Source of the DNA: Terriglobia bacterium
GTDB lineage: Bacteria > Acidobacteriota > Terriglobia > Bryobacterales > Bryobacteraceae
Assembly: GCA_020073345.1 (NCBI GenBank)
Contig: JAIQFI010000003.1
Coordinates: 124,001 to 188,000, forward strand
Length of the DNA stretch: 64,000 nt
Reading direction: 5' to 3'
Positions 1 through 64,000 of the stretch are shown one piece after another. How positions within the stretch are numbered: the first letter of the stretch is position 1; each line of letters starts with the position of its first letter. The translations under genes were made by a program, and so were the position numbers. The notes below the pieces were generated by a model, which saw only the letters and a list, made by a program, of their open reading frames with translations, was not told the origin of the DNA and did no database searches.

Positions 1-515
1 AGGTCCATCTCCGAAGGATCGTGCTTCTGCAGATCGTAGTTGCCGGTTTCATCCGGCTGCCAAACCTCGACCGAAGCATTCGGAACGCCCTTCCCCGTCC
101 CATCCGTGACGCGCCCGTAGAGGACGACTTCCAACCCTTTGCTGGGCTTGGTCACGATGGTATCGCCCAGCTTCATCGGGGGAGAATCCTGGCGGTAGAA
201 CGGCCCCACCAGACTGCTCTTGGTCCCGGCTTCGGTGGCGCGCTTGTCGTGGAGGGAGTTGATCAGCGAACTCATTCCCAGCGTGTCGGAAAGCAAAATG
301 AATTCCTGACGGAACGCCGTGCACTTCTGGCCCACCGCGGTGAGGAACTTGATCCCCTCCAGCCATTCTTCCGGAGTGAGATCCGCCTCGCGCGCCCAAG
401 CGTGCAGGTGCTTCACCAGCGGCTCCATGATCTGCTTCAGCCGGGGGTTGGGCGTACCCGCCATCTGCTCAATGGCGGCGTCGGTAATGGTGTTCTCATC
501 AATCGCGCGTAGCAT
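1..515 (-). CDS. Intradiol ring-cleavage dioxygenase (hydroxyquinol/catechol 1,2-dioxygenase type), 3' part outside window
   Basis: This partial gene starts at ATG 513-515 and runs off the left edge after about 171 codons. The first ~100 residues have the helical N-terminal dimerisation domain of catechol/hydroxyquinol 1,2-dioxygenases, with the segment LTPEEWLEGIKFLTAVGQ. The catalytic domain follows, with GPFYR and then VEVWQPDETGNYD. In this family the Tyr of the GNY motif is the first of two tyrosinate ligands of the non-haem Fe(III); the second Tyr and two His lie beyond the edge. The enzyme would open catechol or hydroxyquinol between the hydroxyls. It lies 27 bases downstream of a membrane-protein gene on the same strand, so the two are probably co-transcribed. 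The exact substrate is not decided by what is visible. Confidence 0.88.
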   Translation of the reverse strand, partial: MLRAIDENTITDAAIEQMAGTPNPRLKQIMEPLVKHLHAWAREADLTPEEWLEGIKFLTAVGQKCTAFRQEFILLSDTLGMSSLINSLHDKRATEAGTKSSLVGPFYRQDSPPMKLGDTIVTKPSKGLEVVLYGRVTDGTGKGVPNASVEVWQPDETGNYDLQKHDPSEMD

Positions 516-542
516 AAATTTGTTTATCCTTCTCCAACTAGT

Positions 543-1592
543 CTATTCCGGTTTCGCCTTCGCCAGTGGCCACATCTTGAAGAATTCCGCGAAGAAAATC
601 AGGAACGGGAAGGTGACGCCGAGCAGCGCCGTTGCCAGCCAGATCTCGAAATCGTTCGTCGGCGGTCCCGGCTTCAGGACCCCGGTGACCACCGGCGCCA
701 CCGCGCCATACATCTTCGCGAGCAAAACTCCGATCACCGCTGCTGCGATGCAGTTCAGCACCCCCTTCAAGGGCTGGCTGAACTTGGCGAACAACGAATT
801 GTGCAGCATATTCAGCAGCACGATGGTTCCAAAGATGAACGGGATCGGCCCGGAGATCAGGAACCCCATCGGATCCATGCCCATCGTCGTCACGCCGATG
901 TAGTACGCCAGCGCGCCCAGCACCAGCGCCAGCAGCGTCCACACACTGCCGAGTACAGGTTGTTTCATCACGGCCGGCGACGATGTGAACGGCCACAAAT
1001 CGAAATGCAGCAGCACAAACAGGAACGTGAGCGCAGTTACGTAGAACACCTGCGCATTGACGCCGTTGAACATCCCGTGCGGGTCGATACTGGCCTTATA
1101 CCAAGGAGCGCCCGCCATGAAGCTGAAATCGAAAAACAAGCGGAATAGCAGGTAGTTAATGATGTAGACCGCCGCCAGCATCACCAAGCCGGCTCCCACC
1201 GGACTCTTGATCAGGCTGGTGAACGGCCACCCTCCGAACATGATCGCGAGCCAGAATGTTACCACCACCGAAACGATGCCGAACAAGACCAAAATCGGAA
1301 TAGGCGGAGCAATGCCGCCGCCCACGACCGCGTGGCAGATTCCACCCACGATCACACCTATAACGATATTCACCAGCACCAGCAGAATCCCCTTCAAAGG
1401 CTGGGGCTGAGAGCTGACGAAGCCCGGATTGGCGCCCCACGTTACGCCGATGACGATTTCCATCGGAATTATGGACGCCATGACGAAGATAACCCAACTG
1501 CCGAACGTCGGGAAATCGAACAGGGAAATGACGCCCAGGGAAACCGCCATGATCAGGACGGTCGACACAATTCCAAGCGCGGGCTGCTTCAT
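543..1592 (-). CDS. Multi-pass membrane protein with internal repeats, unknown function
   Basis: The 349-residue protein is almost wholly hydrophobic, with about ten possible membrane spans and no signal peptide distinct from the first span. I do not recognise the family. The chain repeats itself: it opens with MKQPALG and a second unit opens near residue 210 with MKQPVLG; each is followed later by SQPQPLKG or FSQPLKG and a stretch rich in Val/Ile/Gly. WPFTS occurs twice, before such units. The start at 1592 is supported by AGGAGG at 1597-1602, four bases upstream. The same frame stays open far upstream, but that part is antisense to the kinase gene. Its position just before an intradiol dioxygenase suggests a role in uptake or sensing of an aromatic compound; this is inference only. 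Confidence 0.85.
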   Translation of the reverse strand: MKQPALGIVSTVLIMAVSLGVISLFDFPTFGSWVIFVMASIIPMEIVIGVTWGANPGFVSSQPQPLKGILLVLVNIVIGVIVGGICHAVVGGGIAPPIPILVLFGIVSVVVTFWLAIMFGGWPFTSLIKSPVGAGLVMLAAVYIINYLLFRLFFDFSFMAGAPWYKASIDPHGMFNGVNAQVFYVTALTFLFVLLHFDLWPFTSSPAVMKQPVLGSVWTLLALVLGALAYYIGVTTMGMDPMGFLISGPIPFIFGTIVLLNMLHNSLFAKFSQPLKGVLNCIAAAVIGVLLAKMYGAVAPVVTGVLKPGPPTNDFEIWLATALLGVTFPFLIFFAEFFKMWPLAKAKPE

Positions 1593-1652
1593 GCATCCTC
1601 CTACGTGGGAAGTCCGGAGTCGAGATAATATACCACAGAGCGGAACGCGGAC

Positions 1653-4600
1653 ATGAATCCCGAGCGTTGGCAGCAGGTCGAGGCGGTATATCACGCCGCG
1701 CGGCATCGAACCCCAAAGGAACGGGGTGCGTTTCTGGACGGTGCATGCCGTGACGACTCGGATCTGCGCCGGAGAGTCGAGTCGCTGCTGGCCGGAGAAG
1801 CCGCTGGCAATGGCTCCCCCGACAGCGCTACCTTCACCGTGGCGGCGGCAGGTTCCCGAGATCCCGGCGGGCTCACGGGCGGCTCCTGGCTGGGTCCATA
1901 CCAGATCGAAACGCCTCTGGGGGCCGGAGGGATGGGGCAGGTGTACCGGGCACGCGATACGCGCCTGTCCCGGTCCGTTGCCGTCAAGGTGCTGTCGGCC
2001 GGCTCCGTGGACCGGTTTATTCAGGAAGCGCGGGCAGCGTCCGCGCTCAACCATCCCAACATCGTCACTATCTACGACGTGGGCGATGCCCGTGGCGTGT
2101 CCTACATCGTGATGGAGCTCATCGAGGGCCAGACCTTGCGGCAGGCGATGGCCGGAGGACCTTTGCCCGTCCCAAAACTGCTGGGCTTCGCCGTCCAAAT
2201 CGCCGATGCTCTGGCCACGGCGCATGCCAAGGGCATCATGCATCGCGACCTGAAACCCGCCAACATCATGATCAGCGCGGAGGGACGGGCGAAGATCCTG
2301 GATTTCGGCCTGGCCAAGCTGGTCGCAGAGGGCGGTGAACGGTCCGCCTCGGCCGCGGAACACCCGCTCACGCAACCCGGGACAGTCCTGGGAACTTTCG
2401 GCTATATGTCGCCGGAGCAGGCGCGCGGAGAACCGGGCGATTTCCGCTCCGACCAGTTTTCCTTCGGCGCCGTGCTTTACGAAATGGCCACGGGGCGGCG
2501 GGCTTTCGCTGGGTCGACCCAAGTGGATGCGCTGGCGGCGGTCATCCGGGACCAGCCGGAACCGATCGGCCGGATCAACCCGCAGGCGCCGGCACCCCTG
2601 CAGTGGGCGGTGGAGCGCTGCCTGGCGAAGAGCGCCCGGGACCGATACAGTTCCACGCAGGATCTGTTCAATGAACTGTCCGCGATTCTGAGCAGCATCT
2701 CTCAGCCTGTGGCGGCGCCGGCAGCCACTCCGCATAATCTGCCCGCACAGCGAACCGCCCTGGTGGGCCGGGACCAGGAGTTGGAAGGCGCGCGGCAACT
2801 CATCCTTCAGCCGCAGGTGCGGTTGCTGACGATGACCGGACCGGGAGGCATCGGCAAGACCCGCCTGGCCGTGGAACTGGGGCGCAGGCTGCTGGATGAG
2901 TTTCCCGGGGGCGTCTATTTTGTACCGTTGGATCGCATCAGCGATGCGGACCTGGTTTCTTCAGAGATCGCCAACGCGCTGAGCGTGCGGCAGACCGGTG
3001 ATCGCGCTATTGCGGTCGCCCTCCAGGAGCATGTTCGGGCGTCCACGGCGCCCACCCTGCTTCTGCTGGATAATTTCGAGCATGTGTTAGCGGCCTCTCC
3101 GCTGGTCACCGAGCTATTGTCAGCGTCGGATCAGCTGACCATCGTGGTGACCAGCCGAGCCGCATTGCGCCTCTACGGAGAATACGAATTCCCGGTGCCT
3201 CCACTGGATCTGCCCGATCGCAAAACGGCGCCGGTGGAACTGCTGGCGAAATCGCCCGCGGTGGCTCTGTTTCTGGAGCGAGCCACAGCCCTGCGCGCCG
3301 GCGGCGCTGGCCTGGATGAGGCGCAGATCCGCACGGTGGCCGAGATCTGCGCGCGCCTGGACGGGCTTCCGCTATCGATCGAGCTGGCTGCCGCCCGAAC
3401 TCGGGTGCTGCCGCTGGCCGCGCTGCTCGAGCGCGTGCGCGATCCGTTGCAGCTTCTGGCCGGCGGTCCTCGCGATCTTCCCATGCGCCAGCGGGCCTTG
3501 CGCGCGACGCTCGACTGGAGTCACAACCTGCTCGATCCGGAGCAACAGAAGCTGTTTCGGAGGATGTCGGTGTTCGTCGGGGGCGCCACGCACGAAGCTA
3601 TCGAGGCGGTCTGCAATGCGAAAGAAGACCTGAATATCGATCTGCTGGACGCTATCGAATCCCTGGTGGACAACAGCCTGGTGCGGCGCACGGGGGCGGA
3701 CCTCACCGAACCGCGGTTCGTGATGCTCGAGACCATGCGCGAATATGGGCTCGGCCGCTTAGCGGAGGCCGGGGAGGAAGCGTACACGCGCAAAGCCCAC
3801 GCGGCCTACTACGTGGTGCTGGCGGAGGAAGCCGAGCCGGCGCTCATGGGGGGCGCGCGGCAGCAGGAGTGGTTCGTGCGCCTGGATGCGGAGATCGGCA
3901 ATACCCGCGCGGCCATGGACTGGCTTAGTGCCGCTGGAGAAGCCGAATGGGGCTTGCGGTTGGGCTCGGCGCTGGGATTTTACTGGGGGGACCGGAGCCT
4001 CAGCCAGGAAATGCACGAGCGCTTTCAGAAACTGCTTGAATTATCCAGAGCTTCCGGCCGGACTACACTCCGGGCGAAGGCCCTGGCCGCGGCCGGTGAT
4101 CTGGCACAAATCGCCGGCCGCGATCATGACCGGATGCGGCACTACGAGGAGAGCCTGGAGATTGTCGAGGCGTTGGGAGATCCGCTCGGCCTGCTCCGCG
4201 CCGTTACTCACAGCGCAGTCATCGAACGGGGATTAGGGCGATATGGAACCGCTCGCGTGCAATTTGAGCGCGCAGCGGAGATTGCCCGCACTTTGGGAGA
4301 CCCGGCGAGCCTGGCGGGCGCCCTCAGCAACCTGGCGGACATCGTCAAGCTGCAAGGCGAGTATGAGCTGGCGCGATTGCTGCAACTGGAAACCTCGCGG
4401 TTGTTCGAACAAGTGGGGAATCGGATCGGAGTGGCTTGGTCCCTGAGCCATCAGGCGGATTTGGTCCGGGAACAGGGCGACGCGGAGAAGGCTCGCGCCT
4501 TGTATGAACAGGCCCTGGTGCGTTTCCGCGCGCTGGAGAGTCAGCCCGGAATCGCCTCCTGCCTGCACGATCTGGCCAACTTGGCTGCCGAGGCAGGCGA

Positions 4601-4940
4601 CCATACGGTTGCCCGGCGGCTGTACGGAGAATCCCTCAAGTTGTACTGGGACCTGGGGCACCGGACTGACTTGCCGCGTCTGCTGGAATCGTTTGCCGCG
4701 TGCGCCTCGGCCGCGGGAGAACCGGAACGCGCCCTGACTCTGGCGGGCGGAGCGGCTGCACTTCGCAAGGAGTTGGACAGGCCACTCACTGAGGCTCCGA
4801 AAACACGCCTGGAGAGCGCCTTGGAAGCAGCGCGAAAACGGTTGAGCAGTGCGGAGGCGACGGCCAGCTGGATGCGTGGCTGGACCATGGAGCCGGAGGC
4901 CGCCGTGCGATTCGCGCTAGGGGTGGGTGAGCCGGCCTAG
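1653..4940 (+). CDS. Serine/threonine protein kinase fused to signal-transduction ATPase and TPR-like repeats
   Basis: The 1095-residue protein is a cytoplasmic signalling fusion. Residues 1-80 form a short N-terminal region with a WQQVE motif. The kinase domain spans about 83-345, with the glycine loop GAGGMG, Lys112 in VAVKVL, HRDLKPAN (Asp199), DFGLA (Asp217) and GYMSPEQARG, so it should be active. From about 368 comes an NB-ARC/AfsR-like ATPase starting LVGRDQELEG, with Walker A GPGGIGKT (396-403) and Walker B LLLLDNFEH near 475. From about 700 to the end are Ala/Leu-rich helical repeats of TPR type. No membrane segment is visible. The last four bases overlap the convergent DUF4242 gene. 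The target is unknown. Confidence 0.95.
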   Translation: MNPERWQQVEAVYHAARHRTPKERGAFLDGACRDDSDLRRRVESLLAGEAAGNGSPDSATFTVAAAGSRDPGGLTGGSWLGPYQIETPLGAGGMGQVYRARDTRLSRSVAVKVLSAGSVDRFIQEARAASALNHPNIVTIYDVGDARGVSYIVMELIEGQTLRQAMAGGPLPVPKLLGFAVQIADALATAHAKGIMHRDLKPANIMISAEGRAKILDFGLAKLVAEGGERSASAAEHPLTQPGTVLGTFGYMSPEQARGEPGDFRSDQFSFGAVLYEMATGRRAFAGSTQVDALAAVIRDQPEPIGRINPQAPAPLQWAVERCLAKSARDRYSSTQDLFNELSAILSSISQPVAAPAATPHNLPAQRTALVGRDQELEGARQLILQPQVRLLTMTGPGGIGKTRLAVELGRRLLDEFPGGVYFVPLDRISDADLVSSEIANALSVRQTGDRAIAVALQEHVRASTAPTLLLLDNFEHVLAASPLVTELLSASDQLTIVVTSRAALRLYGEYEFPVPPLDLPDRKTAPVELLAKSPAVALFLERATALRAGGAGLDEAQIRTVAEICARLDGLPLSIELAAARTRVLPLAALLERVRDPLQLLAGGPRDLPMRQRALRATLDWSHNLLDPEQQKLFRRMSVFVGGATHEAIEAVCNAKEDLNIDLLDAIESLVDNSLVRRTGADLTEPRFVMLETMREYGLGRLAEAGEEAYTRKAHAAYYVVLAEEAEPALMGGARQQEWFVRLDAEIGNTRAAMDWLSAAGEAEWGLRLGSALGFYWGDRSLSQEMHERFQKLLELSRASGRTTLRAKALAAAGDLAQIAGRDHDRMRHYEESLEIVEALGDPLGLLRAVTHSAVIERGLGRYGTARVQFERAAEIARTLGDPASLAGALSNLADIVKLQGEYELARLLQLETSRLFEQVGNRIGVAWSLSHQADLVREQGDAEKARALYEQALVRFRALESQPGIASCLHDLANLAAEAGDHTVARRLYGESLKLYWDLGHRTDLPRLLESFAACASAAGEPERALTLAGGAAALRKELDRPLTEAPKTRLESALEAARKRLSSAEATASWMRGWTMEPEAAVRFALGVGEPA

Positions 4941-5209
4941 CCAGCGCTGGCGTGTTCCATCATGCGCCGGACGGCGGAGATCCGGTTCGCCGGAAATCCT
5001 CCCAAGCGTGCGTGCTCTTTAATGATTTCTTCGTTGGGCGCCCAGTAGATACAGTAGACCTTGTCGTCGGTCACATAACTGTGCAACCACTGAATCTGGG
5101 GACCCAGATCCTTGAGGACGCCTAGGGACTTCAGAGCGACTTCCCGGACCTGGTCCTCGCTCATGTTGCTCGCCCCCGGAATCTCACGTTCGATCACGTA
5201 ATTGGGCAT
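4937..5209 (-). CDS. DUF4242-type small protein
   Basis: The 90-residue protein begins MPNYVIEREIPGA and contains CIYWAPNEEIIKEHA, the layout of the DUF4242/SCO4226-like family. Members are small ferredoxin-like fold proteins; one is described as nickel-binding. His residues in the LHSYV and KEHARLGG segments are consistent with this but prove nothing. The gene is seven bases downstream of galE on the same strand and could be read through from it. It overlaps the convergent kinase gene by four bases. Confidence 0.8.
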   Translation of the reverse strand: MPNYVIEREIPGASNMSEDQVREVALKSLGVLKDLGPQIQWLHSYVTDDKVYCIYWAPNEEIIKEHARLGGFPANRISAVRRMMEHASAG

Positions 5210-5216
5210 GGAAAAA

Positions 5217-6209
5217 TCATATCATGGGCGATTGCTGTGATTTGTGATGCCAGGCCCAGGCGGTCTCGACGATACGTTGAATGTCCCGGAATTCGGCGGT
5301 CCAGCCCAGTACCTTCCTGGCCAGCGCCGGGTCCGCCACCAGCTCCGGAGGATCGCCAGCGCGGCGGGGACGAAGCACATGGGGAACTTCACGGCCGCTG
5401 GCAGCCGCTACTGCGCGCACCACGTCCAGGACGGATTGGCCTACGCCGGTACCTAGATTGAGTGCGGTGGATTCGCCGCCATTGCGCAAATAGTCGAGCG
5501 CGAGGATATGAGCACGGCCCAGATCGAACACGTGGATGTAATCGCGGACGGCAGTACCGTCCGGAGTCGGATAGTCGGTCCCATAGACTTCGAGTTGCGG
5601 ACGCTTTCCCAGAACCGCTTCGAATGCGGCAGGGATCAGGTGCGTTTCCGGCTCATGCAGTTCCCCTAGCTCGCCTTCCGGATCGGCTCCGGCGGCGTTG
5701 AAGTAGCGCGGGGCAACCCATTTCAAGCCATGCGCGATTCCGTGCCAGTGCAGCATCTTCTCCACAAACAGCTTGGTCTCGCCATACGGGTTGACGGGTT
5801 TCTTCGATTCCGTTTCGGTGATCGGGATGGTCTCGGGATCCCCATACACGGCGCAGGTCGAAGAGAATACGATGTTCTTCGCGCCGGATGCGATTAGCGC
5901 ATCCAGGAAATGTATGGTCTTTCCGACGTTCTCGCGAAAATACTTGCCGGGATCGGTGTACGACTCACCGACGTAGGCCTTGGCCGCGAAATCGATAACC
6001 TCGGTGATCCCATGCTGGCGAACGATCTTCTGGACCAGCTCGCCGTTCTCGATATCACCTTCGTAGAAGGGACCGAACTTGGCGGCCCAGCGATGGCCGG
6101 TGCTGAGATTGTCCAGAACGACAGGCTCGCGCCCGGCGCGGACGAGCAATTTACAAGTGTGACTTCCGATGTAACCGGCGCCGCCGGCCACCAAAACAGG
6201 ACCTGTCAA
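5217..6209 (-). CDS. galE: UDP-glucose 4-epimerase
   Basis: The 330-residue extended short-chain dehydrogenase interconverts UDP-glucose and UDP-galactose, feeding cell-surface polysaccharide synthesis. The NAD-binding motif GGAGYIGSH is at 9-17, the catalytic Ser/Thr lies in VFSSTCAVYG (near 117), and YGETK gives Tyr142 and Lys146. The C-terminal half has the usual AVRDYIHVFDL motif. The start codon appears to be TTG (6207-6209): an in-frame TAA lies six bases upstream of it, and the chain from there matches the usual epimerase beginning. No strong ribosome-binding site is visible, so expression may be low or coupled. Confidence 0.95.
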   Translation of the reverse strand: MTGPVLVAGGAGYIGSHTCKLLVRAGREPVVLDNLSTGHRWAAKFGPFYEGDIENGELVQKIVRQHGITEVIDFAAKAYVGESYTDPGKYFRENVGKTIHFLDALIASGAKNIVFSSTCAVYGDPETIPITETESKKPVNPYGETKLFVEKMLHWHGIAHGLKWVAPRYFNAAGADPEGELGELHEPETHLIPAAFEAVLGKRPQLEVYGTDYPTPDGTAVRDYIHVFDLGRAHILALDYLRNGGESTALNLGTGVGQSVLDVVRAVAAASGREVPHVLRPRRAGDPPELVADPALARKVLGWTAEFRDIQRIVETAWAWHHKSQQSPMI

Positions 6210-6285
6210 GATGTTTTAACTATCCCACAATCTACTGCAGAATTTCGTTATCAGGCACGGTTACGGACAGTCCATCCGCGTTCGA

Positions 6286-7386
6286 CTAGCCCCAGACTTC
6301 ATCAGCCACTTCGACGATCCGGCGGAGCTTGGCCCACTGTTCCTCCTCGGTCAGAACGTTGCCTTCCTCGGTGCTGGCGAAACCGCACTGCGGGCTCAGG
6401 CAAAGCTGATCGAGATCGATGAATTTGGCGGCCTCATCGATGCGGCGCTTGAGGTCATCCTTTTCCTCGAGCGAGCCGGTTTTAGAAGTGACGACGCCCA
6501 GGACCACCTGCTTGTTCTTCGGCACCAGACGCAGGGGCTCGAAGCCGCCGGCGCGATCGGTGTCCCATTCCATGAAATAGGCGTCGATGTTGACCTTGTT
6601 GAACAGAACGTCGGCCACGGGCTCATATCCGCCGACTGCGATCCACATGGATCTGAAGTTACCGCGGCACAAGTGCATCACCACGCGCATCTCCGGAGTC
6701 CTTCCGGAGATCGCGGCGTTGATCATGTCCGCATAGATTTCGGGCAGCTTCTCGGGTTGGTCGCCGCGAGCGCGCAGCATCTGCCGCTGTTCCTCATCGC
6801 ACAGATAGGTGAAGTTGACTTCGTCCAGCTGCAGGCACTTGCAGCCGGCGGCGCCGAAATCGCCGACCACGTTCTTGTAGGTCTGGCCAACATCGTTGTA
6901 GAACTCGTCCATGGTTGGGTAAACACTCTCGCTCACGGCCTTGCGGCCGCCACGATAATGGAGCATGCTGGGCGACGGAATGGTCACCTTCGCTGTCTTG
7001 CTGGTATTGGCCTTTAGAAACTTGAAGTGCTCGATCATGGGATGAAGGCCGGCGTTGATCTTGGCAGTAACCTTGATGCCCTTGATCCGGGGCAGGCCGC
7101 TCTGGAACGGAAGCCCTTGCTCGGCCGGATACGATTCGACGCCGTCCAATTGTTCCAGGAAGTCCAGATGCGAAAAGGATCGGCGGAACTCGCCGTCGGT
7201 GATGCCTTGGAGGCCGGCGGACTCTTGCTTGGCGATTACTTCCCGGATGGCGCGATCTTCGACTTCCTGAAGCTGCTCGGCAGAGATTTCGCCGGCCTCG
7301 CGCTGGGCCCGGGCGTCCTTGAGAAATTGCGGACGGAGCAGGCTTCCAACATGGTCGGCTCTGAAGGGGGGAGTCGCCCGCAACAT
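6286..7386 (-). CDS. MetE-like cobalamin-independent methionine synthase family methyltransferase
   Basis: This 366-residue protein matches the stand-alone catalytic half of cobalamin-independent methionine synthase, about half the length of full MetE. It begins FRADHVGSLLRP and has the zinc-site elements VVMHLCRGN (His and Cys) and SPQCGFAST (Cys). The family moves a methyl group from folate or another donor to a thiol. The start at ATG 7384-7386 is chosen because it overlaps the stop of the upstream gene in a TGATG arrangement typical of translational coupling; an ATG 33 bases upstream would add 11 residues. Nearby is a LigM-like O-demethylase that would produce 5-methyl-tetrahydrofolate, so this enzyme may use those methyl groups (inference). 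Confidence 0.88.
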   Translation of the reverse strand: MLRATPPFRADHVGSLLRPQFLKDARAQREAGEISAEQLQEVEDRAIREVIAKQESAGLQGITDGEFRRSFSHLDFLEQLDGVESYPAEQGLPFQSGLPRIKGIKVTAKINAGLHPMIEHFKFLKANTSKTAKVTIPSPSMLHYRGGRKAVSESVYPTMDEFYNDVGQTYKNVVGDFGAAGCKCLQLDEVNFTYLCDEEQRQMLRARGDQPEKLPEIYADMINAAISGRTPEMRVVMHLCRGNFRSMWIAVGGYEPVADVLFNKVNIDAYFMEWDTDRAGGFEPLRLVPKNKQVVLGVVTSKTGSLEEKDDLKRRIDEAAKFIDLDQLCLSPQCGFASTEEGNVLTEEEQWAKLRRIVEVADEVWG

Positions 7387-8147
7387 CAACGCCAGTATGG
7401 CAGAAGACGTGGAATCCATGAAGTAACCAGAGGCCGCCGGCGGCTGCGGCCGATCCAGCGTCCCAGCAAGCCGCCCAATGCTCCCCAGAGCCAGGACGCC
7501 GGCAGTCTAGACAACGGAGAGAGCATGACGCCTAACGGCGCTGGCGGGCAAGTAGTGGATTGAATTGCTTGCAATTGGATTGTCGGTTCAGAAACGCGAA
7601 TCCAACAAGAACGAATCTGCGCGTCGTAGTACGTGTACGTGAATCCGTGTTCGTGAAACGTCGTAGGAGTGTCCCGCGGCCCCAAGACAATCACTCCGAG
7701 GATGCCAAGCCACATCAGAATCCCAGCAAGCATCAGGGGGATGCCTGCCAGGAAGGAGATCTTCACAGCCGCCAGCCCTGACTGGTCCAATTTGCCGCGG
7801 TGGCGGAGATGGGTCCACAAGCCGCAGCCGACGAGGAGCAATACGTAGAGGTTAGATCCCCACAGATTCTGGAGTAGCATGCTCGCCTCGCCGCCGTAGG
7901 GTGAAGGAGCCACGATATTCCACACGAATCCGTTGAGCATGACCAGCAGCATGGCCAATCCAACCAGGGTGGAAGGCTCGGCGACGCGGAGCCGCTGCCA
8001 CAGTGCGCTCCTGAGCACATCCCCCACAATGCCAGCTGTCAGAGGGCGGACGAGGAGCATGCCCGTTAGCTCGGGGCCGTACTCGCGGCGCCAGGCTGTT
8101 GGATAGAGGCGGAGGAGCGCCGTGACCATCCAATGGTGTGTTTTCAT
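7386..8147 (-). CDS. Membrane protein coupled to PadR regulator, unknown function
   Basis: The 253-residue protein has a short N-terminal region (LLRLYPTAWRREYGPE) of the kind seen at the start of acidobacterial transporter-like genes downstream of PadR regulators. Roughly five hydrophobic segments follow. It lacks the long periplasmic and FtsX domains of the usual ABC permease partner, so it looks like a reduced or different partner. Its start overlaps the padR stop as ATGA (8144-8147) and its stop overlaps the MetE-like start as TGATG, which suggests a translationally coupled trio. Function is unknown. Confidence 0.75.
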   Translation of the reverse strand: MKTHHWMVTALLRLYPTAWRREYGPELTGMLLVRPLTAGIVGDVLRSALWQRLRVAEPSTLVGLAMLLVMLNGFVWNIVAPSPYGGEASMLLQNLWGSNLYVLLLVGCGLWTHLRHRGKLDQSGLAAVKISFLAGIPLMLAGILMWLGILGVIVLGPRDTPTTFHEHGFTYTYYDAQIRSCWIRVSEPTIQLQAIQSTTCPPAPLGVMLSPLSRLPASWLWGALGGLLGRWIGRSRRRPLVTSWIPRLLPYWR

Positions 8148-8467
8148 GCGGGCCGTAACCTCCTTAGACCGACGGCTGCAACGCGGCGCATGTCGTTGAG
8201 TTGTTCCGTGAGGCCCGTTTCACCTTCGGCGGTCAGCTTATAGGGCCGTTGGCGGCCTGAACTCACTTGCGGCGCGATGAGCTTCTTTTCGACCAGGCGC
8301 GTGATCGCGGTGTAGAGCGTTCCGGGCCCCAGCGTAACACCGGCGAAGGTTTCGATGTCGCCCATGATGGCGTAGCCGTGTTTAGGGCCGGAGGCGAGGC
8401 TCGAAAGAATGAGGAGCTCGGGGTCGGAGGCCGGTCCCGTTTTGGGCTTGCGCGCCATACTACGCAT
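8144..8467 (-). CDS. PadR family transcriptional regulator
   Basis: The 107-residue winged-helix repressor has the PadR core: SDPELLILSSLASGPKHGYAIM, GVTLGPGTLYTAITRLVEKKLI and RQRPYKLTAEG. The family often senses phenolic compounds or controls transporters and usually represses its own operon. ATG 8456-8458 (giving MARKPK) is an alternative start nine bases in; an imperfect palindrome overlaps the first ATG, favouring the later one. The gene overlaps the next by four bases. Given nearby aromatic O-demethylase and dioxygenase genes, an aromatic ligand is plausible but unproven. Confidence 0.93.
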   Translation of the reverse strand: MRSMARKPKTGPASDPELLILSSLASGPKHGYAIMGDIETFAGVTLGPGTLYTAITRLVEKKLIAPQVSSGRQRPYKLTAEGETGLTEQLNDMRRVAAVGLRRLRPA

Positions 8468-8486
8468 TACGATATATCAAATTGCG
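8463..8486. promoter_or_regulatory. Candidate PadR operator/promoter dyad
   Basis: A 24-base imperfect palindrome (9 of 12 pairs) is centred at 8474/8475 on the self-complementary core GATATATC. On the minus strand TATATC could serve as a -10 box for padR, with transcription starting a few bases before ATG 8456-8458. The position fits autorepression. No experimental motif was matched. Confidence 0.4.
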
Positions 8487-8534
8487 ATATTCCGCAAGGG
8501 GCCAGGCGTGCAAGCTACGACGACGACTTGATCC

Positions 8535-9989
<1,455 letters not shown>

Positions 9990-10018
9990 TTAACACGTGA
10001 GATCCGCGGCATCCTAAC

Positions 10019-10996
10019 TTACTCCGGTCCACTACCGGGATGGCCGGGGACTGCGGGGGTGCCGTAAATATGGAAAGATTCGATGGTCTTCAGCCCCCAA
10101 GCCTGGCCCTTCTTCCGTTCGGTCTCGGTCCAGCGGATGGGCTTCCAGTCGGGCGCGAGAATCAGCCGCGCGCCGGCGTTGGCGATCTCCACGCGGTTCC
10201 CTCCCGGCTCGTAGACGTACAGGAAAAACGTCTGCTGAATCGCGTGCTTGTGCGGGCCGGTCTCGATCTTGACCCCGTGTTCGAGGAAGATGTCGGCGGC
10301 CAGCAGAACTTCCTCGCGGCTGTTCACAGCGTAGGTGACGTGATGGAAGCGGCCCTTGGTTCCGGTAGCGTCCTTGGTATACGCAAAGTCGTAGCTCTTG
10401 TTGGTGCAGGTCATCCACATGGCAGCCTCGACGCCGGAGTCGAGGACGATCTGCTCGGTGAGGCGGAATCCCAGGTAGTTTTCGAAGAACTCGCGATTGG
10501 CCTTGATGTCGACCGCCAGGCCGTTCCAGTGATCCAGGCGGCGGACGTTGCAACCCCGCGCCGGGAATCGCTGGGCCTGATTCTTGAGCGCGGGCTTCAA
10601 GTTCGGAGGCGCCTCATACCACTGCGTTTCGTAATACAGTTGGATTTTGTGCCCGTCCGGATCCTGGCACACAAAGGCCGGGCCGTGGCACAGGTCGCCC
10701 TTATCCCAGCCGATGGCGAATTCGGTGCCCTTGAGGGCTGCGACGCGCCGTTCAAGAGCCTGCGGGCTGCGCGCACGAAGTCCCATGTGGCCCATTCCCG
10801 GCTGTTTCGCGGCGGTGAGCTTGAGGGTATGGCGCTCGTAATCGTCCCAGGCACGCAGGTAGACCGAGTCGCCTTCCCGGCCGCTTTCGGTCATCCCCAT
10901 GATGTCGACGAAGAAGCGCACGCTTTCCTCGGGTTTCGGGGTGAAAAGCTCGAGGTGGCCCAGGTGGGCGATGTCGGTAATGGGTTCGTTTTGCAT
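10019..10996 (-). CDS. Type I extradiol ring-cleavage dioxygenase (catechol 2,3-dioxygenase-like, VOC superfamily)
   Basis: The 325-residue protein has two vicinal-oxygen-chelate domains, about 8-125 and 150-275. The second carries the Fe(II) ligands expected for extradiol enzymes: His156 in RLDHWNG, His218 or His219 in RFHHVTY and Glu270 in NRVEIANAG, the last within a match to the classic extradiol signature YVYEPGGNRVEI. It would open a catechol next to the hydroxyls. ATG 10994-10996 has no clear ribosome-binding site, and a TATAAT lies very close upstream. It is followed by the LigM-like O-demethylase, which could supply its catecholic substrate. Confidence 0.9.
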   Translation of the reverse strand: MQNEPITDIAHLGHLELFTPKPEESVRFFVDIMGMTESGREGDSVYLRAWDDYERHTLKLTAAKQPGMGHMGLRARSPQALERRVAALKGTEFAIGWDKGDLCHGPAFVCQDPDGHKIQLYYETQWYEAPPNLKPALKNQAQRFPARGCNVRRLDHWNGLAVDIKANREFFENYLGFRLTEQIVLDSGVEAAMWMTCTNKSYDFAYTKDATGTKGRFHHVTYAVNSREEVLLAADIFLEHGVKIETGPHKHAIQQTFFLYVYEPGGNRVEIANAGARLILAPDWKPIRWTETERKKGQAWGLKTIESFHIYGTPAVPGHPGSGPE

Positions 10997-11007
10997 GCAA
11001 ACTGTAG

Positions 11008-11036
11008 ATTATACCGCGCGTTCTTCAGAGCAAGTG
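11008..11036 (-). promoter_or_regulatory. Promoter of the extradiol dioxygenase gene
   Basis: On the minus strand TATAAT (11008-11013) is preceded 17 bases upstream by CACTTG (11031-11036). Initiation would fall about five bases before ATG 10996, so the message would have almost no leader, consistent with the missing Shine-Dalgarno sequence. Confidence 0.45.
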
Positions 11037-11309
11037 AGCCGGAGTGGGCCGGTGCTTCCATTTGCGCTGCATTCTTAGCCTGACGTTGACCTCTTCCAGC
11101 GATCCGAAGAATCCCACGAAGGAACGTCGCAGATGGGCGGGCGGACGCCGCGACCGCCGGAAATCCCGATGCCGGAACTGGCCGGTTGATGCGATCACGG
11201 CGCTTCCCATGGGACGGTACTCATGAGTACCCTGGCCCACGCCAGACCATTCTCGGCGTCGATCCACACCGCGAATCCCATGTGATATTATGGGCCGCGC
11301 AGAGAATTT
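11014..11309. other. Divergent intergenic region without a gene
   Basis: This stretch separates the minus-strand dioxygenase from the plus-strand haem protein. No open frame in it has convincing codon use or a recognisable product. A weak TATTAT at 11286-11291 could serve the plus-strand gene at 11310. Nothing else is seen. Confidence 0.5.
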
Positions 11310-11717
11310 ATGACTACCCCGACCCGGCTCGCTATGGTGACGGCAGTACTTGCCTCCTTCGCTGGAGCACAATCGCTCGACTTCGCGACCTACCGCGCAA
11401 AAGTGGAGCCTGTTTTCCTTAAGAAACGCGAAGGCCACGCCCGCTGCGTGGTGTGCCATGCGGGCGCGGGCAATGCGTTCCGCCTGCAGCCGCTGGCTCC
11501 CGGCGCGACCACCTGGACCGAAGAGCAGTCGAAGCAAAACTTCGACGCCGTCTCCAAGCTGGTGAGGGCGGCGAACCTGATGTCCAGCCCGATCCTGAAA
11601 CACCCTCTGGCAGAGGAAGCCGGCGGCGACATCTTCCACAGCGGCGGCCGGCAATTTCTGTCCCAGAACGACCCGGATTGGAAGGCGATCGCCGACTGGG
11701 CCCGCGCCGCGAAGTAG
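11310..11717 (+). CDS. Small secreted single-haem c-type cytochrome-like protein
   Basis: The 135-residue protein has a signal peptide ending near AGAQS and one haem-attachment motif CVVCH in the segment GHARCVVCHAGAGN. This layout (YRAKVEPVFLKK before the motif) is common in planctomycete/acidobacterial cytochrome domains, where a short module is usually part of a larger protein. Here it stands alone. It is six bases before the 5'-nucleotidase-type gene and probably co-transcribed. Partner and redox role are unknown. Confidence 0.8.
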   Translation: MTTPTRLAMVTAVLASFAGAQSLDFATYRAKVEPVFLKKREGHARCVVCHAGAGNAFRLQPLAPGATTWTEEQSKQNFDAVSKLVRAANLMSSPILKHPLAEEAGGDIFHSGGRQFLSQNDPDWKAIADWARAAK

Positions 11718-11723
11718 CGATAA

Positions 11724-13064
11724 TTGAATTTGGCCCTTCGCCGCCGGACACTTCTAGCTTCCGCCCTTCTCCTGCTGGCCGGCTGCCGCCAGAGCACCGT
11801 CCACGAGCTCACCATCCTGCACTTCAATGATCTGCACGACCGCTTGCTCCCCGATCCCGATGGCATAGGAGGTGTCGCGCACCTAGCCACACTGCTCCAG
11901 CGGGAACGAGCCGCGGCTCACGCCTCGCTCACGCTGCACGCGGGCGACCTGGTGACGGGCACGCCGGTCAGCACCGTGTTCCGGGGCCTGCCGGATTACG
12001 AGATCGCCAATAGCCTGGGCATCGACGTCAACTGCCTGGGTAACCACGAATTCGACTATGGCTGGAGGAGAATCCTCGACTTCATGCGGGTCGCGAATTT
12101 CCCTACGGTCAGCGCCAACACCCTGGACACTTCCGGGAACCGGCTGGTGAACCCGCCTTATGTGATTCGCGACGCCGGGGGCATGCGGATTGCGGTGATT
12201 GGCGCGCTGCTCGAAAAGGTTCTGGAAACGACCACGCTAGACAGGCTAGGTCCTTTTCACGCCGCACCGACGGTGGAAACGCTGCGGCCCATCGTCGCCG
12301 AGGCGAAACAGCGGGCCGACATGGTGATCGTGCTGGGGCATTTGGAGAAGACCGAGGCGGAATCGATCCTGCGCGAGTTGCCTGACGTGAGCATCGCGGC
12401 GATCGGGCACGAGCATACGCCGTGGAAAGAACCCCTGGAGGTCGATGGGAGGTTCGTGATCCACGCCGAAGGCTACGGCCGCCAGGTAGGCCGGATGGTC
12501 CTGCGCTATGACACCGCAACCCGGCGCATCGTCTCCCATGAATGGACCGGGATTCCCGTGGATACCCGCGAGTATCCTGCCGATCCGGCGATCCAGGCGC
12601 AGATCGACAAATGGGAAGCGAAAGTCTCCGCGCTGGTGGATGTTCCCATTGGACGCGCCACGCGTGCTCTCTCGCGAATCGAGGTGAGAGCCCTGATGGA
12701 GCGCGCCATGCTCGACCAGGTTCCCGTGGACTTTTCGTTTACCAATCGGGGTGGAGTCCGGGATGTCCTGCCGGCAGGCGAGCTGCTGGCCCGGCATGTC
12801 TGGAACGTGATTCCGTTCGACAATCGAGTGGTCACACTAGAGATTCCTGGCGATCAGCTGGCTAACCTGACCGACCCTTCCGGCCGTGTAGAAAAGGTTG
12901 TGACCGCGCCGCTGGACCCCAAGCGGGTATATCGTCTGGTCACGTCGGATTTCGTTGCTCAGAGCTGGGCCGACAGCGGCAAGAAGTTCCCGCGCCGCGA
13001 GGAGGGCGTGCTCCTGCGCGACGCGGTGATCGATTGGATCAAGCAGAAGAGAGTAATTCCCTAG
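11724..13064 (+). CDS. 5'-nucleotidase/UshA-type metallophosphoesterase, lipoprotein
   Basis: The 446-residue protein has a lipoprotein signal with lipobox LLAGC near residue 20. The calcineurin-like metallophosphatase domain follows, with the two-metal motifs FNDLHD, HAGDLVTGTP, CLGNHEFDYG and IGHEHT. The C-terminal 5'-nucleotidase domain has FSFTNRGGVRDVLPAG and VWNVIPFDN. It would hydrolyse nucleotides or sugar nucleotides outside the inner membrane. Both candidate starts (11724 and 11730) are TTG; no ATG is available before the signal peptide. It converges with the dipeptidase gene with no bases between the two stops. Confidence 0.92.
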   Translation: MNLALRRRTLLASALLLLAGCRQSTVHELTILHFNDLHDRLLPDPDGIGGVAHLATLLQRERAAAHASLTLHAGDLVTGTPVSTVFRGLPDYEIANSLGIDVNCLGNHEFDYGWRRILDFMRVANFPTVSANTLDTSGNRLVNPPYVIRDAGGMRIAVIGALLEKVLETTTLDRLGPFHAAPTVETLRPIVAEAKQRADMVIVLGHLEKTEAESILRELPDVSIAAIGHEHTPWKEPLEVDGRFVIHAEGYGRQVGRMVLRYDTATRRIVSHEWTGIPVDTREYPADPAIQAQIDKWEAKVSALVDVPIGRATRALSRIEVRALMERAMLDQVPVDFSFTNRGGVRDVLPAGELLARHVWNVIPFDNRVVTLEIPGDQLANLTDPSGRVEKVVTAPLDPKRVYRLVTSDFVAQSWADSGKKFPRREEGVLLRDAVIDWIKQKRVIP

Positions 13065-14156
13065 CTAGGCTTCCCAGATGGTGGTCAGAGCGCGCTGGAA
13101 ATTTCCGCCCAGGATCAGCCGGATATCGGCCTTCGAGTACTTCCGGCGGATGAGTCCTTCGGTCAGTTCGAAGACCTTGCGGGCATACTGCACGCCGTCC
13201 AGATCGTTCTTCTTGGGCGCGGCTGCGGAATCCCGGCCGTCCAGATCTACGTCGGTTCCCAGGCCGACATGCTCCACACCAACGAGTTTGGCTACGTGAT
13301 CCACGTGGTCGAGCACATTCTCGATAGTCACGCGACTTCCGGTCCCCACGAACAAACGCACCAGAGTGACCCCCATGACTCCGCCCTTGGCCGCCAGCCT
13401 GCGAATGGCCGCGTCGGTCTTGCAGCGGGCGCTGTATGGCACCAGCGCGCGGCAATTCGAGTGTGTCACGAGCACAGGCTTAGCCGACGCCTGGATTACA
13501 TCCAGCGTGGTGCGATCGCCGCAGTGCGAGATATCGGCCGCCATGCCAAGCCGGTTCATCCGAGCCAGAACCCTTTCACCGTAAGGGGTGAGGCCCCGCT
13601 CCGCGGGATCGGTGGAGCCGCCCCCCAGGAGATTGTCGCGATAGGTGAGCTGGGAAACCCGCTGCCCCAACTGGTAGAAAGCATCGACGTCTTCGACGGT
13701 TCGAAAGTGATTCGAATTCTGCTGGCCGACGATGATGCCGAGTTTCCCCTGCGTTTTGGCGCGCGGCACGTCGGCCGGAGAGCACACGCGAATGAAGTAT
13801 TCGGGATGGGCGTCGATAAAGGCGTCCCAACTGGTGATATCGGCGGACGACTCGGCGTAGATGTTTCCTTCGACGTACCCGACCGCAGGGTGAAATACGG
13901 TGATGCCGGAATCCTGGAGGCGTTGAAAATCCGCCGGGCGGAAGGTCTGTGGGTGGGCTCGCCAGGTATCCAGTTTCTTGAAATCGAGGGTCAGCAGACC
14001 CAGCATGTCGATCACGGTGGATTCGCGTACCAGATCCACGGTGAGTGTCGAGTACTGGTCCAAACTCCCGGCAAACAGAGAGAAGCGCCCACGGTTGATC
14101 AAGGGCGCGCCGAGCACACACGCCCCGCCTTGCAAGACTGACCTGCGGGTTAACAC
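13065..14156 (-). CDS. Membrane dipeptidase (peptidase family M19), Tat-exported
   Basis: The 363-residue zinc dipeptidase has a twin-arginine signal at the start (LTRRSVLQGGACVLGAP). M19 elements are ADISHCGDRTT, PVLVTHSNCRAL and VEHVGLGTDVDLDG. The canonical first-metal HxD motif is replaced by VIDMLGLLTLD near residue 50, so the site is atypical. Family members cleave dipeptides, often with D-residues, and sit in the periplasm. The gene is divergent from a small hypothetical protein 67 bases away. Confidence 0.85.
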   Translation of the reverse strand: MLTRRSVLQGGACVLGAPLINRGRFSLFAGSLDQYSTLTVDLVRESTVIDMLGLLTLDFKKLDTWRAHPQTFRPADFQRLQDSGITVFHPAVGYVEGNIYAESSADITSWDAFIDAHPEYFIRVCSPADVPRAKTQGKLGIIVGQQNSNHFRTVEDVDAFYQLGQRVSQLTYRDNLLGGGSTDPAERGLTPYGERVLARMNRLGMAADISHCGDRTTLDVIQASAKPVLVTHSNCRALVPYSARCKTDAAIRRLAAKGGVMGVTLVRLFVGTGSRVTIENVLDHVDHVAKLVGVEHVGLGTDVDLDGRDSAAAPKKNDLDGVQYARKVFELTEGLIRRKYSKADIRLILGGNFQRALTTIWEA

Positions 14157-14223
14157 TTCAGCTATCGGAATCGTCAGGATAGCATGAAGGAATTAGGGTG
14201 AAACTTCCATTCGGAATGGCGAT

Positions 14224-14544
14224 ATGGAATGGGTGAATCGGTTCGCCGAGCAAGCCCAGAACCTGCTGGATGCCGCCCTGGCTGCCCTCGATCGCGGGGA
14301 AAGCTGCAAGGAGATGACGGTCATGACGGTTTTGATCGGCCCCGACGGCGGAATCCAGATGTGCGCCGATTCGGACTGGCCGCTCGATTCCCTGATGCTC
14401 GACCGTGGGGCACGGACGGGCTACCGCGTGTCGTCTCGCAGGGGTTCGGTGCGCGTAGAGGGTCGCGAGGGGCTGCGGCGATGTGTGCTGGAGGGCGCTA
14501 CGGCGCTTAGAGCAGCGCGTGGACTCGCCTTGACCGCTCGTTGA
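14224..14544 (+). CDS. Conserved small hypothetical protein
   Basis: The 106-residue protein contains KEMTVMTVLIGPDGGIQMCADSD-like text, with a segment reading WPLDSLMLDRGARTGYRVS after it. I associate this with small conserved proteins of Solibacter-like genomes, but no function is known to me. There is no signal peptide or membrane segment. The upstream dipeptidase gene points the other way and the downstream methyltransferase gene converges on it. Confidence 0.65.
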   Translation: MEWVNRFAEQAQNLLDAALAALDRGESCKEMTVMTVLIGPDGGIQMCADSDWPLDSLMLDRGARTGYRVSSRRGSVRVEGREGLRRCVLEGATALRAARGLALTAR

Positions 14545-14564
14545 CTCTCGCGGTTCGAATAGGC

Positions 14565-15317
14565 TTACTTCCGCGCGGTCAGGCTCCGCCCCGGAACGCA
14601 CCACAGAAAGCTGGTCTTCGAAAGCTCCACGTCCTTTGCTCCCGAGGCTCGCAGCACGTCGGCGTATTCGCCAGTCCGGAAGAGATCGAAGATCGCCAGC
14701 TTCCCGCCGGGTTTCAACACGCGGACCATTTCGCGGACGGCTCGCGCGCGGGCGTCCGGTTCCGGGATGTTGTGCAACGCGAGGCTTGAAACCACTACGT
14801 CGTAGTGATTATCAGGGTAAACCAGTTTCTGCGCATCGCCGTTCTCGATACGGACCTTGTCGGCGACGCCCTCGATCTTGACGTTGGCCTTGGCGGCGTC
14901 GGGCGAGTTTCCCGAAAGATCGAACGGGTTCCACACATCGATGCCGATGACCTTGCCGTTCTTGAGGCGCTTGGCCGCGCCAATGGCGAGCAGTCCCCGC
15001 CCGCAGCCGACGTCGAGCACGCGCTCATCGCCACGCAACGCCAGCGAATCGAGCATCTGATCGCGCAGCCGCAGTTTCGCTACTCTGCTCGACCACACCA
15101 TGACTGCTCCTATGGCCACGAAAAACAAGCCGATCAGGGCCAGAACGCCGCAGATACGCGCGGCAGGCCCTGGATACTCGGAACGGTTTACGATGTAGAA
15201 GACCAGAGTGAACGCCAGAGTCCAGGCGCCCCGGCTGAACATGCTGCGAACGATGCGCGGCGCGTCGATTCCGTAATCGGCAGGCCCACTCGCGGTTGTG
15301 GCGACTGCGGCGGCCAT
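14565..15317 (-). CDS. Membrane-anchored class I SAM-dependent methyltransferase
   Basis: The 250-residue protein has two predicted membrane helices near residues 30-75 and then a Rossmann methyltransferase domain: VLDVGCGRGLLAIGAA (SAM-binding motif I), GIDVWNPFD, IENGDAQKLVYPDNHYD, VVVSSLALHNIPE and VLKPGGKLAIFDLFR. The likely acceptor is a small molecule, quinone-like or lipid-like, but the sequence does not decide. The start overlaps the topA stop as TGATG (15315-15319), so it is translationally coupled to topA, an unusual partner. Confidence 0.88.
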   Translation of the reverse strand: MAAAVATTASGPADYGIDAPRIVRSMFSRGAWTLAFTLVFYIVNRSEYPGPAARICGVLALIGLFFVAIGAVMVWSSRVAKLRLRDQMLDSLALRGDERVLDVGCGRGLLAIGAAKRLKNGKVIGIDVWNPFDLSGNSPDAAKANVKIEGVADKVRIENGDAQKLVYPDNHYDVVVSSLALHNIPEPDARARAVREMVRVLKPGGKLAIFDLFRTGEYADVLRASGAKDVELSKTSFLWCVPGRSLTARK

Positions 15318-17758
15318 CAGGCCTTGACCTCAACCGGAATCTCCGAGGCAACCTCCGGCGCTGGAAGCGCTTTCTTGAACTTGCACTCGGCGTTAGGGCA
15401 CTGCGCGAAGGCGCCCGCCTTGAGGAATTTTTCGATCAGGTAGCTGCCGCCGCACTCCGGGCATTTTTCCGGAAGCGGCTTGCCCCAGGCCACGAAATCG
15501 CACTCCGGATAGCGGTTGCATCCGTAGAACGTCTTGCCTCGCTTGGAACGCCGCTCGATGATTTCGCCTTGCGAGCAGTTGGGGCACTTGACCCCGATGG
15601 TCTTCTGCTTGACGTACTTGCAGGTGGGGTAATTGCTGCACGCGACGAACTCGCCGAAGCGCCCGAACTTCTTGACCAGCTTGTTGCCGCACTGCGGGCA
15701 GGGCTCGTCGAGTGGAACATCCTGCGGTTTCTGTCCCGCGCCGAGCTGCTTGGTGGTCTTGCAATCGGGATAGCCCGAGCACGCCAGAAACTGGCCGAAG
15801 CGGCCCTTCTTGAGCACCATGGGACGCCCGCAGTTGTCGCAGTATTCCTGCTCATCCTGCTCGGTCACGCCCTCCGGCGCCAGCTCGCGCGTGTTGGTGC
15901 ACTCCGGATATCCGGTGCAGGCGACGAACTTGCCGTGGCGGCCCCACTTGATCACCATGGGCTTGCCGCACTTCTCGCAAATCTGGTCGGTGGGCTCCTC
16001 CATGCGCTTGATGTCGGTCATGTGGCGCTCGGCGTGTTTCAGGTCCTTCTGAAACCGCTCGTAGAACTCGCTCATGGCCACGCGCCAGTCCATCTTGCCT
16101 TCTTCGATGTCGTCCAGCTCGGCCTCCATGCGAGCCGTGTAGGTGACGTCGAACAGGTCGTCGAAACTTTCAAGCAGGAGATCGGTGACCACCATGCCGA
16201 GCTCGGTCGGCGTGAATTTGCCGCCGTCCTTGCGGACGTATTCGCGCTCCTGGATGGTCGAAAGGATCGACGCGTAGGTGGAGGGCCTTCCCACGCCCTT
16301 GGCTTCGAGCTCCTTCACCAGTGTCGCTTCCGTGAAACGGGGCGGCGGCTCCGTGAAGTGCTGCTCAGGCAGGATCGCGCGGAACTTCAGGACCTCGCCC
16401 TGCGTGACGGCCGGGAGCTTGTTCTTCAGCTCTTCGTCGTCTTCGTCTTTTTCGTCCTTGCCTTCCTGGTAGACCTTGAGGAAGCCGTCGAACTTGGGCA
16501 CGCTGCCGGTAGCGCGAAACAGGTAGGCCGCGCCATCCTTGCCCTTCGCGTCCACGTCGATGGTGGTCTGGTCGAACACGGCGGGCGTCATCTGCGACGC
16601 GACGAAGCGCATCCAGATCAGGCGGTACAGCTTCATTTCGTCTTCGGCCAGAAACTTCTCGACGCTTTCCGGCGTGCGCATGGCCGAAGTCGGACGGACG
16701 GCTTCGTGGGCATCCTGCGCGTCTTTCTTGCCTTTATAAACGTTAGGCTGCGCGGGGCGGTACTCGGCTCCCCAGCGGTCCGTGATCATGGCGCGTACTT
16801 CATCCAGGGCGTCATTCGACACGCGGACCGAGTCGGTACGCATGTAGGTGATCAGACCGACCGGGCCTTCTTCCTTGCTCAGCTCGACGCCTTCGTACAG
16901 CTTCTGCGCGAGCATCATGGTGCGTTTCACGCTGAAGCGAAGCTTGCGCGCGGCTTCCTGCTGTAACGTCGACGTGATGAAGGGGGGCACCGGGTTGCGG
17001 CGCTTCTCTTTATTGGTGACCGAGCGAACGACGTAGTCGACGCCATCGACCGCCTTGACGATCGCCTGGGCCGCGGCTTCGGTCGCGATCTCGACGTTTT
17101 CGTTGTCCTTCTTGGCCAGGTGCGCGGTGAGCTGCGGAGGCTTCTTGGCTGCCAGGTGGACGTCGATGGTCCAGTATTCGCGGGTCTGGAACGCCCTAAT
17201 CTCGCGCTCACGGTCGACGATCAGGCGCAGGGCAACGGTCTGCACGCGGCCCGCGGAGAGCCCGCGGCGGACTTTATCCCACAGAAGCGGAGAAATTTTG
17301 TAGCCGACTAGCCGATCGAGCACACGCCGGGCTTGCTGCGCGTCCACCAGGTGCAGATTTACCGCCGTGGGCTTCTCGAACGCTTTTTGAATGGCGTTCT
17401 TGGTGATCTCGTTAAACATCACCCGGAAAATCTTGGGACTGTTCTTGGTGGGCTTGGCGTCCTTCAGCTCTTCCTGGAGGTGATAGCAAATCGCTTCCCC
17501 CTCACGGTCAGGGTCGGCCGCCAGATAGATGTTCTGAGTGCCCTTGGCCGCCGTCTTGAGCTCGGCGATCAGCTTCTTCTTGCCTTCGATCACTTCGTAG
17601 ACTGGCGTGAAGTCGTTGTCCACGTCCACCGACAAGTTCTTCTTAGGCAGATCCTTGACGTGGCCGAGGGAGGCCTTGACCACGAAATCCTTGCCCAGAT
17701 ACTTGCCGATGGTTTTCGCCTTCGCCGGTGATTCGACGATGACGAGGTTTTTTGCCAT
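15317..17758 (-). CDS. topA: DNA topoisomerase I
   Basis: The 813-residue type IA topoisomerase relaxes negative supercoils. The TOPRIM domain starts KNLVIVESPAKAKTIGKYLG and has the metal-binding DPDREGEAI near 83-91. The catalytic tyrosine is Tyr305 in GLITYMRTDS. The last ~240 residues hold five zinc-ribbon modules, beginning CEKCGKPM, CDNCGRPM, CPQCGNKL, CPNCSQGE and CPECGGSY; the fifth pair has its second Cys pair as CPNAEC. This is more than the three of E. coli TopA but within the family range. dprA lies upstream on the same strand with a 140-base gap that contains a stable hairpin. Confidence 0.97.
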   Translation of the reverse strand: MAKNLVIVESPAKAKTIGKYLGKDFVVKASLGHVKDLPKKNLSVDVDNDFTPVYEVIEGKKKLIAELKTAAKGTQNIYLAADPDREGEAICYHLQEELKDAKPTKNSPKIFRVMFNEITKNAIQKAFEKPTAVNLHLVDAQQARRVLDRLVGYKISPLLWDKVRRGLSAGRVQTVALRLIVDREREIRAFQTREYWTIDVHLAAKKPPQLTAHLAKKDNENVEIATEAAAQAIVKAVDGVDYVVRSVTNKEKRRNPVPPFITSTLQQEAARKLRFSVKRTMMLAQKLYEGVELSKEEGPVGLITYMRTDSVRVSNDALDEVRAMITDRWGAEYRPAQPNVYKGKKDAQDAHEAVRPTSAMRTPESVEKFLAEDEMKLYRLIWMRFVASQMTPAVFDQTTIDVDAKGKDGAAYLFRATGSVPKFDGFLKVYQEGKDEKDEDDEELKNKLPAVTQGEVLKFRAILPEQHFTEPPPRFTEATLVKELEAKGVGRPSTYASILSTIQEREYVRKDGGKFTPTELGMVVTDLLLESFDDLFDVTYTARMEAELDDIEEGKMDWRVAMSEFYERFQKDLKHAERHMTDIKRMEEPTDQICEKCGKPMVIKWGRHGKFVACTGYPECTNTRELAPEGVTEQDEQEYCDNCGRPMVLKKGRFGQFLACSGYPDCKTTKQLGAGQKPQDVPLDEPCPQCGNKLVKKFGRFGEFVACSNYPTCKYVKQKTIGVKCPNCSQGEIIERRSKRGKTFYGCNRYPECDFVAWGKPLPEKCPECGGSYLIEKFLKAGAFAQCPNAECKFKKALPAPEVASEIPVEVKA

Positions 17759-17781
17759 AGATGACGTCAGCTTTCCTTTAG

Positions 17782-17809
17782 AAGGGACTTCCCTCTGCGC
17801 GAGTCCCTT
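17782..17809 (-). promoter_or_regulatory. Hairpin in the topA leader
   Basis: AAGGGACT (17782-17789) and AGTCCCTT (17802-17809) form a perfect eight-pair stem with a 12-base loop, 24 bases upstream of the topA ATG. No U-run follows, so it looks more like a leader element than a dprA terminator. TATATA just beyond it at 17815-17820 may be part of the promoter. Confidence 0.45.
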
Positions 17810-17898
17810 TCCCTATATACAGGTCGGACGCGAACAACCGAAATCTTACCATGACACGGCAGAAGACCACGGCATTCGCTCTGGGATAACCCGCAACT

Positions 17899-19074
17899 TC
17901 AATCGGCCCAGACTTTTATGAAGCTCTTTCCGGGAAGCTGCCGAGCCAGACCCGCCAATTCCAACTCAAACAAGGCGGCGATGATCTCGGAAGGCGAGGT
18001 GCCTGCCAGGGTTTCCACCAGATGGTCCAGGGCTACCGGAGCGTCCGGTTTCAGCACGTTCAGAACAGCCCGGCCCGTCCCATCCGGCCCGAAGGTTAGA
18101 GATGATTGTAGCGGATCTTTAGTTTCACCCCCAACTGTCTCCTTTAGATTCAATCGGTTCCGGCACCGATCCGCCAGCCACCTCCGGTCTTCCGCCTTGA
18201 GTTCCACCACCACGTCATTCCATTCCTGGACCAGCTTGGCGCCCTGTTTTATCAGCAAATTCGGCCCCCAACTCATCTTCGAAGTGATGTTCCCAGGCAC
18301 GGCGAATACCTCGCGATTCTGCTCAGCGGCCAGCTTGGCGGTGATGGCCGATCCCGAATACTCGCCGCCTTCGACCACCAGAACACCCACGCTCATCCCG
18401 GCAATAATCCGGTTACGGATGGGAAAGTTCTGCGGATAGGGCGGCGTGGCCATGGGAAACTCGGAAATAATCAGCCCATCCCGGGCGATTTGCTCGGCCA
18501 GCTTGCGATTTTCCGCAGGATAAACCTCGTCGACGCCGCATCCGAACACGGCGATGGTGCCGGCGCCTACCTCGAGCACGGCCCGGTGGGCCGCGGTATC
18601 GATGCCGCGAGCCATGCCGCTAGCGACGGTCAGACCCGCACAGGCCAGATCCTTGGCGAGCCGGGCCCCAGCGGCGATTCCGTAGGCGGTCGGACGCCGG
18701 GTGCCCACGATGCCCAACGTCAGCTCTCCCATTAGCTCCACGCGGCCGCGGGCGAACAGCAGGGGAGGAGGATCGAAAATCTCCTTGAGACGGGTGGGAT
18801 AGCGCGAATCCGTCAGCGCGACCACGCTCGCTCCGGACTCGACCAGCTTCTGCTGCTGGGTGACCGCATCGTCGAAGGCGCAGCCACTTGCAATGCTTTG
18901 AGCCAATCCTGGCGAGACGCCCGCCGCTTCCAGCTCCGAGCGGGAGGCGCGAAACACGGCCTGCGGCGTGTTGAAGGTCTCGATCAACTGGACTGCGGTG
19001 CGCGTTCCGAGGCCCGGGGTCATACGCAGGGCTAGCCAGTGCAGTTCAGCTTCGCGGCTCATGGAAGCGGTCAC
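17899..19074 (-). CDS. dprA: DNA-processing protein DprA
   Basis: The 391-residue protein protects incoming single-stranded DNA and loads RecA during transformation. An N-terminal helix-hairpin-helix/SAM-like part (LHWLALRMTPGLGTRTAVQL) precedes the Rossmann-like core with GIVGTRRPTAYG, ASGMARGIDTAAH, GCGVDEVYPAEN, ISEFPMATPP and FPIRNRIIAGMS. A C-terminal winged-helix region of about 60 residues follows. The presence of dprA hints at natural competence but does not prove it, since the gene is widespread. Confidence 0.95.
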   Translation of the reverse strand: MTASMSREAELHWLALRMTPGLGTRTAVQLIETFNTPQAVFRASRSELEAAGVSPGLAQSIASGCAFDDAVTQQQKLVESGASVVALTDSRYPTRLKEIFDPPPLLFARGRVELMGELTLGIVGTRRPTAYGIAAGARLAKDLACAGLTVASGMARGIDTAAHRAVLEVGAGTIAVFGCGVDEVYPAENRKLAEQIARDGLIISEFPMATPPYPQNFPIRNRIIAGMSVGVLVVEGGEYSGSAITAKLAAEQNREVFAVPGNITSKMSWGPNLLIKQGAKLVQEWNDVVVELKAEDRRWLADRCRNRLNLKETVGGETKDPLQSSLTFGPDGTGRAVLNVLKPDAPVALDHLVETLAGTSPSEIIAALFELELAGLARQLPGKSFIKVWAD

Positions 19075-19140
19075 CTAGACTTGTGGCCCGGCGGGCCGCG
19101 AATTCTCATGGACCGATGCGGATCGGGTACGCTGAAGAAT

Positions 19141-19572
19141 ATGTCTCAACCTACTTATGACGATGCCAACCTGCTCCTAAGACTTTACGAACTGCGCAGG
19201 GAGCCCAAGATGCGCGACGCCCGCAACTGGTTCTTCGGAAACTTCAAGTGCAAGACCATGGCGGAGTACAGCCAGCTCTGCCCGCCCGGATCCGAGCCCA
19301 ACGCCTACTTTCGCCAAGTCGCCAGCTACTGGGACATGGCCGGGTCGTTCGTCAATGCGGGTGTGCTGAACCACGACCTGTTTTTCTCCAACACCCGCGA
19401 GCTGCTCTTCATCTGGGAGCGGGTGAAGCCGATCATCGGTGAGGTTCGCGCGGCCTTCAAGGATCCGCATTACCTCGGCAACCTGGAGAAAGCCGGGAAA
19501 GCCTGCGCCGAATGGGTGTCCAAGACCAGCGGCGAGGAAGCTTACAGAGCCTTCACGGCTCGCGTGGGCTAG
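19141..19572 (+). CDS. DUF4760-like conserved protein
   Basis: The 143-residue soluble protein begins MSQPTYDDANLLLRLYELRR and contains ARNWFFGNFKCKTMAEYSQL and SYWDMAGSFVNAGVLNHDLF. It resembles the DUF4760 group, whose function is unknown. The frame is open 102 bases further upstream, but that part overlaps the dprA promoter region and lacks coding character; ATG 19141 is preferred. It lies nine bases ahead of another small conserved gene and is probably co-transcribed with it. Confidence 0.75.
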   Translation: MSQPTYDDANLLLRLYELRREPKMRDARNWFFGNFKCKTMAEYSQLCPPGSEPNAYFRQVASYWDMAGSFVNAGVLNHDLFFSNTRELLFIWERVKPIIGEVRAAFKDPHYLGNLEKAGKACAEWVSKTSGEEAYRAFTARVG

Positions 19573-19581
19573 AGCGGCGGG

Positions 19582-19842
19582 ATGCAGCGCGGGCCGGAGC
19601 ATTTCGGCGAGCAGGAACTGGCGCTCATCTACATCGCCAAACGTCTCACCGAAGCTTTGCGTCTGGAAAACCTACTCACCGAAGCCGGGTTCGATTACCT
19701 GGTCGAGCCCGACAAGTACTCGGGCGGAATCATCTTCCAGTCCGAACGGGTGGGGGCATTCTTCTATGTCGCGCCGGGCGATGAGGGCGCTGCAAAAGAC
19801 ACGCTGAGCCGGAGCGGGTTCAAGCCCTACCGCGCCGAGTAG
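19582..19842 (+). CDS. Small conserved protein, DUF2007-like
   Basis: The 86-residue protein (LALIYIAKRLTEALRLENLL, then AGFDYLVEPDKYSGG) resembles short signal-transducing or DUF2007-type proteins of two beta-alpha-beta units. No catalytic residues are evident. It ends exactly where the convergent NHL/TIGR03437 gene ends, with no spacer. Confidence 0.65.
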   Translation: MQRGPEHFGEQELALIYIAKRLTEALRLENLLTEAGFDYLVEPDKYSGGIIFQSERVGAFFYVAPGDEGAAKDTLSRSGFKPYRAE

Positions 19843-22617
19843 CTACGGCAGCGGCAGCGGCACCTGCACGTCGGGTGTGATGACCGGGATGGTCACGATA
19901 TTACTCGTATAGATGTCCTGCGAGATAGTGAGCTGGGTCAACGGGCTGGCAGGAGTTCCCAATCCAAGCGCTAGCCGCACTTCGTAGACTCCGACCATTC
20001 CGGGGGCCAGGTTCGCCGAGATGACGTTGGCCGTCGATCCGCCGGCCAGGGACGATACAAACGCGCGCGGGTCATTCAGGGCCGGACCCTTATACTTGCC
20101 GCCGGTATCCTCGGCCTGCGTTGCCTCCGACGGTTCCACCGTTCCCAATCCGGTTGCGTAGACCAGAATGGTTTCGCCCGGTACGGCCGGATTGCCCTGC
20201 GTCACGGGAGTACCGGCCCGGTTAGCGCAGCACAACGTGGTACTCAGGTTGGTCAGGATCAGGAATTGGTTGTCGTTGTCGCCCTTGTCGGTAGTCGCCC
20301 CGAAGGTGATGCCGTTGCCTTCAGGTCCGGGGATCTTGGCACGTAATTGAATCCGATGGAAGGCCGCCACCGGCACCGCGACCACTTCTTCTTCGGGGTT
20401 CGCGTTAATCAGGGCGACCAAGGCATCCCGCACCGAGGTGAGCGTATCGCCGGCCTGCACGGTGTAGGTGTACGACCGGTCGCCGATGGTGATGGTGCCC
20501 GTATCTCCCGCTTCGATGCTACCGTCTACGGTGATGGTGCCCGTCGCGAAGCTGGACGTGTGATATGCAATGGCCACCCGCGGCTCGTCGCCGCCATTGG
20601 CGAAAATTCCTGGATTCTGCTGGTCGAGGGGCACGGCGATCGCGGTACTGGCCACCACTCGGCCGTCGTCATGCTGGATACGAACGTAGCAACTGATATT
20701 GTTGGAGTCCAGAAACTCGAAGGGCATCTGTCCGTTGATCTGGGTGGGCGATACGAACAGCAAGGGAGACCGGTTGCCGTCGCAATAAAGCTGCACGCCG
20801 CCCAGGTCGAGCGGCAGGTGATCCAGGCTCAAATCGGCCGAGGCGGCAGCGTCCGCCAGATCGTGCCCCAACAGGGTCACCAGAGTGCCGGGCGCGATAA
20901 TGGTCGCATCCTCACCGCCCTGGAGCGTGGCGCCGCTGGCCGTAATGGTGAAGGTGGCAGTGCCCGATCCTCCGCTCGCCGGCGATCCGCTCACCGCCAG
21001 CGCGATATTGTTGCCATCGGTCCCGGGCTTGCGCGCCACCAGCTTGACGACTCCCAAACGAGGCTCGAATTGCGCGAAGACCGCCGGGTCGCCCGTTCCT
21101 GAGTTGATGGAGGCCGCCAGACCGGTCATGGCGGTTGCCAGCGTGTCGTCCTTAAGCATGGTGTAATCGTGTTCGACGGCGGTGCCGGAAGTGCCCGTGA
21201 TGGTCAGTTTCGCGATATCCCCGGCGGTGATGGTTCCGGCCAGAGTGACCGAGCCCAGCGCGAAAATCTCCAGGCTGGCGGCGTTGCGGACGCCATTGAT
21301 GGGAACCAGCAGCTCCCCCGGCGTGAACACCAGAACGCGGCGGTTGGCAGGATCGGTAACGTACAGATTGGTCCCATCCCAGGCCAGCCCTGTAGGCGTC
21401 GGAGTGATGTCGGCCGCCGACTGCCGCAGCAGCGGGTGGAACAGATCGGTGAAGCTGGAAACCACACTGGCGTTTTCGTCCGGCTGTCCTAGGATTACGT
21501 CAGCGGCTACCGCGTTCTGTGTCGGAATCGTGTTGTAGACCAGAACGCGATCATTGCCGCCGTCAGCGATGAACAGGCGCGTACCGTCGGAGAGCGCGAA
21601 ACGGGGGAAGTCCATCGTTTTGGCGCACCGCATCGGAAAGGTGGCTGCGCCGGTGGTCGAGTCGGTCCCGTTGGAAGGACACAGGTCCGCGGCATCATTG
21701 GAGAGACCGGTATCGAAATCCTTCTGCCCGACCACGACGTCGGCCGGTTGCTGGTTCACGGTCGGAATCGAGTTCCAAATCAGCACCCGGTTGTTGCCCA
21801 GATCGGCCACGTAGAGCCGGGTCCCGTCGCTTGTGACCGACACCGGATTCAGTAGGGTGTTGGCGTGAGCATCGGTACTCGCCTTGGTCAGGTCCGGTTG
21901 CACGGCGACGCTGAAGTTGGCCTGTCCCAGCACCACGTCGGCCGCCTGCCGGTTCTGGGAGGGAATCGTATTCCAGATTAGGACGCGGTGATTCTGGGTA
22001 TCGGCAACGAACAGTTTGCCGTTCTGAATCCACACGCCTTGCGGACTGCGAAAGCTCTTGCTGTCCACCACCAGTTGCGATCCCTGCAAGACCGTATTGA
22101 AATCGGGCTGGCCGAGTTCGATGTCCGCCGGTTGCCCGTTAACGGTGGGAATCGACTTCCAGATCATCACGCGATTGTTGGCGGTATCCGCTACCGCCAG
22201 GATCTTTCCATCGGTAGCGACGGCGGTCGGCAGGCGCAAGCCGGCCTGGCTAATGTGGAAGTCGGTGCTGGTGAAATCGGTCTGGCCCAGCACCACGCTG
22301 GCCTTCCCGACGCACACCGCGCAGCGCGCGATGTACGGCTGAATGGGATCGAGCGGCCCTGGAAATGTCTGCGCGGGAAACAGCAGGACCCGGTTGTTCA
22401 GGGGTGTGAGGCCGGTGCGGTTGGAATCGGCCACGAACAACGTGCCGTTCGCAAAAGCCACGCCGCCCACGCCGCCCAGCAGAGTATCGGACGCGCCGGG
22501 ATCTTGGCTGGTGAAGGTATGCTGCCCGATAACCAGGCGCGCGCCCTGGCCGGTGACGAAATCGGCGGCCAGGCCCACACAGGCACACAGTGAAAGAAGA
22601 GCACAGGTTTTGAGCAT
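19843..22617 (-). CDS. Secreted NHL-repeat beta-propeller protein with TIGR03437-type C-terminal region
   Basis: The 924-residue protein has a signal peptide (LLSLCACVGLAA). The first ~440 residues hold about six NHL-like repeats, each with versions of LYVADLGNNRVLIWNSIP and ADVVLGQ. From about 440 comes the region typical of the Solibacter-associated TIGR03437 domain: NGVRNAASLE, APGTLVTLLGHDL, SPTQINGQMPFEF and VPGETILVYATGLGTV. Two related ~100-residue modules interrupt this domain (roughly 455-570 and 690-795), each with a TITAGD or SIEAGD opening and a GNNI or GNGI ending. It is probably an extracellular or surface protein. The gene lies 86 bases downstream of a cation exporter gene on the same strand. 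Confidence 0.85.
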   Translation of the reverse strand: MLKTCALLSLCACVGLAADFVTGQGARLVIGQHTFTSQDPGASDTLLGGVGGVAFANGTLFVADSNRTGLTPLNNRVLLFPAQTFPGPLDPIQPYIARCAVCVGKASVVLGQTDFTSTDFHISQAGLRLPTAVATDGKILAVADTANNRVMIWKSIPTVNGQPADIELGQPDFNTVLQGSQLVVDSKSFRSPQGVWIQNGKLFVADTQNHRVLIWNTIPSQNRQAADVVLGQANFSVAVQPDLTKASTDAHANTLLNPVSVTSDGTRLYVADLGNNRVLIWNSIPTVNQQPADVVVGQKDFDTGLSNDAADLCPSNGTDSTTGAATFPMRCAKTMDFPRFALSDGTRLFIADGGNDRVLVYNTIPTQNAVAADVILGQPDENASVVSSFTDLFHPLLRQSAADITPTPTGLAWDGTNLYVTDPANRRVLVFTPGELLVPINGVRNAASLEIFALGSVTLAGTITAGDIAKLTITGTSGTAVEHDYTMLKDDTLATAMTGLAASINSGTGDPAVFAQFEPRLGVVKLVARKPGTDGNNIALAVSGSPASGGSGTATFTITASGATLQGGEDATIIAPGTLVTLLGHDLADAAASADLSLDHLPLDLGGVQLYCDGNRSPLLFVSPTQINGQMPFEFLDSNNISCYVRIQHDDGRVVASTAIAVPLDQQNPGIFANGGDEPRVAIAYHTSSFATGTITVDGSIEAGDTGTITIGDRSYTYTVQAGDTLTSVRDALVALINANPEEEVVAVPVAAFHRIQLRAKIPGPEGNGITFGATTDKGDNDNQFLILTNLSTTLCCANRAGTPVTQGNPAVPGETILVYATGLGTVEPSEATQAEDTGGKYKGPALNDPRAFVSSLAGGSTANVISANLAPGMVGVYEVRLALGLGTPASPLTQLTISQDIYTSNIVTIPVITPDVQVPLPLP

Positions 22618-22703
22618 TCTAGATGCAGGACAGCGGGCGTTTTCTCAGTATAACAATCCAATGGACGTTTGCCGGGAAAAGCACGTTTCGGACCAAATGG
22701 CGC

Positions 22704-23633
22704 TCAGTACGCCTTTCGGCCGGGTGCGCACGAGATATCCGCCAGAGCGCAGCGGGTGTGCTCGAACTGAATGGTGGTGTGATGGATCCCGAAACGGTCC
22801 TGAAGCACGCAGTTGACGTCCCGCAGAATCGACTCGCTGGCCGAGGGCGGCACGTCCTCAATCAAGACGTGACAGCTCAGTGCGCGCTCCTCCGCACCCA
22901 AATTCCAGATGTGCAGATCGTGCACGTCGATCACGCCGGGAACGCCCCGGATGCCGGAGGTGACTTCGGCCAGCCGCAAGCCTTTGGGCAGCCCTTCCAG
23001 CAGAATATTGAGCGAGTCCTTGAAGATGTCCCAGGCGGTCCACACGATCACCAGTGAGATCACGATCGACAGGATGGGATCGATCTTCAGCCAGCCCGTA
23101 TAGTGGATAATCGCGGCGCCGATGATGATGCCGACGCAACTGGCAGCATCACCCATCATGTGAATCCATGCGGCGCGGAGATTGAGGTCTTCGCCGTGAC
23201 TATGGCCGTGGTGGCCCCCGATACTCCAGGCGATCGCGAGATTGACCACTATTCCGAGCCCGGCGACCCACAGCATGGTTCCTTCCGACACAGGTTCCGG
23301 GTTCAACAGTCGCAAGTAGCTTTCCCACAGCAAGGCTCCCGACAGGATCACGAGCAGGAGGGCGTTCAGAAACGCCGCCAGCACGCCCATACGCTGGTAG
23401 CCGAAGGTTCGGAGTTGGTCGCCGGGCTTGGCCGCGAAGTAAAAGCCGGCGGCGGCTAGGCCCAACCCGAAGGCGTCGGTGAAGTTATGGCCCGCGTCGG
23501 AAAGCAGCGCGAGACTGCCGGATCGCAGGCCGGCCAGAGCCTCCACGACAACGAATACAAGCGTGACCACCAGCGAGGCCAGCAGGATCCTGCCAGTCGC
23601 CTTTCCGTGCGCATGTGCGTGGAAATGGGCCAT
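22704..23633 (-). CDS. Cation diffusion facilitator (CzcD/ZitB-like metal exporter)
   Basis: The 309-residue inner-membrane antiporter exports Zn(II), Co(II), Cd(II) or similar ions against protons. The His-rich N-terminus (HFHAHAHGK) and a His-rich loop (GGHHGHSHGED) are typical. The transport-site motifs are SDAGHNFTD in helix II (Asp46, His49/Asp53 region) and HMMGDAASC in helix V. The cytoplasmic C-terminal domain has VIDVHDLHIWNLG. Metal choice cannot be read from the sequence. Confidence 0.93.
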   Translation of the reverse strand: MAHFHAHAHGKATGRILLASLVVTLVFVVVEALAGLRSGSLALLSDAGHNFTDAFGLGLAAAGFYFAAKPGDQLRTFGYQRMGVLAAFLNALLLVILSGALLWESYLRLLNPEPVSEGTMLWVAGLGIVVNLAIAWSIGGHHGHSHGEDLNLRAAWIHMMGDAASCVGIIIGAAIIHYTGWLKIDPILSIVISLVIVWTAWDIFKDSLNILLEGLPKGLRLAEVTSGIRGVPGVIDVHDLHIWNLGAEERALSCHVLIEDVPPSASESILRDVNCVLQDRFGIHHTTIQFEHTRCALADISCAPGRKAY

Positions 23634-23762
23634 CCAACTCCATCGTAACGCGATTCGGTCTCACGGCTTACAGAGTCTGGCGAATGACCCGAGCGAGGCC
23701 CTGCGGCAGACGGGGAAGCTCTCAAAACCTTGCTACGATACCGTCAGATCACTGAGGCGAAG

Positions 23763-24053
23763 TTGGAGAATGAGCTAAGATTCGAATGGGACCCGCGGAA
23801 GGCTGCGGCGAACCGGGCCAAGCATGGCGTATCTTTTGAGGAAGCTTCCAGTGTATTCGGTGATCCTTTGGGTTTGATCGTGGATGATCCACGCCACTCG
23901 CACGGCGAAGAGCGCCATGTTCTGCTTGGATCGTCCGAGGGACATCGCCTGCTCGCCGTTATGTTCACGGGGCGGGGAGAGATGATTCGAGTCATAAGCG
24001 CTCGGAAAGTGACCCGCTGGGAACGAAAAAGCTATGAAGAGCAGCAAGACTAA
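23763..24053 (+). CDS. BrnT-family toxin
   Basis: The 96-residue protein has the BrnT core RFEWDPRKAAANRAKHGVSF, GLIVDDPRHSHGEERHVLLG and RVISARKVTRWERKSYEE. BrnT toxins are RelE-like ribonucleases that stop translation and are neutralised by BrnA. No ATG is available; TTG 23763 is chosen because GAGG (23754-23757) lies five bases upstream, and TTG 23730 is the alternative. It overlaps the antitoxin gene by 20 bases in the toxin-first order usual for brnTA. Confidence 0.88.
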   Translation: MENELRFEWDPRKAAANRAKHGVSFEEASSVFGDPLGLIVDDPRHSHGEERHVLLGSSEGHRLLAVMFTGRGEMIRVISARKVTRWERKSYEEQQD

Positions 24054-24276
24054 AAGCACCAAGCCTCGCCGCACAGCAGTCGACGAGATCCTGCCGGAGT
24101 ATGACTTCAGCCGCGCCCGGCCGAACCCATACGCTACCCGTTATCGAGCCGGCAGTGCCGTTGTGGTTCTCGATCCGGACGTTGCGGCAGCCTTTCCCAG
24201 CGGACGCGAAGTCAATCAAGCGTTGCGCGTCCTTGCGAGGCTTGCGGGTAAGGGCAAGTCACGCCGGACGGCTTAG
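24034..24276 (+). CDS. BrnA-like antitoxin
   Basis: The 80-residue protein has a basic N-terminus, then DEILPEYDFSRARPNPYA and VVVLDPDVAAAFPSGREVNQ and a short C-terminal helix. The order and overlap with the BrnT-type gene identify it as the antitoxin. The C-terminal region fits a ribbon-helix-helix-like or RelB-type element that would bind its own promoter. It is shorter than typical BrnA, so the DNA-binding part may be reduced. It converges on the UPF0182 gene, five bases away. Confidence 0.82.
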   Translation: MKSSKTKSTKPRRTAVDEILPEYDFSRARPNPYATRYRAGSAVVVLDPDVAAAFPSGREVNQALRVLARLAGKGKSRRTA

Positions 24277-24281
24277 CAGAT

Positions 24282-27002
24282 CTACTTCTTCACCAGCGCT
24301 TCGACCGCCTCCAGTTCCTTCCCTGCCTCGGCCCATTTGCCTTGTGCGGAGAGAGTCCGGTAGCGATCCAGATGGCCGCGGATGGTTTCGATACGTGTAT
24401 CGATGCGGGTATCCGGTCCGGGGGCGGTAGGCACGGAGGGTGGCACCGCGCTGGATATGCTGGTCTGGGTCAGCGCGGGCGTGCCTCCCTGCCGCGCGGC
24501 CAGCTGCTTCAGCGCGTCCTGATACGTGTCCGCATAGACCAGTTCGCTGCCCTTCGCCAGCACCACCCTCTCCAGCTGCGGCATGCGCGCCTGCGCGGCC
24601 TGGATGTAGATGGGCGCCACGAACAGAAACGTATTGTCGATCGGCAGCACCAGGATCTGCGAGCGCAGCACCTGCGAGCCTTGCTGGTTCCACAGCGACA
24701 GGTCCTTGGAAATGTCCGGGTTCTGATTAATCAGCGCCTCGATTTGCAGAGGTCCGGGGATAATTTCCTGCTTGGGTAGCTGCAGGAAGACGATCTCTCC
24801 CAGGTGCTCGCCGTCACAGCGCGCCGCCATCAGCCCGATCAGGTTCTGTTTGTTGTGCGGCGTGAAGGGGATGGTCAGCAGGAACTCAGGCTGGTTCTCG
24901 CCGGGCAGAGTCGCCACCATGTAGGTCGGCGTCACGGTTTGCGGGTTTCCGGCTTGGCCGCTGGTGAATGTGGCCAGATCCCAAAGGTCGGCACGATTGT
25001 AGAACGAATCCGGCACGCGCATGTGGTAGGTGCGGTACAGCTCGGCCTGCACCCGGAACAGCATCTCCGGGAAACGGGTGTGGCGGCGGACATCGGCTGG
25101 CATCTCCGAAACGGGCGTCAGGAGTCCGGGGAATAGATGCTCATACGCCAGAATCAAGGGATCCTGATCGTCGAACAGATACAGCTTGACGTTGCCGTCG
25201 TAGGCGTCCACGGTGGCCTTGACCGAATTGCGGATGTAGTTGAACTCGCCCGCGCCCTCGGCTTGAATTGGCCGCGCGTAAGGATGCGCCTCACTGGTCG
25301 TGTACCCATCCACGATCCAAAGCAGGCGCCCGTCGTCGCCGATCACCATGTAAGCATCGGGATCCCATGTGATGAAGGGAGCCAGCGTGCCGAGCCGCTC
25401 GCGGATGCCGCGCCGGATCATCATCCGGCTTTCCGAGGTGAGCGCATCGGACAGCACGATGTTGGGATCTCCGAAGGCCCAGGCCGAGGCCACGCGTAGC
25501 CCCATGGAATCCGCGGGGATTCCGCCGCGGCCTTCGTAGCGGGTATGCACTTCCTCGGAACCCGAGGGATAGTTGAACTCAGGCTGCGTGGTCCGGACGA
25601 ACACCGGATCGCGGGACTCCTCTCCGTAGTAGATCTCGGGACGGGTCAGTTTCAGGCTGGGCGTCAGCACTTCGACGGGAGCATTGCGGATCAGCAGCTC
25701 GGGAAGCCCGCTCGGCGTGATGCGGCTGGCTTCGGCCAGCGCCAGTCCATAGCCATGCGTGTAGATCGTATGAGAGATCACCCAGCGGCTTTGTGCGTCG
25801 CCCAGCTGGGTCAGATCGAGCTCGCGTGGGGCCAACAATACCTGCCGCATCTGGCCGGCGATCTGATAACGGTCGACGTCGGTTGCGGCATACGCGTAGG
25901 GCCGCAGCGGCTGGCTCTGGCTGAGGGTGTCATGAAAGGCGCGCCAATCCCACAGCCGGACGTTATCGAGCATGGACGCGTTGCGCGTGAAATTGATGGG
26001 CGCTTCCTTGCGGGCCGGAAATTCGGATTCGCGCGCGCGGCGGTTCAAGCCGTAGGCGGAGCGCGTCGCCTCGATGTGCCGCTCGATGAAGGGCCGTTGC
26101 AGCGCCAGTTCGTTCGGACGCACTTGCAGCGCGTTGACGGCCGAAGGAACGACCGCATCGGCCACCAACATCAGCGCGCAGGCCAGCGCCAGTTTGCGGC
26201 GGCCGGCCAATACCAGAATCGCCGCAAGAATCGACGCCGCGGCCTTGGCGGTTTGCAGCGGTAGCCCGATGTGTTGCTGAACGTAATCGACTCCGGTCAT
26301 CAGCTCGCCATGATCGGTGTACAGCAGCTCGTAGCGCCCCAGCCAGAAATACACCGCGAGCCCCACCAGGAAAAATGCCAGCAGCACTTTGAACATCCCG
26401 GTTTCCAGGCGCCCCAGGCGGCGCAGATCGTCCCAGTTCAGTTGTCCGGAGGACCACAGCTCGGGAAACCGGACCTGCATCTGCCAGACGCGCGCGGTGA
26501 CGTAGTAGACCACAGCACCAGCAGCGGCGCAGACTTCCACGAATCCGATCAGCTGGGTGTAAAACGGAAGCTCGAAGAAATAGAAAATCAGCGAACGGCC
26601 GAAAACGGGATCCTGCCATGTGGACTCGATCCCGCGCCCGCCAATATATCGCGCGATCACCCAGCCGTCCATGGAGGCGGCGGCCAGAATCAGCGAAACC
26701 ACCAGAATCGCCGCGGACACGATTAGTTTGTAGCGGCCGCGCCCGTGGCTGCTGGCGCCTGCGTGACTCATCCCGCGGGCGTGGGCGATCCACAGAACCA
26801 GCGCGACAATCAGCCACTGCAGTACGTTCGGAACGTAGCGGTACAGCCACATCCGCCGCCAGGTATCCACCTGGCCCATTTCGCTCCACCATTTGTAATC
26901 GATCAGGAGGGAACACAGAGATCCGCCGAAGATCAGCAGAACGACGAGGGCCGCGCCGAACAGCAGCAGCCCGGACCGGCGGGAGTATGGACGCGCCGAC
27001 AC
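24282..27002 (-). CDS. UPF0182 family membrane protein
   Basis: The 906-residue protein has seven hydrophobic segments in the first ~330 residues and then a large extracytoplasmic domain, the UPF0182/COG1615 layout. Recognisable parts are DYKWWSEMGQVDTW near 35, ESTWQDPVFGRSLIFYFFELP, LQRPFIERHIEATRSAYGL near 300, NSVKATVDAYDGNVKLYLFD and the C-terminal VLPIDNTFLFVAPIYIQA. The biochemical role is not established. It lies 37 bases downstream of the anti-sigma/TonB gene on the same strand and could belong to that transcription unit. Confidence 0.92.
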   Translation of the reverse strand: MSARPYSRRSGLLLFGAALVVLLIFGGSLCSLLIDYKWWSEMGQVDTWRRMWLYRYVPNVLQWLIVALVLWIAHARGMSHAGASSHGRGRYKLIVSAAILVVSLILAAASMDGWVIARYIGGRGIESTWQDPVFGRSLIFYFFELPFYTQLIGFVEVCAAAGAVVYYVTARVWQMQVRFPELWSSGQLNWDDLRRLGRLETGMFKVLLAFFLVGLAVYFWLGRYELLYTDHGELMTGVDYVQQHIGLPLQTAKAAASILAAILVLAGRRKLALACALMLVADAVVPSAVNALQVRPNELALQRPFIERHIEATRSAYGLNRRARESEFPARKEAPINFTRNASMLDNVRLWDWRAFHDTLSQSQPLRPYAYAATDVDRYQIAGQMRQVLLAPRELDLTQLGDAQSRWVISHTIYTHGYGLALAEASRITPSGLPELLIRNAPVEVLTPSLKLTRPEIYYGEESRDPVFVRTTQPEFNYPSGSEEVHTRYEGRGGIPADSMGLRVASAWAFGDPNIVLSDALTSESRMMIRRGIRERLGTLAPFITWDPDAYMVIGDDGRLLWIVDGYTTSEAHPYARPIQAEGAGEFNYIRNSVKATVDAYDGNVKLYLFDDQDPLILAYEHLFPGLLTPVSEMPADVRRHTRFPEMLFRVQAELYRTYHMRVPDSFYNRADLWDLATFTSGQAGNPQTVTPTYMVATLPGENQPEFLLTIPFTPHNKQNLIGLMAARCDGEHLGEIVFLQLPKQEIIPGPLQIEALINQNPDISKDLSLWNQQGSQVLRSQILVLPIDNTFLFVAPIYIQAAQARMPQLERVVLAKGSELVYADTYQDALKQLAARQGGTPALTQTSISSAVPPSVPTAPGPDTRIDTRIETIRGHLDRYRTLSAQGKWAEAGKELEAVEALVKK

Positions 27003-27039
27003 AGCAGTATCAAGCGTAGCCCAGATTAGGGGTGACTAG

Positions 27040-28152
27040 TTAAAGTAGGCGGAAGTTGACTTCGATGTTAGCGGACACCGGGACCGGCTTACCGTCCTTC
27101 TGCCCGGGCTTGAAGCGCCACTTCTGCACCGCTTCGATGGCCTTTTGATCCAGCCCCAGGCCGAGCGATTTGATCACCTTGATATCCTGCGGCACGCCGT
27201 TCTCATCGACCACCAGAGACAGTAACACCGCGCCTTGCCACTTGGCTTTGCGGGCTTCCTCGGAATACTCGGGCTCGGGCTTGACGACCGCAACCGGGGC
27301 GCTGACGCCTCCGCCGATTCTGTAGGCTGCGCCACCAAATCCGCCTCCGCTGCCCGGACCGAAGCCCGACCCCTTCCCGGGGCCGATGCCGGTGCCGATG
27401 CCGTTTCCAGCGGAGGGAATTCCAAGCTTGCCCAGCGGATCGCCGTAATTGCCGGCTGTAATATTCGGCAGCTCAGGAGCGACGATGGTGGGGTTCACGG
27501 TCAGCTTCGGATCTTGCACTGTTTGGATCGGGGGAACGAACGACTTCGGCGCCACCTTGGGAAGCTCCCCCTTGGTTGCCGCCGTCTGCTGCGGGCTGCC
27601 GCCACCCCCCTTGGACTGCTCGGGTTTGGGCTGAAGCGGCTTCAGATCCGGCGCGAAGATCGGGACGATTTCTTTCATCGCCTGCCGGACGGGTTTCAGC
27701 GTGCCGGCAAAGAGGAGCAGCGCCACTACCGCCACGTGAACGATCACCGAACCTATTCCGGCGGTGGTTTCGTGACCGCCGTACAGGCCCCTCAGGCTGG
27801 CAAGTTTCACCGGCTTCGACGTAATTTCGAGCGGCGGCAACTTGGGCGGATGGATGAGCTCTTTCACGCTTATGACGATGCCCTTGTACCAGGGCAGATC
27901 GACGGAAGCAGGTATTAACAGACGTTCTAAATGATTCTCGTAATTCACGGCGGCAACCTCCCTGACCCTACTCAGATGCTCTTCTTGATCGCTCCAGCGG
28001 CGGATGGAGCCGCGAAACTGCGAAAACGACGATTCCAGGCGCGCTAATTCAGCGCCGCACACCGCACAGTCCCGGGCATGCTGCGTTTCTTGCGGCGTGC
28101 CGTCGCCGATCAAACATTTGGAAATCTGTTCCCCAGAAAGGTGTGGGTTCAT
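27040..28152 (-). CDS. TonB-family protein with N-terminal zinc-finger (anti-sigma-like) region
   Basis: The 370-residue protein begins with a cytoplasmic region carrying the anti-sigma-type zinc motif in QHARDCAVCGAEL (His, two Cys). A motif LPWYKGIV and HPPKLPPLEITSKP precedes a membrane helix (VIVHVAVVALLLFAGTL). A long Gly/Pro-rich periplasmic linker leads to a TonB C-terminal domain (PEPEYSEEARKAKWQGAVLL to VQKWRFKPGQKDGKPV). ATG 28150-28152 overlaps the sigma-factor stop as ATGA, strongly supporting this start. The context suggests an anti-sigma factor for the adjacent ECF sigma that also engages outer-membrane transporters (inference). Confidence 0.87.
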   Translation of the reverse strand: MNPHLSGEQISKCLIGDGTPQETQHARDCAVCGAELARLESSFSQFRGSIRRWSDQEEHLSRVREVAAVNYENHLERLLIPASVDLPWYKGIVISVKELIHPPKLPPLEITSKPVKLASLRGLYGGHETTAGIGSVIVHVAVVALLLFAGTLKPVRQAMKEIVPIFAPDLKPLQPKPEQSKGGGGSPQQTAATKGELPKVAPKSFVPPIQTVQDPKLTVNPTIVAPELPNITAGNYGDPLGKLGIPSAGNGIGTGIGPGKGSGFGPGSGGGFGGAAYRIGGGVSAPVAVVKPEPEYSEEARKAKWQGAVLLSLVVDENGVPQDIKVIKSLGLGLDQKAIEAVQKWRFKPGQKDGKPVPVSANIEVNFRLL

Positions 28153-28733
28153 TTTCCTTCCTCCAAGCCGAACCTCACCGACTGCACCGCCCGAAAGAGG
28201 TGTGTCTTGACTGTCCCTTCCTTCATTCCCGTTACGGCGGCGATTTCCAAAAGGTCCATGTCCTCCACGAAGCGCAGCAAAAAGACCGTGCGCTGCCTCT
28301 CGGACAAACTCGCGGCAGCCCTCCATATGGCTTCCACCTGTTCCCTCGCAAGCGCCAGCGCCTCGGGAGACTTTTGGTGGTCAGGCATCCAATCGCCGAC
28401 GTCATTGAGGTCTACGTCGTAGCGCAGCTTGCGCTTCCAGAATTTCAGACGGCTATTGGCTTCATGATCCCGGACCAGGTTCGCGGCGATATGCATCAGC
28501 CAGGTTCCGAGGCTGGAACCACCTCGAAATTGGTCGCGCGCTTTGTAGGCCCGCATGAAGCAATCCTGCGTAAGGTTCTCCGCCGCTTCTCTATCCCGAA
28601 GCGATGCGAGCAGGAACCGGAAGATCCGCGGCCGATGACGCTGTACGAGCGAATCGAAGTCCTGGAGTTCTCCGGGGCACGGCCCCTCGGCCACAGGCGC
28701 CAGCTCGGGCAAAAGACCTTTCTCCATCCGCAC
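28149..28733 (-). CDS. ECF-type RNA polymerase sigma factor
   Basis: The 194-residue sigma-70 family protein lacks region 1. Region 2 includes FDSLVQRHRPRIFRFLLASL, NLTQDCFMRAYKARDQFRGG and LGTWLMHIAANLVRDH; region 4 includes LSERQRTVFLLRFVEDMDLL and EIAAVTGMKEGTVKTHLFRA. It would redirect polymerase to a small regulon. It is translationally coupled to the following anti-sigma/TonB gene and lies 94 bases downstream of a second TonB gene, so the three probably form one unit. An internal ATG at codon 3 is an alternative start. Confidence 0.94.
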   Translation of the reverse strand: MRMEKGLLPELAPVAEGPCPGELQDFDSLVQRHRPRIFRFLLASLRDREAAENLTQDCFMRAYKARDQFRGGSSLGTWLMHIAANLVRDHEANSRLKFWKRKLRYDVDLNDVGDWMPDHQKSPEALALAREQVEAIWRAAASLSERQRTVFLLRFVEDMDLLEIAAVTGMKEGTVKTHLFRAVQSVRFGLEEGK

Positions 28734-28827
28734 GTATAGACCGACGTGGGGTGTTAGGGGTTTACGTACAAGTGGAAATAAACGCGCTCCGGCAGATTGC
28801 GAGAGTTAGAGGAGACGCCTCGTGGTC

Positions 28828-29940
28828 TTACAGCAGACGGAAGTTGACTTCGATGTTGGCGGATACGGGGACCGGTTTGCCGTCCTTCAAGCCGGGCTTG
28901 AAGCGCCACTTCTGCACCGCTTCGATGGCCTTTTGATCCAGGCCCAGGCCCAGCGATTTGACGACCTTGATATCCTGCGGCACGCCGTTTTCGTCCACTA
29001 CCAGAGACAGCAATACTGCTCCCTGCCACTTGGCTTTGCGGGCTTCCTCGGAATATTCGGGCTCGGGCTTGACGATCGCGACAGGCGCGCTGACGCCTCC
29101 GCCGATCTTATAAGCTCCGCCACCGAATCCGCCACCGCTGCCAGGACCAACGCCCGGCCCCCTCCCGGAGCCAATGCCGGTACCGATGCCGTTGCCGCCG
29201 GAGGGAATTCCGAGCTTGCCCAGCGGATCGCCGTAATTGCTGGCTGTGATATTCGGCAGATCAGGCGCGACGATGGTAGGCGTCACCGTCAGTTTCGGAT
29301 TTTCCACGGTCTGGATTGGGGGAACAAACGACTTTGGCGCCACTTTGGGAAGCGCCCCCTTGGTTGCCGCCGTCTTCTGCGGGCTGCCGCCGCCGCCCTT
29401 GGACTGTTCCGGCTTCGGTTTGGGTTGATACGGTTTCAAATCAGGAGCGGTCAGGGGGATGAATTCCTTAATCGCCTGCTGCACCGGTTTGAGCGAGCCG
29501 ATGAACAACAGCAGCGCCACTACCGCCACGTGAATGACCACTGAGCCGAGCCCCGCCATCGATTCATGACCGCCGTACAGGCCTTTCAAGCTGGGGAGAT
29601 CCACCGGCTTGGACGTGACTTCGAGCGGGGGCAACTTGGGAGGATGAATCAGTTCCTTGATGCCCTGGATGACGCCCTTATACCACGGCAGTTCGATGGA
29701 AGCAGGCACCAGAAAGTGCTGCAAATGGACGTCGGTATCCGCCGAAGGATGCTCAAGATCCATCGGCTTGGAAGTGACTTCCAGCGGGGGCAACTTGGGG
29801 GGATGAATTAGTTCCCGGATGCCCTGGACAATGCCCTTATACCAGGGCAGTTCGATAGAAGCGGGCACCAACAATTTCAAATCGTCAGGGGGTGTTCCGC
29901 TGCCAGCGTTTGCTGGCTTTTCTGGAAGCTGCTCGGACAC
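28828..29940 (-). CDS. TonB-family protein with duplicated N-terminal motif
   Basis: The 370-residue protein is a paralogue of the TonB protein downstream of the sigma factor. It lacks the zinc-finger region and instead has a tandem ~55-residue unit at the N-terminus, each copy with LVPASIELPWYKG, ELIHPPKLPPLEVTSKP. A membrane helix (VVIHVAVVALLLFIGSL) and a Gly/Pro-rich linker lead to a TonB domain nearly identical to its paralogue (KWQGAVLLSLVVDENGVPQD, VQKWRFKPGLKDGKPVPVS). GTG 29938-29940 with AGAGAG upstream is preferred; TTG 29994 would add 18 residues without a ribosome-binding site. Confidence 0.82.
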   Translation of the reverse strand: MSEQLPEKPANAGSGTPPDDLKLLVPASIELPWYKGIVQGIRELIHPPKLPPLEVTSKPMDLEHPSADTDVHLQHFLVPASIELPWYKGVIQGIKELIHPPKLPPLEVTSKPVDLPSLKGLYGGHESMAGLGSVVIHVAVVALLLFIGSLKPVQQAIKEFIPLTAPDLKPYQPKPKPEQSKGGGGSPQKTAATKGALPKVAPKSFVPPIQTVENPKLTVTPTIVAPDLPNITASNYGDPLGKLGIPSGGNGIGTGIGSGRGPGVGPGSGGGFGGGAYKIGGGVSAPVAIVKPEPEYSEEARKAKWQGAVLLSLVVDENGVPQDIKVVKSLGLGLDQKAIEAVQKWRFKPGLKDGKPVPVSANIEVNFRLL

Positions 29941-30060
29941 TATTGCTCTCTTTGGCCCGAATTTCGGGTCGCCTATAAAGACGTTCAGAGCCAAGCCGGG
30001 GTTTCAGTTTCTGGAACTTTCGCCCGCACGCTCCAGCCCTATTTCGAGTCTATCACAGGC

Positions 30061-30729
30061 CTAATCGACAGATAATTCTATAGACCCGCGACCTATGGTT
30101 TCTGGAACACCCAGGTATCGGGAGATCTGGACCCACATCAGCTCCAGGACATCGGTGAGCTCGTGCCCGGATTCGAGGAGAACCAGCTGGATATGGGGAT
30201 GCCGGGACGCGTAGGCGCTGGAAATCGAGGCTGGTACGACGCTGTCGCGCACTCCATGGAGGATTAAGCCCGGCTGGGGAAACTCGGGTTCGTCCTCATA
30301 ACGGGCGGAGTCCTCCACAAACTGATATCCCAACCGCCGTTCCCGGCCATCGCCGTAGTGGAAAACGGGGGTGGAACCCTCCAGCCGCCAGCGCTCCCAA
30401 TCCTGTTCCGAATAGCGCTCCCGCCAGCGCCGGGGGAACTGAAAGGCCGGCGCGAGCAGCACCAACCGCTCGATTTGATTGGGATGACGGGCCGCGTAGA
30501 GGGCCGCTAGGTAACCGCCCAGGCTGGAGCCTATCAGGATCGCAGGCTGTTGGCCCACAGCCCGCTCGATCACCCTCAGCTGCCCGGTAATGGTCAGATC
30601 TTCGAAGCGGCCTTCGTCCAATTGAGGAATCTCCATCTCGACGCCGCACGCGGCGAACTTGCGGCGAAGAAACTGCGCTTTGCCGGAGAACGGGCTGGAG
30701 GCGAAACCGTGAAGATACACGACGCGCAT
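30061..30729 (-). CDS. YqiA-like alpha/beta-hydrolase esterase
   Basis: The 222-residue protein starts VVYLHGFASSPFSGKAQFLR and has the nucleophile elbow GSSLGG (Ser near 87) with an aspartate in GVRDSVVP and a histidine in LESGHELTD, completing a catalytic triad. This matches the small YqiA/YcfP-type esterases that act on short acyl esters. Physiological substrate is unknown. No partner gene is obvious; a secreted hypothetical gene lies upstream on the same strand. Confidence 0.88.
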   Translation of the reverse strand: MRVVYLHGFASSPFSGKAQFLRRKFAACGVEMEIPQLDEGRFEDLTITGQLRVIERAVGQQPAILIGSSLGGYLAALYAARHPNQIERLVLLAPAFQFPRRWRERYSEQDWERWRLEGSTPVFHYGDGRERRLGYQFVEDSARYEDEPEFPQPGLILHGVRDSVVPASISSAYASRHPHIQLVLLESGHELTDVLELMWVQISRYLGVPETIGRGSIELSVD

Positions 30730-30773
30730 GATTTCAGAGGATGGCTCGCGTCATTGTCGGAGAATGCCTTGCG

Positions 30774-31688
30774 TCATTGGGAATCGAACTTGATTGCGCT
30801 GGAAGTATCGAACTTTTGGAAATCGGTGTAGCCGAACTTGTTCTCCGCGACAACCTTGCCTCCACGCAGCTCGCGATGCTCGGTCCAAAACGGCAACAGC
30901 ACTCCGAAGGCCGACCGGGTGTAGTCCACTGAGGCTTCTTCGCGGACGTGTTCGTTCACCAGCCCGTCGCCCTCCTCGTGGCTGGTGGTAAGCGTGATCC
31001 GTACGGGGACGTAGCTGTTCTCCTGGACCCACACTTCTCCACCGATCCGTATGTTTCGCGCCGGCCCATCGTGCCCAGCGTTGATGACGGTGAGCCCCTC
31101 CGGACCGTCGATCTGTTGGAATCCGAAAACCAGCAGGCGAGCGTTCCCCTGGTTCTCTTCCCGGCGATACGTGAACTCGTAATGCAGAACGTCGCCTGAA
31201 GTAAATAACAGCAGGAGCTGCCCGAAATCGGTCACCGCGCCCACCAGACCGTATTTCTCGAACTGTTCCAGCAGTTCTTTTTTCCGTTTATCGTCGGGGG
31301 CGGAAACGACCGCAGCGAGCTCCTGCTGGGCTTTTTTGGAGTCCTGCACGGTGCGGCCGTCGACCGCCGTGACGCGGCGCAGCTCGTGCAGCGCCCCGCC
31401 CTCCCCTGCGAAAGCCGCGAAGCTATATTCGGAAAGAATTTTCCGTTCCTGCCAAACGGGTTGCTGGGGTTTCTGGGCGCTGGCGCCCACCCGGATGCGA
31501 ATTCCTCGCTTGGGCGGCTTCATGGCGCGCTGGAACAGGGATTCCTGGCCGACCAGGTCCGGGGCGATTTTCCGAAACGCGTCCGCCTCCTGGCTGAGGC
31601 GCGTGACCAGCTGTTGAGTGCGCTCATCACCTTTAAGCGCGCCGCTCACGCAACAAAACATCGCGAGCAGGATCCACGTGCGCCTCAT
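30774..31688 (-). CDS. Secreted hypothetical protein
   Basis: The 304-residue protein begins with a signal peptide (RRTWILLAMFCCVSGALKGDE), so ATG 31686-31688 is the better start; a longer frame would add 24 residues that overlap the divergent gene. Visible parts include YSFAAFAGEGGALHELRRV and VDYTRSAFGVLLPFWTEHR. The composition of beta strands and the absence of Cys suggest a periplasmic beta-rich protein of a type common in Acidobacteria. I do not recognise a family with known function. Confidence 0.8.
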   Translation of the reverse strand: MRRTWILLAMFCCVSGALKGDERTQQLVTRLSQEADAFRKIAPDLVGQESLFQRAMKPPKRGIRIRVGASAQKPQQPVWQERKILSEYSFAAFAGEGGALHELRRVTAVDGRTVQDSKKAQQELAAVVSAPDDKRKKELLEQFEKYGLVGAVTDFGQLLLLFTSGDVLHYEFTYRREENQGNARLLVFGFQQIDGPEGLTVINAGHDGPARNIRIGGEVWVQENSYVPVRITLTTSHEEGDGLVNEHVREEASVDYTRSAFGVLLPFWTEHRELRGGKVVAENKFGYTDFQKFDTSSAIKFDSQ

Positions 31689-31737
31689 ACCTTGAGCATA
31701 TCGGCTTCTGTTAGCATGATGGTTACCCCCTCCGATC

Positions 31738-32250
31738 ATGATTCGCAGTTTCCGAGGCATTAAGCCCAGGATCGCCGCCTCCGCCTACGTTGACCCCGGC
31801 GCGCACGTCATTGGCGACGTGGAGATCGGCGAGCGCTCGAGCGTTTGGCCTTGTGTGGTTCTGCGCGGGGACATCGAGCCGATTCGCGTGGGAGCGGAAA
31901 CCAACATCCAGGACGGGACGATCATTCATACCGATAAGGGCTTTCCGGCGATCATCGGCGACCGCGTGAGCGTGGGTCACGCGGCGGTGCTGCACGGCTG
32001 CACGGTGGAAGAGGACAGCCTGATCGGGATCGGCGCCTGCGTGCTGACCGGCGCCAAGATCGGCCGCGGGGCTGTAGTCGCCGCCGGGTCGCTGGTCCCC
32101 GAGGGGATGGAAGTCGCGCCGGACATGCTGGTGATGGGCACGCCCGCCAAGCCGCGCCGTACTGTCAGCGCGGAGGAGAAGCTGCGTTTTCAGAAGGGCG
32201 TCGTCGGGTACATGGAACGGGGCAAGCAGGCCAAGGAAGAGCCCGAATGA
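31738..32250 (+). CDS. Gamma-class carbonic anhydrase / YrdA-like hexapeptide protein
   Basis: The 170-residue left-handed beta-helix protein has hexapeptide turns from residue 15 on (PGAHVIGDVEIGERSSVWPC and so on). The zinc ligands of the gamma-carbonic-anhydrase family are present: His in TIIHTDKG and two His in VGHAAVLHGC. A C-terminal helix follows at about 145-170. It overlaps hisS by four bases (ATGA at 32247), so the two are translationally coupled. Many family members are poorly active as carbonic anhydrases, so the reaction is likely but unproven. Confidence 0.9.
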   Translation: MIRSFRGIKPRIAASAYVDPGAHVIGDVEIGERSSVWPCVVLRGDIEPIRVGAETNIQDGTIIHTDKGFPAIIGDRVSVGHAAVLHGCTVEEDSLIGIGACVLTGAKIGRGAVVAAGSLVPEGMEVAPDMLVMGTPAKPRRTVSAEEKLRFQKGVVGYMERGKQAKEEPE

Positions 32251-33497
32251 TTCGCGCAGTCAAAGGTACCCGCGACATTCTTCCGCCCGCGAGCGCCGCG
32301 TGGAATCATGTGGAGTCCGTGGCCCGCGAAGTTTTCCGCACCTTCAACTACCAGGAGATCCGCACGCCCCTGTTCGAAGAGACCGCGCTGTTCGCCCGCG
32401 GCGTGGGCGAAGACACCGACATTGTCGGGAAGGAAATGTACACCTGGGACGATCGCGATGGCAGTTCGCTGACGCTTCGCCCGGAGGCGACGGCCTCGGT
32501 GATGCGCGCCTATATCGAGCATCGCCTGGACCAGATTCCGGGCGTCAAGAAGTTCTACTACCTGGGACCGATGTTCCGCCGCGAGCGCCCGCAAAAGGGC
32601 CGCTTCCGCCAGTTCTACCAGATCGGCGCGGAAGCCATCGGTTCGGAATCGCCGGTGATCGATGCTGAAGTCATCGAAATGGTGGTGGAGCTGTTCCGCC
32701 GCTGCGGGCTGGAAGGGATTCAACTGATCCTGAACTCGGTGGGTTGCAAAGACTGTCGTCCCGCATATCTGGCGCTGTTGAGGGAGAAGATCGCCGAGGT
32801 CGCACCTCACCTGTGCGCCGATTGCCAGCGCCGCGCGACCACCAATCCGCTGCGCGTACTGGATTGCAAAGTTCACGAAGACCAGCCGTACATCGACGCC
32901 CTGCCTTCCATCCTCGACCATTTGGACGAGGCGTGCCGACAGCACTTCGCCACGGTGCGCGCGCTTCTGGATGCACGCGGCATCTCGTACGAAGTACGTC
33001 CAAGATTAGTTCGCGGCCTCGATTACTACATGCGCACGACCTTCGAGATCACGCATGGGGCGCTGGGAGCCCAGAACTCCGTCCTGGGCGGGGGGCGCTA
33101 TGACGGCTTGGCGGAAGCGATCGGCTCGAAGGTACCCGCTCCGGGCATCGGCTTCTCCATCGGTGAGGACCGCCTGGTGATGATTCTCGAAGAATCGCAC
33201 CCGGACCGCTTTAAGCCTGCCGTGGACGTGTTCCTCGCGCCGCTGGGCGAAGCCGCCGAACAGCATGCGGGCGCACTTGCGGCTGAACTGCGGTCGCAGG
33301 GTTTTTCCGTCGAGCGCTCGGCAGACCGGAAGCTGAAGCGCGCTCTAGAAGTCGCCAATAAGACCGGCGCGCGCTACACGCTGATCCTGGGCGATGATGA
33401 AGTCAGCACGGGAACGTATTCGCTAAAGGACATGGCGTCGGGCGAGCAAGTGAAGCTCAAACGCTCCGAGCTCGCGGCGCGGATTAAATCAAACTAG
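32247..33497 (+). CDS. hisS: Histidyl-tRNA synthetase
   Basis: The 416-residue class II synthetase charges tRNA-His. It has the start IRAVKGTRDILPP, motif 2 around FYYLGPMFRRERPQKGRFRQ, the histidine-binding motif LVRGLDYYMRTTFEI and motif 3 in PGIGFSIGEDRLVMIL. The C-terminal anticodon-binding domain spans about 325-416. It overlaps the carbonic anhydrase gene by four bases and is three bases before aspS, a common hisS-aspS pairing. Confidence 0.97.
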   Translation: MIRAVKGTRDILPPASAAWNHVESVAREVFRTFNYQEIRTPLFEETALFARGVGEDTDIVGKEMYTWDDRDGSSLTLRPEATASVMRAYIEHRLDQIPGVKKFYYLGPMFRRERPQKGRFRQFYQIGAEAIGSESPVIDAEVIEMVVELFRRCGLEGIQLILNSVGCKDCRPAYLALLREKIAEVAPHLCADCQRRATTNPLRVLDCKVHEDQPYIDALPSILDHLDEACRQHFATVRALLDARGISYEVRPRLVRGLDYYMRTTFEITHGALGAQNSVLGGGRYDGLAEAIGSKVPAPGIGFSIGEDRLVMILEESHPDRFKPAVDVFLAPLGEAAEQHAGALAAELRSQGFSVERSADRKLKRALEVANKTGARYTLILGDDEVSTGTYSLKDMASGEQVKLKRSELAARIKSN

Positions 33498-33500
33498 AAA

Positions 33501-35279
33501 ATGGAACAAGTACCTCTCGACTTTTTAGGCGAGCTGCGCCGGACTCACACATGCGGGGCTTTGCGCGCGGCTGACGCCGGCAAACGGGCGATTCTGATGG
33601 GCTGGGTGCATCGCCGCCGCGACCTGGGCGGCGTGTTGTTCATTCACCTGCGTGACCGTGAAGGCGTCACGCAACTGGTTTTTCGTTCCGACGGCGACCC
33701 GGCAGTGCACGCCAAGGCAGAATTGCTCGGGTCGGAATATGTGATCGCGGTCGAGGGCCTGGTCGAACGCCGCTCCCCGGAGACCGTCAATCCCGCGATT
33801 GAGACCGGCGAAGTGGAAGTCGTCGTCGATAAGATCTGGATCCTTAACACCTCCAAGACGCCGCCTTTCCCGATGGAAGAAAACGTGGATGTCAAGGAAG
33901 AATCGCGCCTGAAGTATCGCTATGTCGACCTGCGACGCCCGCACATGCAGCGCAACATCATTCTGCGCTCCAAGATGGCCTTCGCCGTTCGCGAGACGCT
34001 GACGAAGCTGGGATTTCTCGAGATCGAGACTCCCTTCATGGGGCGCTCGACGCCCGAAGGCGCTCGGGACTACTTGGTGCCGAGCCGGGTGGAGCCGGGC
34101 AAATTCTACGCGCTACCCCAATCGCCGCAAATCTTCAAGCAGCTCCTGATGGTGGCGGGATTCGACAAGTACTTCCAGATCGTGCGCTGTTTCCGCGATG
34201 AAGATACCCGCGCGGACCGGCAGGCTGAGTTTACGCAGATCGATCTGGAGATGTCTTTTCCACAACAAGAGCGCATCTACGAAACCATCGAGCCGCTGAT
34301 CGTGGCAGTGTGCAAAGTGGCGGGCTATACCGTTACCTCGCCTTTCCCCCGCTTAACATATGCGGAAGCGATGCGGTCGTACGGCATCGACAAGCCGGAT
34401 CTTCGTATTCCGCCATTTCATTGCGTGGACGATCTTTTTCCGAATGCCGGATTGACACCCGAAGGATTGCCGCTGGTGGCGATCCGCATTCCGAAAGTGG
34501 GCACGATCAGCCGCAAAGAGCGCGACGAGCTCAAAGCGTTCGGACAGGAGCGAGGGCTGCGCGTGTACGATGATCCCAAGCGCCTGGATCGCGATTTCCC
34601 AGAACAAATGAAGGCTGTTCGCGAGCGCATTGCCGCGGAAGAAGAAGACTTGTTGCTTCTGGCCGGCTGGGGAGGAGACCCCAAAGGCCAGCGTCCGGAA
34701 GAAACAGTTCTGCTGGCGTCCGGGCAGCTCCGCCTGTTCGCCGCACACAAATACAGCGACAAGCACAAGCTTCTGGACCCGGCCAACTTCCAATTCCTGT
34801 GGGTTGTGGATTTCCCCATGTTTGAGTGGAATGAGGAGGACAACCGCTGGAACGCGGCGCACCATCCGTTTACGTCAGTGCACGACGAGGACATTGACAA
34901 GCTCACCACGGATCCGGCGCGCTGCCGCGCTAAGTCCTACGACCTGGTGCTGAACGGCACCGAGCTGGGTTCGGGGTCGATTCGTATTCATCGTCAGGAC
35001 GTGCAATCGAAAGTGTTTTCGGCCCTCAGCTTCAGTGAAGAAGAGGCGCGCAAGCGGTTCGGCTTCCTCCTGGAGGCACTGGAATATGGAGCGCCGCCGC
35101 ATGGCGGCATCGCCCTGGGTCTTGACCGGCTGGTCATGATTCTGGTGGGGGAAACGTCCATCCGCGAGGTGATTCCCTTCCCCAAGACGGCCAAAGGCAC
35201 CGATCTGATGACCGGTGCTCCCAGCGAGATTCCTGACCGCCAGATGCGCGAACTGGGAATCAGCTTTAAGAAGAGCTAG
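33501..35279 (+). CDS. aspS: Aspartyl-tRNA synthetase
   Basis: The 592-residue bacterial-type class II enzyme has an N-terminal anticodon-binding OB fold (GWVHRRRDLGGVLFIHLRDREG region), catalytic motif 2 around IVRCFRDEDTRADRQAEFTQ, a central insertion domain (residues ~280-420) and motif 3 around GGIALGLDRLVMIL. The residue after RRRD is Leu; in the non-discriminating Pseudomonas-type enzyme a His is found at that place, so this may be the tRNA-Asp-specific form. That reading is tentative. No gatCAB genes lie in the window. It converges on the amine oxidase gene 10 bases away. Confidence 0.96.
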   Translation: MEQVPLDFLGELRRTHTCGALRAADAGKRAILMGWVHRRRDLGGVLFIHLRDREGVTQLVFRSDGDPAVHAKAELLGSEYVIAVEGLVERRSPETVNPAIETGEVEVVVDKIWILNTSKTPPFPMEENVDVKEESRLKYRYVDLRRPHMQRNIILRSKMAFAVRETLTKLGFLEIETPFMGRSTPEGARDYLVPSRVEPGKFYALPQSPQIFKQLLMVAGFDKYFQIVRCFRDEDTRADRQAEFTQIDLEMSFPQQERIYETIEPLIVAVCKVAGYTVTSPFPRLTYAEAMRSYGIDKPDLRIPPFHCVDDLFPNAGLTPEGLPLVAIRIPKVGTISRKERDELKAFGQERGLRVYDDPKRLDRDFPEQMKAVRERIAAEEEDLLLLAGWGGDPKGQRPEETVLLASGQLRLFAAHKYSDKHKLLDPANFQFLWVVDFPMFEWNEEDNRWNAAHHPFTSVHDEDIDKLTTDPARCRAKSYDLVLNGTELGSGSIRIHRQDVQSKVFSALSFSEEEARKRFGFLLEALEYGAPPHGGIALGLDRLVMILVGETSIREVIPFPKTAKGTDLMTGAPSEIPDRQMRELGISFKKS

Positions 35280-35289
35280 CCCGCTTCAT

Positions 35290-36687
35290 TCACTTCGCAT
35301 CATTTACTTCATGAGCCGCGCGATTGCCCGATTCGAGCGCGCCCTGCATCCAGCCGAACCACGGCGAGGTGTGCTCGCCCGCGAAAAACACACGACCTTC
35401 GCGGCGCGCGATGTGCGGTAGAAGCGTCGACATCTGATCGCGCTTGAACCAGGCGAATGCGCCCTTCACCAGCGGATCGGCGTCCCACGCGATCGACACG
35501 GCTTTTTCCGAGCTAACGCCCGGGAATACCTTCTGAAGGTTCTCGACGACCGTGCCGACGCGCTGGGGTTCGGAAAGCGACGCTAAGCGCCGCGCGCGTT
35601 CGCCCGAGGTGTAGCATTCCAGGATTCCGCGCACGCCGGGCTGGCCTTCCGCGCAGTCCCACACCGTCCCGATGGGGAGATCCGTGGCGGCGAACCCGGA
35701 GAGCCCTTCCGCGATCCAGGGCCGGGTTGGGGATTGCACATAGACGCGCGTCACCGAGTTGTAGCTCAGCTCGCGAATCGCTCGTTGCTTGCCCTCGCTG
35801 AACCCGGGCGACACCTCGATCGATCGCAGCACCGGGAACGGGATCGCGCAGATCAGATAGTCGGCGGAGATCTGGCTGCGGCGGCCGGATGTGTTCACGG
35901 TCACGGTCACCTGCTTGCTGTTCTGTTGGATACGCAGGAGCGTTGTACGGTAATGGACACGCGCGCCCAGGCTGCTGGCCAGCGCCTTGGGAAGCTGGTC
36001 ATTCCCCCCGCGGATGCGGAATGACGCGCCCTTGCGGGCGATGGCTTCGTCGCGCAGCAGGCACAGCGCCGAATCCGGCGCCGTCCCGTTGTCCCAGGAA
36101 TCACTGTAGGTGATCTGGAGCAGCGCGATCTCCTCGGGCGATGCGCCGCGGCTCTCGAGCAGCTCGGACATCGAGATCCGGTCGAATTGCCGGAGCAGAT
36201 CAGATGATGGCCACCCCGGTGCAAGCGGATCGCCGATCTCCCTAACCGCCGGCTGAACATACTTGCGGGAAAGGTCGGAGCCGGAACCGGAGCGCCGCCC
36301 ATCCCGAAACACGAGCGACGTCAACGTTCCAAAGTTCCAGGCGGGCATCGTCTCCAGATGAAACTCCTGAACATAGTGCTGAACGAAATTGTGGGTTTGC
36401 CCGAAGGTCTCGGCTCCCGCCTCGGCATACTGGCCATCGGCGAAACTGTCGCGCAAAGTCAAGACTCGGCCACCAGGGTGCCCGCGGGCATCAAGCACGA
36501 TGACCTGGTGGCCCGCCTGAACCAATTCGTAGGCTGCGGAGAGTCCCGCTAGTCCCGCGCCGGCGATGAGGATTCGCTTGGGAGGGCGGCCAGCGCCTCG
36601 CAGGGAAAACGACCCCGCCGGGAGGATGGCTGCTTTAAGAAGATCGCGCCGGGAGGGATTGTACAGGGCAAACCGCCCGAGGTTCAC
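35290..36687 (-). CDS. FAD-dependent amine oxidase, Tat-exported
   Basis: The 465-residue protein starts with a twin-arginine signal (NPSRRDLLKAAILPAGS), then the FAD-binding motif GAGLAGLSAAYELVQAG and the dinucleotide-binding GGRVLTL. The C-terminus has the flavin-covering motif GRVFFAGEHTSPWFGWMQGA and ALESGNRA, as in monoamine and polyamine oxidases and L-amino-acid oxidases. It would act in the periplasm. GTG 36685-36687 overlaps the upstream stop as GTGA and places the Tat motif at about residue 10; the open frame continues 75 bases upstream into the neighbouring gene. It is the last gene of a unit with a repeat peptide and a membrane protein. Confidence 0.87.
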   Translation of the reverse strand: MNLGRFALYNPSRRDLLKAAILPAGSFSLRGAGRPPKRILIAGAGLAGLSAAYELVQAGHQVIVLDARGHPGGRVLTLRDSFADGQYAEAGAETFGQTHNFVQHYVQEFHLETMPAWNFGTLTSLVFRDGRRSGSGSDLSRKYVQPAVREIGDPLAPGWPSSDLLRQFDRISMSELLESRGASPEEIALLQITYSDSWDNGTAPDSALCLLRDEAIARKGASFRIRGGNDQLPKALASSLGARVHYRTTLLRIQQNSKQVTVTVNTSGRRSQISADYLICAIPFPVLRSIEVSPGFSEGKQRAIRELSYNSVTRVYVQSPTRPWIAEGLSGFAATDLPIGTVWDCAEGQPGVRGILECYTSGERARRLASLSEPQRVGTVVENLQKVFPGVSSEKAVSIAWDADPLVKGAFAWFKRDQMSTLLPHIARREGRVFFAGEHTSPWFGWMQGALESGNRAAHEVNDAK

Positions 36688-37391
36688 GATTGAACCGACG
36701 AAGTACTGACCCCCGCCGGAGGAGTCGAGTTCTTCCGGGCGGTGGGCCGGAACGCCCAGCACCAGATCGACACGCTGGCCAGATAGGTGAGAGTCTTAAA
36801 CACATTCGCCAGCTGCTGGGGGGTGCTCTGAGGAGGCGCGTAGCGCCTGAGGCCAAACGCAATGGCAGCTCCGGTTACGGCCACGCCCAACCCTGCGCTG
36901 ACCTTCAGCAGCAGGGGATCGCGTTTTTTGTTTGCGATCAGCGCAGTCCACAAACCCAAGTTCATGATGGCGCCCCCGAAATTGAGCAGTTGACTGGTGC
37001 CGTCAAACCAGGCCCGGCTGAACCTGCGGGCACTGAAAAGCACGAATGGCACTACCAGAACAATGATGAGCACCGCCCCTAACAGCCGGCCCATCCCGGC
37101 CCGCATGGGGCTTCCTTCCAGCGCCCGGTAAGTAAGAGTGATCACCATCAGAACCACCAAGAGATCCAGGGTCATCTCATCGGTCCAATACAGGGTTCGG
37201 AAGAAGTCCGTTTGCCCATGGACGCGATAGACGTATTCCTCCGTTACAGTGGCCGCAAGCTGCAGGGCACAATACGCCAGGAGAAGGGGATAGCGCCGGA
37301 AAGAAGAACTACGCAGGAGGAAGAAAATTACAACAGCCTGAATAGAGATACTAATCGCCTCCAGGACCAGAGCGACCTGGATTAAGGCCAT
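36684..37391 (-). CDS. Seven-helix-type membrane protein, unknown function
   Basis: The 235-residue protein has about seven hydrophobic segments: near 8-25, 35-50, 75-90, 105-122, 140-155, 165-182 and 205-222. Loops include the acidic YVYRVHGQTDFFRTLYWTDE and the arginine-bearing LLRSSSFRRYPL. I do not recognise a family with known function; similar proteins seem frequent in Acidobacteria. It lies 60 bases downstream of the repeat-peptide gene and overlaps the amine oxidase gene by four bases (GTGA). It could be a processing, export or sensory component for the peptide. Confidence 0.8.
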   Translation of the reverse strand: MALIQVALVLEAISISIQAVVIFFLLRSSSFRRYPLLLAYCALQLAATVTEEYVYRVHGQTDFFRTLYWTDEMTLDLLVVLMVITLTYRALEGSPMRAGMGRLLGAVLIIVLVVPFVLFSARRFSRAWFDGTSQLLNFGGAIMNLGLWTALIANKKRDPLLLKVSAGLGVAVTGAAIAFGLRRYAPPQSTPQQLANVFKTLTYLASVSIWCWAFRPTARKNSTPPAGVSTSSVQS

Positions 37392-37451
37392 ACTCCGACC
37401 TCACACCGAATAGCCCGGAGACCGGAGCAGCCTTTTGCTTTACAAAGAGAA

Positions 37452-37733
37452 CTAGACCAAACGCACGTTTCCGCCGTTACCGTCGTCATCGGGCGGCCAA
37501 ACCGGCCCATGCGCAACGATGTTCCCACCGTTACCGTCGTCGTCGGGAGGCCAAACCGGCCCGTGCCCAATAATATTTCCGCCATTACCGTCGTCGTCGG
37601 GAGGCCAAACCGGCCCGTGCGAGAGCAACCGTAAGTTGCTGCTTCCATAGGCGATGGCGCCCACCATCAGCGCCAAAACAATTACTGCGCAAATTGTAGC
37701 ACAGAGTACTAATGAACTACGAAATTTTCTCAT
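37452..37733 (-). CDS. Small exported peptide with three tandem repeats HGPVWPPDDDGNGGN
   Basis: The 93-residue product has a basic N-terminus (MRKFRSS) and one long hydrophobic segment (residues 8-30) acting as a signal peptide or membrane anchor. Then come three copies of an 18-residue unit HGPVWPPDDDGNGGN plus a three-residue spacer (IIG, IVA, VRL). Copies are identical over 15 residues while third codon positions vary, pointing to selection on the protein. The product resembles a precursor from which several equal peptides could be cut. ATG 37731-37733 has only a weak AAGG upstream. A multi-pass protein and an FAD amine oxidase gene follow on the same strand. Confidence 0.78.
   Translation of the reverse strand: MRKFRSSLVLCATICAVIVLALMVGAIAYGSSNLRLLSHGPVWPPDDDGNGGNIIGHGPVWPPDDDGNGGNIVAHGPVWPPDDDGNGGNVRLV
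37455..37619 (-). repeat. Three tandem 54-base coding repeats
   Basis: Units lie at about 37566-37619, 37512-37565 and 37455-37511. Each encodes one HGPVWPPDDDGNGGN block. Differences are almost all synonymous. Confidence 0.9.
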
Positions 37734-37931
37734 TACTTAACACCCTTTCCCCAAACCATAGCCCACAAGTGCTAAGACTCCTGGACTATAAAGCTAAGAG
37801 CTTTCCCCTAAATACTAAGCGGTACTTTAGTTTGGGTCAATAGGGGTTTTCCCTAGTACCTTCAGGTTTGGACGCACCTTAAGGAAGGCCAAGTCGCCGA
37901 TGGCTTTGGCTAAAATATTGATTTTATGGAA
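37734..37931. promoter_or_regulatory. Dyad-rich upstream region of the repeat-peptide gene
   Basis: This AT-richer 198-base stretch holds AAAGCT-AAG-AGCTTT (37790-37804) and TAGGG-GTTTT-CCCTA (37841-37855), plus CCAAAC (37751-37756) facing GTTTGG (37830-37835). It probably contains the promoter and leader of the peptide gene. No matching riboswitch is recognised. Confidence 0.4.
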
Positions 37932-38243
37932 CTAATCGGAACGGCGAAACAGGCGGACCACTTCGGCGCAGGCGACGTAGATGTTCACCAGACCCAGCCC
38001 GGTGATGGCGCCCTTGAAGAACGGGTCCTCCCAGACGTTTGCCAGGGCCGGGAGCCATCCGGAGAAGTAATTCGCGCTCCAGAGCTCGACCCAGGGGAAG
38101 ACCGTCAGGAACAGACCGATCTCGAAGGTAAAGATCGCAAAGCACAAGCGAAGCAGGCGGGGCGTGCGGGCGGATCTCCGGGCTCCAGTGGGTGAGTCCG
38201 GCGTGGAAGACCGGGTGGAAGCCGGCTCCGGAGTCAAGGACAT
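37932..38243 (-). CDS. Small membrane protein
   Basis: The 103-residue protein starts at ATG 38241-38243, overlapping the rnhB stop region by 10 bases. After a Ser/Thr/Pro-rich N-terminus of about 30 residues it has hydrophobic segments at 31-50 (CFAIFTFEIGLFLTVFPW) and 78-95 (GAITGLGLVNIYVACAEVV). Such short two-helix proteins are frequent after rnhB in acidobacterial ribosome-modification operons; function is unknown. Longer frames upstream are antisense to rnhB and rejected. Confidence 0.75.
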   Translation of the reverse strand: MSLTPEPASTRSSTPDSPTGARRSARTPRLLRLCFAIFTFEIGLFLTVFPWVELWSANYFSGWLPALANVWEDPFFKGAITGLGLVNIYVACAEVVRLFRRSD

Positions 38244-38905
38244 GCGAACAGTTCGCCTTGTTGCGGAATGGGATAGCCAGTCCAGGCTTCGTAACGGGAC
38301 TGGTGGCGGCTGGCGATTCGCACCGGCTCGAAGCTGAACCGGTGAAGTGCGGTGGGGCCATTTTGTTCGAGCGCGGCTAGGTGCTCCGATGTGCCGTAGC
38401 CTTTGTTGTCCTTGAAGCCGTAATGCGGAAAGACCGCGTCCCAGGCCACCAGCGCGGAGTCCCGGGCGACCTTGGCGAGGATAGACGCGGCGGCGATCGA
38501 AAAACACAGCGCATCGCCGTGAATCAGCGCTTTTTGGGGCAGGGCCAGGTCCAGGCGTACAGCGTCGACCAGCAGACAATCGCACGGAACAGGCAACTGT
38601 TCCACGGCGCGGCGCATGGCCAGACGCGCGGCTTGCAGAATATTCCAGTGATCGATTTCGAAGGCGTCGGCGGCGGCCACGGCCCAAGCCTGAGCGCGCT
38701 CCCTGATGCGATGTGCCAGGATCTCCCGGCGCTCGGGCGTCAACTGCTTGCTGTCGTCCAGCCCGCGAATCGGCTTCTCGGGATCGAGGATCACCGCGGC
38801 GGCGAATACGGGACCGAACAGCGCGCCGCGGCCGGCTTCGTCCAGCCCAGCGATGGCCCGGTATCCAGCACGCCGAAAGACCCGTTCATGACGGCTGGTG
38901 GGCAT
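38234..38905 (-). CDS. rnhB: Ribonuclease HII
   Basis: The 223-residue enzyme removes ribonucleotides from RNA-DNA hybrids. The active-site acidic residues are visible in IAGLDEAGRGALFGPV (Asp, Glu) and LLVDAVRLDL (Asp), and the KNKGYGTSEHL motif is present as DNKGYGTSEHL with Lys and Ser positions intact. It is 19 bases downstream of rplS on the same strand, a common arrangement. Confidence 0.95.
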   Translation of the reverse strand: MPTSRHERVFRRAGYRAIAGLDEAGRGALFGPVFAAAVILDPEKPIRGLDDSKQLTPERREILAHRIRERAQAWAVAAADAFEIDHWNILQAARLAMRRAVEQLPVPCDCLLVDAVRLDLALPQKALIHGDALCFSIAAASILAKVARDSALVAWDAVFPHYGFKDNKGYGTSEHLAALEQNGPTALHRFSFEPVRIASRHQSRYEAWTGYPIPQQGELFACP

Positions 38906-38924
38906 GCTGTTTCGCCGGGAGGGA

Positions 38925-39275
38925 TCAGGATTCCCGTTCCCGCAAGCGTGCGGCCTTGCCCTTCAAACCCCGCAGGTAATACAGCTTGGCGCGGCGGACC
39001 CGCCCCGTGCGCACCACTTCAATGTGATCCACCACCGGGGCGTGCAGCGGGAAAATACGTTCGACGCCCTGGCCGAAGCTGACCTTGCGAACGGTGATGG
39101 TCTGGCCCAGGCCCTTGTTGTGCTGCGCGATGACGGTGCCTTCAAATGCCTGCAACCGTTCCTTATCGCCTTCCTTAATCTTTACATGCACCCGGATGGT
39201 GTCACCCGGCCGAAACTCGGGGTGGCCGCTTCTCAAGTTGCGGGCCGTAATCTTCGTCAGCAGTGCGTTTTCCAT
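38925..39275 (-). CDS. rplS: 50S ribosomal protein L19
   Basis: The 116-residue protein has the L19 text [32 protein letters not shown] and [20 protein letters not shown]. It sits at the subunit interface. ATG 39273-39275 is chosen over an open frame extending 87 bases upstream because GGAAGGG lies eight bases ahead of it and L19 proteins start this close to the conserved region. It follows trmD by 43 bases. Confidence 0.97.
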
Positions 39276-39318
39276 GGTAAATTCCCTTCCTCTAGTATCG
39301 TACGCGGAGCGGGCGACT

Positions 39319-40014
39319 TTACATCTGCAGTAAATCCGGCCGTTGCCGCGCGGTTTTTTCACGCGCCGCTTTCAGCCGCCACTGCCGGATCTGCTCGTGA
39401 TTCCCCCCCAGCAGCACTTCCGGCGCCTTCCAGCCGCGGAATTCCGCCGGCCGCGTATACTGCGGGCAATCCAGCAGGCCGTCCTCTCCGAACGACTCGT
39501 ATACCGCCGAATCGCTGTTTCCCAACACGCCTTCTTTCAAGCGCGCAACCACATCAATCACCATCGCGGCGGCCAATTCACCCCCGCTCAGCACGAAATC
39601 GCCCACCGAGAGCTCCTCATCGGCCAGATACTCGGCCACGCGCTCATCCACGCCTTCGTACCGGCCGCAGATCAGCAACAGCTCGCTCAGACCCGCGAAT
39701 TCGCGGGCGACGGACTGATCGAACTTCCGGCCCTGGGCCGACAGCAGGACGACTTTTCTCTGCTGCGCTGCGCCCGTCCCGCGATCGGGCCAGATCGATT
39801 CCACGGCGTCAAATATCGGCCCAGCCTTCAGCACCATGCCCTCGCCGCCGCCAAACGGCCGGTCATCTACAGTCCGGTGCCGGTCGGCCGTCCAGGTTCT
39901 CAAATCGTGCACCCGGATCTGGATCAAACCGGCCCGCTGCGCCCGTTCGATCACGCCATGCTCGAACGGCCCCCGGAAGAACTCCGGGAAAATCGTAAGA
40001 ACATGAAACGTCAT
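39319..40014 (-). CDS. trmD: tRNA (guanine-37-N1)-methyltransferase
   Basis: The 231-residue SPOUT-class enzyme methylates G37 next to the anticodon and prevents frameshifting. Motifs: [11 protein letters not shown] at the start, [22 protein letters not shown], and [15 protein letters not shown], the trefoil-knot SAM site. The start overlaps the rimM stop by four bases (ATGA). Confidence 0.97.
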
Positions 40015-40532
40015 AACTCCGCTAAACCCTCGGGCAACTCCGCTCGAATGATTTTCCGGGCCACATCAATTTCGCGGCAGATGGCGTTGACGAACGGGAT
40101 CAGCATCTCCCCGCCGCCGCGCTTCTCTACGGAGAGAAGCGTCTGGCTGCCGTAGTCTTCGATACGTCGTACGACACCTAGCGCCTGTTCGCCACCGAGA
40201 GCCCATATTTCGCAGCCAATCAGATCGGCGTGCGAATATTCGCCTCGCTCCGGACGCGCCCGCTCGCTTTCGGGAGCCAGTAAATCGGCCCCGCGCCAAG
40301 CCTCGGCGTCCGAGATCGAGTCGATCCCGAAGAACTTAAACACTGGCCGGCCGTTGTGATACCAGAGCCGTTCCACCCGGACCGGCCGCTTCAGACCACC
40401 CAGCCCGAGCACCACATCCTTCAACTTCTCGGCTCGCCCCGGCTGCGAACTGTAGATCTCGGCGGTCACTTCACCGATTCGGCCGCGTTCGCGCAAGATG
40501 CGGCCGACCACAATCCACTTCGCGTCGTCCAA
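40011..40532 (-). CDS. rimM: Ribosome maturation factor RimM
   Basis: The 173-residue 30S assembly factor has an N-terminal RimM domain (VVGRILRERGRIGEVTAEIY) and a PRC-barrel domain from about 95 (EYSHADLIGCEIWALGGEQA). It is coupled to trmD by a four-base overlap and follows the KH-domain gene by 15 bases. Confidence 0.95.
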   Translation of the reverse strand: MDDAKWIVVGRILRERGRIGEVTAEIYSSQPGRAEKLKDVVLGLGGLKRPVRVERLWYHNGRPVFKFFGIDSISDAEAWRGADLLAPESERARPERGEYSHADLIGCEIWALGGEQALGVVRRIEDYGSQTLLSVEKRGGGEMLIPFVNAICREIDVARKIIRAELPEGLAEL

Positions 40533-40547
40533 AAAGTGCCGCCAGCT

Positions 40548-40787
40548 TTATTCCAAAATCTCCAGCGTAAAGCGCCGGTTCAGCTTCATCCCCGCCGCTC
40601 CCAGCAGCGTCCTGATCGAACGTGCGGTACGGCCCTGTTTCCCGATCACCTTACCCAAATCGGTCGGCGCGACGCGCAACTCCAGCACGGTAACCTGCTC
40701 GCCTTCCACTTCGCGAACCGTCACTTCATCAGGAATATCAACTAGAGCTTTGGCGATATCCGTTACTAGATCTTTCACCCGTTTCAC
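40548..40787 (-). CDS. khpA: KH-domain RNA-binding protein KhpA
   Basis: The 79-residue protein has a single KH domain with the loop [16 protein letters not shown], as in KhpA/YlqC. It binds RNA, probably with KhpB, and sits in the usual place between rpsP and rimM. Confidence 0.93.
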
Positions 40788-40844
40788 CCTCCTGCTTGGA
40801 TCGATTCTAGCACTTGCATGCGAAAACCGCCCTAGGGGGTGAAA

Positions 40845-41087
40845 TCAGGCCGCCGGCGCGGCTGGATACACTTTGATCAGGCGGGCCACCGTATCTGACG
40901 GGCGGGCTCCATTCTTCATCCAGTGCGCGATCCGCTCGTGGTTGAGGTTCACCGCTTTGGGTTTAGAGATAGGATTGTAGGTTCCCACCACTTCCAGGGC
41001 GGTGCTGTTGCGCGCCCGCTCTTTATCGATCACCACTACGCGATAGGTCGGCTTCTTCTTGGCGCCGAATCGCGCTAAACGAATCAT
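40845..41087 (-). CDS. rpsP: 30S ribosomal protein S16
   Basis: The 80-residue protein has the S16 beginning MIRLARFGAKKKPTYRVVVI and VVGTYNPISK. ATG 41085-41087 is preferred because AAAGG ends about seven bases upstream; ATG 41091-41093 is two codons earlier but lies directly against the AAGG. It follows ffh and precedes khpA. Confidence 0.95.
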   Translation of the reverse strand: MIRLARFGAKKKPTYRVVVIDKERARNSTALEVVGTYNPISKPKAVNLNHERIAHWMKNGARPSDTVARLIKVYPAAPAA

Positions 41088-41134
41088 CAGCATCCTTTTA
41101 TAACTCCATCCTGTATACCATTCTGTCCATTATC

Positions 41135-42487
<1,353 letters not shown>

Positions 42488-42600
42488 GGAAATTATCGAG
42501 CGTGGCTGGCCACGGACTGCAACGCCGGGTGGGTTTGGCCGCCGGAAAGGCAGTCCTTTCATTCTAACGCAGCGCGGGTCAGACGCGCCGAAATGACGTT

Positions 42601-43944
42601 TCAGCGAGCAGGAGCCGCTTTCACGGATACGGGATGCCTGGCGTCCCGAACGAATTGAAAATGCAGATTCCATTCCGCAGGATTCGCGGAACTGCCGGTA
42701 TCGGCCGGCTCGAACTTCCACCGCCGAGCCGCCTGCAAGGCAAGATTGCCAAAGTACCGGCTCGATTGCGGCGATTCGTTTTGCACAAGCATGACCGATC
42801 CGTTCGGGTCTACTCTGACGCGGATGCTTATCGCCACCTTCCCACGAATGGTATTGCGCGCCTTCGCAGGCACATCCGGCAGCACCTGAGTAAGCACGTC
42901 TCGACCCAGCGACTTAGCAGGAGGATTCGGATGCGGAGCCGCAGCCTTCGCCTGAACCTCTTGCGGCTTGGGCTGACCTGTGACGGGTCCGGATTTCGAC
43001 TCTTGCGGTTCGACGGCAGGCAATGCCCCTGCCGCACGACCACTACGGACTCGGGACACGATCGCGCTGGCTGCCAGCGCCAAGACAACAATGGCTGTGG
43101 CTAGAAGAGAACGTCTCTTCGTCACGCTTGCGCTGGACGGTTCGCGCGGCGAATGCAGCGGCGGCTGAGATTCCGCCTCAAGCGATTTTTCGAGGTCGGA
43201 GACAGTCCAGCGATCCCGAGGATCAGTCTGTAAGCAGTTCGAGACGATTGGTCGAAACCGAGGGGGTAGGCTCTCGAGCTGGGACGCCGCGACTTCATTC
43301 CCGTCCCATGCCGGCAGCTGCTTCGTCAAAGCATCGACCAAAGTGACGCCAACGGACCAAATGTCGCCCGCCGGGGACGCTCCTTGCTGGGCGATCTCCG
43401 GCGGGTCCGATAATCCGGGCGGATCCAGATTGCTACGCCAGTCCCCAACCGGACGGATTGTGTCGCTGGATATTTTAAGCTGATCGTCGACCGCCAGGAT
43501 GTTCGAAGGTTTCAGATGGCCGTGAACAAAGCGCTTGCCGTGAAGATAAGAGAGAACTTTCACGATGCCTGCGAGCAAATCGATGGTCTCGGCTGCGGTA
43601 AGCGGCCGATCGACTTGCCCCAGATCCTCCTCCGCGTATTCCATCAGGATGTAGGCAAAGCTGACGCCGCCGAGAAAGCCGCGGCCCATCTCAAACAGCT
43701 GTATAAGATCGGGATGAGAAAGCTGGCTGGCTATTTTCCAGCGAAAGAACAGAGCCTCAGCTGTAACATCATCGGCCGGTAGAAGCTTGATCGCGGCCTT
43801 GCGGGGCGGGCCTCCCGGACGCTCTGTAAGAAACACGGCACCATGCCCGGCGGCTCCCAGATACTCCACAAGCGGAAACTTGCCGTCGACGATCTGGCCT
43901 CCCCATTGGTTCCAGGCCTCTGCCGTCCTAGCGCCGCCGGTCAT
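42601..43944 (-). CDS. Pseudokinase fused to a TonB C-terminal domain
   Basis: The 447-residue protein has a protein-kinase fold (about 22-255) with a glycine loop GAAGHGAVF and Lys53 in KAAIKLL, but the catalytic HRD is HGH (141-143) and DFG is replaced by SDT near 160. It should therefore bind rather than phosphorylate. A membrane helix follows (TAIVVLALAASAIVS, near 285). A Pro/Lys-rich linker leads to a periplasmic TonB-type domain (AISIRVRVDPNGSVMLVQ, LALQAARRWKFEPA). ATG 43942-43944 has AAGGGG ten bases upstream; an upstream GTG at 43968 is the alternative. Its partner is unknown. Confidence 0.85.
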   Translation of the reverse strand: MTGGARTAEAWNQWGGQIVDGKFPLVEYLGAAGHGAVFLTERPGGPPRKAAIKLLPADDVTAEALFFRWKIASQLSHPDLIQLFEMGRGFLGGVSFAYILMEYAEEDLGQVDRPLTAAETIDLLAGIVKVLSYLHGKRFVHGHLKPSNILAVDDQLKISSDTIRPVGDWRSNLDPPGLSDPPEIAQQGASPAGDIWSVGVTLVDALTKQLPAWDGNEVAASQLESLPPRFRPIVSNCLQTDPRDRWTVSDLEKSLEAESQPPLHSPREPSSASVTKRRSLLATAIVVLALAASAIVSRVRSGRAAGALPAVEPQESKSGPVTGQPKPQEVQAKAAAPHPNPPAKSLGRDVLTQVLPDVPAKARNTIRGKVAISIRVRVDPNGSVMLVQNESPQSSRYFGNLALQAARRWKFEPADTGSSANPAEWNLHFQFVRDARHPVSVKAAPAR

Positions 43945-44239
43945 ACTCGAACACCCCTTCTTATTCACCTACGCATATGGGCAGATAAAGCCCAAGAGGA
44001 AAAGAGACAGAATTAGACTTGTTCGTTACAGTCGCAATAGAAGCTGGTGGCTGCAAATTCGGTGCCCTCCGGCTGCCAAATCGAAATGCAGGGTCTTGAT
44101 TTTCCCACCACGATGATCCTGACCATAGAGATACGAGCAGTCGAGCGGTGTACGTTGTGCTGCCGTCTGGTTTGGAGATCCGTTCCAAGTGGCCAGTGGG
44201 GCACTGCTGGTGTAAACTAGAGTCTGCCCACCAAGTTGC
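43945..44239. other. Intergenic region before tRNA-Asn, no gene recognised
   Basis: Short open frames occur on the minus strand (for example 43961-44188), but none has a recognisable product, a good start site or coding character. It may hold the pseudokinase promoter and the tRNA promoter. Confidence 0.45.
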
Positions 44240-44317
<78 letters not shown>

Positions 44318-44350
44318 TTCAGAATCACGACCAGATCGCGCTTCGTGGTT

Positions 44351-44494
44351 TTGTTTCCTGAGACTTGCCCGTTTCGAACCCCGAAGAATTTCAAACGGAT
44401 CTTCGAACTCCAACTGCAACTCTCCTCCCTGCCATGCCGCCGTTTTCACTACCATTCGCAGCAACCGGAGCTGGTCCTGGCCTTCCTGCTGGGT
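44351..44494 (-). pseudogene. Remnant of a site-specific recombinase C-terminus
   Basis: The minus-strand frame reads QLRLLRMVVKTAAWQGGELQ then FEDPFEILRGSKR, which resembles the last ~45 residues of large serine recombinases (pattern LRLVV-xx-W-xx-GEL-x-PF). Upstream coding is missing or replaced by an unrelated frame, so only a scar remains. It lies beside tRNA-Asn, a frequent integration place. Identity is tentative because the segment is short. Confidence 0.42.
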
Positions 44495-44612
44495 AAATAA
44501 CGTATGTGAGGTGTTCGGAGATGGCAGCCTGAGCCCATTCGATGGTCCAAATAGTCGCCTCGACATAGCTTTTCTTGTCTACGCCAAGAATCATCTCCTG
44601 TTGATCTGAGCC
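44484..44612 (-). pseudogene. Remnant of the C-terminus of a large dihaem protein like the gene at 47749-49827
   Basis: A minus-strand frame reads MILGVDKKSYVEATIWTIEW, closely matching MILGADKNTYVEPIVWTTEW at the end of the large dihaem protein 3 kb away. At DNA level 44533-44612 aligns with 47789-47869 at roughly three in four bases. The rest of the gene is gone. After the match the frame runs into the recombinase remnant. Confidence 0.75.
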
Positions 44613-44667
44613 GGAAACACACCGCGATCGGAGCGAGGACAGGCATAGAGGTCGTTGACCCGGTTTT

Positions 44668-44693
44668 CCGGTGGTGTATCGATACACTACCGG
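44668..44693. promoter_or_regulatory. 26-base near-perfect palindrome upstream of cytochrome gene
   Basis: Left half 44668-44680 and right half 44681-44693 are complementary at 12 of 13 positions, around the perfect core GTGTATCGATACAC. Direct repeats CCGGTTTTCC flank it (44660-44669 and 44690-44699). It lies 38 bases before the cytochrome start. It looks like an operator for a dimeric regulator, or an end of a lost element. Confidence 0.5.
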
Positions 44694-44718
44694 TTTTCCC
44701 GTGGGCCTGCCAATTGCG

Positions 44719-44724
44719 TATAAT
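44719..44724 (+). promoter_or_regulatory. -10 box of the cytochrome gene, predicted leaderless
   Basis: TATAAT ends six bases before ATG 44731. The same block (CAATT-x-CGTATAAT) recurs before the paralogue at 45915. Initiation should fall on or next to the start codon. A clear -35 box is not seen. Confidence 0.55.
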
Positions 44725-44730
44725 GCGTCC

Positions 44731-45375
44731 ATGCGAAAGCTCATCTTGAATGTTGCCGCATTCCTCGTGTTCCTTGCACTCGTGATTCTAGCCCAGGCAC
44801 CTGATGGCGCGGCCCCCGCTTTCAAGGGTCCCGATGCTGTCGCTGCAAACCTCGTGAACACTGCCTGCGCCTCGTGCCACACGCTCGATCGCGTCAAGAA
44901 CAAGATGGCGGACAAGGACGGGTGGACCACCACAGTCACTCGCATGAAGGCGGCGGGTGCGAATCTCACGGACGAGCAGGTTCCGGTAGTTGTCGAGTTT
45001 CTAACCAGGGCTGCTGGCACTCTCACGGTCGCGGCGGCTGCCCCTGGCCCGCCGGGTAAGGGTGGCGGTGGCAAGGGGGGTGGTAAGGGTGGTGGAGGAG
45101 GTGGCGGGAAAAACGTCCAGGTACTACAGGGAGCCGACCTGCCGGCCACCATGCAGTCCTTCGTACAGGCATTGGGCCTTCTGGATAAAGGAACCTGCGG
45201 CTATTGCCACGTGGACGACCGCTCCTCGGACGCAAAGGTCCAGAAGACAACTGCCCGCCGAATGATCATTATGATGCGTGCAATCAATGGCACCTTCGGG
45301 GACGGCAAACAGCACGTTACTTGCTTCACCTGCCACCGCGGCAGCCCGACACCGTTAACGGAGCCGCCGTTCTAG
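44731..45375 (+). CDS. Trihaem c-type cytochrome (reaction-centre-cytochrome-like)
   Basis: The 214-residue exported protein has a signal segment (LILNVAAFLVFLALVILA). The N-terminal domain (to about 100) holds CASCH and DGWTTTVTRMKAAGANL, like the haem-binding domain of quinohaemoprotein amine dehydrogenase. A Gly/Lys linker follows, then a second domain with CGYCH and CFTCH that resembles the photosynthetic reaction-centre cytochrome subunit family. ATG 44731 is chosen over GTG 44671 because the signal peptide begins there and a -10 box sits just before. Likely a periplasmic electron carrier. Confidence 0.87.
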   Translation: MRKLILNVAAFLVFLALVILAQAPDGAAPAFKGPDAVAANLVNTACASCHTLDRVKNKMADKDGWTTTVTRMKAAGANLTDEQVPVVVEFLTRAAGTLTVAAAAPGPPGKGGGGKGGGKGGGGGGGKNVQVLQGADLPATMQSFVQALGLLDKGTCGYCHVDDRSSDAKVQKTTARRMIIMMRAINGTFGDGKQHVTCFTCHRGSPTPLTEPPF

Positions 45376-45384
45376 GATCCCGGC

Positions 45385-45795
45385 CTAAAGTTTGAGTTTT
45401 AGGGCGATCTCCGGCATGGTTGAGCCGAGATGACAGGTCCAGCAGGTGACGTGGACCTTCCCGTCGCCGAACTTCGCGTTGATGTCGGCCACCAACTCGA
45501 GCATCATGCGAGCCTTCACCTTCGTGGGCTTGGTGTCGAGTGAGCGGTCCGCCTCGTGGCAGAAGTTGCAGCCTCCCTGGTTCTCGACGCCGAGCGCGGA
45601 CGGAAAGGTTTGCATCTGAGCCATGAGGTTCTCCGGCGTCAGTACTTTGAGATTCTTCGGAGGACCATTTTTGCCTCCGCCCTTGCCTTGGGCGTTAAGG
45701 GGAGTTTGAGGGACCGTGACCATAATGGCCGCAAGGATCGCCCCTGTTGCAAGAACAGCCGCGAGCATCGAAAAGAGATTGCGGAGCTTTCGCAT
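45385..45795 (-). CDS. Dihaem c-type cytochrome (reaction-centre-cytochrome-like)
   Basis: The 136-residue exported protein has a signal segment (LAAVLATGAILAAIMVTV) and CNFCH plus CWTCH motifs. It corresponds only to the second domain of its two neighbours; KARMMLELVADINAKFGDG is shared with the gene at 45915. ATG 45793-45795 is chosen because TAAAAT (45803-45808) lies seven bases upstream, and the earlier ATG overlaps it. It lies inverted between its two paralogues. Confidence 0.86.
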   Translation of the reverse strand: MRKLRNLFSMLAAVLATGAILAAIMVTVPQTPLNAQGKGGGKNGPPKNLKVLTPENLMAQMQTFPSALGVENQGGCNFCHEADRSLDTKPTKVKARMMLELVADINAKFGDGKVHVTCWTCHLGSTMPEIALKLKL

Positions 45796-45802
45796 GGGGG
45801 TC

Positions 45803-45808
45803 ATTTTA
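45803..45808 (-). promoter_or_regulatory. -10 box of the dihaem cytochrome gene, predicted leaderless
   Basis: TAAAAT lies seven bases before ATG 45795 on the minus strand, the same spacing as in the two neighbouring paralogues. Confidence 0.45.
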
Positions 45809-45901
45809 CCACCGGGCAGAACCGTCGAATGGCCGCAGCGGTGGCGGCGCTCACGGTAAGAGTGGCGGAGGAGGTCCGTTTTCCTTGGGCCATCAATTTC
45901 G

Positions 45902-45907
45902 TATAAT
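45902..45907 (+). promoter_or_regulatory. -10 box of the second trihaem cytochrome gene, predicted leaderless
   Basis: TATAAT lies seven bases before ATG 45915 within a block shared with the promoter at 44719 (TTTTCC, GGGCC, CAATT-x-CGTATAAT in the same order). Confidence 0.55.
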
Positions 45908-45914
45908 TACGTCG

Positions 45915-46598
45915 ATGCATAAGCTCTTCTTGAACGTTGCCGCAGTCCTCGTGTTCGTTGCACTCGTAATTCTAGCCCAGGCACCCGAGGGTGGAGTTCC
46001 CGCTGGCAAGGCTCCCACCGGTCCCGATGCTGTGGCTGCAAACATAGTGAACACCGTCTGCGCCTCGTGCCATTCGCTTCAGCGCGTCAAAGACAAGATG
46101 GCGGACAAGGATGGGTGGACGACCACTGTCACTCGCATGCAGGGGAAGGGTGCGGATCTGACGGATGCGCAGGTTCCGGTAGTTGTCGAGTATCTGACCA
46201 GGGCTGCCAGCACGCTCACCGTCGCGGCTGCCGATGGTAAAGGTGGCGGTAAGGGTGGCGGCAAGGGCGGCAGGGGCGGCGGCAAGGGCAAGCAGACGCC
46301 ATTTTCAGCGGGAGGGGCAGCCGTCGTCAGTGCCGACAATCTCAAAGTGCTCACGGCGCAGAACGTCGAATACACGATGCAGAACATCACTTTCGCGCTC
46401 GGAGTCGGCTGCATATACTGCCACGATCTGAACGACTTGTCGCTCGATACCAAGCCCAAAAAGTTGAAGGCTCGCATGATGCTCGAGATGGTGCGCGACA
46501 TCAATGCGAAGTTCGGGGACGGGCAGACTCACGTCACCTGTTGGACGTGTCATCACGCCTCAACCGAGCCGCAGATCGCCAAACCATCCACCAACTAG
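45915..46598 (+). CDS. Trihaem c-type cytochrome (reaction-centre-cytochrome-like)
   Basis: The 227-residue protein is a paralogue of the gene at 44731 with the same order: signal segment (LFLNVAAVLVFVALVILA), CASCH domain with DGWTTTVTRMQGKGADLTDA, a Gly/Lys/Arg linker, then CIYCH and CWTCH. The C-terminal domain is closer to that of the inverted gene at 45385 than to its plus-strand paralogue. The frame is open 168 bases upstream, but that stretch is antisense to the inverted gene's start region and is rejected. A periplasmic electron carrier is likely. Confidence 0.87.
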   Translation: MHKLFLNVAAVLVFVALVILAQAPEGGVPAGKAPTGPDAVAANIVNTVCASCHSLQRVKDKMADKDGWTTTVTRMQGKGADLTDAQVPVVVEYLTRAASTLTVAAADGKGGGKGGGKGGRGGGKGKQTPFSAGGAAVVSADNLKVLTAQNVEYTMQNITFALGVGCIYCHDLNDLSLDTKPKKLKARMMLEMVRDINAKFGDGQTHVTCWTCHHASTEPQIAKPSTN

Positions 46599-46648
46599 AA
46601 CGCCCTGCACTTGTAACTAGGACGGATTGCACGAAGCTTATAGCTAAG

Positions 46649-47374
46649 CTACACGGTGCTTGCGGCGTCTTGGACTTTATGGCGTGATGTGTCCCACCGC
46701 AGTAACACGACACCGATCACTACAAACCACACAAAGAAGATATTGAGCCCAACCCCGATGAAGGGACCGCCGATCGCGTAGCCCAGCGACACGAGCGGGC
46801 CGCCAACGTAACCAACCAGGGCGCTCGGGATAAGCAAGAGCCAACCAAGCCATGACGGTACGTTATGCCCGCGCACAATCGCAAGAGCAATCAACGGCAT
46901 CCCAACGGCATAGAGGACGATGAGGCTGGTCTGAGCCAGAATCTGAAACAAGTGGCCCAAGAACGCCCCCAGTGTTAGCACGGCTGGTCTCGCCGCATCG
47001 GAAGCGGCCACATAGGCCGACGGCAGCGTCATAACCATCGATAGCCGGATCGCTTCGGCTACAACGCCGAAGAGCATCCCCAAGGACGAAACGATCACCC
47101 CATAAAACGCCGACGAGCCGCCGGGCGCGAGAATGTAATACATCCCGGGCCATGCGAGCATCGAAAGGCACGGCGACAGCACTGCGAGGGAGAAAAGTAT
47201 TCCCATCCAACTCGGTTGGAATATGACCAGTTGCTCGCCGACGCCCCAATTCATCGCATTCATCGACGCAGGCCCGCTACCGTGGCTAAAAGCGAGACCC
47301 AGGGCCGCAAACTCCACAGCCATCGACAGCAGCACAAAAACACCAGCGATCTTGGTCGTAAGTGTATCCTTCAT
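46649..47374 (-). CDS. Integral membrane protein (DUF4386-like)
   Basis: The 241-residue protein has about seven hydrophobic segments with no catalytic motif. The beginning (TTKIAGVFVLLSMAVEFAAL) and the spacing of helices resemble DUF4386-type proteins, but the match is by eye and weak. It converges on the cytochrome gene, with 50 bases between. Its role is unknown. Confidence 0.7.
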   Translation of the reverse strand: MKDTLTTKIAGVFVLLSMAVEFAALGLAFSHGSGPASMNAMNWGVGEQLVIFQPSWMGILFSLAVLSPCLSMLAWPGMYYILAPGGSSAFYGVIVSSLGMLFGVVAEAIRLSMVMTLPSAYVAASDAARPAVLTLGAFLGHLFQILAQTSLIVLYAVGMPLIALAIVRGHNVPSWLGWLLLIPSALVGYVGGPLVSLGYAIGGPFIGVGLNIFFVWFVVIGVVLLRWDTSRHKVQDAASTV

Positions 47375-47748
47375 TCCCCCTCCCCAGCGTCGCCAGAGGT
47401 CCTATTTTGTCTCCAAGGTCTGACGCTCGCTTCCGGTCAGGAGCCTATCTTATCAACACATCCGCTCGCTAGCTGAACGATTCTTTCTCATGGAATCGCC
47501 GCGCATTTCGAAGCGATGGGCGTTGTGAACTGCCTGCCATTGTGTTGTCCAGCGCCGTTGGCCTGGGAAATTAATCCGGCCAAGTCGAACGCGATTCCAG
47601 ATCGCCCTAAAACTGTTCGGTTACACCAGGGCACGCAAAATCTCGTACGGATAGGGGTTCGAGGAGGTAGGTGTTGGGAGGTTAAATAGGAAGGACTTCC
47701 CAGGGTGCTTAAACCCTGGGAAGTCCGAGGAGAGATAGCCGTCAGAGA
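47375..47748. other. Gene-free region with a strong hairpin
   Basis: No coding frame with a recognisable product is seen between the DUF4386-like gene and the dihaem gene. The right end holds the 14-pair hairpin listed separately; the left end probably contains the promoter of the DUF4386-like gene. Confidence 0.5.
47693..47726 (-). terminator. Intrinsic terminator-like hairpin
   Basis: A perfect 14-pair stem, GGACTTCCCAGGGT (47693-47706) with its complement (47713-47726), encloses a six-base loop. It begins 22 bases after the stop of the dihaem gene on the minus strand and is followed by TTCCTATTTA. The U-run is weak but the stem is very stable. Confidence 0.75.
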
Positions 47749-49827
47749 TTAGTTAGATCTCGCGACCGGATACTTATAGTGCTTCTGGGCCCACTCCGTG
47801 GTCCAAACGATCGGCTCGACATAAGTGTTCTTGTCTGCGCCGAGGATCATGGCCTGGTTGATCTTGGCCATCGCGTCCAAGTAAATGCGGCGATCGTTTT
47901 CCATCTTGACGCGCATTTCCGAGGATGGCTTATAGAGTTCGCGAACCCGTTTCACCGTCGCAGGGTCATTCACCCAAGCTCCGGCACCGTTGTTACCGTG
48001 CGGGATTTGTGCGCCGCCTTCATCAAGCCAGTCCCTGAGGTTGTTGTTGCTGCGTTTCATCCCATCGGCGTGGCAGCCAGCGCAACTCTGCACGCCCAGG
48101 CGCTGATCGGTGACAGCACCGGGTCTACCGGTGCCGGTCAGGTTGGAATTCGTCTTGTCGGCTACGTACCTTTGGAGTCTCGGATCGCGAACGATCTGAG
48201 TGAACGCATCGTGACGGCGCTGAGCCCAAGCGCCGAAGATTGCATATGCCTGAAGCCCGTTGGGCAGACTCCAGATCACTTCCTCCGCTGACGCCTGGCC
48301 GCCTGCTTGTCCGGTATACTTACCATCGGCGTAGGTGCCAAGCGGTAACATAGCCACGTACGTAAGGTCTTCGGGCGTGGTGCCGCCTTGCTCCTTAATA
48401 AATTTCGGGATCGGTTGCTGCCACATCGGCATGGTGACCTTTCCCGCGGCATACTGTTTTTCGATATCGGTATCGCCCGACGTGAAGATGTCGAACGTCT
48501 TCCAGTAGTAGCCGTTCGGTGTCTGCGCACGATAATAGAAACGCCCATCGATCGTAATCGCTCGCTGCGTCACCATGTAATCGTACGAGTCCATACCCTT
48601 CGATTTATCGACGCCCAGCTCTTGTTCGAACATCCAAAAGTACCCCGGAACCGCCAGGATGGCGTTGTAGACATCCGGACGAGTCAGCGTATAGGTCAGT
48701 TGGGCCGCTTCTACATATTTGAGGTCTGCCGGGTCGACGTACTCCTGCTTATTGCCGGCGATTTTCCTGGGTCCGACGAATCCGTTGATATTTGGCGGGG
48801 AAGTTAAATCGTTGGTCGCAGCTTCCACGTTCCCCCTGAGGACCCGGGCCCAAGCCAACCGGGCAAACTTGTCGTCACGGGTAACTTCTGGCTTCAGCTT
48901 GTTCTGTTGTACTACGAAGTTCTCGAATACTGGGGGTGGCGTCTTGCCATTCCGATCCACTTTTCCCCCGGCAAAGCCAATGTCATCGTCGGATAGGGTA
49001 TTAAAGAGGTCGAAGTCCGGGGCCGAGGTGTCAATGAGCGTGTATCCCCAGTAGTCACGAATGTCGAATCGATAGAGGATGCCCTTTCCGTTCACATCCA
49101 CGGGATTTACGATCTTCGGAGCCCATCGAGCCGAACCATTCAAGGCCTTGGATAGACCCGCACGAGCGTCATTTAGATTCTGAGCGCTTACACCCGCGTT
49201 GTGGAGTTCATGGAACGAAGTGTACTTAATGAACTCTCGCGCTGCGGCCGGAGTCTTAGCTTTGTCAGCCTCGATCCACGCCAGAATCTGCTCCTCGGTG
49301 ATTTTTGTGGATTGTTCAACGCTGCGGGGAACCGGCCGAACCATGTCGGAAACCCGATCGCGCCAGGCGGTCACGGCGGCCAACATTTGTTTGCCCGCCA
49401 CGCCGCAGTTCTCGGCGAAGCAATTGTGGCGGTCGATGACCATGCGAACCACGAACTTGGAATTTTCCGGTTCCCGGAAGTTCACGCGAGTCAGCGCATA
49501 TTCGTGCGCCAAATTCACGTCGACGTCCGCGTGCAGCGGAGCCTGAGCGCCGCTTCCCAACTTATTCTCGGTGCTATGGCACCCGGAGCAGTTGGCGCGA
49601 AGCACGGGGTAAAGGGTTTCTTTGAAAGCCGCCAAAGATTTCGCTTTGTCGAAACCGTCCGGAATTACGAAGGCCTCGACGTTGGTTCCGCCACGTCCAT
49701 TAGAAAGTTCTGAAAACCCGAGCTTCTTAGTGGTTGCGGCTGGGGGCTCTGCGGTTGCGCCAACAACAGCCAATAAGACCAGTCCACAGAGTGCTAGACA
49801 AGTGATGAGCGTGGTTCGATTTGTCAC
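47749..49827 (-). CDS. Large exported dihaem protein, unknown function
   Basis: The 692-residue protein has a signal peptide (LITCLALCGLVLLAVVGATA) and two c-type haem motifs: CSGCH near residue 80 and CAGCH near 600. The first lies in LYPVLRANCSGCHSTENKLG, like planctomycete/acidobacterial cytochrome modules. The centre of ~500 residues is not recognised by me. GTG 49825-49827 is chosen because AAAGGG lies eight bases upstream and the signal peptide follows; the frame extends a further 28 codons. A decayed piece of a second copy lies at 44484-44612. It may share electrons with the cytochromes next to it. Confidence 0.83.
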   Translation of the reverse strand: MTNRTTLITCLALCGLVLLAVVGATAEPPAATTKKLGFSELSNGRGGTNVEAFVIPDGFDKAKSLAAFKETLYPVLRANCSGCHSTENKLGSGAQAPLHADVDVNLAHEYALTRVNFREPENSKFVVRMVIDRHNCFAENCGVAGKQMLAAVTAWRDRVSDMVRPVPRSVEQSTKITEEQILAWIEADKAKTPAAAREFIKYTSFHELHNAGVSAQNLNDARAGLSKALNGSARWAPKIVNPVDVNGKGILYRFDIRDYWGYTLIDTSAPDFDLFNTLSDDDIGFAGGKVDRNGKTPPPVFENFVVQQNKLKPEVTRDDKFARLAWARVLRGNVEAATNDLTSPPNINGFVGPRKIAGNKQEYVDPADLKYVEAAQLTYTLTRPDVYNAILAVPGYFWMFEQELGVDKSKGMDSYDYMVTQRAITIDGRFYYRAQTPNGYYWKTFDIFTSGDTDIEKQYAAGKVTMPMWQQPIPKFIKEQGGTTPEDLTYVAMLPLGTYADGKYTGQAGGQASAEEVIWSLPNGLQAYAIFGAWAQRRHDAFTQIVRDPRLQRYVADKTNSNLTGTGRPGAVTDQRLGVQSCAGCHADGMKRSNNNLRDWLDEGGAQIPHGNNGAGAWVNDPATVKRVRELYKPSSEMRVKMENDRRIYLDAMAKINQAMILGADKNTYVEPIVWTTEWAQKHYKYPVARSN

Positions 49828-49976
49828 TTTTGCGCCCTTTCTTTTGCGGCTACTTACACCTTTACCGACCGCTAGCATAGTACTATGGTGATTCGACAGA
49901 GTCAATGGCACCCTCCGGGCGCCCCGGCACCCCTGGTCAAATGCGGCCCCGAGGCGTTTCTAGAGTCCGGCGAAAA

Positions 49977-52900
49977 TTAGAAGGTCAGGCGGAAGACCAT
50001 TTGGCCTTGCCGCGATCCACCAGTATTTATCCAGGCGATTGCCCCGAACCCAGTGTTGTTAGTAGTGGCAGGATTGGCGGCTTGCACTTGTGTCATCAGA
50101 GAGTTGGTCGAAGTGGGGGCGTTGAATTTCAGCCGGTTGAAGACATTGGTGAATTCCACGCGAGCCTGCGCGGTCACCCGTTCCCCGATCCGGAAGTTGC
50201 GGCCGAAGTTCATCGCCTCGGTAGGCTGGCGCTGTTGGCGATAGTCGCCGTAGAAAGTCGGACCGCCAAACTGACCTGACGCCGGCTGAGTCCACGCTGC
50301 CGGATTCAGGTAGAAACCACGTCGCGGATCCACGTTTCCGCTATTCAGATCCTGCAGAAATAGCGGCACGCCCGGCACCCGGACGGCATTTGTGCCTTGG
50401 CCTAAAGCATTAGCCAGGAGATTCTGCGCGAGCGGAGCGGCGATCGGAAGGCCACTCGCGTACGTCATAATCCCGCCGACTTGCCAGTCGTACAGAGCGT
50501 ATGCCAGGATTCTATTGATCGCCTTCATCTTCGGGACCGTGTAGGTGAAGGCGATCACGCTCATAAGCGGCTGATCCCCGGCATCCAGCCCTCTGCCATT
50601 CTGCCGGTTAAAGACGTCGTTGGTATTCGATGTGACCATGGACTTCTGGTAGGTAAACGAGTAAGTGGCGTCGATCCCGTGGGAGAATCGCTTGGTCACC
50701 TTGGATTGCAGCGAGTTGTACCAGGTGCCGCCCAGCGGGTCGTCCACCGCCGCTAGACCGCTCGCGAGACCGCTACCGAACTGCGGATAGGGCCGCAGTG
50801 ACTGGCTCAGGGTCAGATTCGTCGGGAAGCCGGTGAAGGGGACCGTGAAGCCCCGAGCCGCCACCGCTGCCGTACTCAGGTTCGCACGCAACAAGTCGGC
50901 GTCCGCGGTGCTGTTGATGTTGATTCCCCTGGCTTGCAGCGTGCTGACCGAGAGTGCGTTATAGTTCAACATCCCGGGGCTTGGCCACCACACGCCGGTA
51001 TTGCCGACGTAGGAGGCTTCGATCACCAGGTCGCGGAAGATCTCGCGCTGCAAGCCGATCGAATACTGGAGCTGGCGCGCGGGCCGTCCGCCGTTCTGGT
51101 CGAATACGCTCCCGTTAGCCGCGCCCCCGATGACACCGCGAACCGGGAAGAAGTTGGGATCGAAGTTAGGCCACCTGATATCGTTTTGACTGAGCGGAAT
51201 CCCGGTTTCGAGCTTAATCGCGGCCAGCCCGAACGACGGAGCGGGGATCGTATTGGCAGGCGAGCTTCGTCCCGCGATGCCGACTCTCGGCGTGGTGTTA
51301 TACATCAGCCCGATGCCGCCGCGGATCACCGTTTTCCGGTCGATCTGATACGCTGCGCCCAACCGCGGGCCCCAGGCATACGGATAGTTGTGCGACCACT
51401 GGCAGTTGCAGGTGGCTTGCCAGATGGTGGCGCCAGGCTGCCCTCCAGCCGCCGCGTTGGGCTTAAGTGGGTCCAGCGTTGCTTGACGGCCGTACGTTTC
51501 CGTGCGATAGGTCGCATAGTCCCAGCGCAAACCGTAATCCAGGGTCAGCTTCCTGGTGACCTTCCAGGTATCCTGCGCATAGAATCCCAGGGAATGGTTG
51601 CCCAAATGCGGATTGGTCGGCAGAGAGACGCTGGCGCTGTCCGTCAGGCCTAGCAGGAAGCTCGCGTACCCTAGCCCGATGGTGTTGCCGGCGAATGTGG
51701 CGCTGTTGTTATACGGCAGCGCCGTCTGGTTCACGCTGAACGAGTAAGTGCCGTTCAAGCGGATTTCATTGTAATTCGGGTATCCCTCGATCCGCACCTC
51801 GCCGCCGAACTTATAGGTGTGGTTGTTTTTGACCCATGTTAGAGTCGCAATTCCCGTGGGCCTCTGGTTCCTGGTGTCCGTCCGCCCGTTGAAACTGATG
51901 TTTCCGAGTTGGGGCAAACCGCCAATTTGTAAACTACTCGCCCCGTCAACGTCCGGGAACGTCGAACCCGCGAGGTTCGTCGTGAACGGACCCGGTATGC
52001 CAAGTTCTTTGGTCACGTTATAGTGGTTGGTTTCTGGAAAATTCACCTGTCCGATGCTGGCTACCTGATACCCGGCGCCAAGATGCAGCAACATAGTGGG
52101 CGTCAACGTCGCATCGTAGTTCAGCCGGATGTTCGTATTGCGCCACAGGGACAAAGTGCCGGCGCTGATCAGGGTCGGAAGCCCTTCGGTGGTCGTGATC
52201 GGTTGGTTCTGCCACGTCCGCGAGTAGAAAAAGTTCAACTTGTGGGCGGAGCTGAGATTGTGGTCGATCTTGAACGACGGCAGATAGTTGTTGGTGCTGT
52301 TGTCGAACGGGACGTTGTAGTTATTGATCAGCCCGGCCCCGGCGACGTTCGCCTTGGGCACCAGCCCCAGTATCTTGGCCGAGACCGGATCGAAGCGCGC
52401 GACTGGAATCTGATTGCCCACGAAGGCATTGCGCAGCACCCGGCCGTCAGCCAAAGTAAAATTCGAGGCCGGATCGTAAACCGAGTTCTGGATAATGGCG
52501 CGGCCCGCTGGGTCCGTACCCAACACCTTGTTATTCACAAGCGCCGTGGCCGCGCTGAGGTCGCCGATGCGATATGCATCGGTAGGCACCGTGATGAAGG
52601 TGTTCAGGCTCTGGGACGTTTGCGGGCGCGTTTCGTAACTGAAGAAGAAGAAGGTCTTGTCCTTGCCGTTATAGACCTTGGGGATCGAGGCCGGTCCGCC
52701 TATGGTAAAGCCCCAGTCGTAGTTCGAGACGGGATTCTTGACCTTCTGTCCGGTCGTCGCACTTTCGTAGGGGCTGGATGCGTAGAGGACATCTTTTGCC
52801 CAGAAATCGTAGACGCTGCCGTGATACTGGTTGGTCCCCGACTTCATGTTGACGTTGAAGATGGCGCCGCCCGCCTGGCCGAGTTCGGCGGCGAAGTTCG

Positions 52901-53558
52901 AAGTCTGGATCGAATACTGCTCAATCGCCTCCACGCTCGGTTGCACCTGGGTGACCAGCAAATTGCCCAGAGTATAGGTGTTATCCATACCGTCGATGCG
53001 CAGATTGTATCCGTCGGTGGGGGTGCCATTAATTTTTACGCCGCCGAAGAAGCCTGGCGTAAAGGCTACGCCGGGCATCAACTGGGCCGCTTGGCGGATG
53101 GCGTTCCGAATGCTGCCCATATTGCCCACGGGCAGATCCTGCAATCGGTTGGTGTTGACGTTAAAGCTGATTTCGGAGCTCTCTGTGATCAGCAGCGGCG
53201 CTGCATCGGTCACCGTGACGGATTCCGCTGCCGTGCCAACCTCCAGCGTCCCATCGATTCTCAGGGTCTGGCGGGCGCCGACCTCGAGCGGGCCGCGGTT
53301 CAGGGTCTTGAAACCGGCCACCTTAAATGTGACTTCGTAGTTGCCGGGCGGCAGCTCGGCAAGCGTGTAGTTGCCGGTGCTGGTGCTCACGGTCTCGAAG
53401 AGCGCGCCAGTGTCAAGGTTCTTGCCTACCACAGCAACGCCGGCTACGACGGCGCCTGCTGGGTCATTAACTGTTCCCGTAATGCTTCCGCTATTGCCTT
53501 GAGCAAGAGCGGCCGCGATTCCTAGCAACGACAACAACAGCAGTTTCCCTATGCGCAT
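49977..53558 (-). CDS. TonB-dependent receptor, Oar-like, with carboxypeptidase-regulatory N-terminal domain
   Basis: The 1193-residue outer-membrane protein has a signal peptide (LLLLSLLGIAAALAQ), then a beta-sandwich domain (SITGTVNDPAGAVVAGVAVV) of the carboxypeptidase-regulatory type. The plug follows near 125-230 and the beta-barrel from about 240 to the end, which closes with the aromatic end QMVFRLTF. These receptors import large substrates with energy from TonB. The substrate is not shown. TonB proteins are encoded at 27-30 kb. Confidence 0.94.
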   Translation of the reverse strand: MRIGKLLLLSLLGIAAALAQGNSGSITGTVNDPAGAVVAGVAVVGKNLDTGALFETVSTSTGNYTLAELPPGNYEVTFKVAGFKTLNRGPLEVGARQTLRIDGTLEVGTAAESVTVTDAAPLLITESSEISFNVNTNRLQDLPVGNMGSIRNAIRQAAQLMPGVAFTPGFFGGVKINGTPTDGYNLRIDGMDNTYTLGNLLVTQVQPSVEAIEQYSIQTSNFAAELGQAGGAIFNVNMKSGTNQYHGSVYDFWAKDVLYASSPYESATTGQKVKNPVSNYDWGFTIGGPASIPKVYNGKDKTFFFFSYETRPQTSQSLNTFITVPTDAYRIGDLSAATALVNNKVLGTDPAGRAIIQNSVYDPASNFTLADGRVLRNAFVGNQIPVARFDPVSAKILGLVPKANVAGAGLINNYNVPFDNSTNNYLPSFKIDHNLSSAHKLNFFYSRTWQNQPITTTEGLPTLISAGTLSLWRNTNIRLNYDATLTPTMLLHLGAGYQVASIGQVNFPETNHYNVTKELGIPGPFTTNLAGSTFPDVDGASSLQIGGLPQLGNISFNGRTDTRNQRPTGIATLTWVKNNHTYKFGGEVRIEGYPNYNEIRLNGTYSFSVNQTALPYNNSATFAGNTIGLGYASFLLGLTDSASVSLPTNPHLGNHSLGFYAQDTWKVTRKLTLDYGLRWDYATYRTETYGRQATLDPLKPNAAAGGQPGATIWQATCNCQWSHNYPYAWGPRLGAAYQIDRKTVIRGGIGLMYNTTPRVGIAGRSSPANTIPAPSFGLAAIKLETGIPLSQNDIRWPNFDPNFFPVRGVIGGAANGSVFDQNGGRPARQLQYSIGLQREIFRDLVIEASYVGNTGVWWPSPGMLNYNALSVSTLQARGININSTADADLLRANLSTAAVAARGFTVPFTGFPTNLTLSQSLRPYPQFGSGLASGLAAVDDPLGGTWYNSLQSKVTKRFSHGIDATYSFTYQKSMVTSNTNDVFNRQNGRGLDAGDQPLMSVIAFTYTVPKMKAINRILAYALYDWQVGGIMTYASGLPIAAPLAQNLLANALGQGTNAVRVPGVPLFLQDLNSGNVDPRRGFYLNPAAWTQPASGQFGGPTFYGDYRQQRQPTEAMNFGRNFRIGERVTAQARVEFTNVFNRLKFNAPTSTNSLMTQVQAANPATTNNTGFGAIAWINTGGSRQGQMVFRLTF

Positions 53559-53639
53559 TGTGCACCTCCCCTTAAGACTGTTGAACCCCCACCTCGCTAC
53601 GCTGAGGTCTAGGGGATGTTATCAAACAAATGCCGCGGG

Positions 53640-53967
53640 TTCCACCCCCCGGACACCCCCCCGGACGTGCCCCGGACGTGCGCGGCCAGACCATCGGATT
53701 TTCCTACGCCAGTTTTTTGCTGGGCCTGGTCGACAACGCCAACATTCGAGTACCGGTTCACGCTGGACTACGGCCTGCGCTCAGCAAAGTCCTTTCGCAA
53801 TGGACCAGAAGTTCGCAAACGTCTTCGCCGCCAATTACACGTTGCCTAAATGGGAGGGCCAGGTTGGCCTTCGGGGCACGAATCATACCGTCGATGGAGT
53901 GCCCCTATACCTCGATGTGGGTACCGGGTTGCTGCCCACCAGCGTTCATGACAAGCAAATTTCCTGA
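53640..53967 (+). pseudogene. Decayed fragments of a second TonB-dependent receptor
   Basis: In three different plus-strand frames the stretch reads QTIGFSYASFLLGLVDNANI (53687-53746), then FTLDYGL (53757-53777), then a 57-residue frame ending LPTSVHDKQIS (to 53967). The first two match NTIGLGYASFLLGLTDSASV and LTLDYGL in the barrel of the intact receptor beside it. Frame changes and missing parts show it is broken. It points opposite to the intact gene. The last frame is not recognised. Confidence 0.65.
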
Positions 53968-53999
53968 AGCCAACGACCACCCAACTAAATCCAATAAGC

Positions 54000-55229
54000 G
54001 TGCTGACCGCTAGCGCCCTTGACGAGGGAGACAATCACCTAAGCGTCTATATTCACGACGAGGCCGCGTCCTTTCGGTTCCAGATCGAGGGTAGACTGGC
54101 CGGGAACGCTGCAAGGCAGTTGGAACAGTCGTGGCGTACGGCTCTGTCGGTAATCGGCAATCGCTCTCTCGTCATTACCGTTGGTTACTTGAGTGGTATT
54201 GACCCCTCCGGGCGGGCGCTCCTCTGCAGGTGGCGCGAGGCCGGCGCGCAGTTCGTCGCCAAATCACCTCTGGCGAAGACGTTAGTCAGCTCGATTGTCG
54301 GTGAGCCGGTGACATCCGAAACGAGTGTCGCCAAGTCTGTGGGTTGGGGTTGGTTACGCGGGTATGCGCTTCCGCTGGTTCCTCTCGTCATGCTCTTGTC
54401 TCCCGGGACGGTCAGTGCCGCAAGCCTGGGGCCAGCCACGGTTAGGGCATGGGAAGAGTACGTCGAGGCTGCAAACAAGCGGATGGAGCGGCGCCTACGT
54501 CCTGACAAGACCTTTCTGTGGGTGGACGAAGCCCCGGACCGGCTTGCGCGAGTTCGGGCGGGCGAGATCCTGGTGTCGCCGCTAGGCGCGCGGACCCCGG
54601 CGAGAGTCCCGTCCGGCCTGATTCACGACTGGATCGGCGCGGTCTTCATCCCCAACGTTTCGATCCAGGACGCCCTGGCTGTCGTAAGCGATTACGCCCA
54701 CTATAAAGAGTTCTACCAACCAGCGGTGATCGATTCCAAAACGATCGCCACCAGCGAAGCGAAAGATCAGTTTTCAATGCTGCTGATGAACAAGTCATTC
54801 TTTGCGAGAACAGCGCTCGATGCGGACTACGAGTCTTGCTATGTTCGCGTGGATGATCGACGGGGATATAGCGTTTCCCGAACGACGCGAATCCAGGAAA
54901 TAGAGGAATACGGTGCACCTACGGAGCACGCCTTGCATGAGGGCGAAGGGCATGGCATCATTTGGCGGCTATTCGGTATTACGCGCTACGTCGAACGTGA
55001 TGGTGGCGTCTATATCGAGCTTGAGGCGATCGGGCTGAGCCGCGATATCCCGGCTTCGCTTCGATGGCTGGTTGAACCGATCGTTCGCCGCGTTTCGCGA
55101 GGGTCACTCTTGACATCTCTTCAACAGACTGAGAATGCAGTGCGCCTACGCGACGAACTCGCAAACAGCAAAGCCGGGAACCGGGGATCGATTGCCTCGA
55201 CGGCTCGTGCTTCTCACCCGTCTCGTTAA
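54000..55229 (+). CDS. STAS-like domain fused to SRPBCC/START-like domain
   Basis: The 409-residue protein has a STAS-like N-terminal part (FQIEGRLAGNAARQLEQSW, ITVGYLSGIDPSGRALLCRW), a hydrophobic segment near 125-145 (YALPLVPLVMLLSPGTVSA) and then, from about 200, an SRPBCC-type segment with VSIQDALAVVSDYAHYKEFY and ARTALDADYESCYVRV. STAS domains usually control sigma factors or transporters; SRPBCC domains bind hydrophobic ligands. The combination is unusual. The start is GTG 54000. It could be a membrane-anchored ligand sensor; nothing confirms it. Confidence 0.72.
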   Translation: MLTASALDEGDNHLSVYIHDEAASFRFQIEGRLAGNAARQLEQSWRTALSVIGNRSLVITVGYLSGIDPSGRALLCRWREAGAQFVAKSPLAKTLVSSIVGEPVTSETSVAKSVGWGWLRGYALPLVPLVMLLSPGTVSAASLGPATVRAWEEYVEAANKRMERRLRPDKTFLWVDEAPDRLARVRAGEILVSPLGARTPARVPSGLIHDWIGAVFIPNVSIQDALAVVSDYAHYKEFYQPAVIDSKTIATSEAKDQFSMLLMNKSFFARTALDADYESCYVRVDDRRGYSVSRTTRIQEIEEYGAPTEHALHEGEGHGIIWRLFGITRYVERDGGVYIELEAIGLSRDIPASLRWLVEPIVRRVSRGSLLTSLQQTENAVRLRDELANSKAGNRGSIASTARASHPSR

Positions 55230-55353
55230 GAAGGTGGAAAAAGCGATCTGACGCCAAAAACGGTTTGTCGGGTTTGGGTATAGATTTGTCTTGTCGGCTG
55301 ACGGGGTTCGGTAAGACTCCGCCAGTGGACTCCGCAGTGCTCCAAATTTGGGC

Positions 55354-57147
55354 TCAATCGCACGCTTCGGTAATACAAATGGATTCCAGCGTGCGGCCGA
55401 CCGGCGGTGCAGGAAGTCCCGCGGCCGTCATCAATTTGCGTAGGAGAAGCCCGGTCTCGGGATGCGCGATCGCCGATTGCACGCCTACGCGTACCAGTCC
55501 ATCGGCGTAATCCACCGGTTCCCATGTGTGGACAGCCAGCTTGCCGCCACGGTTGTCCGTGTTCCCGTAATCCCGAATATTCAGCTTGGCACCGTGGTCC
55601 ACCAGAAGCTGTACGACGGCGGTGGCCCCTTTGTGTGCCGCGCCGTGCAGTGCGACGCGCCCGGTGTCGGCCTGCGCATTCGGGTCGAGTCCCAGGTCCA
55701 GCAGCAACTTCACGGCTTCCAGCGTCCGCTCGGGAGACCATTCGTAAGTGATGCCCTCCACCCAGCCGATTCCAGCCGCCACTTGCAGCGCGGTCACGTG
55801 CAGCTCCGTATCGATCTTCGGATCGGCGCCGTGCGCCAGCAAGAGTTTCATCAGCGCGATGTCGCCCGACTGAGAGGCGCGCAGGAAAGCCGTCGCGCCA
55901 TTCTCATCCAGCCACTGGTTGGTGAACACCGTGCGGGTCTCGGTGCTGTCCTTCATCCGGGCATTTACATTGGCGCCCTTATCCAGAAGGAGCTTGATGA
56001 AATCCAGATGATCCATGTCGCCTTTGCGCACTGGATAATCCCCGGATTCAATATTGCGGTTATCGGTGGCAAGATACAGCGGCGTCCACCCGCCTTTGTT
56101 GGCGAGATTCACATCGGCGCCGTGATCCAGCAGATACGCTCCCAGCTTGTAATACCGGTTTTGCGTCGCGACCAGCAGGGGACTCCAGCCATACCCCGTG
56201 ACCTGGTTGATGTCCGCTCCGGCGGCCAGCAAAACTTTGACGGAATCCAGATCGTTGGAGCGGACGGCGTAAACCAGGGGCGTCAGCTCTCCACCATCTT
56301 TCACCACCGCTCGTCCACGGCCGAATCCACCAAAACCGAACGCGGCTGCGGCGGCGTCGTCTGTAAAATCCGCCGCTTGATCCTCAACCTGATCCGCGCC
56401 GCCCCGTCCTGCTCCTGCGCCAGCCCCGCCTCGGCCTCCGCCACGCCCGCCGCGTCCTTGCTGCGCGGCACGGCCTCCGCCCAGGGGCGGCGACGCTTGT
56501 CCGGCAGCGCGCGCTGCACCCTGTGCCGCGACCTGTTTCCTGGGATCGCTTGATTTTCCGAGCGCCGGCCCTCGTCCGCGCTCGGCCGGACTCGAGCGGG
56601 CCTTGATATCGGCGCCGCGCTGGATCAGAAGCCGGATCGCAGCCGCATGGCCTTCATCCGCCGCCCACATGAGTGCAGTGGTCCCGCGCAGCGTTTCCCT
56701 CGCATTGATCTGCGCGCCGCGGTCCAGCAGCACTTTGATCGTGTCGACGCTGCCCGTGCGCGACGCTTCCATCAGAGGCGTCCTTCCCAGCGGAAGCTTC
56801 TCGTTGGGATCGGCTCCGCCGTTAATCAGCGCGGCGACGATCGCGGCATCTCCGTTGACGCTCGCCAGCCACAGCGGTGTGGCGCCCTCGCGATTCGCGG
56901 CCTTGGAGTTCGCGCCCGCGCGAAGCAGGAGGTCGACCATCTCCTTATCGGATTTGAACACCGCCCAGTGAAGCGCCGTGGCGCCGTCGTTCTGGGGCGC
57001 ATTCACATCGGCTTTTTGCTCCACCAGGGTCCGCACGGCCGCCTTGTCACCGCGCATCGCCGCGTCCGCGACATCCGAGCGTCCCGCGCCGAGGCCGACT
57101 ATGGATAGCGCCAGTAACACGACGCCGCTGTCGACCAGGCGTCTCAT
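55354..57147 (-). CDS. Secreted ankyrin-repeat protein
   Basis: The 597-residue protein has a signal peptide (VVLLALSIVGLGAG) and about ten ankyrin repeats with the patterns NDGATALHWAV, REGATPLWLAS and GWTPLYLATDN. A Gly/Arg-rich low-complexity loop (about 220-250) divides the repeats into two blocks. It overlaps the DUF1552 gene by four bases (ATGA) and forms one unit with it. Ankyrin proteins bind other proteins; the ligand may be one of the neighbouring secreted proteins. Confidence 0.92.
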   Translation of the reverse strand: MRRLVDSGVVLLALSIVGLGAGRSDVADAAMRGDKAAVRTLVEQKADVNAPQNDGATALHWAVFKSDKEMVDLLLRAGANSKAANREGATPLWLASVNGDAAIVAALINGGADPNEKLPLGRTPLMEASRTGSVDTIKVLLDRGAQINARETLRGTTALMWAADEGHAAAIRLLIQRGADIKARSSPAERGRGPALGKSSDPRKQVAAQGAARAAGQASPPLGGGRAAQQGRGGRGGGRGGAGAGAGRGGADQVEDQAADFTDDAAAAAFGFGGFGRGRAVVKDGGELTPLVYAVRSNDLDSVKVLLAAGADINQVTGYGWSPLLVATQNRYYKLGAYLLDHGADVNLANKGGWTPLYLATDNRNIESGDYPVRKGDMDHLDFIKLLLDKGANVNARMKDSTETRTVFTNQWLDENGATAFLRASQSGDIALMKLLLAHGADPKIDTELHVTALQVAAGIGWVEGITYEWSPERTLEAVKLLLDLGLDPNAQADTGRVALHGAAHKGATAVVQLLVDHGAKLNIRDYGNTDNRGGKLAVHTWEPVDYADGLVRVGVQSAIAHPETGLLLRKLMTAAGLPAPPVGRTLESICITEACD

Positions 57148-58493
57148 AGATTCTCCAGATGGCCCGTACTGTCGCCGATGCTGTCCTGACGAATGTCGTA
57201 CATGTCCAGGATGCTCAACAAGAGATTGCCGGTAGGTACGGTCCTGGTTGGATAGGCCAGATGACGCCCGCCTTTGAGTTTGCCGTTCAATCCGCCCACC
57301 AGCACGTGCGGCACGTCATAGTGGACGTGCTGATTGGAGTTCCCCATGTTGCTGCCGTAGAGAACCAGCGAATGATCCAGCAGCGTGCCGTCGCCATCCT
57401 GGGTCTTGGCAAGTTTGGCGATGAGATGAGCCAGCATCTTGACGTGATACTGGTTGATTTTCGATAGCGTGGCAATATTCCTGGGATCTTCCCCGTGATG
57501 CGACACGCCATGGAAACCGGCGGTAGGTGCTTCGCTTTCGGGGTAGGTCCGGCCAGTGAGATCGCGCGCGAACAGCAGGGTTCCCACGCGGGTAATATCC
57601 GCCTGGAAGGCTAGAGCCATCAGATCGAATTGCAGCTTGATGTGCTCATCGAAGGTCTGCGGCACGCCGATCGGTACGCTCATGTCGGTCGGCGCCACGG
57701 TCGACGCCTCCATGGCGATATCGAGCCGGCGCTCGATCTCGCGAACGTTCTCGGTGTACTGATCGAGGCGCGTGCGGTCGCTTGGGCCGACTTCGGTGCG
57801 AAGACGGGTGAGGCTGCCGGTCAAGGAGTCCAGGATGCTGCGGTCCCGCCTTCTCCGCTTGGCGCGTTGCTCCACGGTGCTGCCGTCTCCGAACATGCGC
57901 TCGAACACCACCTGTGGATTGAGCTCCATGGGCAGCGGATCGGTCGGTGAGGACCAGGAGATGGTGTTGGTATAAGTGCAACTGTAACCCTCGCCGCAGT
58001 TGCTCGAATTTGCCCCGGGATCCTCGACCGCCAGCTGCATCGACGGCATCAGGTTGCCCTGGCCGATCTTTTGCGCGATCAGCTGATCGATCGTGGTCCC
58101 CGCGTACACATCCGCGCCGGCCGTCTTCTTGGGTTTATTCGCGCACAGGAACGCGGCGGCGACCCAGTGGTCGGCCCCCGTTGCTCCCGGAGGCGGTTCG
58201 GCCGACCGGGAATGCAAACCGCTCATGATCACCGTCTGATTCACGAACGGCTCTAGCGGTTTCCAATTGAAGGGAAGAACGGCATCCAGTTTGCCTTCGG
58301 TGCTGGGAACCCAATAACCGGGCGCCATGCCGTGCGGCACGAAACAGCCGACAAATCGAGGCTTCGGTGTCGCCGCGGTTTGCGCCAGTGCCGTGGAGGC
58401 GGGAATCATCGCATCGAGCAAGGGCAGCGCGAGCGTCGCGCCGGCGCCACGCAGAATGGTTCTTCGGGAGATGTGCTTCTTCGTAATCAACAT
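57144..58493 (-). CDS. DUF1552 domain protein, Tat-exported
   Basis: The 449-residue protein has a twin-arginine signal (ISRRTILRGAGATLALPLLD) and the DUF1552 text FVGCFVPHGMAPGYW, RSAEPPPGATGADHWVAAAF and HHGEDPRNIATL. Such proteins are usually encoded directly after DUF1592-type cytochromes, as here (12 bases). Activity is not established. It is coupled to the ankyrin gene. Confidence 0.92.
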   Translation of the reverse strand: MLITKKHISRRTILRGAGATLALPLLDAMIPASTALAQTAATPKPRFVGCFVPHGMAPGYWVPSTEGKLDAVLPFNWKPLEPFVNQTVIMSGLHSRSAEPPPGATGADHWVAAAFLCANKPKKTAGADVYAGTTIDQLIAQKIGQGNLMPSMQLAVEDPGANSSNCGEGYSCTYTNTISWSSPTDPLPMELNPQVVFERMFGDGSTVEQRAKRRRRDRSILDSLTGSLTRLRTEVGPSDRTRLDQYTENVREIERRLDIAMEASTVAPTDMSVPIGVPQTFDEHIKLQFDLMALAFQADITRVGTLLFARDLTGRTYPESEAPTAGFHGVSHHGEDPRNIATLSKINQYHVKMLAHLIAKLAKTQDGDGTLLDHSLVLYGSNMGNSNQHVHYDVPHVLVGGLNGKLKGGRHLAYPTRTVPTGNLLLSILDMYDIRQDSIGDSTGHLENL

Positions 58494-58505
58494 GAGGTGT
58501 CTCCT

Positions 58506-61004
58506 TCAGCGGCTGGCCACTGGCCCTTGGCCAGCGGCCTCTGTTTTCATATTCGTCTGGAACGCGGGACTCTTTACGATACCCAGTACTACGGAAGAGA
58601 ACTTGTACTCGCTGGCGCCTGCATCGCGCACGATCGACCGCACCAGCGGCATGTCCTGATACTCCACTCCCCTTCCCAGCGCGTAGGTCATCAGTTTCTC
58701 GGTCACCACCCGCGCGAACTGATCCGAACGTCGCACCAGCGACTCGCGCAGGCTCACCACGCCGTCCACCTTGGTTCCGTCCACAAGAACGCCCGATGCA
58801 TCAATGGGACTATCTCCATCCTGAGTGCGCCATGAGCCCACCGCGTCGAAGTTTTCGAGCGCCAGCCCGATCGGCTCAAAGATCTTGTGGCACGAGGCGC
58901 ACGACGGACTGGTGTGATGCAGTTCCATGGTTTCGCGCATGGTGGGCGCCTTCGAGTTGCCGGTGGAATCCACCGGTTTATCCTTGATGATCGGGACGTT
59001 TGGCGGCGGGTCCGGCGGGCTGACGCCCAGGAACGTTTGCAGGAACCACTTGCCTCTGGCCACCGGAGAAGTGCGAGCCGCGTTCGACGTCACGGTCAAA
59101 AGAGCTCCCTTACCCAGAAGACCGCGGCGCATGTCGAGTTCCGCGGGCAGCGTCACCCGGCGGAACTGCGGGCCGTAGATGTTGGGGATCCCGTATTGCT
59201 TCGCCAGGCGCTCGTTGACGAAGGTGTAATTCGCCGTCAGCAAATCCAGGATGCTGTGATCCTCGTGGGCAATGCTGCCGAAGAACAGTTCCACCTCGCG
59301 CTGGTAAGCCGCTCGCAGGTTGTCGTCGAAATCCGGAAACAGGTTGATGACCGGCTCGCTGCTCTTCAGCGATCGCACGCTCAGCCACTGTCCGGTAAAG
59401 TTAGTGATCAGCGCATCGGACTTGGGGTCCGCCAGCATTCGCCGCACCTGTTTTTCCAGCACCGCCGGATCTTTGAGCTTGCCTTGCGCCGCCAGGTCGA
59501 TCAACTGGTCGTCAGGAACACTGCTCCACAGGAAAAACGACAGCCGCGAGGCCAGCGCCAGATCGGTAATGCGATAGGGCTTTCCCGCGGCTAGTGCGGC
59601 GGGTTCCGGCTCGCTGCGATACACAAATTCCGGATCCGCGAGCACGCGCTGCAGCACCGCTTCGATACCGTCGTCGAAGCTTCCGCCATCGCTCCGGCCC
59701 GCCTGATAGAACTCCATCAACGCCGTCACGTCCGCGGGCGTGGACGGGCGGCGGAACGCGTGCTTCACAAGAGTGGAAACGATGGTCCGCGCGCACGCGG
59801 CTTCGTCCTTTGTAGTCGCCGGGCGGCACACGAAAATCTTCTTTCGGGCTGCCGTGTCGCTGGCGCCCTTGGCATTGTAGGGGCCTTCCACCCAGACTTG
59901 GCCGACGTGCGGATAGAACAGAAACCCCGGTATCGAGCCCGGGGTGTTCATCGTCCTCTGGAACGGCCGGTTTACTTCGCTCCCCGGCACGTCGTTGGTG
60001 GCGAGGAACGTCACACCGACCGTGTGCAGACCCGCCTTGACCGGAATGCGTTGCGTCGACTTGCCGTTCCCGGTGGTGTTCGCGATTTCCTTATCCCAGT
60101 CGAATAGCTTCACCCGATCGCCATCCACCGTGACTTCGAGCTGCTCCCCCTTGACGCCGCCCAGGACAGCCTGGAAGTAACCCGTGACGCCTTTGACCTT
60201 GAAGGTGTACTCGCCGTCCGCGGGGAATTGATATTTGATCAGGATGCCGCCGCGGGTTCCGAACGGCAGCCCCTCGATGTGATAGTTCTGCGCGGTGTCC
60301 GCGGGCACTTCGAAGACGGCTTGCGTCGGCGCCGACACATCGCCGATCGCCAGGCGGCTGATCTTTCCCGCAGCCGACAAATACGCCTCCATCAGGGCAG
60401 GCGACAACGTTAGCGCCCCCGCGATGTTGTCGAACCCGCGCGTGGAATCGTCGGGAGGCAGGAATTTCGTGGCGTCCACTTCCAGCGCTAGCACGTCGCG
60501 AATCGCATTCGTATATTCGGTGCGGTTCAGGCGGTGCATGCCGGGCGGGACCAGGTTGGCGACGGCGTCCCGGTCGAGTTCCTTCTCCGCGAAAGTGATC
60601 ATGGATTCGAGAACCGGGGCAGCCGGACGCGGCATGCCCGCGGGAGGCATCATTCCGGCCCGAAGCTTACGCACCACCTTCTCCCAGGTCTCGGCGTGAT
60701 CGTGCATGCTGGCGGGGTCGAGCTTATCGAGCATGAGTCCAGCCGTCTGCAAACGCTGGTTGTGGCAGGTGACGCAATACTGATTCAGGAGGGCGCGCTC
60801 GGAAGCGGCTGAGGTCACGGGCACGGCTGGAGCTGCTGCAGCCTGTTGCGAACGGGCGATCTGGAGATATCCCGGTACCGCGAGGATCGCCAGCGCAGCC
60901 GCAAGGCGCAGCGGACGATTTCGATGAGACAGCAGGGTGTTTCGATGCTTAGCGCGCCGACGGCGAAATCCGCTCTTGCCTTTAGCCATTTGGCCTTTAC
61001 TCAT
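58506..61004 (-). CDS. Exported planctomycete-type cytochrome (DUF1587/1592/1588/1585)
   Basis: The 832-residue protein has a basic start, a signal helix (AAALAILAVPGYLQIA), then a haem motif CVTCH near residue 77 in LLNQYCVTCHNQRLQTAGL. The DUF1587, DUF1595, DUF1592, DUF1588 and DUF1585 blocks follow in order; recognisable parts are HRLNRTEYTNAIRDVLAL, RRGLLGKGALLTVTSNAART and CASCHKIFEPIGLALENFDA. This cytochrome family is typical of Planctomycetes and Acidobacteria; its role is unknown. It precedes DUF1552 and ankyrin genes in one transcription unit. Confidence 0.93.
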   Translation of the reverse strand: MSKGQMAKGKSGFRRRRAKHRNTLLSHRNRPLRLAAALAILAVPGYLQIARSQQAAAAPAVPVTSAASERALLNQYCVTCHNQRLQTAGLMLDKLDPASMHDHAETWEKVVRKLRAGMMPPAGMPRPAAPVLESMITFAEKELDRDAVANLVPPGMHRLNRTEYTNAIRDVLALEVDATKFLPPDDSTRGFDNIAGALTLSPALMEAYLSAAGKISRLAIGDVSAPTQAVFEVPADTAQNYHIEGLPFGTRGGILIKYQFPADGEYTFKVKGVTGYFQAVLGGVKGEQLEVTVDGDRVKLFDWDKEIANTTGNGKSTQRIPVKAGLHTVGVTFLATNDVPGSEVNRPFQRTMNTPGSIPGFLFYPHVGQVWVEGPYNAKGASDTAARKKIFVCRPATTKDEAACARTIVSTLVKHAFRRPSTPADVTALMEFYQAGRSDGGSFDDGIEAVLQRVLADPEFVYRSEPEPAALAAGKPYRITDLALASRLSFFLWSSVPDDQLIDLAAQGKLKDPAVLEKQVRRMLADPKSDALITNFTGQWLSVRSLKSSEPVINLFPDFDDNLRAAYQREVELFFGSIAHEDHSILDLLTANYTFVNERLAKQYGIPNIYGPQFRRVTLPAELDMRRGLLGKGALLTVTSNAARTSPVARGKWFLQTFLGVSPPDPPPNVPIIKDKPVDSTGNSKAPTMRETMELHHTSPSCASCHKIFEPIGLALENFDAVGSWRTQDGDSPIDASGVLVDGTKVDGVVSLRESLVRRSDQFARVVTEKLMTYALGRGVEYQDMPLVRSIVRDAGASEYKFSSVVLGIVKSPAFQTNMKTEAAGQGPVASR

Positions 61005-61144
61005 TGGGCCCCCAAGGATTTTAGCCTTCCGCGAGGCTCGGGGAAGCTCCGCCGGCCTCTAAGTCAAGATAATCAATACTTTCGCCGGGTGCAAGCCGGT
61101 ATCTCGGCATTGCACTCCGCCTCGTCAAAAGCAACCGAAGCCGG

Positions 61145-61531
61145 CTAGTCGAAGGTACCCTTCCACGACCAGCCATCGGACGGGCGCTTGATGTCAATCA
61201 TGCGTAGCCGGTGGTCTTCGGGATTCCGGCCCGGCGAGCCGATGACGATGACATGGTCGCCCGGCCGCAGTGTGTCGCGCTGGACACCCTTGCTCCCCAA
61301 CTGGGCGCCTGCGCCCCATTCCACGGCCCACGTGATCGCGTTGCCTTTGGCGTCCTTGGTTTGCAACTGCAGGAACGAATGGGGGTTCCGGTATAGGAAT
61401 TGCAGCACGTCCGCCTCGATGGTCATTTTCTGATCCTCAAGGTAGGTGGATGCAAACGAGTGATGTGCATAGGCCCGAACGCCCAGAATGCTCACTCCAG
61501 CGAAGATGAGAGCGAATAGTTTGCTTTTCAA
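61145..61531 (-). CDS. DUF6152-like small secreted protein
   Basis: The 128-residue protein has a signal peptide (LFALIFAGVSILGVRAYA) and the motif AHHSFASTYLEDQKMTIEAD, then NPHSFLQLQTKDAKG and DHVIVIGSPGRNP. This is the usual layout of DUF6152 proteins, with a His pair just after the signal, but the function is unknown. It is in a run of minus-strand secreted-protein genes. Confidence 0.85.
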   Translation of the reverse strand: MKSKLFALIFAGVSILGVRAYAHHSFASTYLEDQKMTIEADVLQFLYRNPHSFLQLQTKDAKGNAITWAVEWGAGAQLGSKGVQRDTLRPGDHVIVIGSPGRNPEDHRLRMIDIKRPSDGWSWKGTFD

Positions 61532-61601
61532 GCTGCCTCCTGCGTGACTGAATTATATCTCACCGGTGAACTGGTCATTGACTTCGTGCGGGATATCCGG
61601 C

Positions 61602-62489
61602 CTAGTTAGCTCCGGCGTTCGCACAGTTCTTAGGGCACCTGGCCGGAAGTTTGAACTTATCCTTGATCTTGTCGCGAAACTCCGGATACATGGTTTCCGC
61701 TCCGCCCAGGGCGGCTTCCTCGGGAATGCCGTAGAGCTTGGTCATTTCATCGGTGAAAGGGTTCTTCCCAGGAAGATAATGCGGAACCCTGCCCGACTCC
61801 ACGCCTTCGTCTCCGACGATGCAGGGCGGACCGCCGATGGCAACCGGGTTGGTCGATAAGTTATAAGACCGCGTTAGGATATAGGGCTCCGTCAGATAGA
61901 CCGGGTCCTCGATCAGCAACGCCAGCGTCATCATATCTCCGTGCCGCAGGAAATGCGTCGTGATGGTGGCCTGGTCGCTGCTGGGCGCGCCGTTGCGGCG
62001 AATGTAACCGGTCTTCAGGTGTGTCGTGGTGGCAATCAGCTCGTTGCCATTCCACACGCCGGTGGTGAAGCCCGTCTGATCGTGGGGAGCATTCTTTCCG
62101 GGATGCGGACGCCCGTCCATATAGATGGTCATGGGAGCGCGCGTTTCCCAGGCGCCCACCATCCATGCTTGCACCTTGCCGGTGATGGGATCGGGCACGG
62201 CCCACATCCTGAGGCTGAACGGCCCGGCCGCAATATGCCACTGGGTCTGGAACCAGCAGATGCGCTCCGGCATGGAAATGATCGATTGCGAAAAACTCAA
62301 GGCTTTGGCGCGGCCCGCTTCGTTGAACGGGAGACCCGCCCAATCGACCGGATTCGGACCGCCGCCGCGCTCCAGTGCGTCCTCGTGATTAATGGCGGCC
62401 CAGGATCCGGACAGGTCGATCTCCGCAAGCGCGGGGAAGCTCGCGCACAATAACATCGCCAAAGCGAAACGTATTCTATGAAGGCTCAT
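61602..62489 (-). CDS. Secreted protein, unknown function, possible paralogue of next gene
   Basis: The 295-residue protein has a signal peptide (FALAMLLCASFPALAE) and begins the mature part DLSGSWAAINHEDAL. Segments such as TTTHLKTGYIRRNGAPSSDQ and LALLIEDPVYLTEPYILTRS correspond in order to SNLRAGFLRKNGVPYSD and VVTIVTTDPLYLSQPFVISS in the gene at 62505. A similar group occurs widely in acidobacterial and proteobacterial genomes next to DUF6152 genes; the role is unknown. ICWFQTQWHIAAG and four Cys near the C-terminus are notable. Confidence 0.82.
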   Translation of the reverse strand: MSLHRIRFALAMLLCASFPALAEIDLSGSWAAINHEDALERGGGPNPVDWAGLPFNEAGRAKALSFSQSIISMPERICWFQTQWHIAAGPFSLRMWAVPDPITGKVQAWMVGAWETRAPMTIYMDGRPHPGKNAPHDQTGFTTGVWNGNELIATTTHLKTGYIRRNGAPSSDQATITTHFLRHGDMMTLALLIEDPVYLTEPYILTRSYNLSTNPVAIGGPPCIVGDEGVESGRVPHYLPGKNPFTDEMTKLYGIPEEAALGGAETMYPEFRDKIKDKFKLPARCPKNCANAGAN

Positions 62490-62504
62490 CTTGGATCTCC
62501 TTGC

Positions 62505-63290
62505 TTACCACTTTGCCGAGCATTCCGTGGGCTTCCATTTGGCATCGCTCGACTCTTTCTTGTACTGGGAACTAATCACAAAGGGCTGGCTCAGATACAG
62601 GGGGTCGGTCGTGACGATGGTGACCACCATCAACGGATCCCCATTAGGCTCTTTGATCAAATCGAAGTACTCCGTGAGACTGGTCTTGTCGCTATACGGA
62701 ACCCCGTTCTTGCGCAGAAATCCGGCCCTGAGGTTGGATGTCGTGACTTTCAACGATCCATCCGTTGCGGTCGCCGCTCCACGCCCCCCGCCGCGTATCC
62801 ACTCAGCCGTTGAGTCTCCCTGCAACGTGGGTGGACCCGGGGCGGCAGGCTTCCAATCGCCGAAATGAAAAATACGGGTCTGTTTGCCGGCATCGGAGTC
62901 CATGCGCAGTGTCTGGTCGTCCTGCCAGGTGATGTGAAGGCGGCCGGGTGCTCTTAACAGCGCCGGCGCACCGTAGGACTTGCACACATCGCCCGAAGCT
63001 TCGTCCTTGGCAGGATCCCAGGCGCTGGCGATTTTGCGCGCTTCCGCCGTCATGGGAACACCCTGGAAGTCGCCCGGCGACGGCGTGACCATGCGGTAGC
63101 GCCAGTCCTCCGTAATCACCGAAACCCAGTAACCGGTTGGATCGAAGACCGCCGCTGCCTTGGCATTCTGCGGCGCGGCGGCGCCGCCACCACCCCGCCC
63201 GCCCCGGCCCTGAGCATAAAGCCCGGGCAGCATCGTCAGCGATCCCAAAACGAGTAGAGTGAGGCGCGTCAAAATTTGTCGTCTCTGCAT
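62505..63290 (-). CDS. Secreted protein, unknown function, paralogue of the gene at 61602
   Basis: The 261-residue protein has a signal peptide (LTLLVLGSLTMLPGLYAQ) followed by a Gly/Arg-rich stretch. The mature part contains FDPTGYWVSVITEDWRYRM and KSYGAPALLRAPGRLHITW. It shares the second-half layout with the gene 16 bases downstream. It is eight bases after the hydrolase gene stop and probably one transcription unit with it. Confidence 0.82.
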   Translation of the reverse strand: MQRRQILTRLTLLVLGSLTMLPGLYAQGRGGRGGGGAAAPQNAKAAAVFDPTGYWVSVITEDWRYRMVTPSPGDFQGVPMTAEARKIASAWDPAKDEASGDVCKSYGAPALLRAPGRLHITWQDDQTLRMDSDAGKQTRIFHFGDWKPAAPGPPTLQGDSTAEWIRGGGRGAATATDGSLKVTTSNLRAGFLRKNGVPYSDKTSLTEYFDLIKEPNGDPLMVVTIVTTDPLYLSQPFVISSQYKKESSDAKWKPTECSAKW

Positions 63291-63297
63291 GGCGTCC

Positions 63298-64000
63298 CTA
63301 TTTCTTTGCGGTCAGGCTCTTGTAAATGGCCTCGATAAACGAGTTCGTGACTCCCGGTTGCGTGCCGTAGCGCGTCTCATAGGGCAGCGCCGGGCGCGCG
63401 GCTTTGATCTGATCGAGCGTCTTCCCCTGCTTGATCAGATCCGTGACCACGTCGCGAATGAGCACCACCATGTCGCGGTAGTCCACAACCTCCATCTGCT
63501 CGCATAGCCGCCCATGACCAGGAATCACGTATGTCCCCACATCCTTATAGATGTAAGGAGTCGGCGCGATCGTCAAGTCAATTAACTTGTTCAGGGCATC
63601 GATCTCTCCCTGAATGCTCCCGCCTTTCGCAAGATCGATCACCGGAAAGCGGGTGGTGTCCATGACGTCTCCGGCAACGACTACGTCGGAGCGCCGAAAC
63701 AGTACGAAACTGTCGGCATCGCTATGGGCAGCGGGCTGGTAGAGAATTTCGATCCCCTCGTCGTTCATGCGCAGCGCCTTGCGGTTTTGGAGGAAAGCCT
63801 CGGTGGGCCAGGCATCGCCGGGATAGGACGGTTTGGCGTCACGAGCGCTCATCCTGTTCAGGATGCTTTGATGCGCAAGAATCGAGGCAGCGCCTCCGTT
63901 GGTCATCGTCCCGGCCACTCCCGCATTGCCGAGCGCATTGGTGAAAATGGTGAATCCGGACTTGGCAAGCTTTTCGTTGCCGCCCACGAAATCCGCGTCC
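63298..64000 (-). CDS. Metallo-beta-lactamase-fold hydrolase, 5' part outside window
   Basis: The frame is open to the right edge, so the N-terminus with the first metal motif lies outside; the last visible codons read DADFVGGNEKLAKSG. Inside are AAHSDADSFVLF (metal-binding His), VVVAGDVMDTTRFPV (Asp) and TYVIPGHGRLCE (His), the order of the metallo-beta-lactamase fold. About 234 codons are visible. It may be exported, since all neighbours are, but the signal region is not seen. Substrate is unknown. Confidence 0.85.
   Translation of the reverse strand, partial: DADFVGGNEKLAKSGFTIFTNALGNAGVAGTMTNGGAASILAHQSILNRMSARDAKPSYPGDAWPTEAFLQNRKALRMNDEGIEILYQPAAHSDADSFVLFRRSDVVVAGDVMDTTRFPVIDLAKGGSIQGEIDALNKLIDLTIAPTPYIYKDVGTYVIPGHGRLCEQMEVVDYRDMVVLIRDVVTDLIKQGKTLDQIKAARPALPYETRYGTQPGVTNSFIEAIYKSLTAKK

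Follow-up and report, generated by a model that had tools for sequence, protein, structure and literature searches.

The conserved core of the locus described here is a pair of genes, one for a repeat peptide and one for a seven-helix membrane protein, and the FAD amine oxidase encoded behind them is a local addition. We lean slightly towards reading the locus as a secreted peptide signal together with its cognate membrane receptor. In many soil Acidobacteria, a small, putatively exported protein of several near-identical proline-rich repeats is encoded next to the gene of a seven-helix protein of no described family, and this arrangement looks like that of a signal and its receptor.

A conserved pair of peptide and seven-helix genes

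In the window, i.e. the whole 64-kb stretch of DNA that was analysed, the genes for the repeat peptide, the seven-helix protein and the FAD amine oxidase all lie on the minus strand, with the following features:

37452..37733, minus strand: repeat-peptide precursor, 93 aa with stop; homologs in 21 distinct places at E <= 1e-3, its own included
37647..37733, minus strand: signal-like N-terminal segment, residues 1-29, MRKFRSSLVLCATICAVIVLALMVGAIAY (sequence by eye)
37566..37619, minus strand: repeat unit 1, HGPVWPPDDDGNGGNIIG (Tandem Repeats Finder and block comparison)
37512..37565, minus strand: repeat unit 2, HGPVWPPDDDGNGGNIVA (Tandem Repeats Finder and block comparison)
37455..37511, minus strand: repeat unit 3, HGPVWPPDDDGNGGNVRLV (Tandem Repeats Finder and block comparison)
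36684..37391, minus strand: seven-helix membrane protein, 235 aa, proposed peptide receptor (AlphaFold2 model; family alignment A1; homologs in 73/150 genomes of the window's family)
35290..36687, minus strand: FAD amine oxidase with Tat-like SRRDLLKA start (Pfam; lineage-specific neighbour outside the conserved pair)

A GTG at 36687 is the start codon of the oxidase, and the sequence GTGA is common to this start and to the stop of the seven-helix gene. Read from the GTG, the oxidase has 465 aa with VNLGRFALYNPSRRDLLKAA as its first residues, and we take SRRDLLKA at its N-terminus to be a Tat-like motif. A longer version of 490 aa (start 36762) was given by the mechanical ORF list, and the Pfam match to Amino_oxidase (E 6.8e-71) comes from a scan of that version. 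The three-gene arrangement, the identical peptide blocks and the GTGA overlap described in the initial annotation are confirmed by the coordinates and sequences. The 60-nt leader between the peptide and the seven-helix gene showed no unusual folding (z -1.30), and the counts of promoter-like and terminator-like sites in this region did not exceed those of shuffles.

The linkage holds both ways. On the peptide side, 16 of the 21 places with a homolog of the window peptide continued with a seven-helix homolog and the remaining 5 were at contig ends. From the seven-helix side, a blind test of the 52 loci that offered 500 bp or more of upstream sequence found an exported-type tandem-repeat ORF in 37, compared with 0 of 248 control regions taken from the same loci. 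Sorted by eye, 41 of the 52 upstream regions had repeats and 2 a single copy, 4 had kinase-like sequence instead, and in 5 nothing was seen. The arrays sit directly upstream of the seven-helix gene: 48 of the 49 are 41-150 bp away from it and the remaining one 616 bp. The distance between units followed the distance between seven-helix proteins (Mantel r 0.60, n=54, p 2e-4), also when the neighbouring ATPase was taken into account (partial r 0.45, n=16, p 0.0016). By sequence comparison the pair is established, as are its conservation and the co-divergence of peptide and partner. The proposed precursor of several equal core peptides, in tight linkage with a membrane protein, is supported. Co-conservation of the genes was found for the peptide and the seven-helix protein and not for the oxidising enzyme, which had been proposed as part of the system and falls outside the core, as an amine oxidase adjoins the seven-helix gene in 1/69 loci.

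Related pairs occur in a second family of the class, where a one-helix gene often follows. Seven-helix homologs were present in 112/120 genomes of this family, some of them with several copies (up to 11 matches in one), and its peptides include single-copy forms. Related pairs were also found on two Acidisarcina polymorpha plasmids. The peptide as query against genome contigs gave 110 pattern stretches and no confirmed relative, and the seven-helix protein therefore served as bait. The DNA pattern GPxxPPDPW occurred in 2/396 genomes of a phylum sample, once in each, and the ORFs listed at the two loci included no such pair. This result says little, as the window's family contributed only three genomes to the sample and the pattern does not match the window. 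Phage records gave no relative, and of 61 stretches from IMG/VR none was confirmed as one.

Among the other neighbours, an enzyme gene recurs in part of the seven-helix family, most commonly an AAA ATPase (19/57 parsed loci) or a GFO_IDH_MocA oxidoreductase (16/57). The latter, unrelated to the amine oxidase, lies directly behind the seven-helix gene in 15/57 (Pfam on two), and aspS or hisS adjoins in 7/57. The four upstream regions with kinase-like sequence all belong to one genus and no peptide was seen there; Pfam on two of these ORFs gave PAS, HisKA and receiver domains, by eye, 4 loci have a receiver-like ORF whose end lies 74-95 bp ahead of the seven-helix gene, and the neighbour kinase cluster touches 4/57 parsed loci. 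The amine oxidase occupies the same place in 3/21 genomes of the genus, its own included, the other two being near relatives, and the copy in one of the three carriers (G659) has two stop codons.

Properties of the repeat units and the seven-helix protein

The N-terminus of the window peptide shows, by eye, a basic and a hydrophobic stretch, and a signal-like N-terminus was seen across loci both by hydrophobicity and by eye, so the precursors here and in relatives are putatively exported. The window peptide carries three identical HGPVWPPDDDGNGGN blocks whose starts (37619, 37565, 37511) are 54 bases apart, and Tandem Repeats Finder independently detected this array (score 240, 2.9 copies, top of 5 rows for the window). 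The blocks differ from each other by 4, 5 and 5 bases, all silent and all in codon position 3, so it is the protein sequence of the repeat that is maintained. Among 49 arrays found at the DNA level every period was a multiple of three, and copy-to-copy mismatches at codon positions 1/2/3 were 62/40/575, a count that includes locus L072, whose frame was judged wrong. An earlier silent to replacement count of 555 to 27 was set aside as biased, since the repeats had been chosen by protein identity and L072 was in the wrong frame. As judged from these substitution patterns, the peptide is under selection at the protein level.

Units have diverged from genome to genome, as in HGPTIPPDPWDG, AHIAPPPDIWE and FGPLPPPDDDGT, and the units of some lineages are without PP (SGPGPAADGF; SIPMSPIPVGRVVS), with repeat periods of ~10 to 26 residues and a copy number of 1 to about 9. 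At 62 distinct junctions between units of 29 precursors, a small residue was found at -1 in 45 and L, V or I at -2 in 50; K was present at -1 in 4, R at -1 in none and K or R at -2 in none.

The AlphaFold2 model of the window seven-helix protein (pLDDT 87.6) has seven long helices. An N-out/C-in topology is predicted from the charge distribution over 68 rows, where the mean K+R was 2.41, 1.74 and 2.68 in the inner loops and 3.50 in the C-tail, compared with 0.28, 0.74 and 0.90 in the outer loops. In the same rows the outer helix halves were more variable than the inner ones (2.49 vs 1.97 bits, p 4e-6). A wide alignment of 66 sequences had W148 as its sole invariant column and no polar residue above 90%, and in a closer set of 31 sequences the charged R97, D144, D158 and R215 passed 90%. 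PDB fold lists of two structure models (pLDDT 87.6 and 88.8) were weakly led by GPCRs, with a few microbial rhodopsins and, in the Foldseek list of the second model, one zinc transporter; the VIA-align fold lists leave other folds possible. Profile A1 of the family gave a single match at E <= 10 against PDB sequences, rhodopsin 6kfq (E 0.027). The seven-helix family of the window has no model in Pfam or NCBIfam: on first-family proteins the matches were weak and scattered, each in 1 or 2 of 66 (best E 1.3e-4), and Pfam on 13 second-family members gave one weak match, in 1/13.

Proposed signalling and alternative readings

We infer a pathway in which the peptide would be exported, cleaved, bound and used for signalling. 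After export of the precursor, the proline-rich units would be cut apart at the aliphatic-small junction just before the (H/S/I/F)GP unit start, and the freed units may then bind on the outer side of the protein encoded by the next gene, the seven-helix one. This protein, with its predicted N-out/C-in orientation, variable outer half and more conserved inner half, would relay the signal inward. Candidates for the next step are, in the second family, a short protein with one helix whose gene directly follows the seven-helix gene and, in one first-family genus, a kinase whose gene directly precedes it. The lineages have their own unit sequences, and the signals would therefore be species- or genus-specific. 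More tentatively, and with considerable doubt, we propose an Acidobacteriota peptide language built like fungal mating, with tandem-unit precursors, their own linked GPCR/rhodopsin-like seven-helix receptor and, in some lineages, a one-helix transducer. The membrane protein had been annotated as an export or sensing component, and of these sensing is the better supported role, short of proof.

An unlikely reading that still deserves weight gives the seven-helix protein a part in export, cleavage or anchoring of the repeat peptide, whose units would have their role elsewhere, at the surface, in the matrix or in binding metals or nutrients. Strict linkage and co-divergence would also be expected if the partner were a dedicated exporter or a protease for processing, and the four charged residues conserved in the closer set fit such a role. 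However, the precursors have a signal-like segment of their own, so that the Sec route could suffice, the wide alignment keeps only W148 and no polar residue above 90%, and single-copy second-family peptides need no cutting apart.

We regard as quite improbable a reading in which the peptide would be a bacteriocin exported by Sec, with the seven-helix protein conferring immunity. A small, exported-type, sequence-diverse peptide with a multi-helix neighbour would suit this, as would the multiple copies in some second-family genomes and the two plasmid-borne pairs, but the recurring chromosomal neighbours (aspS/hisS, ATPase, GFO_IDH_MocA), the near-general presence in the second family and the identical tandem units, which are not known from bacteriocins, speak against it.

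Very unlikely is a regulatory leader ORF, in which ribosomes stalling on the proline-rich repeats would control how strongly the membrane gene behind it is expressed. PPD, PPN and PPP motifs are strong ribosome stallers and the ORF is directly upstream, but the variable copy number, the PP-free units, the signal-like N-terminus and the co-divergence with the seven-helix protein argue otherwise.

The least probable is a multi-core modified peptide (RiPP) matured by the linked oxidase, as first suggested, or by another linked oxidoreductase, since the equal cores with Trp and His, the oxidase overlapping the seven-helix gene here and likewise placed in two near relatives, and the GFO_IDH_MocA gene behind it elsewhere are outweighed by the rarity of the amine oxidase, its interrupted copy, the absence from most loci of GFO_IDH_MocA, which is of a different family, and the lack of any recognised known RiPP enzyme family among the neighbour clusters shown for the 57 parsed loci.

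Comparison with known systems

Peptide signalling is best known in Gram-positive bacteria, where the sensors are kinases or cytoplasmic regulators. If the signal and receptor reading is true, the combination of a free-standing seven-helix protein and an exported peptide of tandem units would amount to a new mode of sensing in bacteria, and a receptor class of which no described member was found would extend across two families of the phylum. In line with the initial annotation, a literature search at abstract level, covering a minority of the subscription journals and no preprints, found no described system of this combination. Such a system would also give a handle on how cells of the Acidobacteriota, a soil phylum that is abundant but poorly cultured, signal to each other, and it bears on the question whether peptide receptors with the GPCR arrangement have more than one origin. 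As unit sequences can be read from genomes, direct testing with synthetic peptides is possible. Whatever the function turns out to be, protein families missed by Pfam in the scanned members are now described together with their partners.

Cyanobactin-type and graspetide-type RiPP precursors each contain several equal cores, as do the precursors here, but no co-conserved modifying enzyme adjoins throughout. Microbial rhodopsins, which occur in the fold lists, share the seven helices and the predicted N-out/C-in orientation, although a conserved helix-7 Lys is missing here (any Lys at 191-210 in 5/68 rows). In the bacterial peptide quorum sensing systems Agr, ComX/ComP and Phr/Rap, an exported self-made peptide has a linked sensor and a lineage-specific sequence, which is also what we propose here. 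Our proposed sensor, however, is a free-standing seven-helix protein rather than a histidine kinase or cytoplasmic regulator, the units are tandem and equal, the phylum is another one and kinase-like neighbours occur in one genus only.

The GPCR superfamily has the same seven helices and N-out/C-in orientation as that predicted here from model helices and charge distribution, and to our knowledge bacteria have no heterotrimeric G proteins. In the fungal alpha-factor precursor a signal-like start is followed by several equal units, the Ste2-type receptor is a seven-helix protein, and unit and partner diverge together. The pairs described here differ in being bacterial, in having adjacent genes and proline-rich units, many with aspartate, and in carrying aliphatic and small residues instead of dibasic Kex2-type sites at the junctions of the 29 precursors compared. 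They resemble the fungal system in that a signal-like N-terminus precedes several equal short units, as in the 49 arrays, and that the proposed seven-helix partner co-diverges with the units.

Linkage between the peptide gene and the seven-helix gene

The three genes of the window follow one another on the minus strand:

37452-37733, minus strand: repeat peptide of 93 residues, read from 37733 downward; its start is basic and hydrophobic, and it carries the block HGPVWPPDDDGNGGN three times
36684-37391, minus strand: seven-helix protein of 235 residues, second in reading order, with seven long helices in its model
35290-36687, minus strand: FAD amine oxidase, third, with a GTG start

The initial annotation had described three identical blocks in the 93-residue protein and a GTGA overlap of the oxidase with the stop of the seven-helix gene, and both were borne out in the sequence. 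The DNA of the blocks differs by 4, 5 and 5 bases, every one a silent third-position change, and this 54-base array has the top score among the window's 5 tandem-repeat rows. Short tandem arrays of 12 and 21 bases, rich in GGC and AAG, were also seen at 46236-46289.

With the window's seven-helix protein as query, homologs were found in 71 of 150 genomes of its family (f1); a family profile found them in 73 of the 150, covering 42 of 76 genera. The single-protein query gave 74 matches, of which 73 were retrieved (one fragment omitted) and 69 re-located by local tblastn, and at least 500 bp of upstream DNA was present in 52 of the 69 loci. A motif-blind detector, which asks for a tandem repeat and a hydrophobic start in an ORF ending within 700 bp, was positive upstream of the seven-helix gene in 37 of these 52 loci, and none of 248 control regions lying ahead of other genes of these loci gave a signal; of the 17 loci with shorter upstream DNA, 8 were positive. 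By eye, tandem units were seen in 41 of the 52, including four that escaped the detector through masking or filters (in one, L129, the signal-like start was not clear), and a single-copy unit in two (L116, L118). No peptide ORF was seen by eye upstream in five of the 52 (L083, L098, L111, L125, L128), and kinase-like sequence took its place in four (L108, L117, L121, L127). These four belong to one genus. In each, 74-95 bp separate the seven-helix gene from an upstream ORF of receiver-like sequence and no peptide gene was seen; the two kinase-like genes scanned with Pfam carry PAS, HisKA and receiver domains. In the reverse direction, 16 of 21 distinct peptide places (E <= 1e-3, counted by hand from two tables) were followed by a seven-helix match, and at the other five the contig ended within about 120 bases downstream. 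Assemblies break at the peptide array in several f1 contigs (e.g. G108:C304, G147:C40, G026:C8 and C15), and annotation pipelines may therefore often miss the gene.

The peptide and seven-helix genes are thus a conserved core, and this part of the proposed three-gene unit stood in both directions. The amine oxidase did not: tblastn across the 69 re-located loci and their flanks of up to several kb gave no match outside the window's own locus. Relatives at E <= 1e-30 occur in 5 of 21 genomes of the genus, own included. In two genomes, G660 and G659, the oxidase (83% and 82% identical) lies directly behind the pair as in the window, and the G659 copy (L223) has two TAG codons inside and may be decaying or misassembled. 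Since it was found at one of 69 loci and in few genomes of the genus, with stops in one copy, the oxidase looks like a recent, local addition outside the core.

Other neighbours were counted in the 57 f1 loci amenable to gene parsing. An AAA ATPase is present in 19, two genes upstream in 17 (PF13401 in both scanned), and aspS or hisS is nearby in 7. A GFO_IDH_MocA oxidoreductase occurs in 16 and in 15 of them directly follows the seven-helix gene in the same orientation (Pfam on two; e.g. L068 at 6962-8296, L107, and L131 at 6758-8164), with gaps of 55-92 bp in three measured loci. We read these neighbours as shared gene order; the ATPase or the oxidoreductase may take part in the peptide/seven-helix system. 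Csm-type genes (type III CRISPR) were seen upstream of the pair in L067, L068, L113 and L131. In L068 Csm4_C and RAMPs were confirmed by Pfam and an AAA ATPase follows; the other three were assigned by resemblance.

Repeat units and the seven-helix protein

Units from f1 include HGPTIPPDPWDGVRLA, HGPLLPPDPWETVAAVRVG, SISPLPPPDPWGDGL, AHIAPPPDIWEL, FGPLPPPDDDGTFIA, GGPIPPPDDNGTFAL, AAGPWPFPDDSAGGNI, SGPGPAADGF and IGPTLPPNPWDEGPPKLT. Precursors hold 1 to about 9 copies, near-identical inside one array and different from genus to genus. In all 49 arrays detected at the DNA level the period is divisible by three. Mismatches from one copy to the next numbered 62, 40 and 575 at codon positions 1, 2 and 3; the third-position excess was absent in 5 of 48 mismatch-bearing arrays, for one of which the wrong frame was used. 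At 62 distinct junctions before an (X)GP-type start, drawn from 29 precursors, position -1 held a small residue in 45 (background of A/G/S/T in repeats, 0.28) and position -2 held L, V or I in 50; precursors of other grammar (e.g. L103, L106, L112, L122) do not fit this pattern. At the first junction after the leader, 22 of the 29 precursors again show a small residue, here A, S or G, which suggests a single processing site used throughout.

Distances between units correlated with those between seven-helix proteins (Mantel r 0.60, n 54, p 2e-4), also when limited to the 1346 pairs under 45% identity (r 0.50). In 16 loci with an AAA ATPase neighbour the correlations were 0.60 for peptide and seven-helix protein, 0.45 for peptide and ATPase, and 0.76 for seven-helix protein and ATPase; given the ATPase, the partial correlation of the pair was 0.45 (p 0.0016). 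Shared descent explains part of this co-divergence.

AlphaFold2 models of the window's protein (pLDDT 87.6, pTM 0.81) and of a Candidatus Solibacter homolog (88.8, 0.84) both have seven long helices. Basic residues are concentrated in the loops following helices 1, 3 and 5 and in the C-tail, and because of this placement an N-out/C-in orientation is predicted. The outer helix halves are more variable than the inner ones overall, helix 4 being the exception. Among the 50 Foldseek matches listed per model, nearly all were GPCRs with a few microbial rhodopsins, plus one zinc transporter for the second model (best listed E-values 0.014 and 0.010). VIA-align scores, of which 13-14 can be reached by helical bundles alone, were 14.9 for LYCHOS (rmsd 4.9, 214 aligned), 14.6 for a class T GPCR (5.8, 225) and 14.5 for ADGRL3 (4.9, 203) with the first model, and 13.9 for a designed GPCR-like fold (4.3, 212) and 13.5 for LYCHOS (4.9, 217) with the second. 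Against PDB sequences, the sole match at E <= 10 of a profile of first-family proteins (A1) was rhodopsin 6kfq (E 0.027), and the best match of a second-family profile was a designed protein (E 0.0086). The modelled helix arrangement is similar to that of GPCRs and rhodopsins, a likeness of arrangement and not a claim of ancestry. The abstract of one paper states that GPCRs are observed only in eukaryotes (PMC8687355). Scans of Pfam and NCBIfam gave no family covering the first-family protein. Microbial rhodopsins have their retinal lysine in helix 7, whereas here just 5 of 68 alignment rows have a lysine anywhere in that helix, so retinal binding is unlikely.

Relatives in a second family

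In a phylum sample, profile A1 found homologs in 13 of 396 genomes: three of f1, seven of a second family of the same class (f2) and three of other families. Judged by sequence, the seven-helix proteins of the two families are related, because a profile of 13 distant sequences alone (A6) recovers the window's protein as the single match in its genome (E 3e-16). A6 matches 112 of 120 f2 genomes, frequently with more than one match per genome and with as many as 11. Three genomes of one f2 genus (G405, G584, G633) have 8 to 11 matches each, a possible expansion of paralogous pairs. As two plasmids of Acidisarcina polymorpha, a member of the Acidobacteriaceae, carry relatives, f2 is probably that family.

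The upstream ORFs of f2 are small, exported-type and proline-rich, as in f1. Repeated peptides include SIPMSPIPVGRVVS (five copies), TAANMPVFPTPPAVK (five, with small changes) and FGPGDPSPIGH, and GGDPWPDIRTQTPTCPVCK is a single-copy example. Such an ORF was present in 20 of 37 f2 loci versus 3 of 248 regions taken from f1 loci as controls; two of the 37, L149 and L150, are almost the same sequence. Among the 17 failing loci are L146, where repeats can be seen by eye, and all 7 members of 297-361 residues. Two side observations concern gene and peptide form: in L146 and L154 a tandem pair of seven-helix genes stands behind the repeat-peptide ORF, and a peptide subgroup unlike the repeat type (L149, L201, L207, L211, Acidisarcina P0004 and P0005) has a C-terminal hydrophobic stretch closing in FGL, LGL or LGF.

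The gene downstream encodes a protein apparently made of one N-terminal helix and a soluble part in 10 of 14 loci (three of the ten outside f2) and in 16 of 27 of a second set; it overlaps the seven-helix gene by four bases in six of these 26. These genes were grouped as one family by eye, and four scanned against Pfam gave no convincing match (best E 0.1). On the Acidisarcina plasmid pACPOL1 the peptide (WP_114211177.1), seven-helix (WP_114211176.1) and one-helix (WP_150133198.1) genes are all annotated hypothetical protein.

A candidate signal and receptor

We propose that the precursor would be exported and cut at the recurring junction into free units; these would attach to the seven-helix protein of the neighbouring gene at its outer face, and the inner face would signal onward. 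Of this chain the sequences show the genetics, and we put a peptide signal with a seven-helix receptor at roughly an even chance. Alternatively, the seven-helix protein could be an exporter or processing partner of the peptide, or an immunity protein to a bacteriocin; the peptide could be a RiPP precursor, or its ORF a regulatory leader. Over all four we prefer signal and receptor, since the neighbourhoods recur, the seven-helix family is frequent in f2, the units carry silent changes and the outer half is variable.

Open-access titles and abstracts gave no description of a tandem-unit peptide/seven-helix pair. The seven-helix families are without a model in the scanned libraries, and no bacterial system is known to us in which exported peptides of tandem units go together with a linked protein of seven helices. 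Our working analogy, offered as a likeness and not as a claim of membership, is the fungal pheromone and its receptor.
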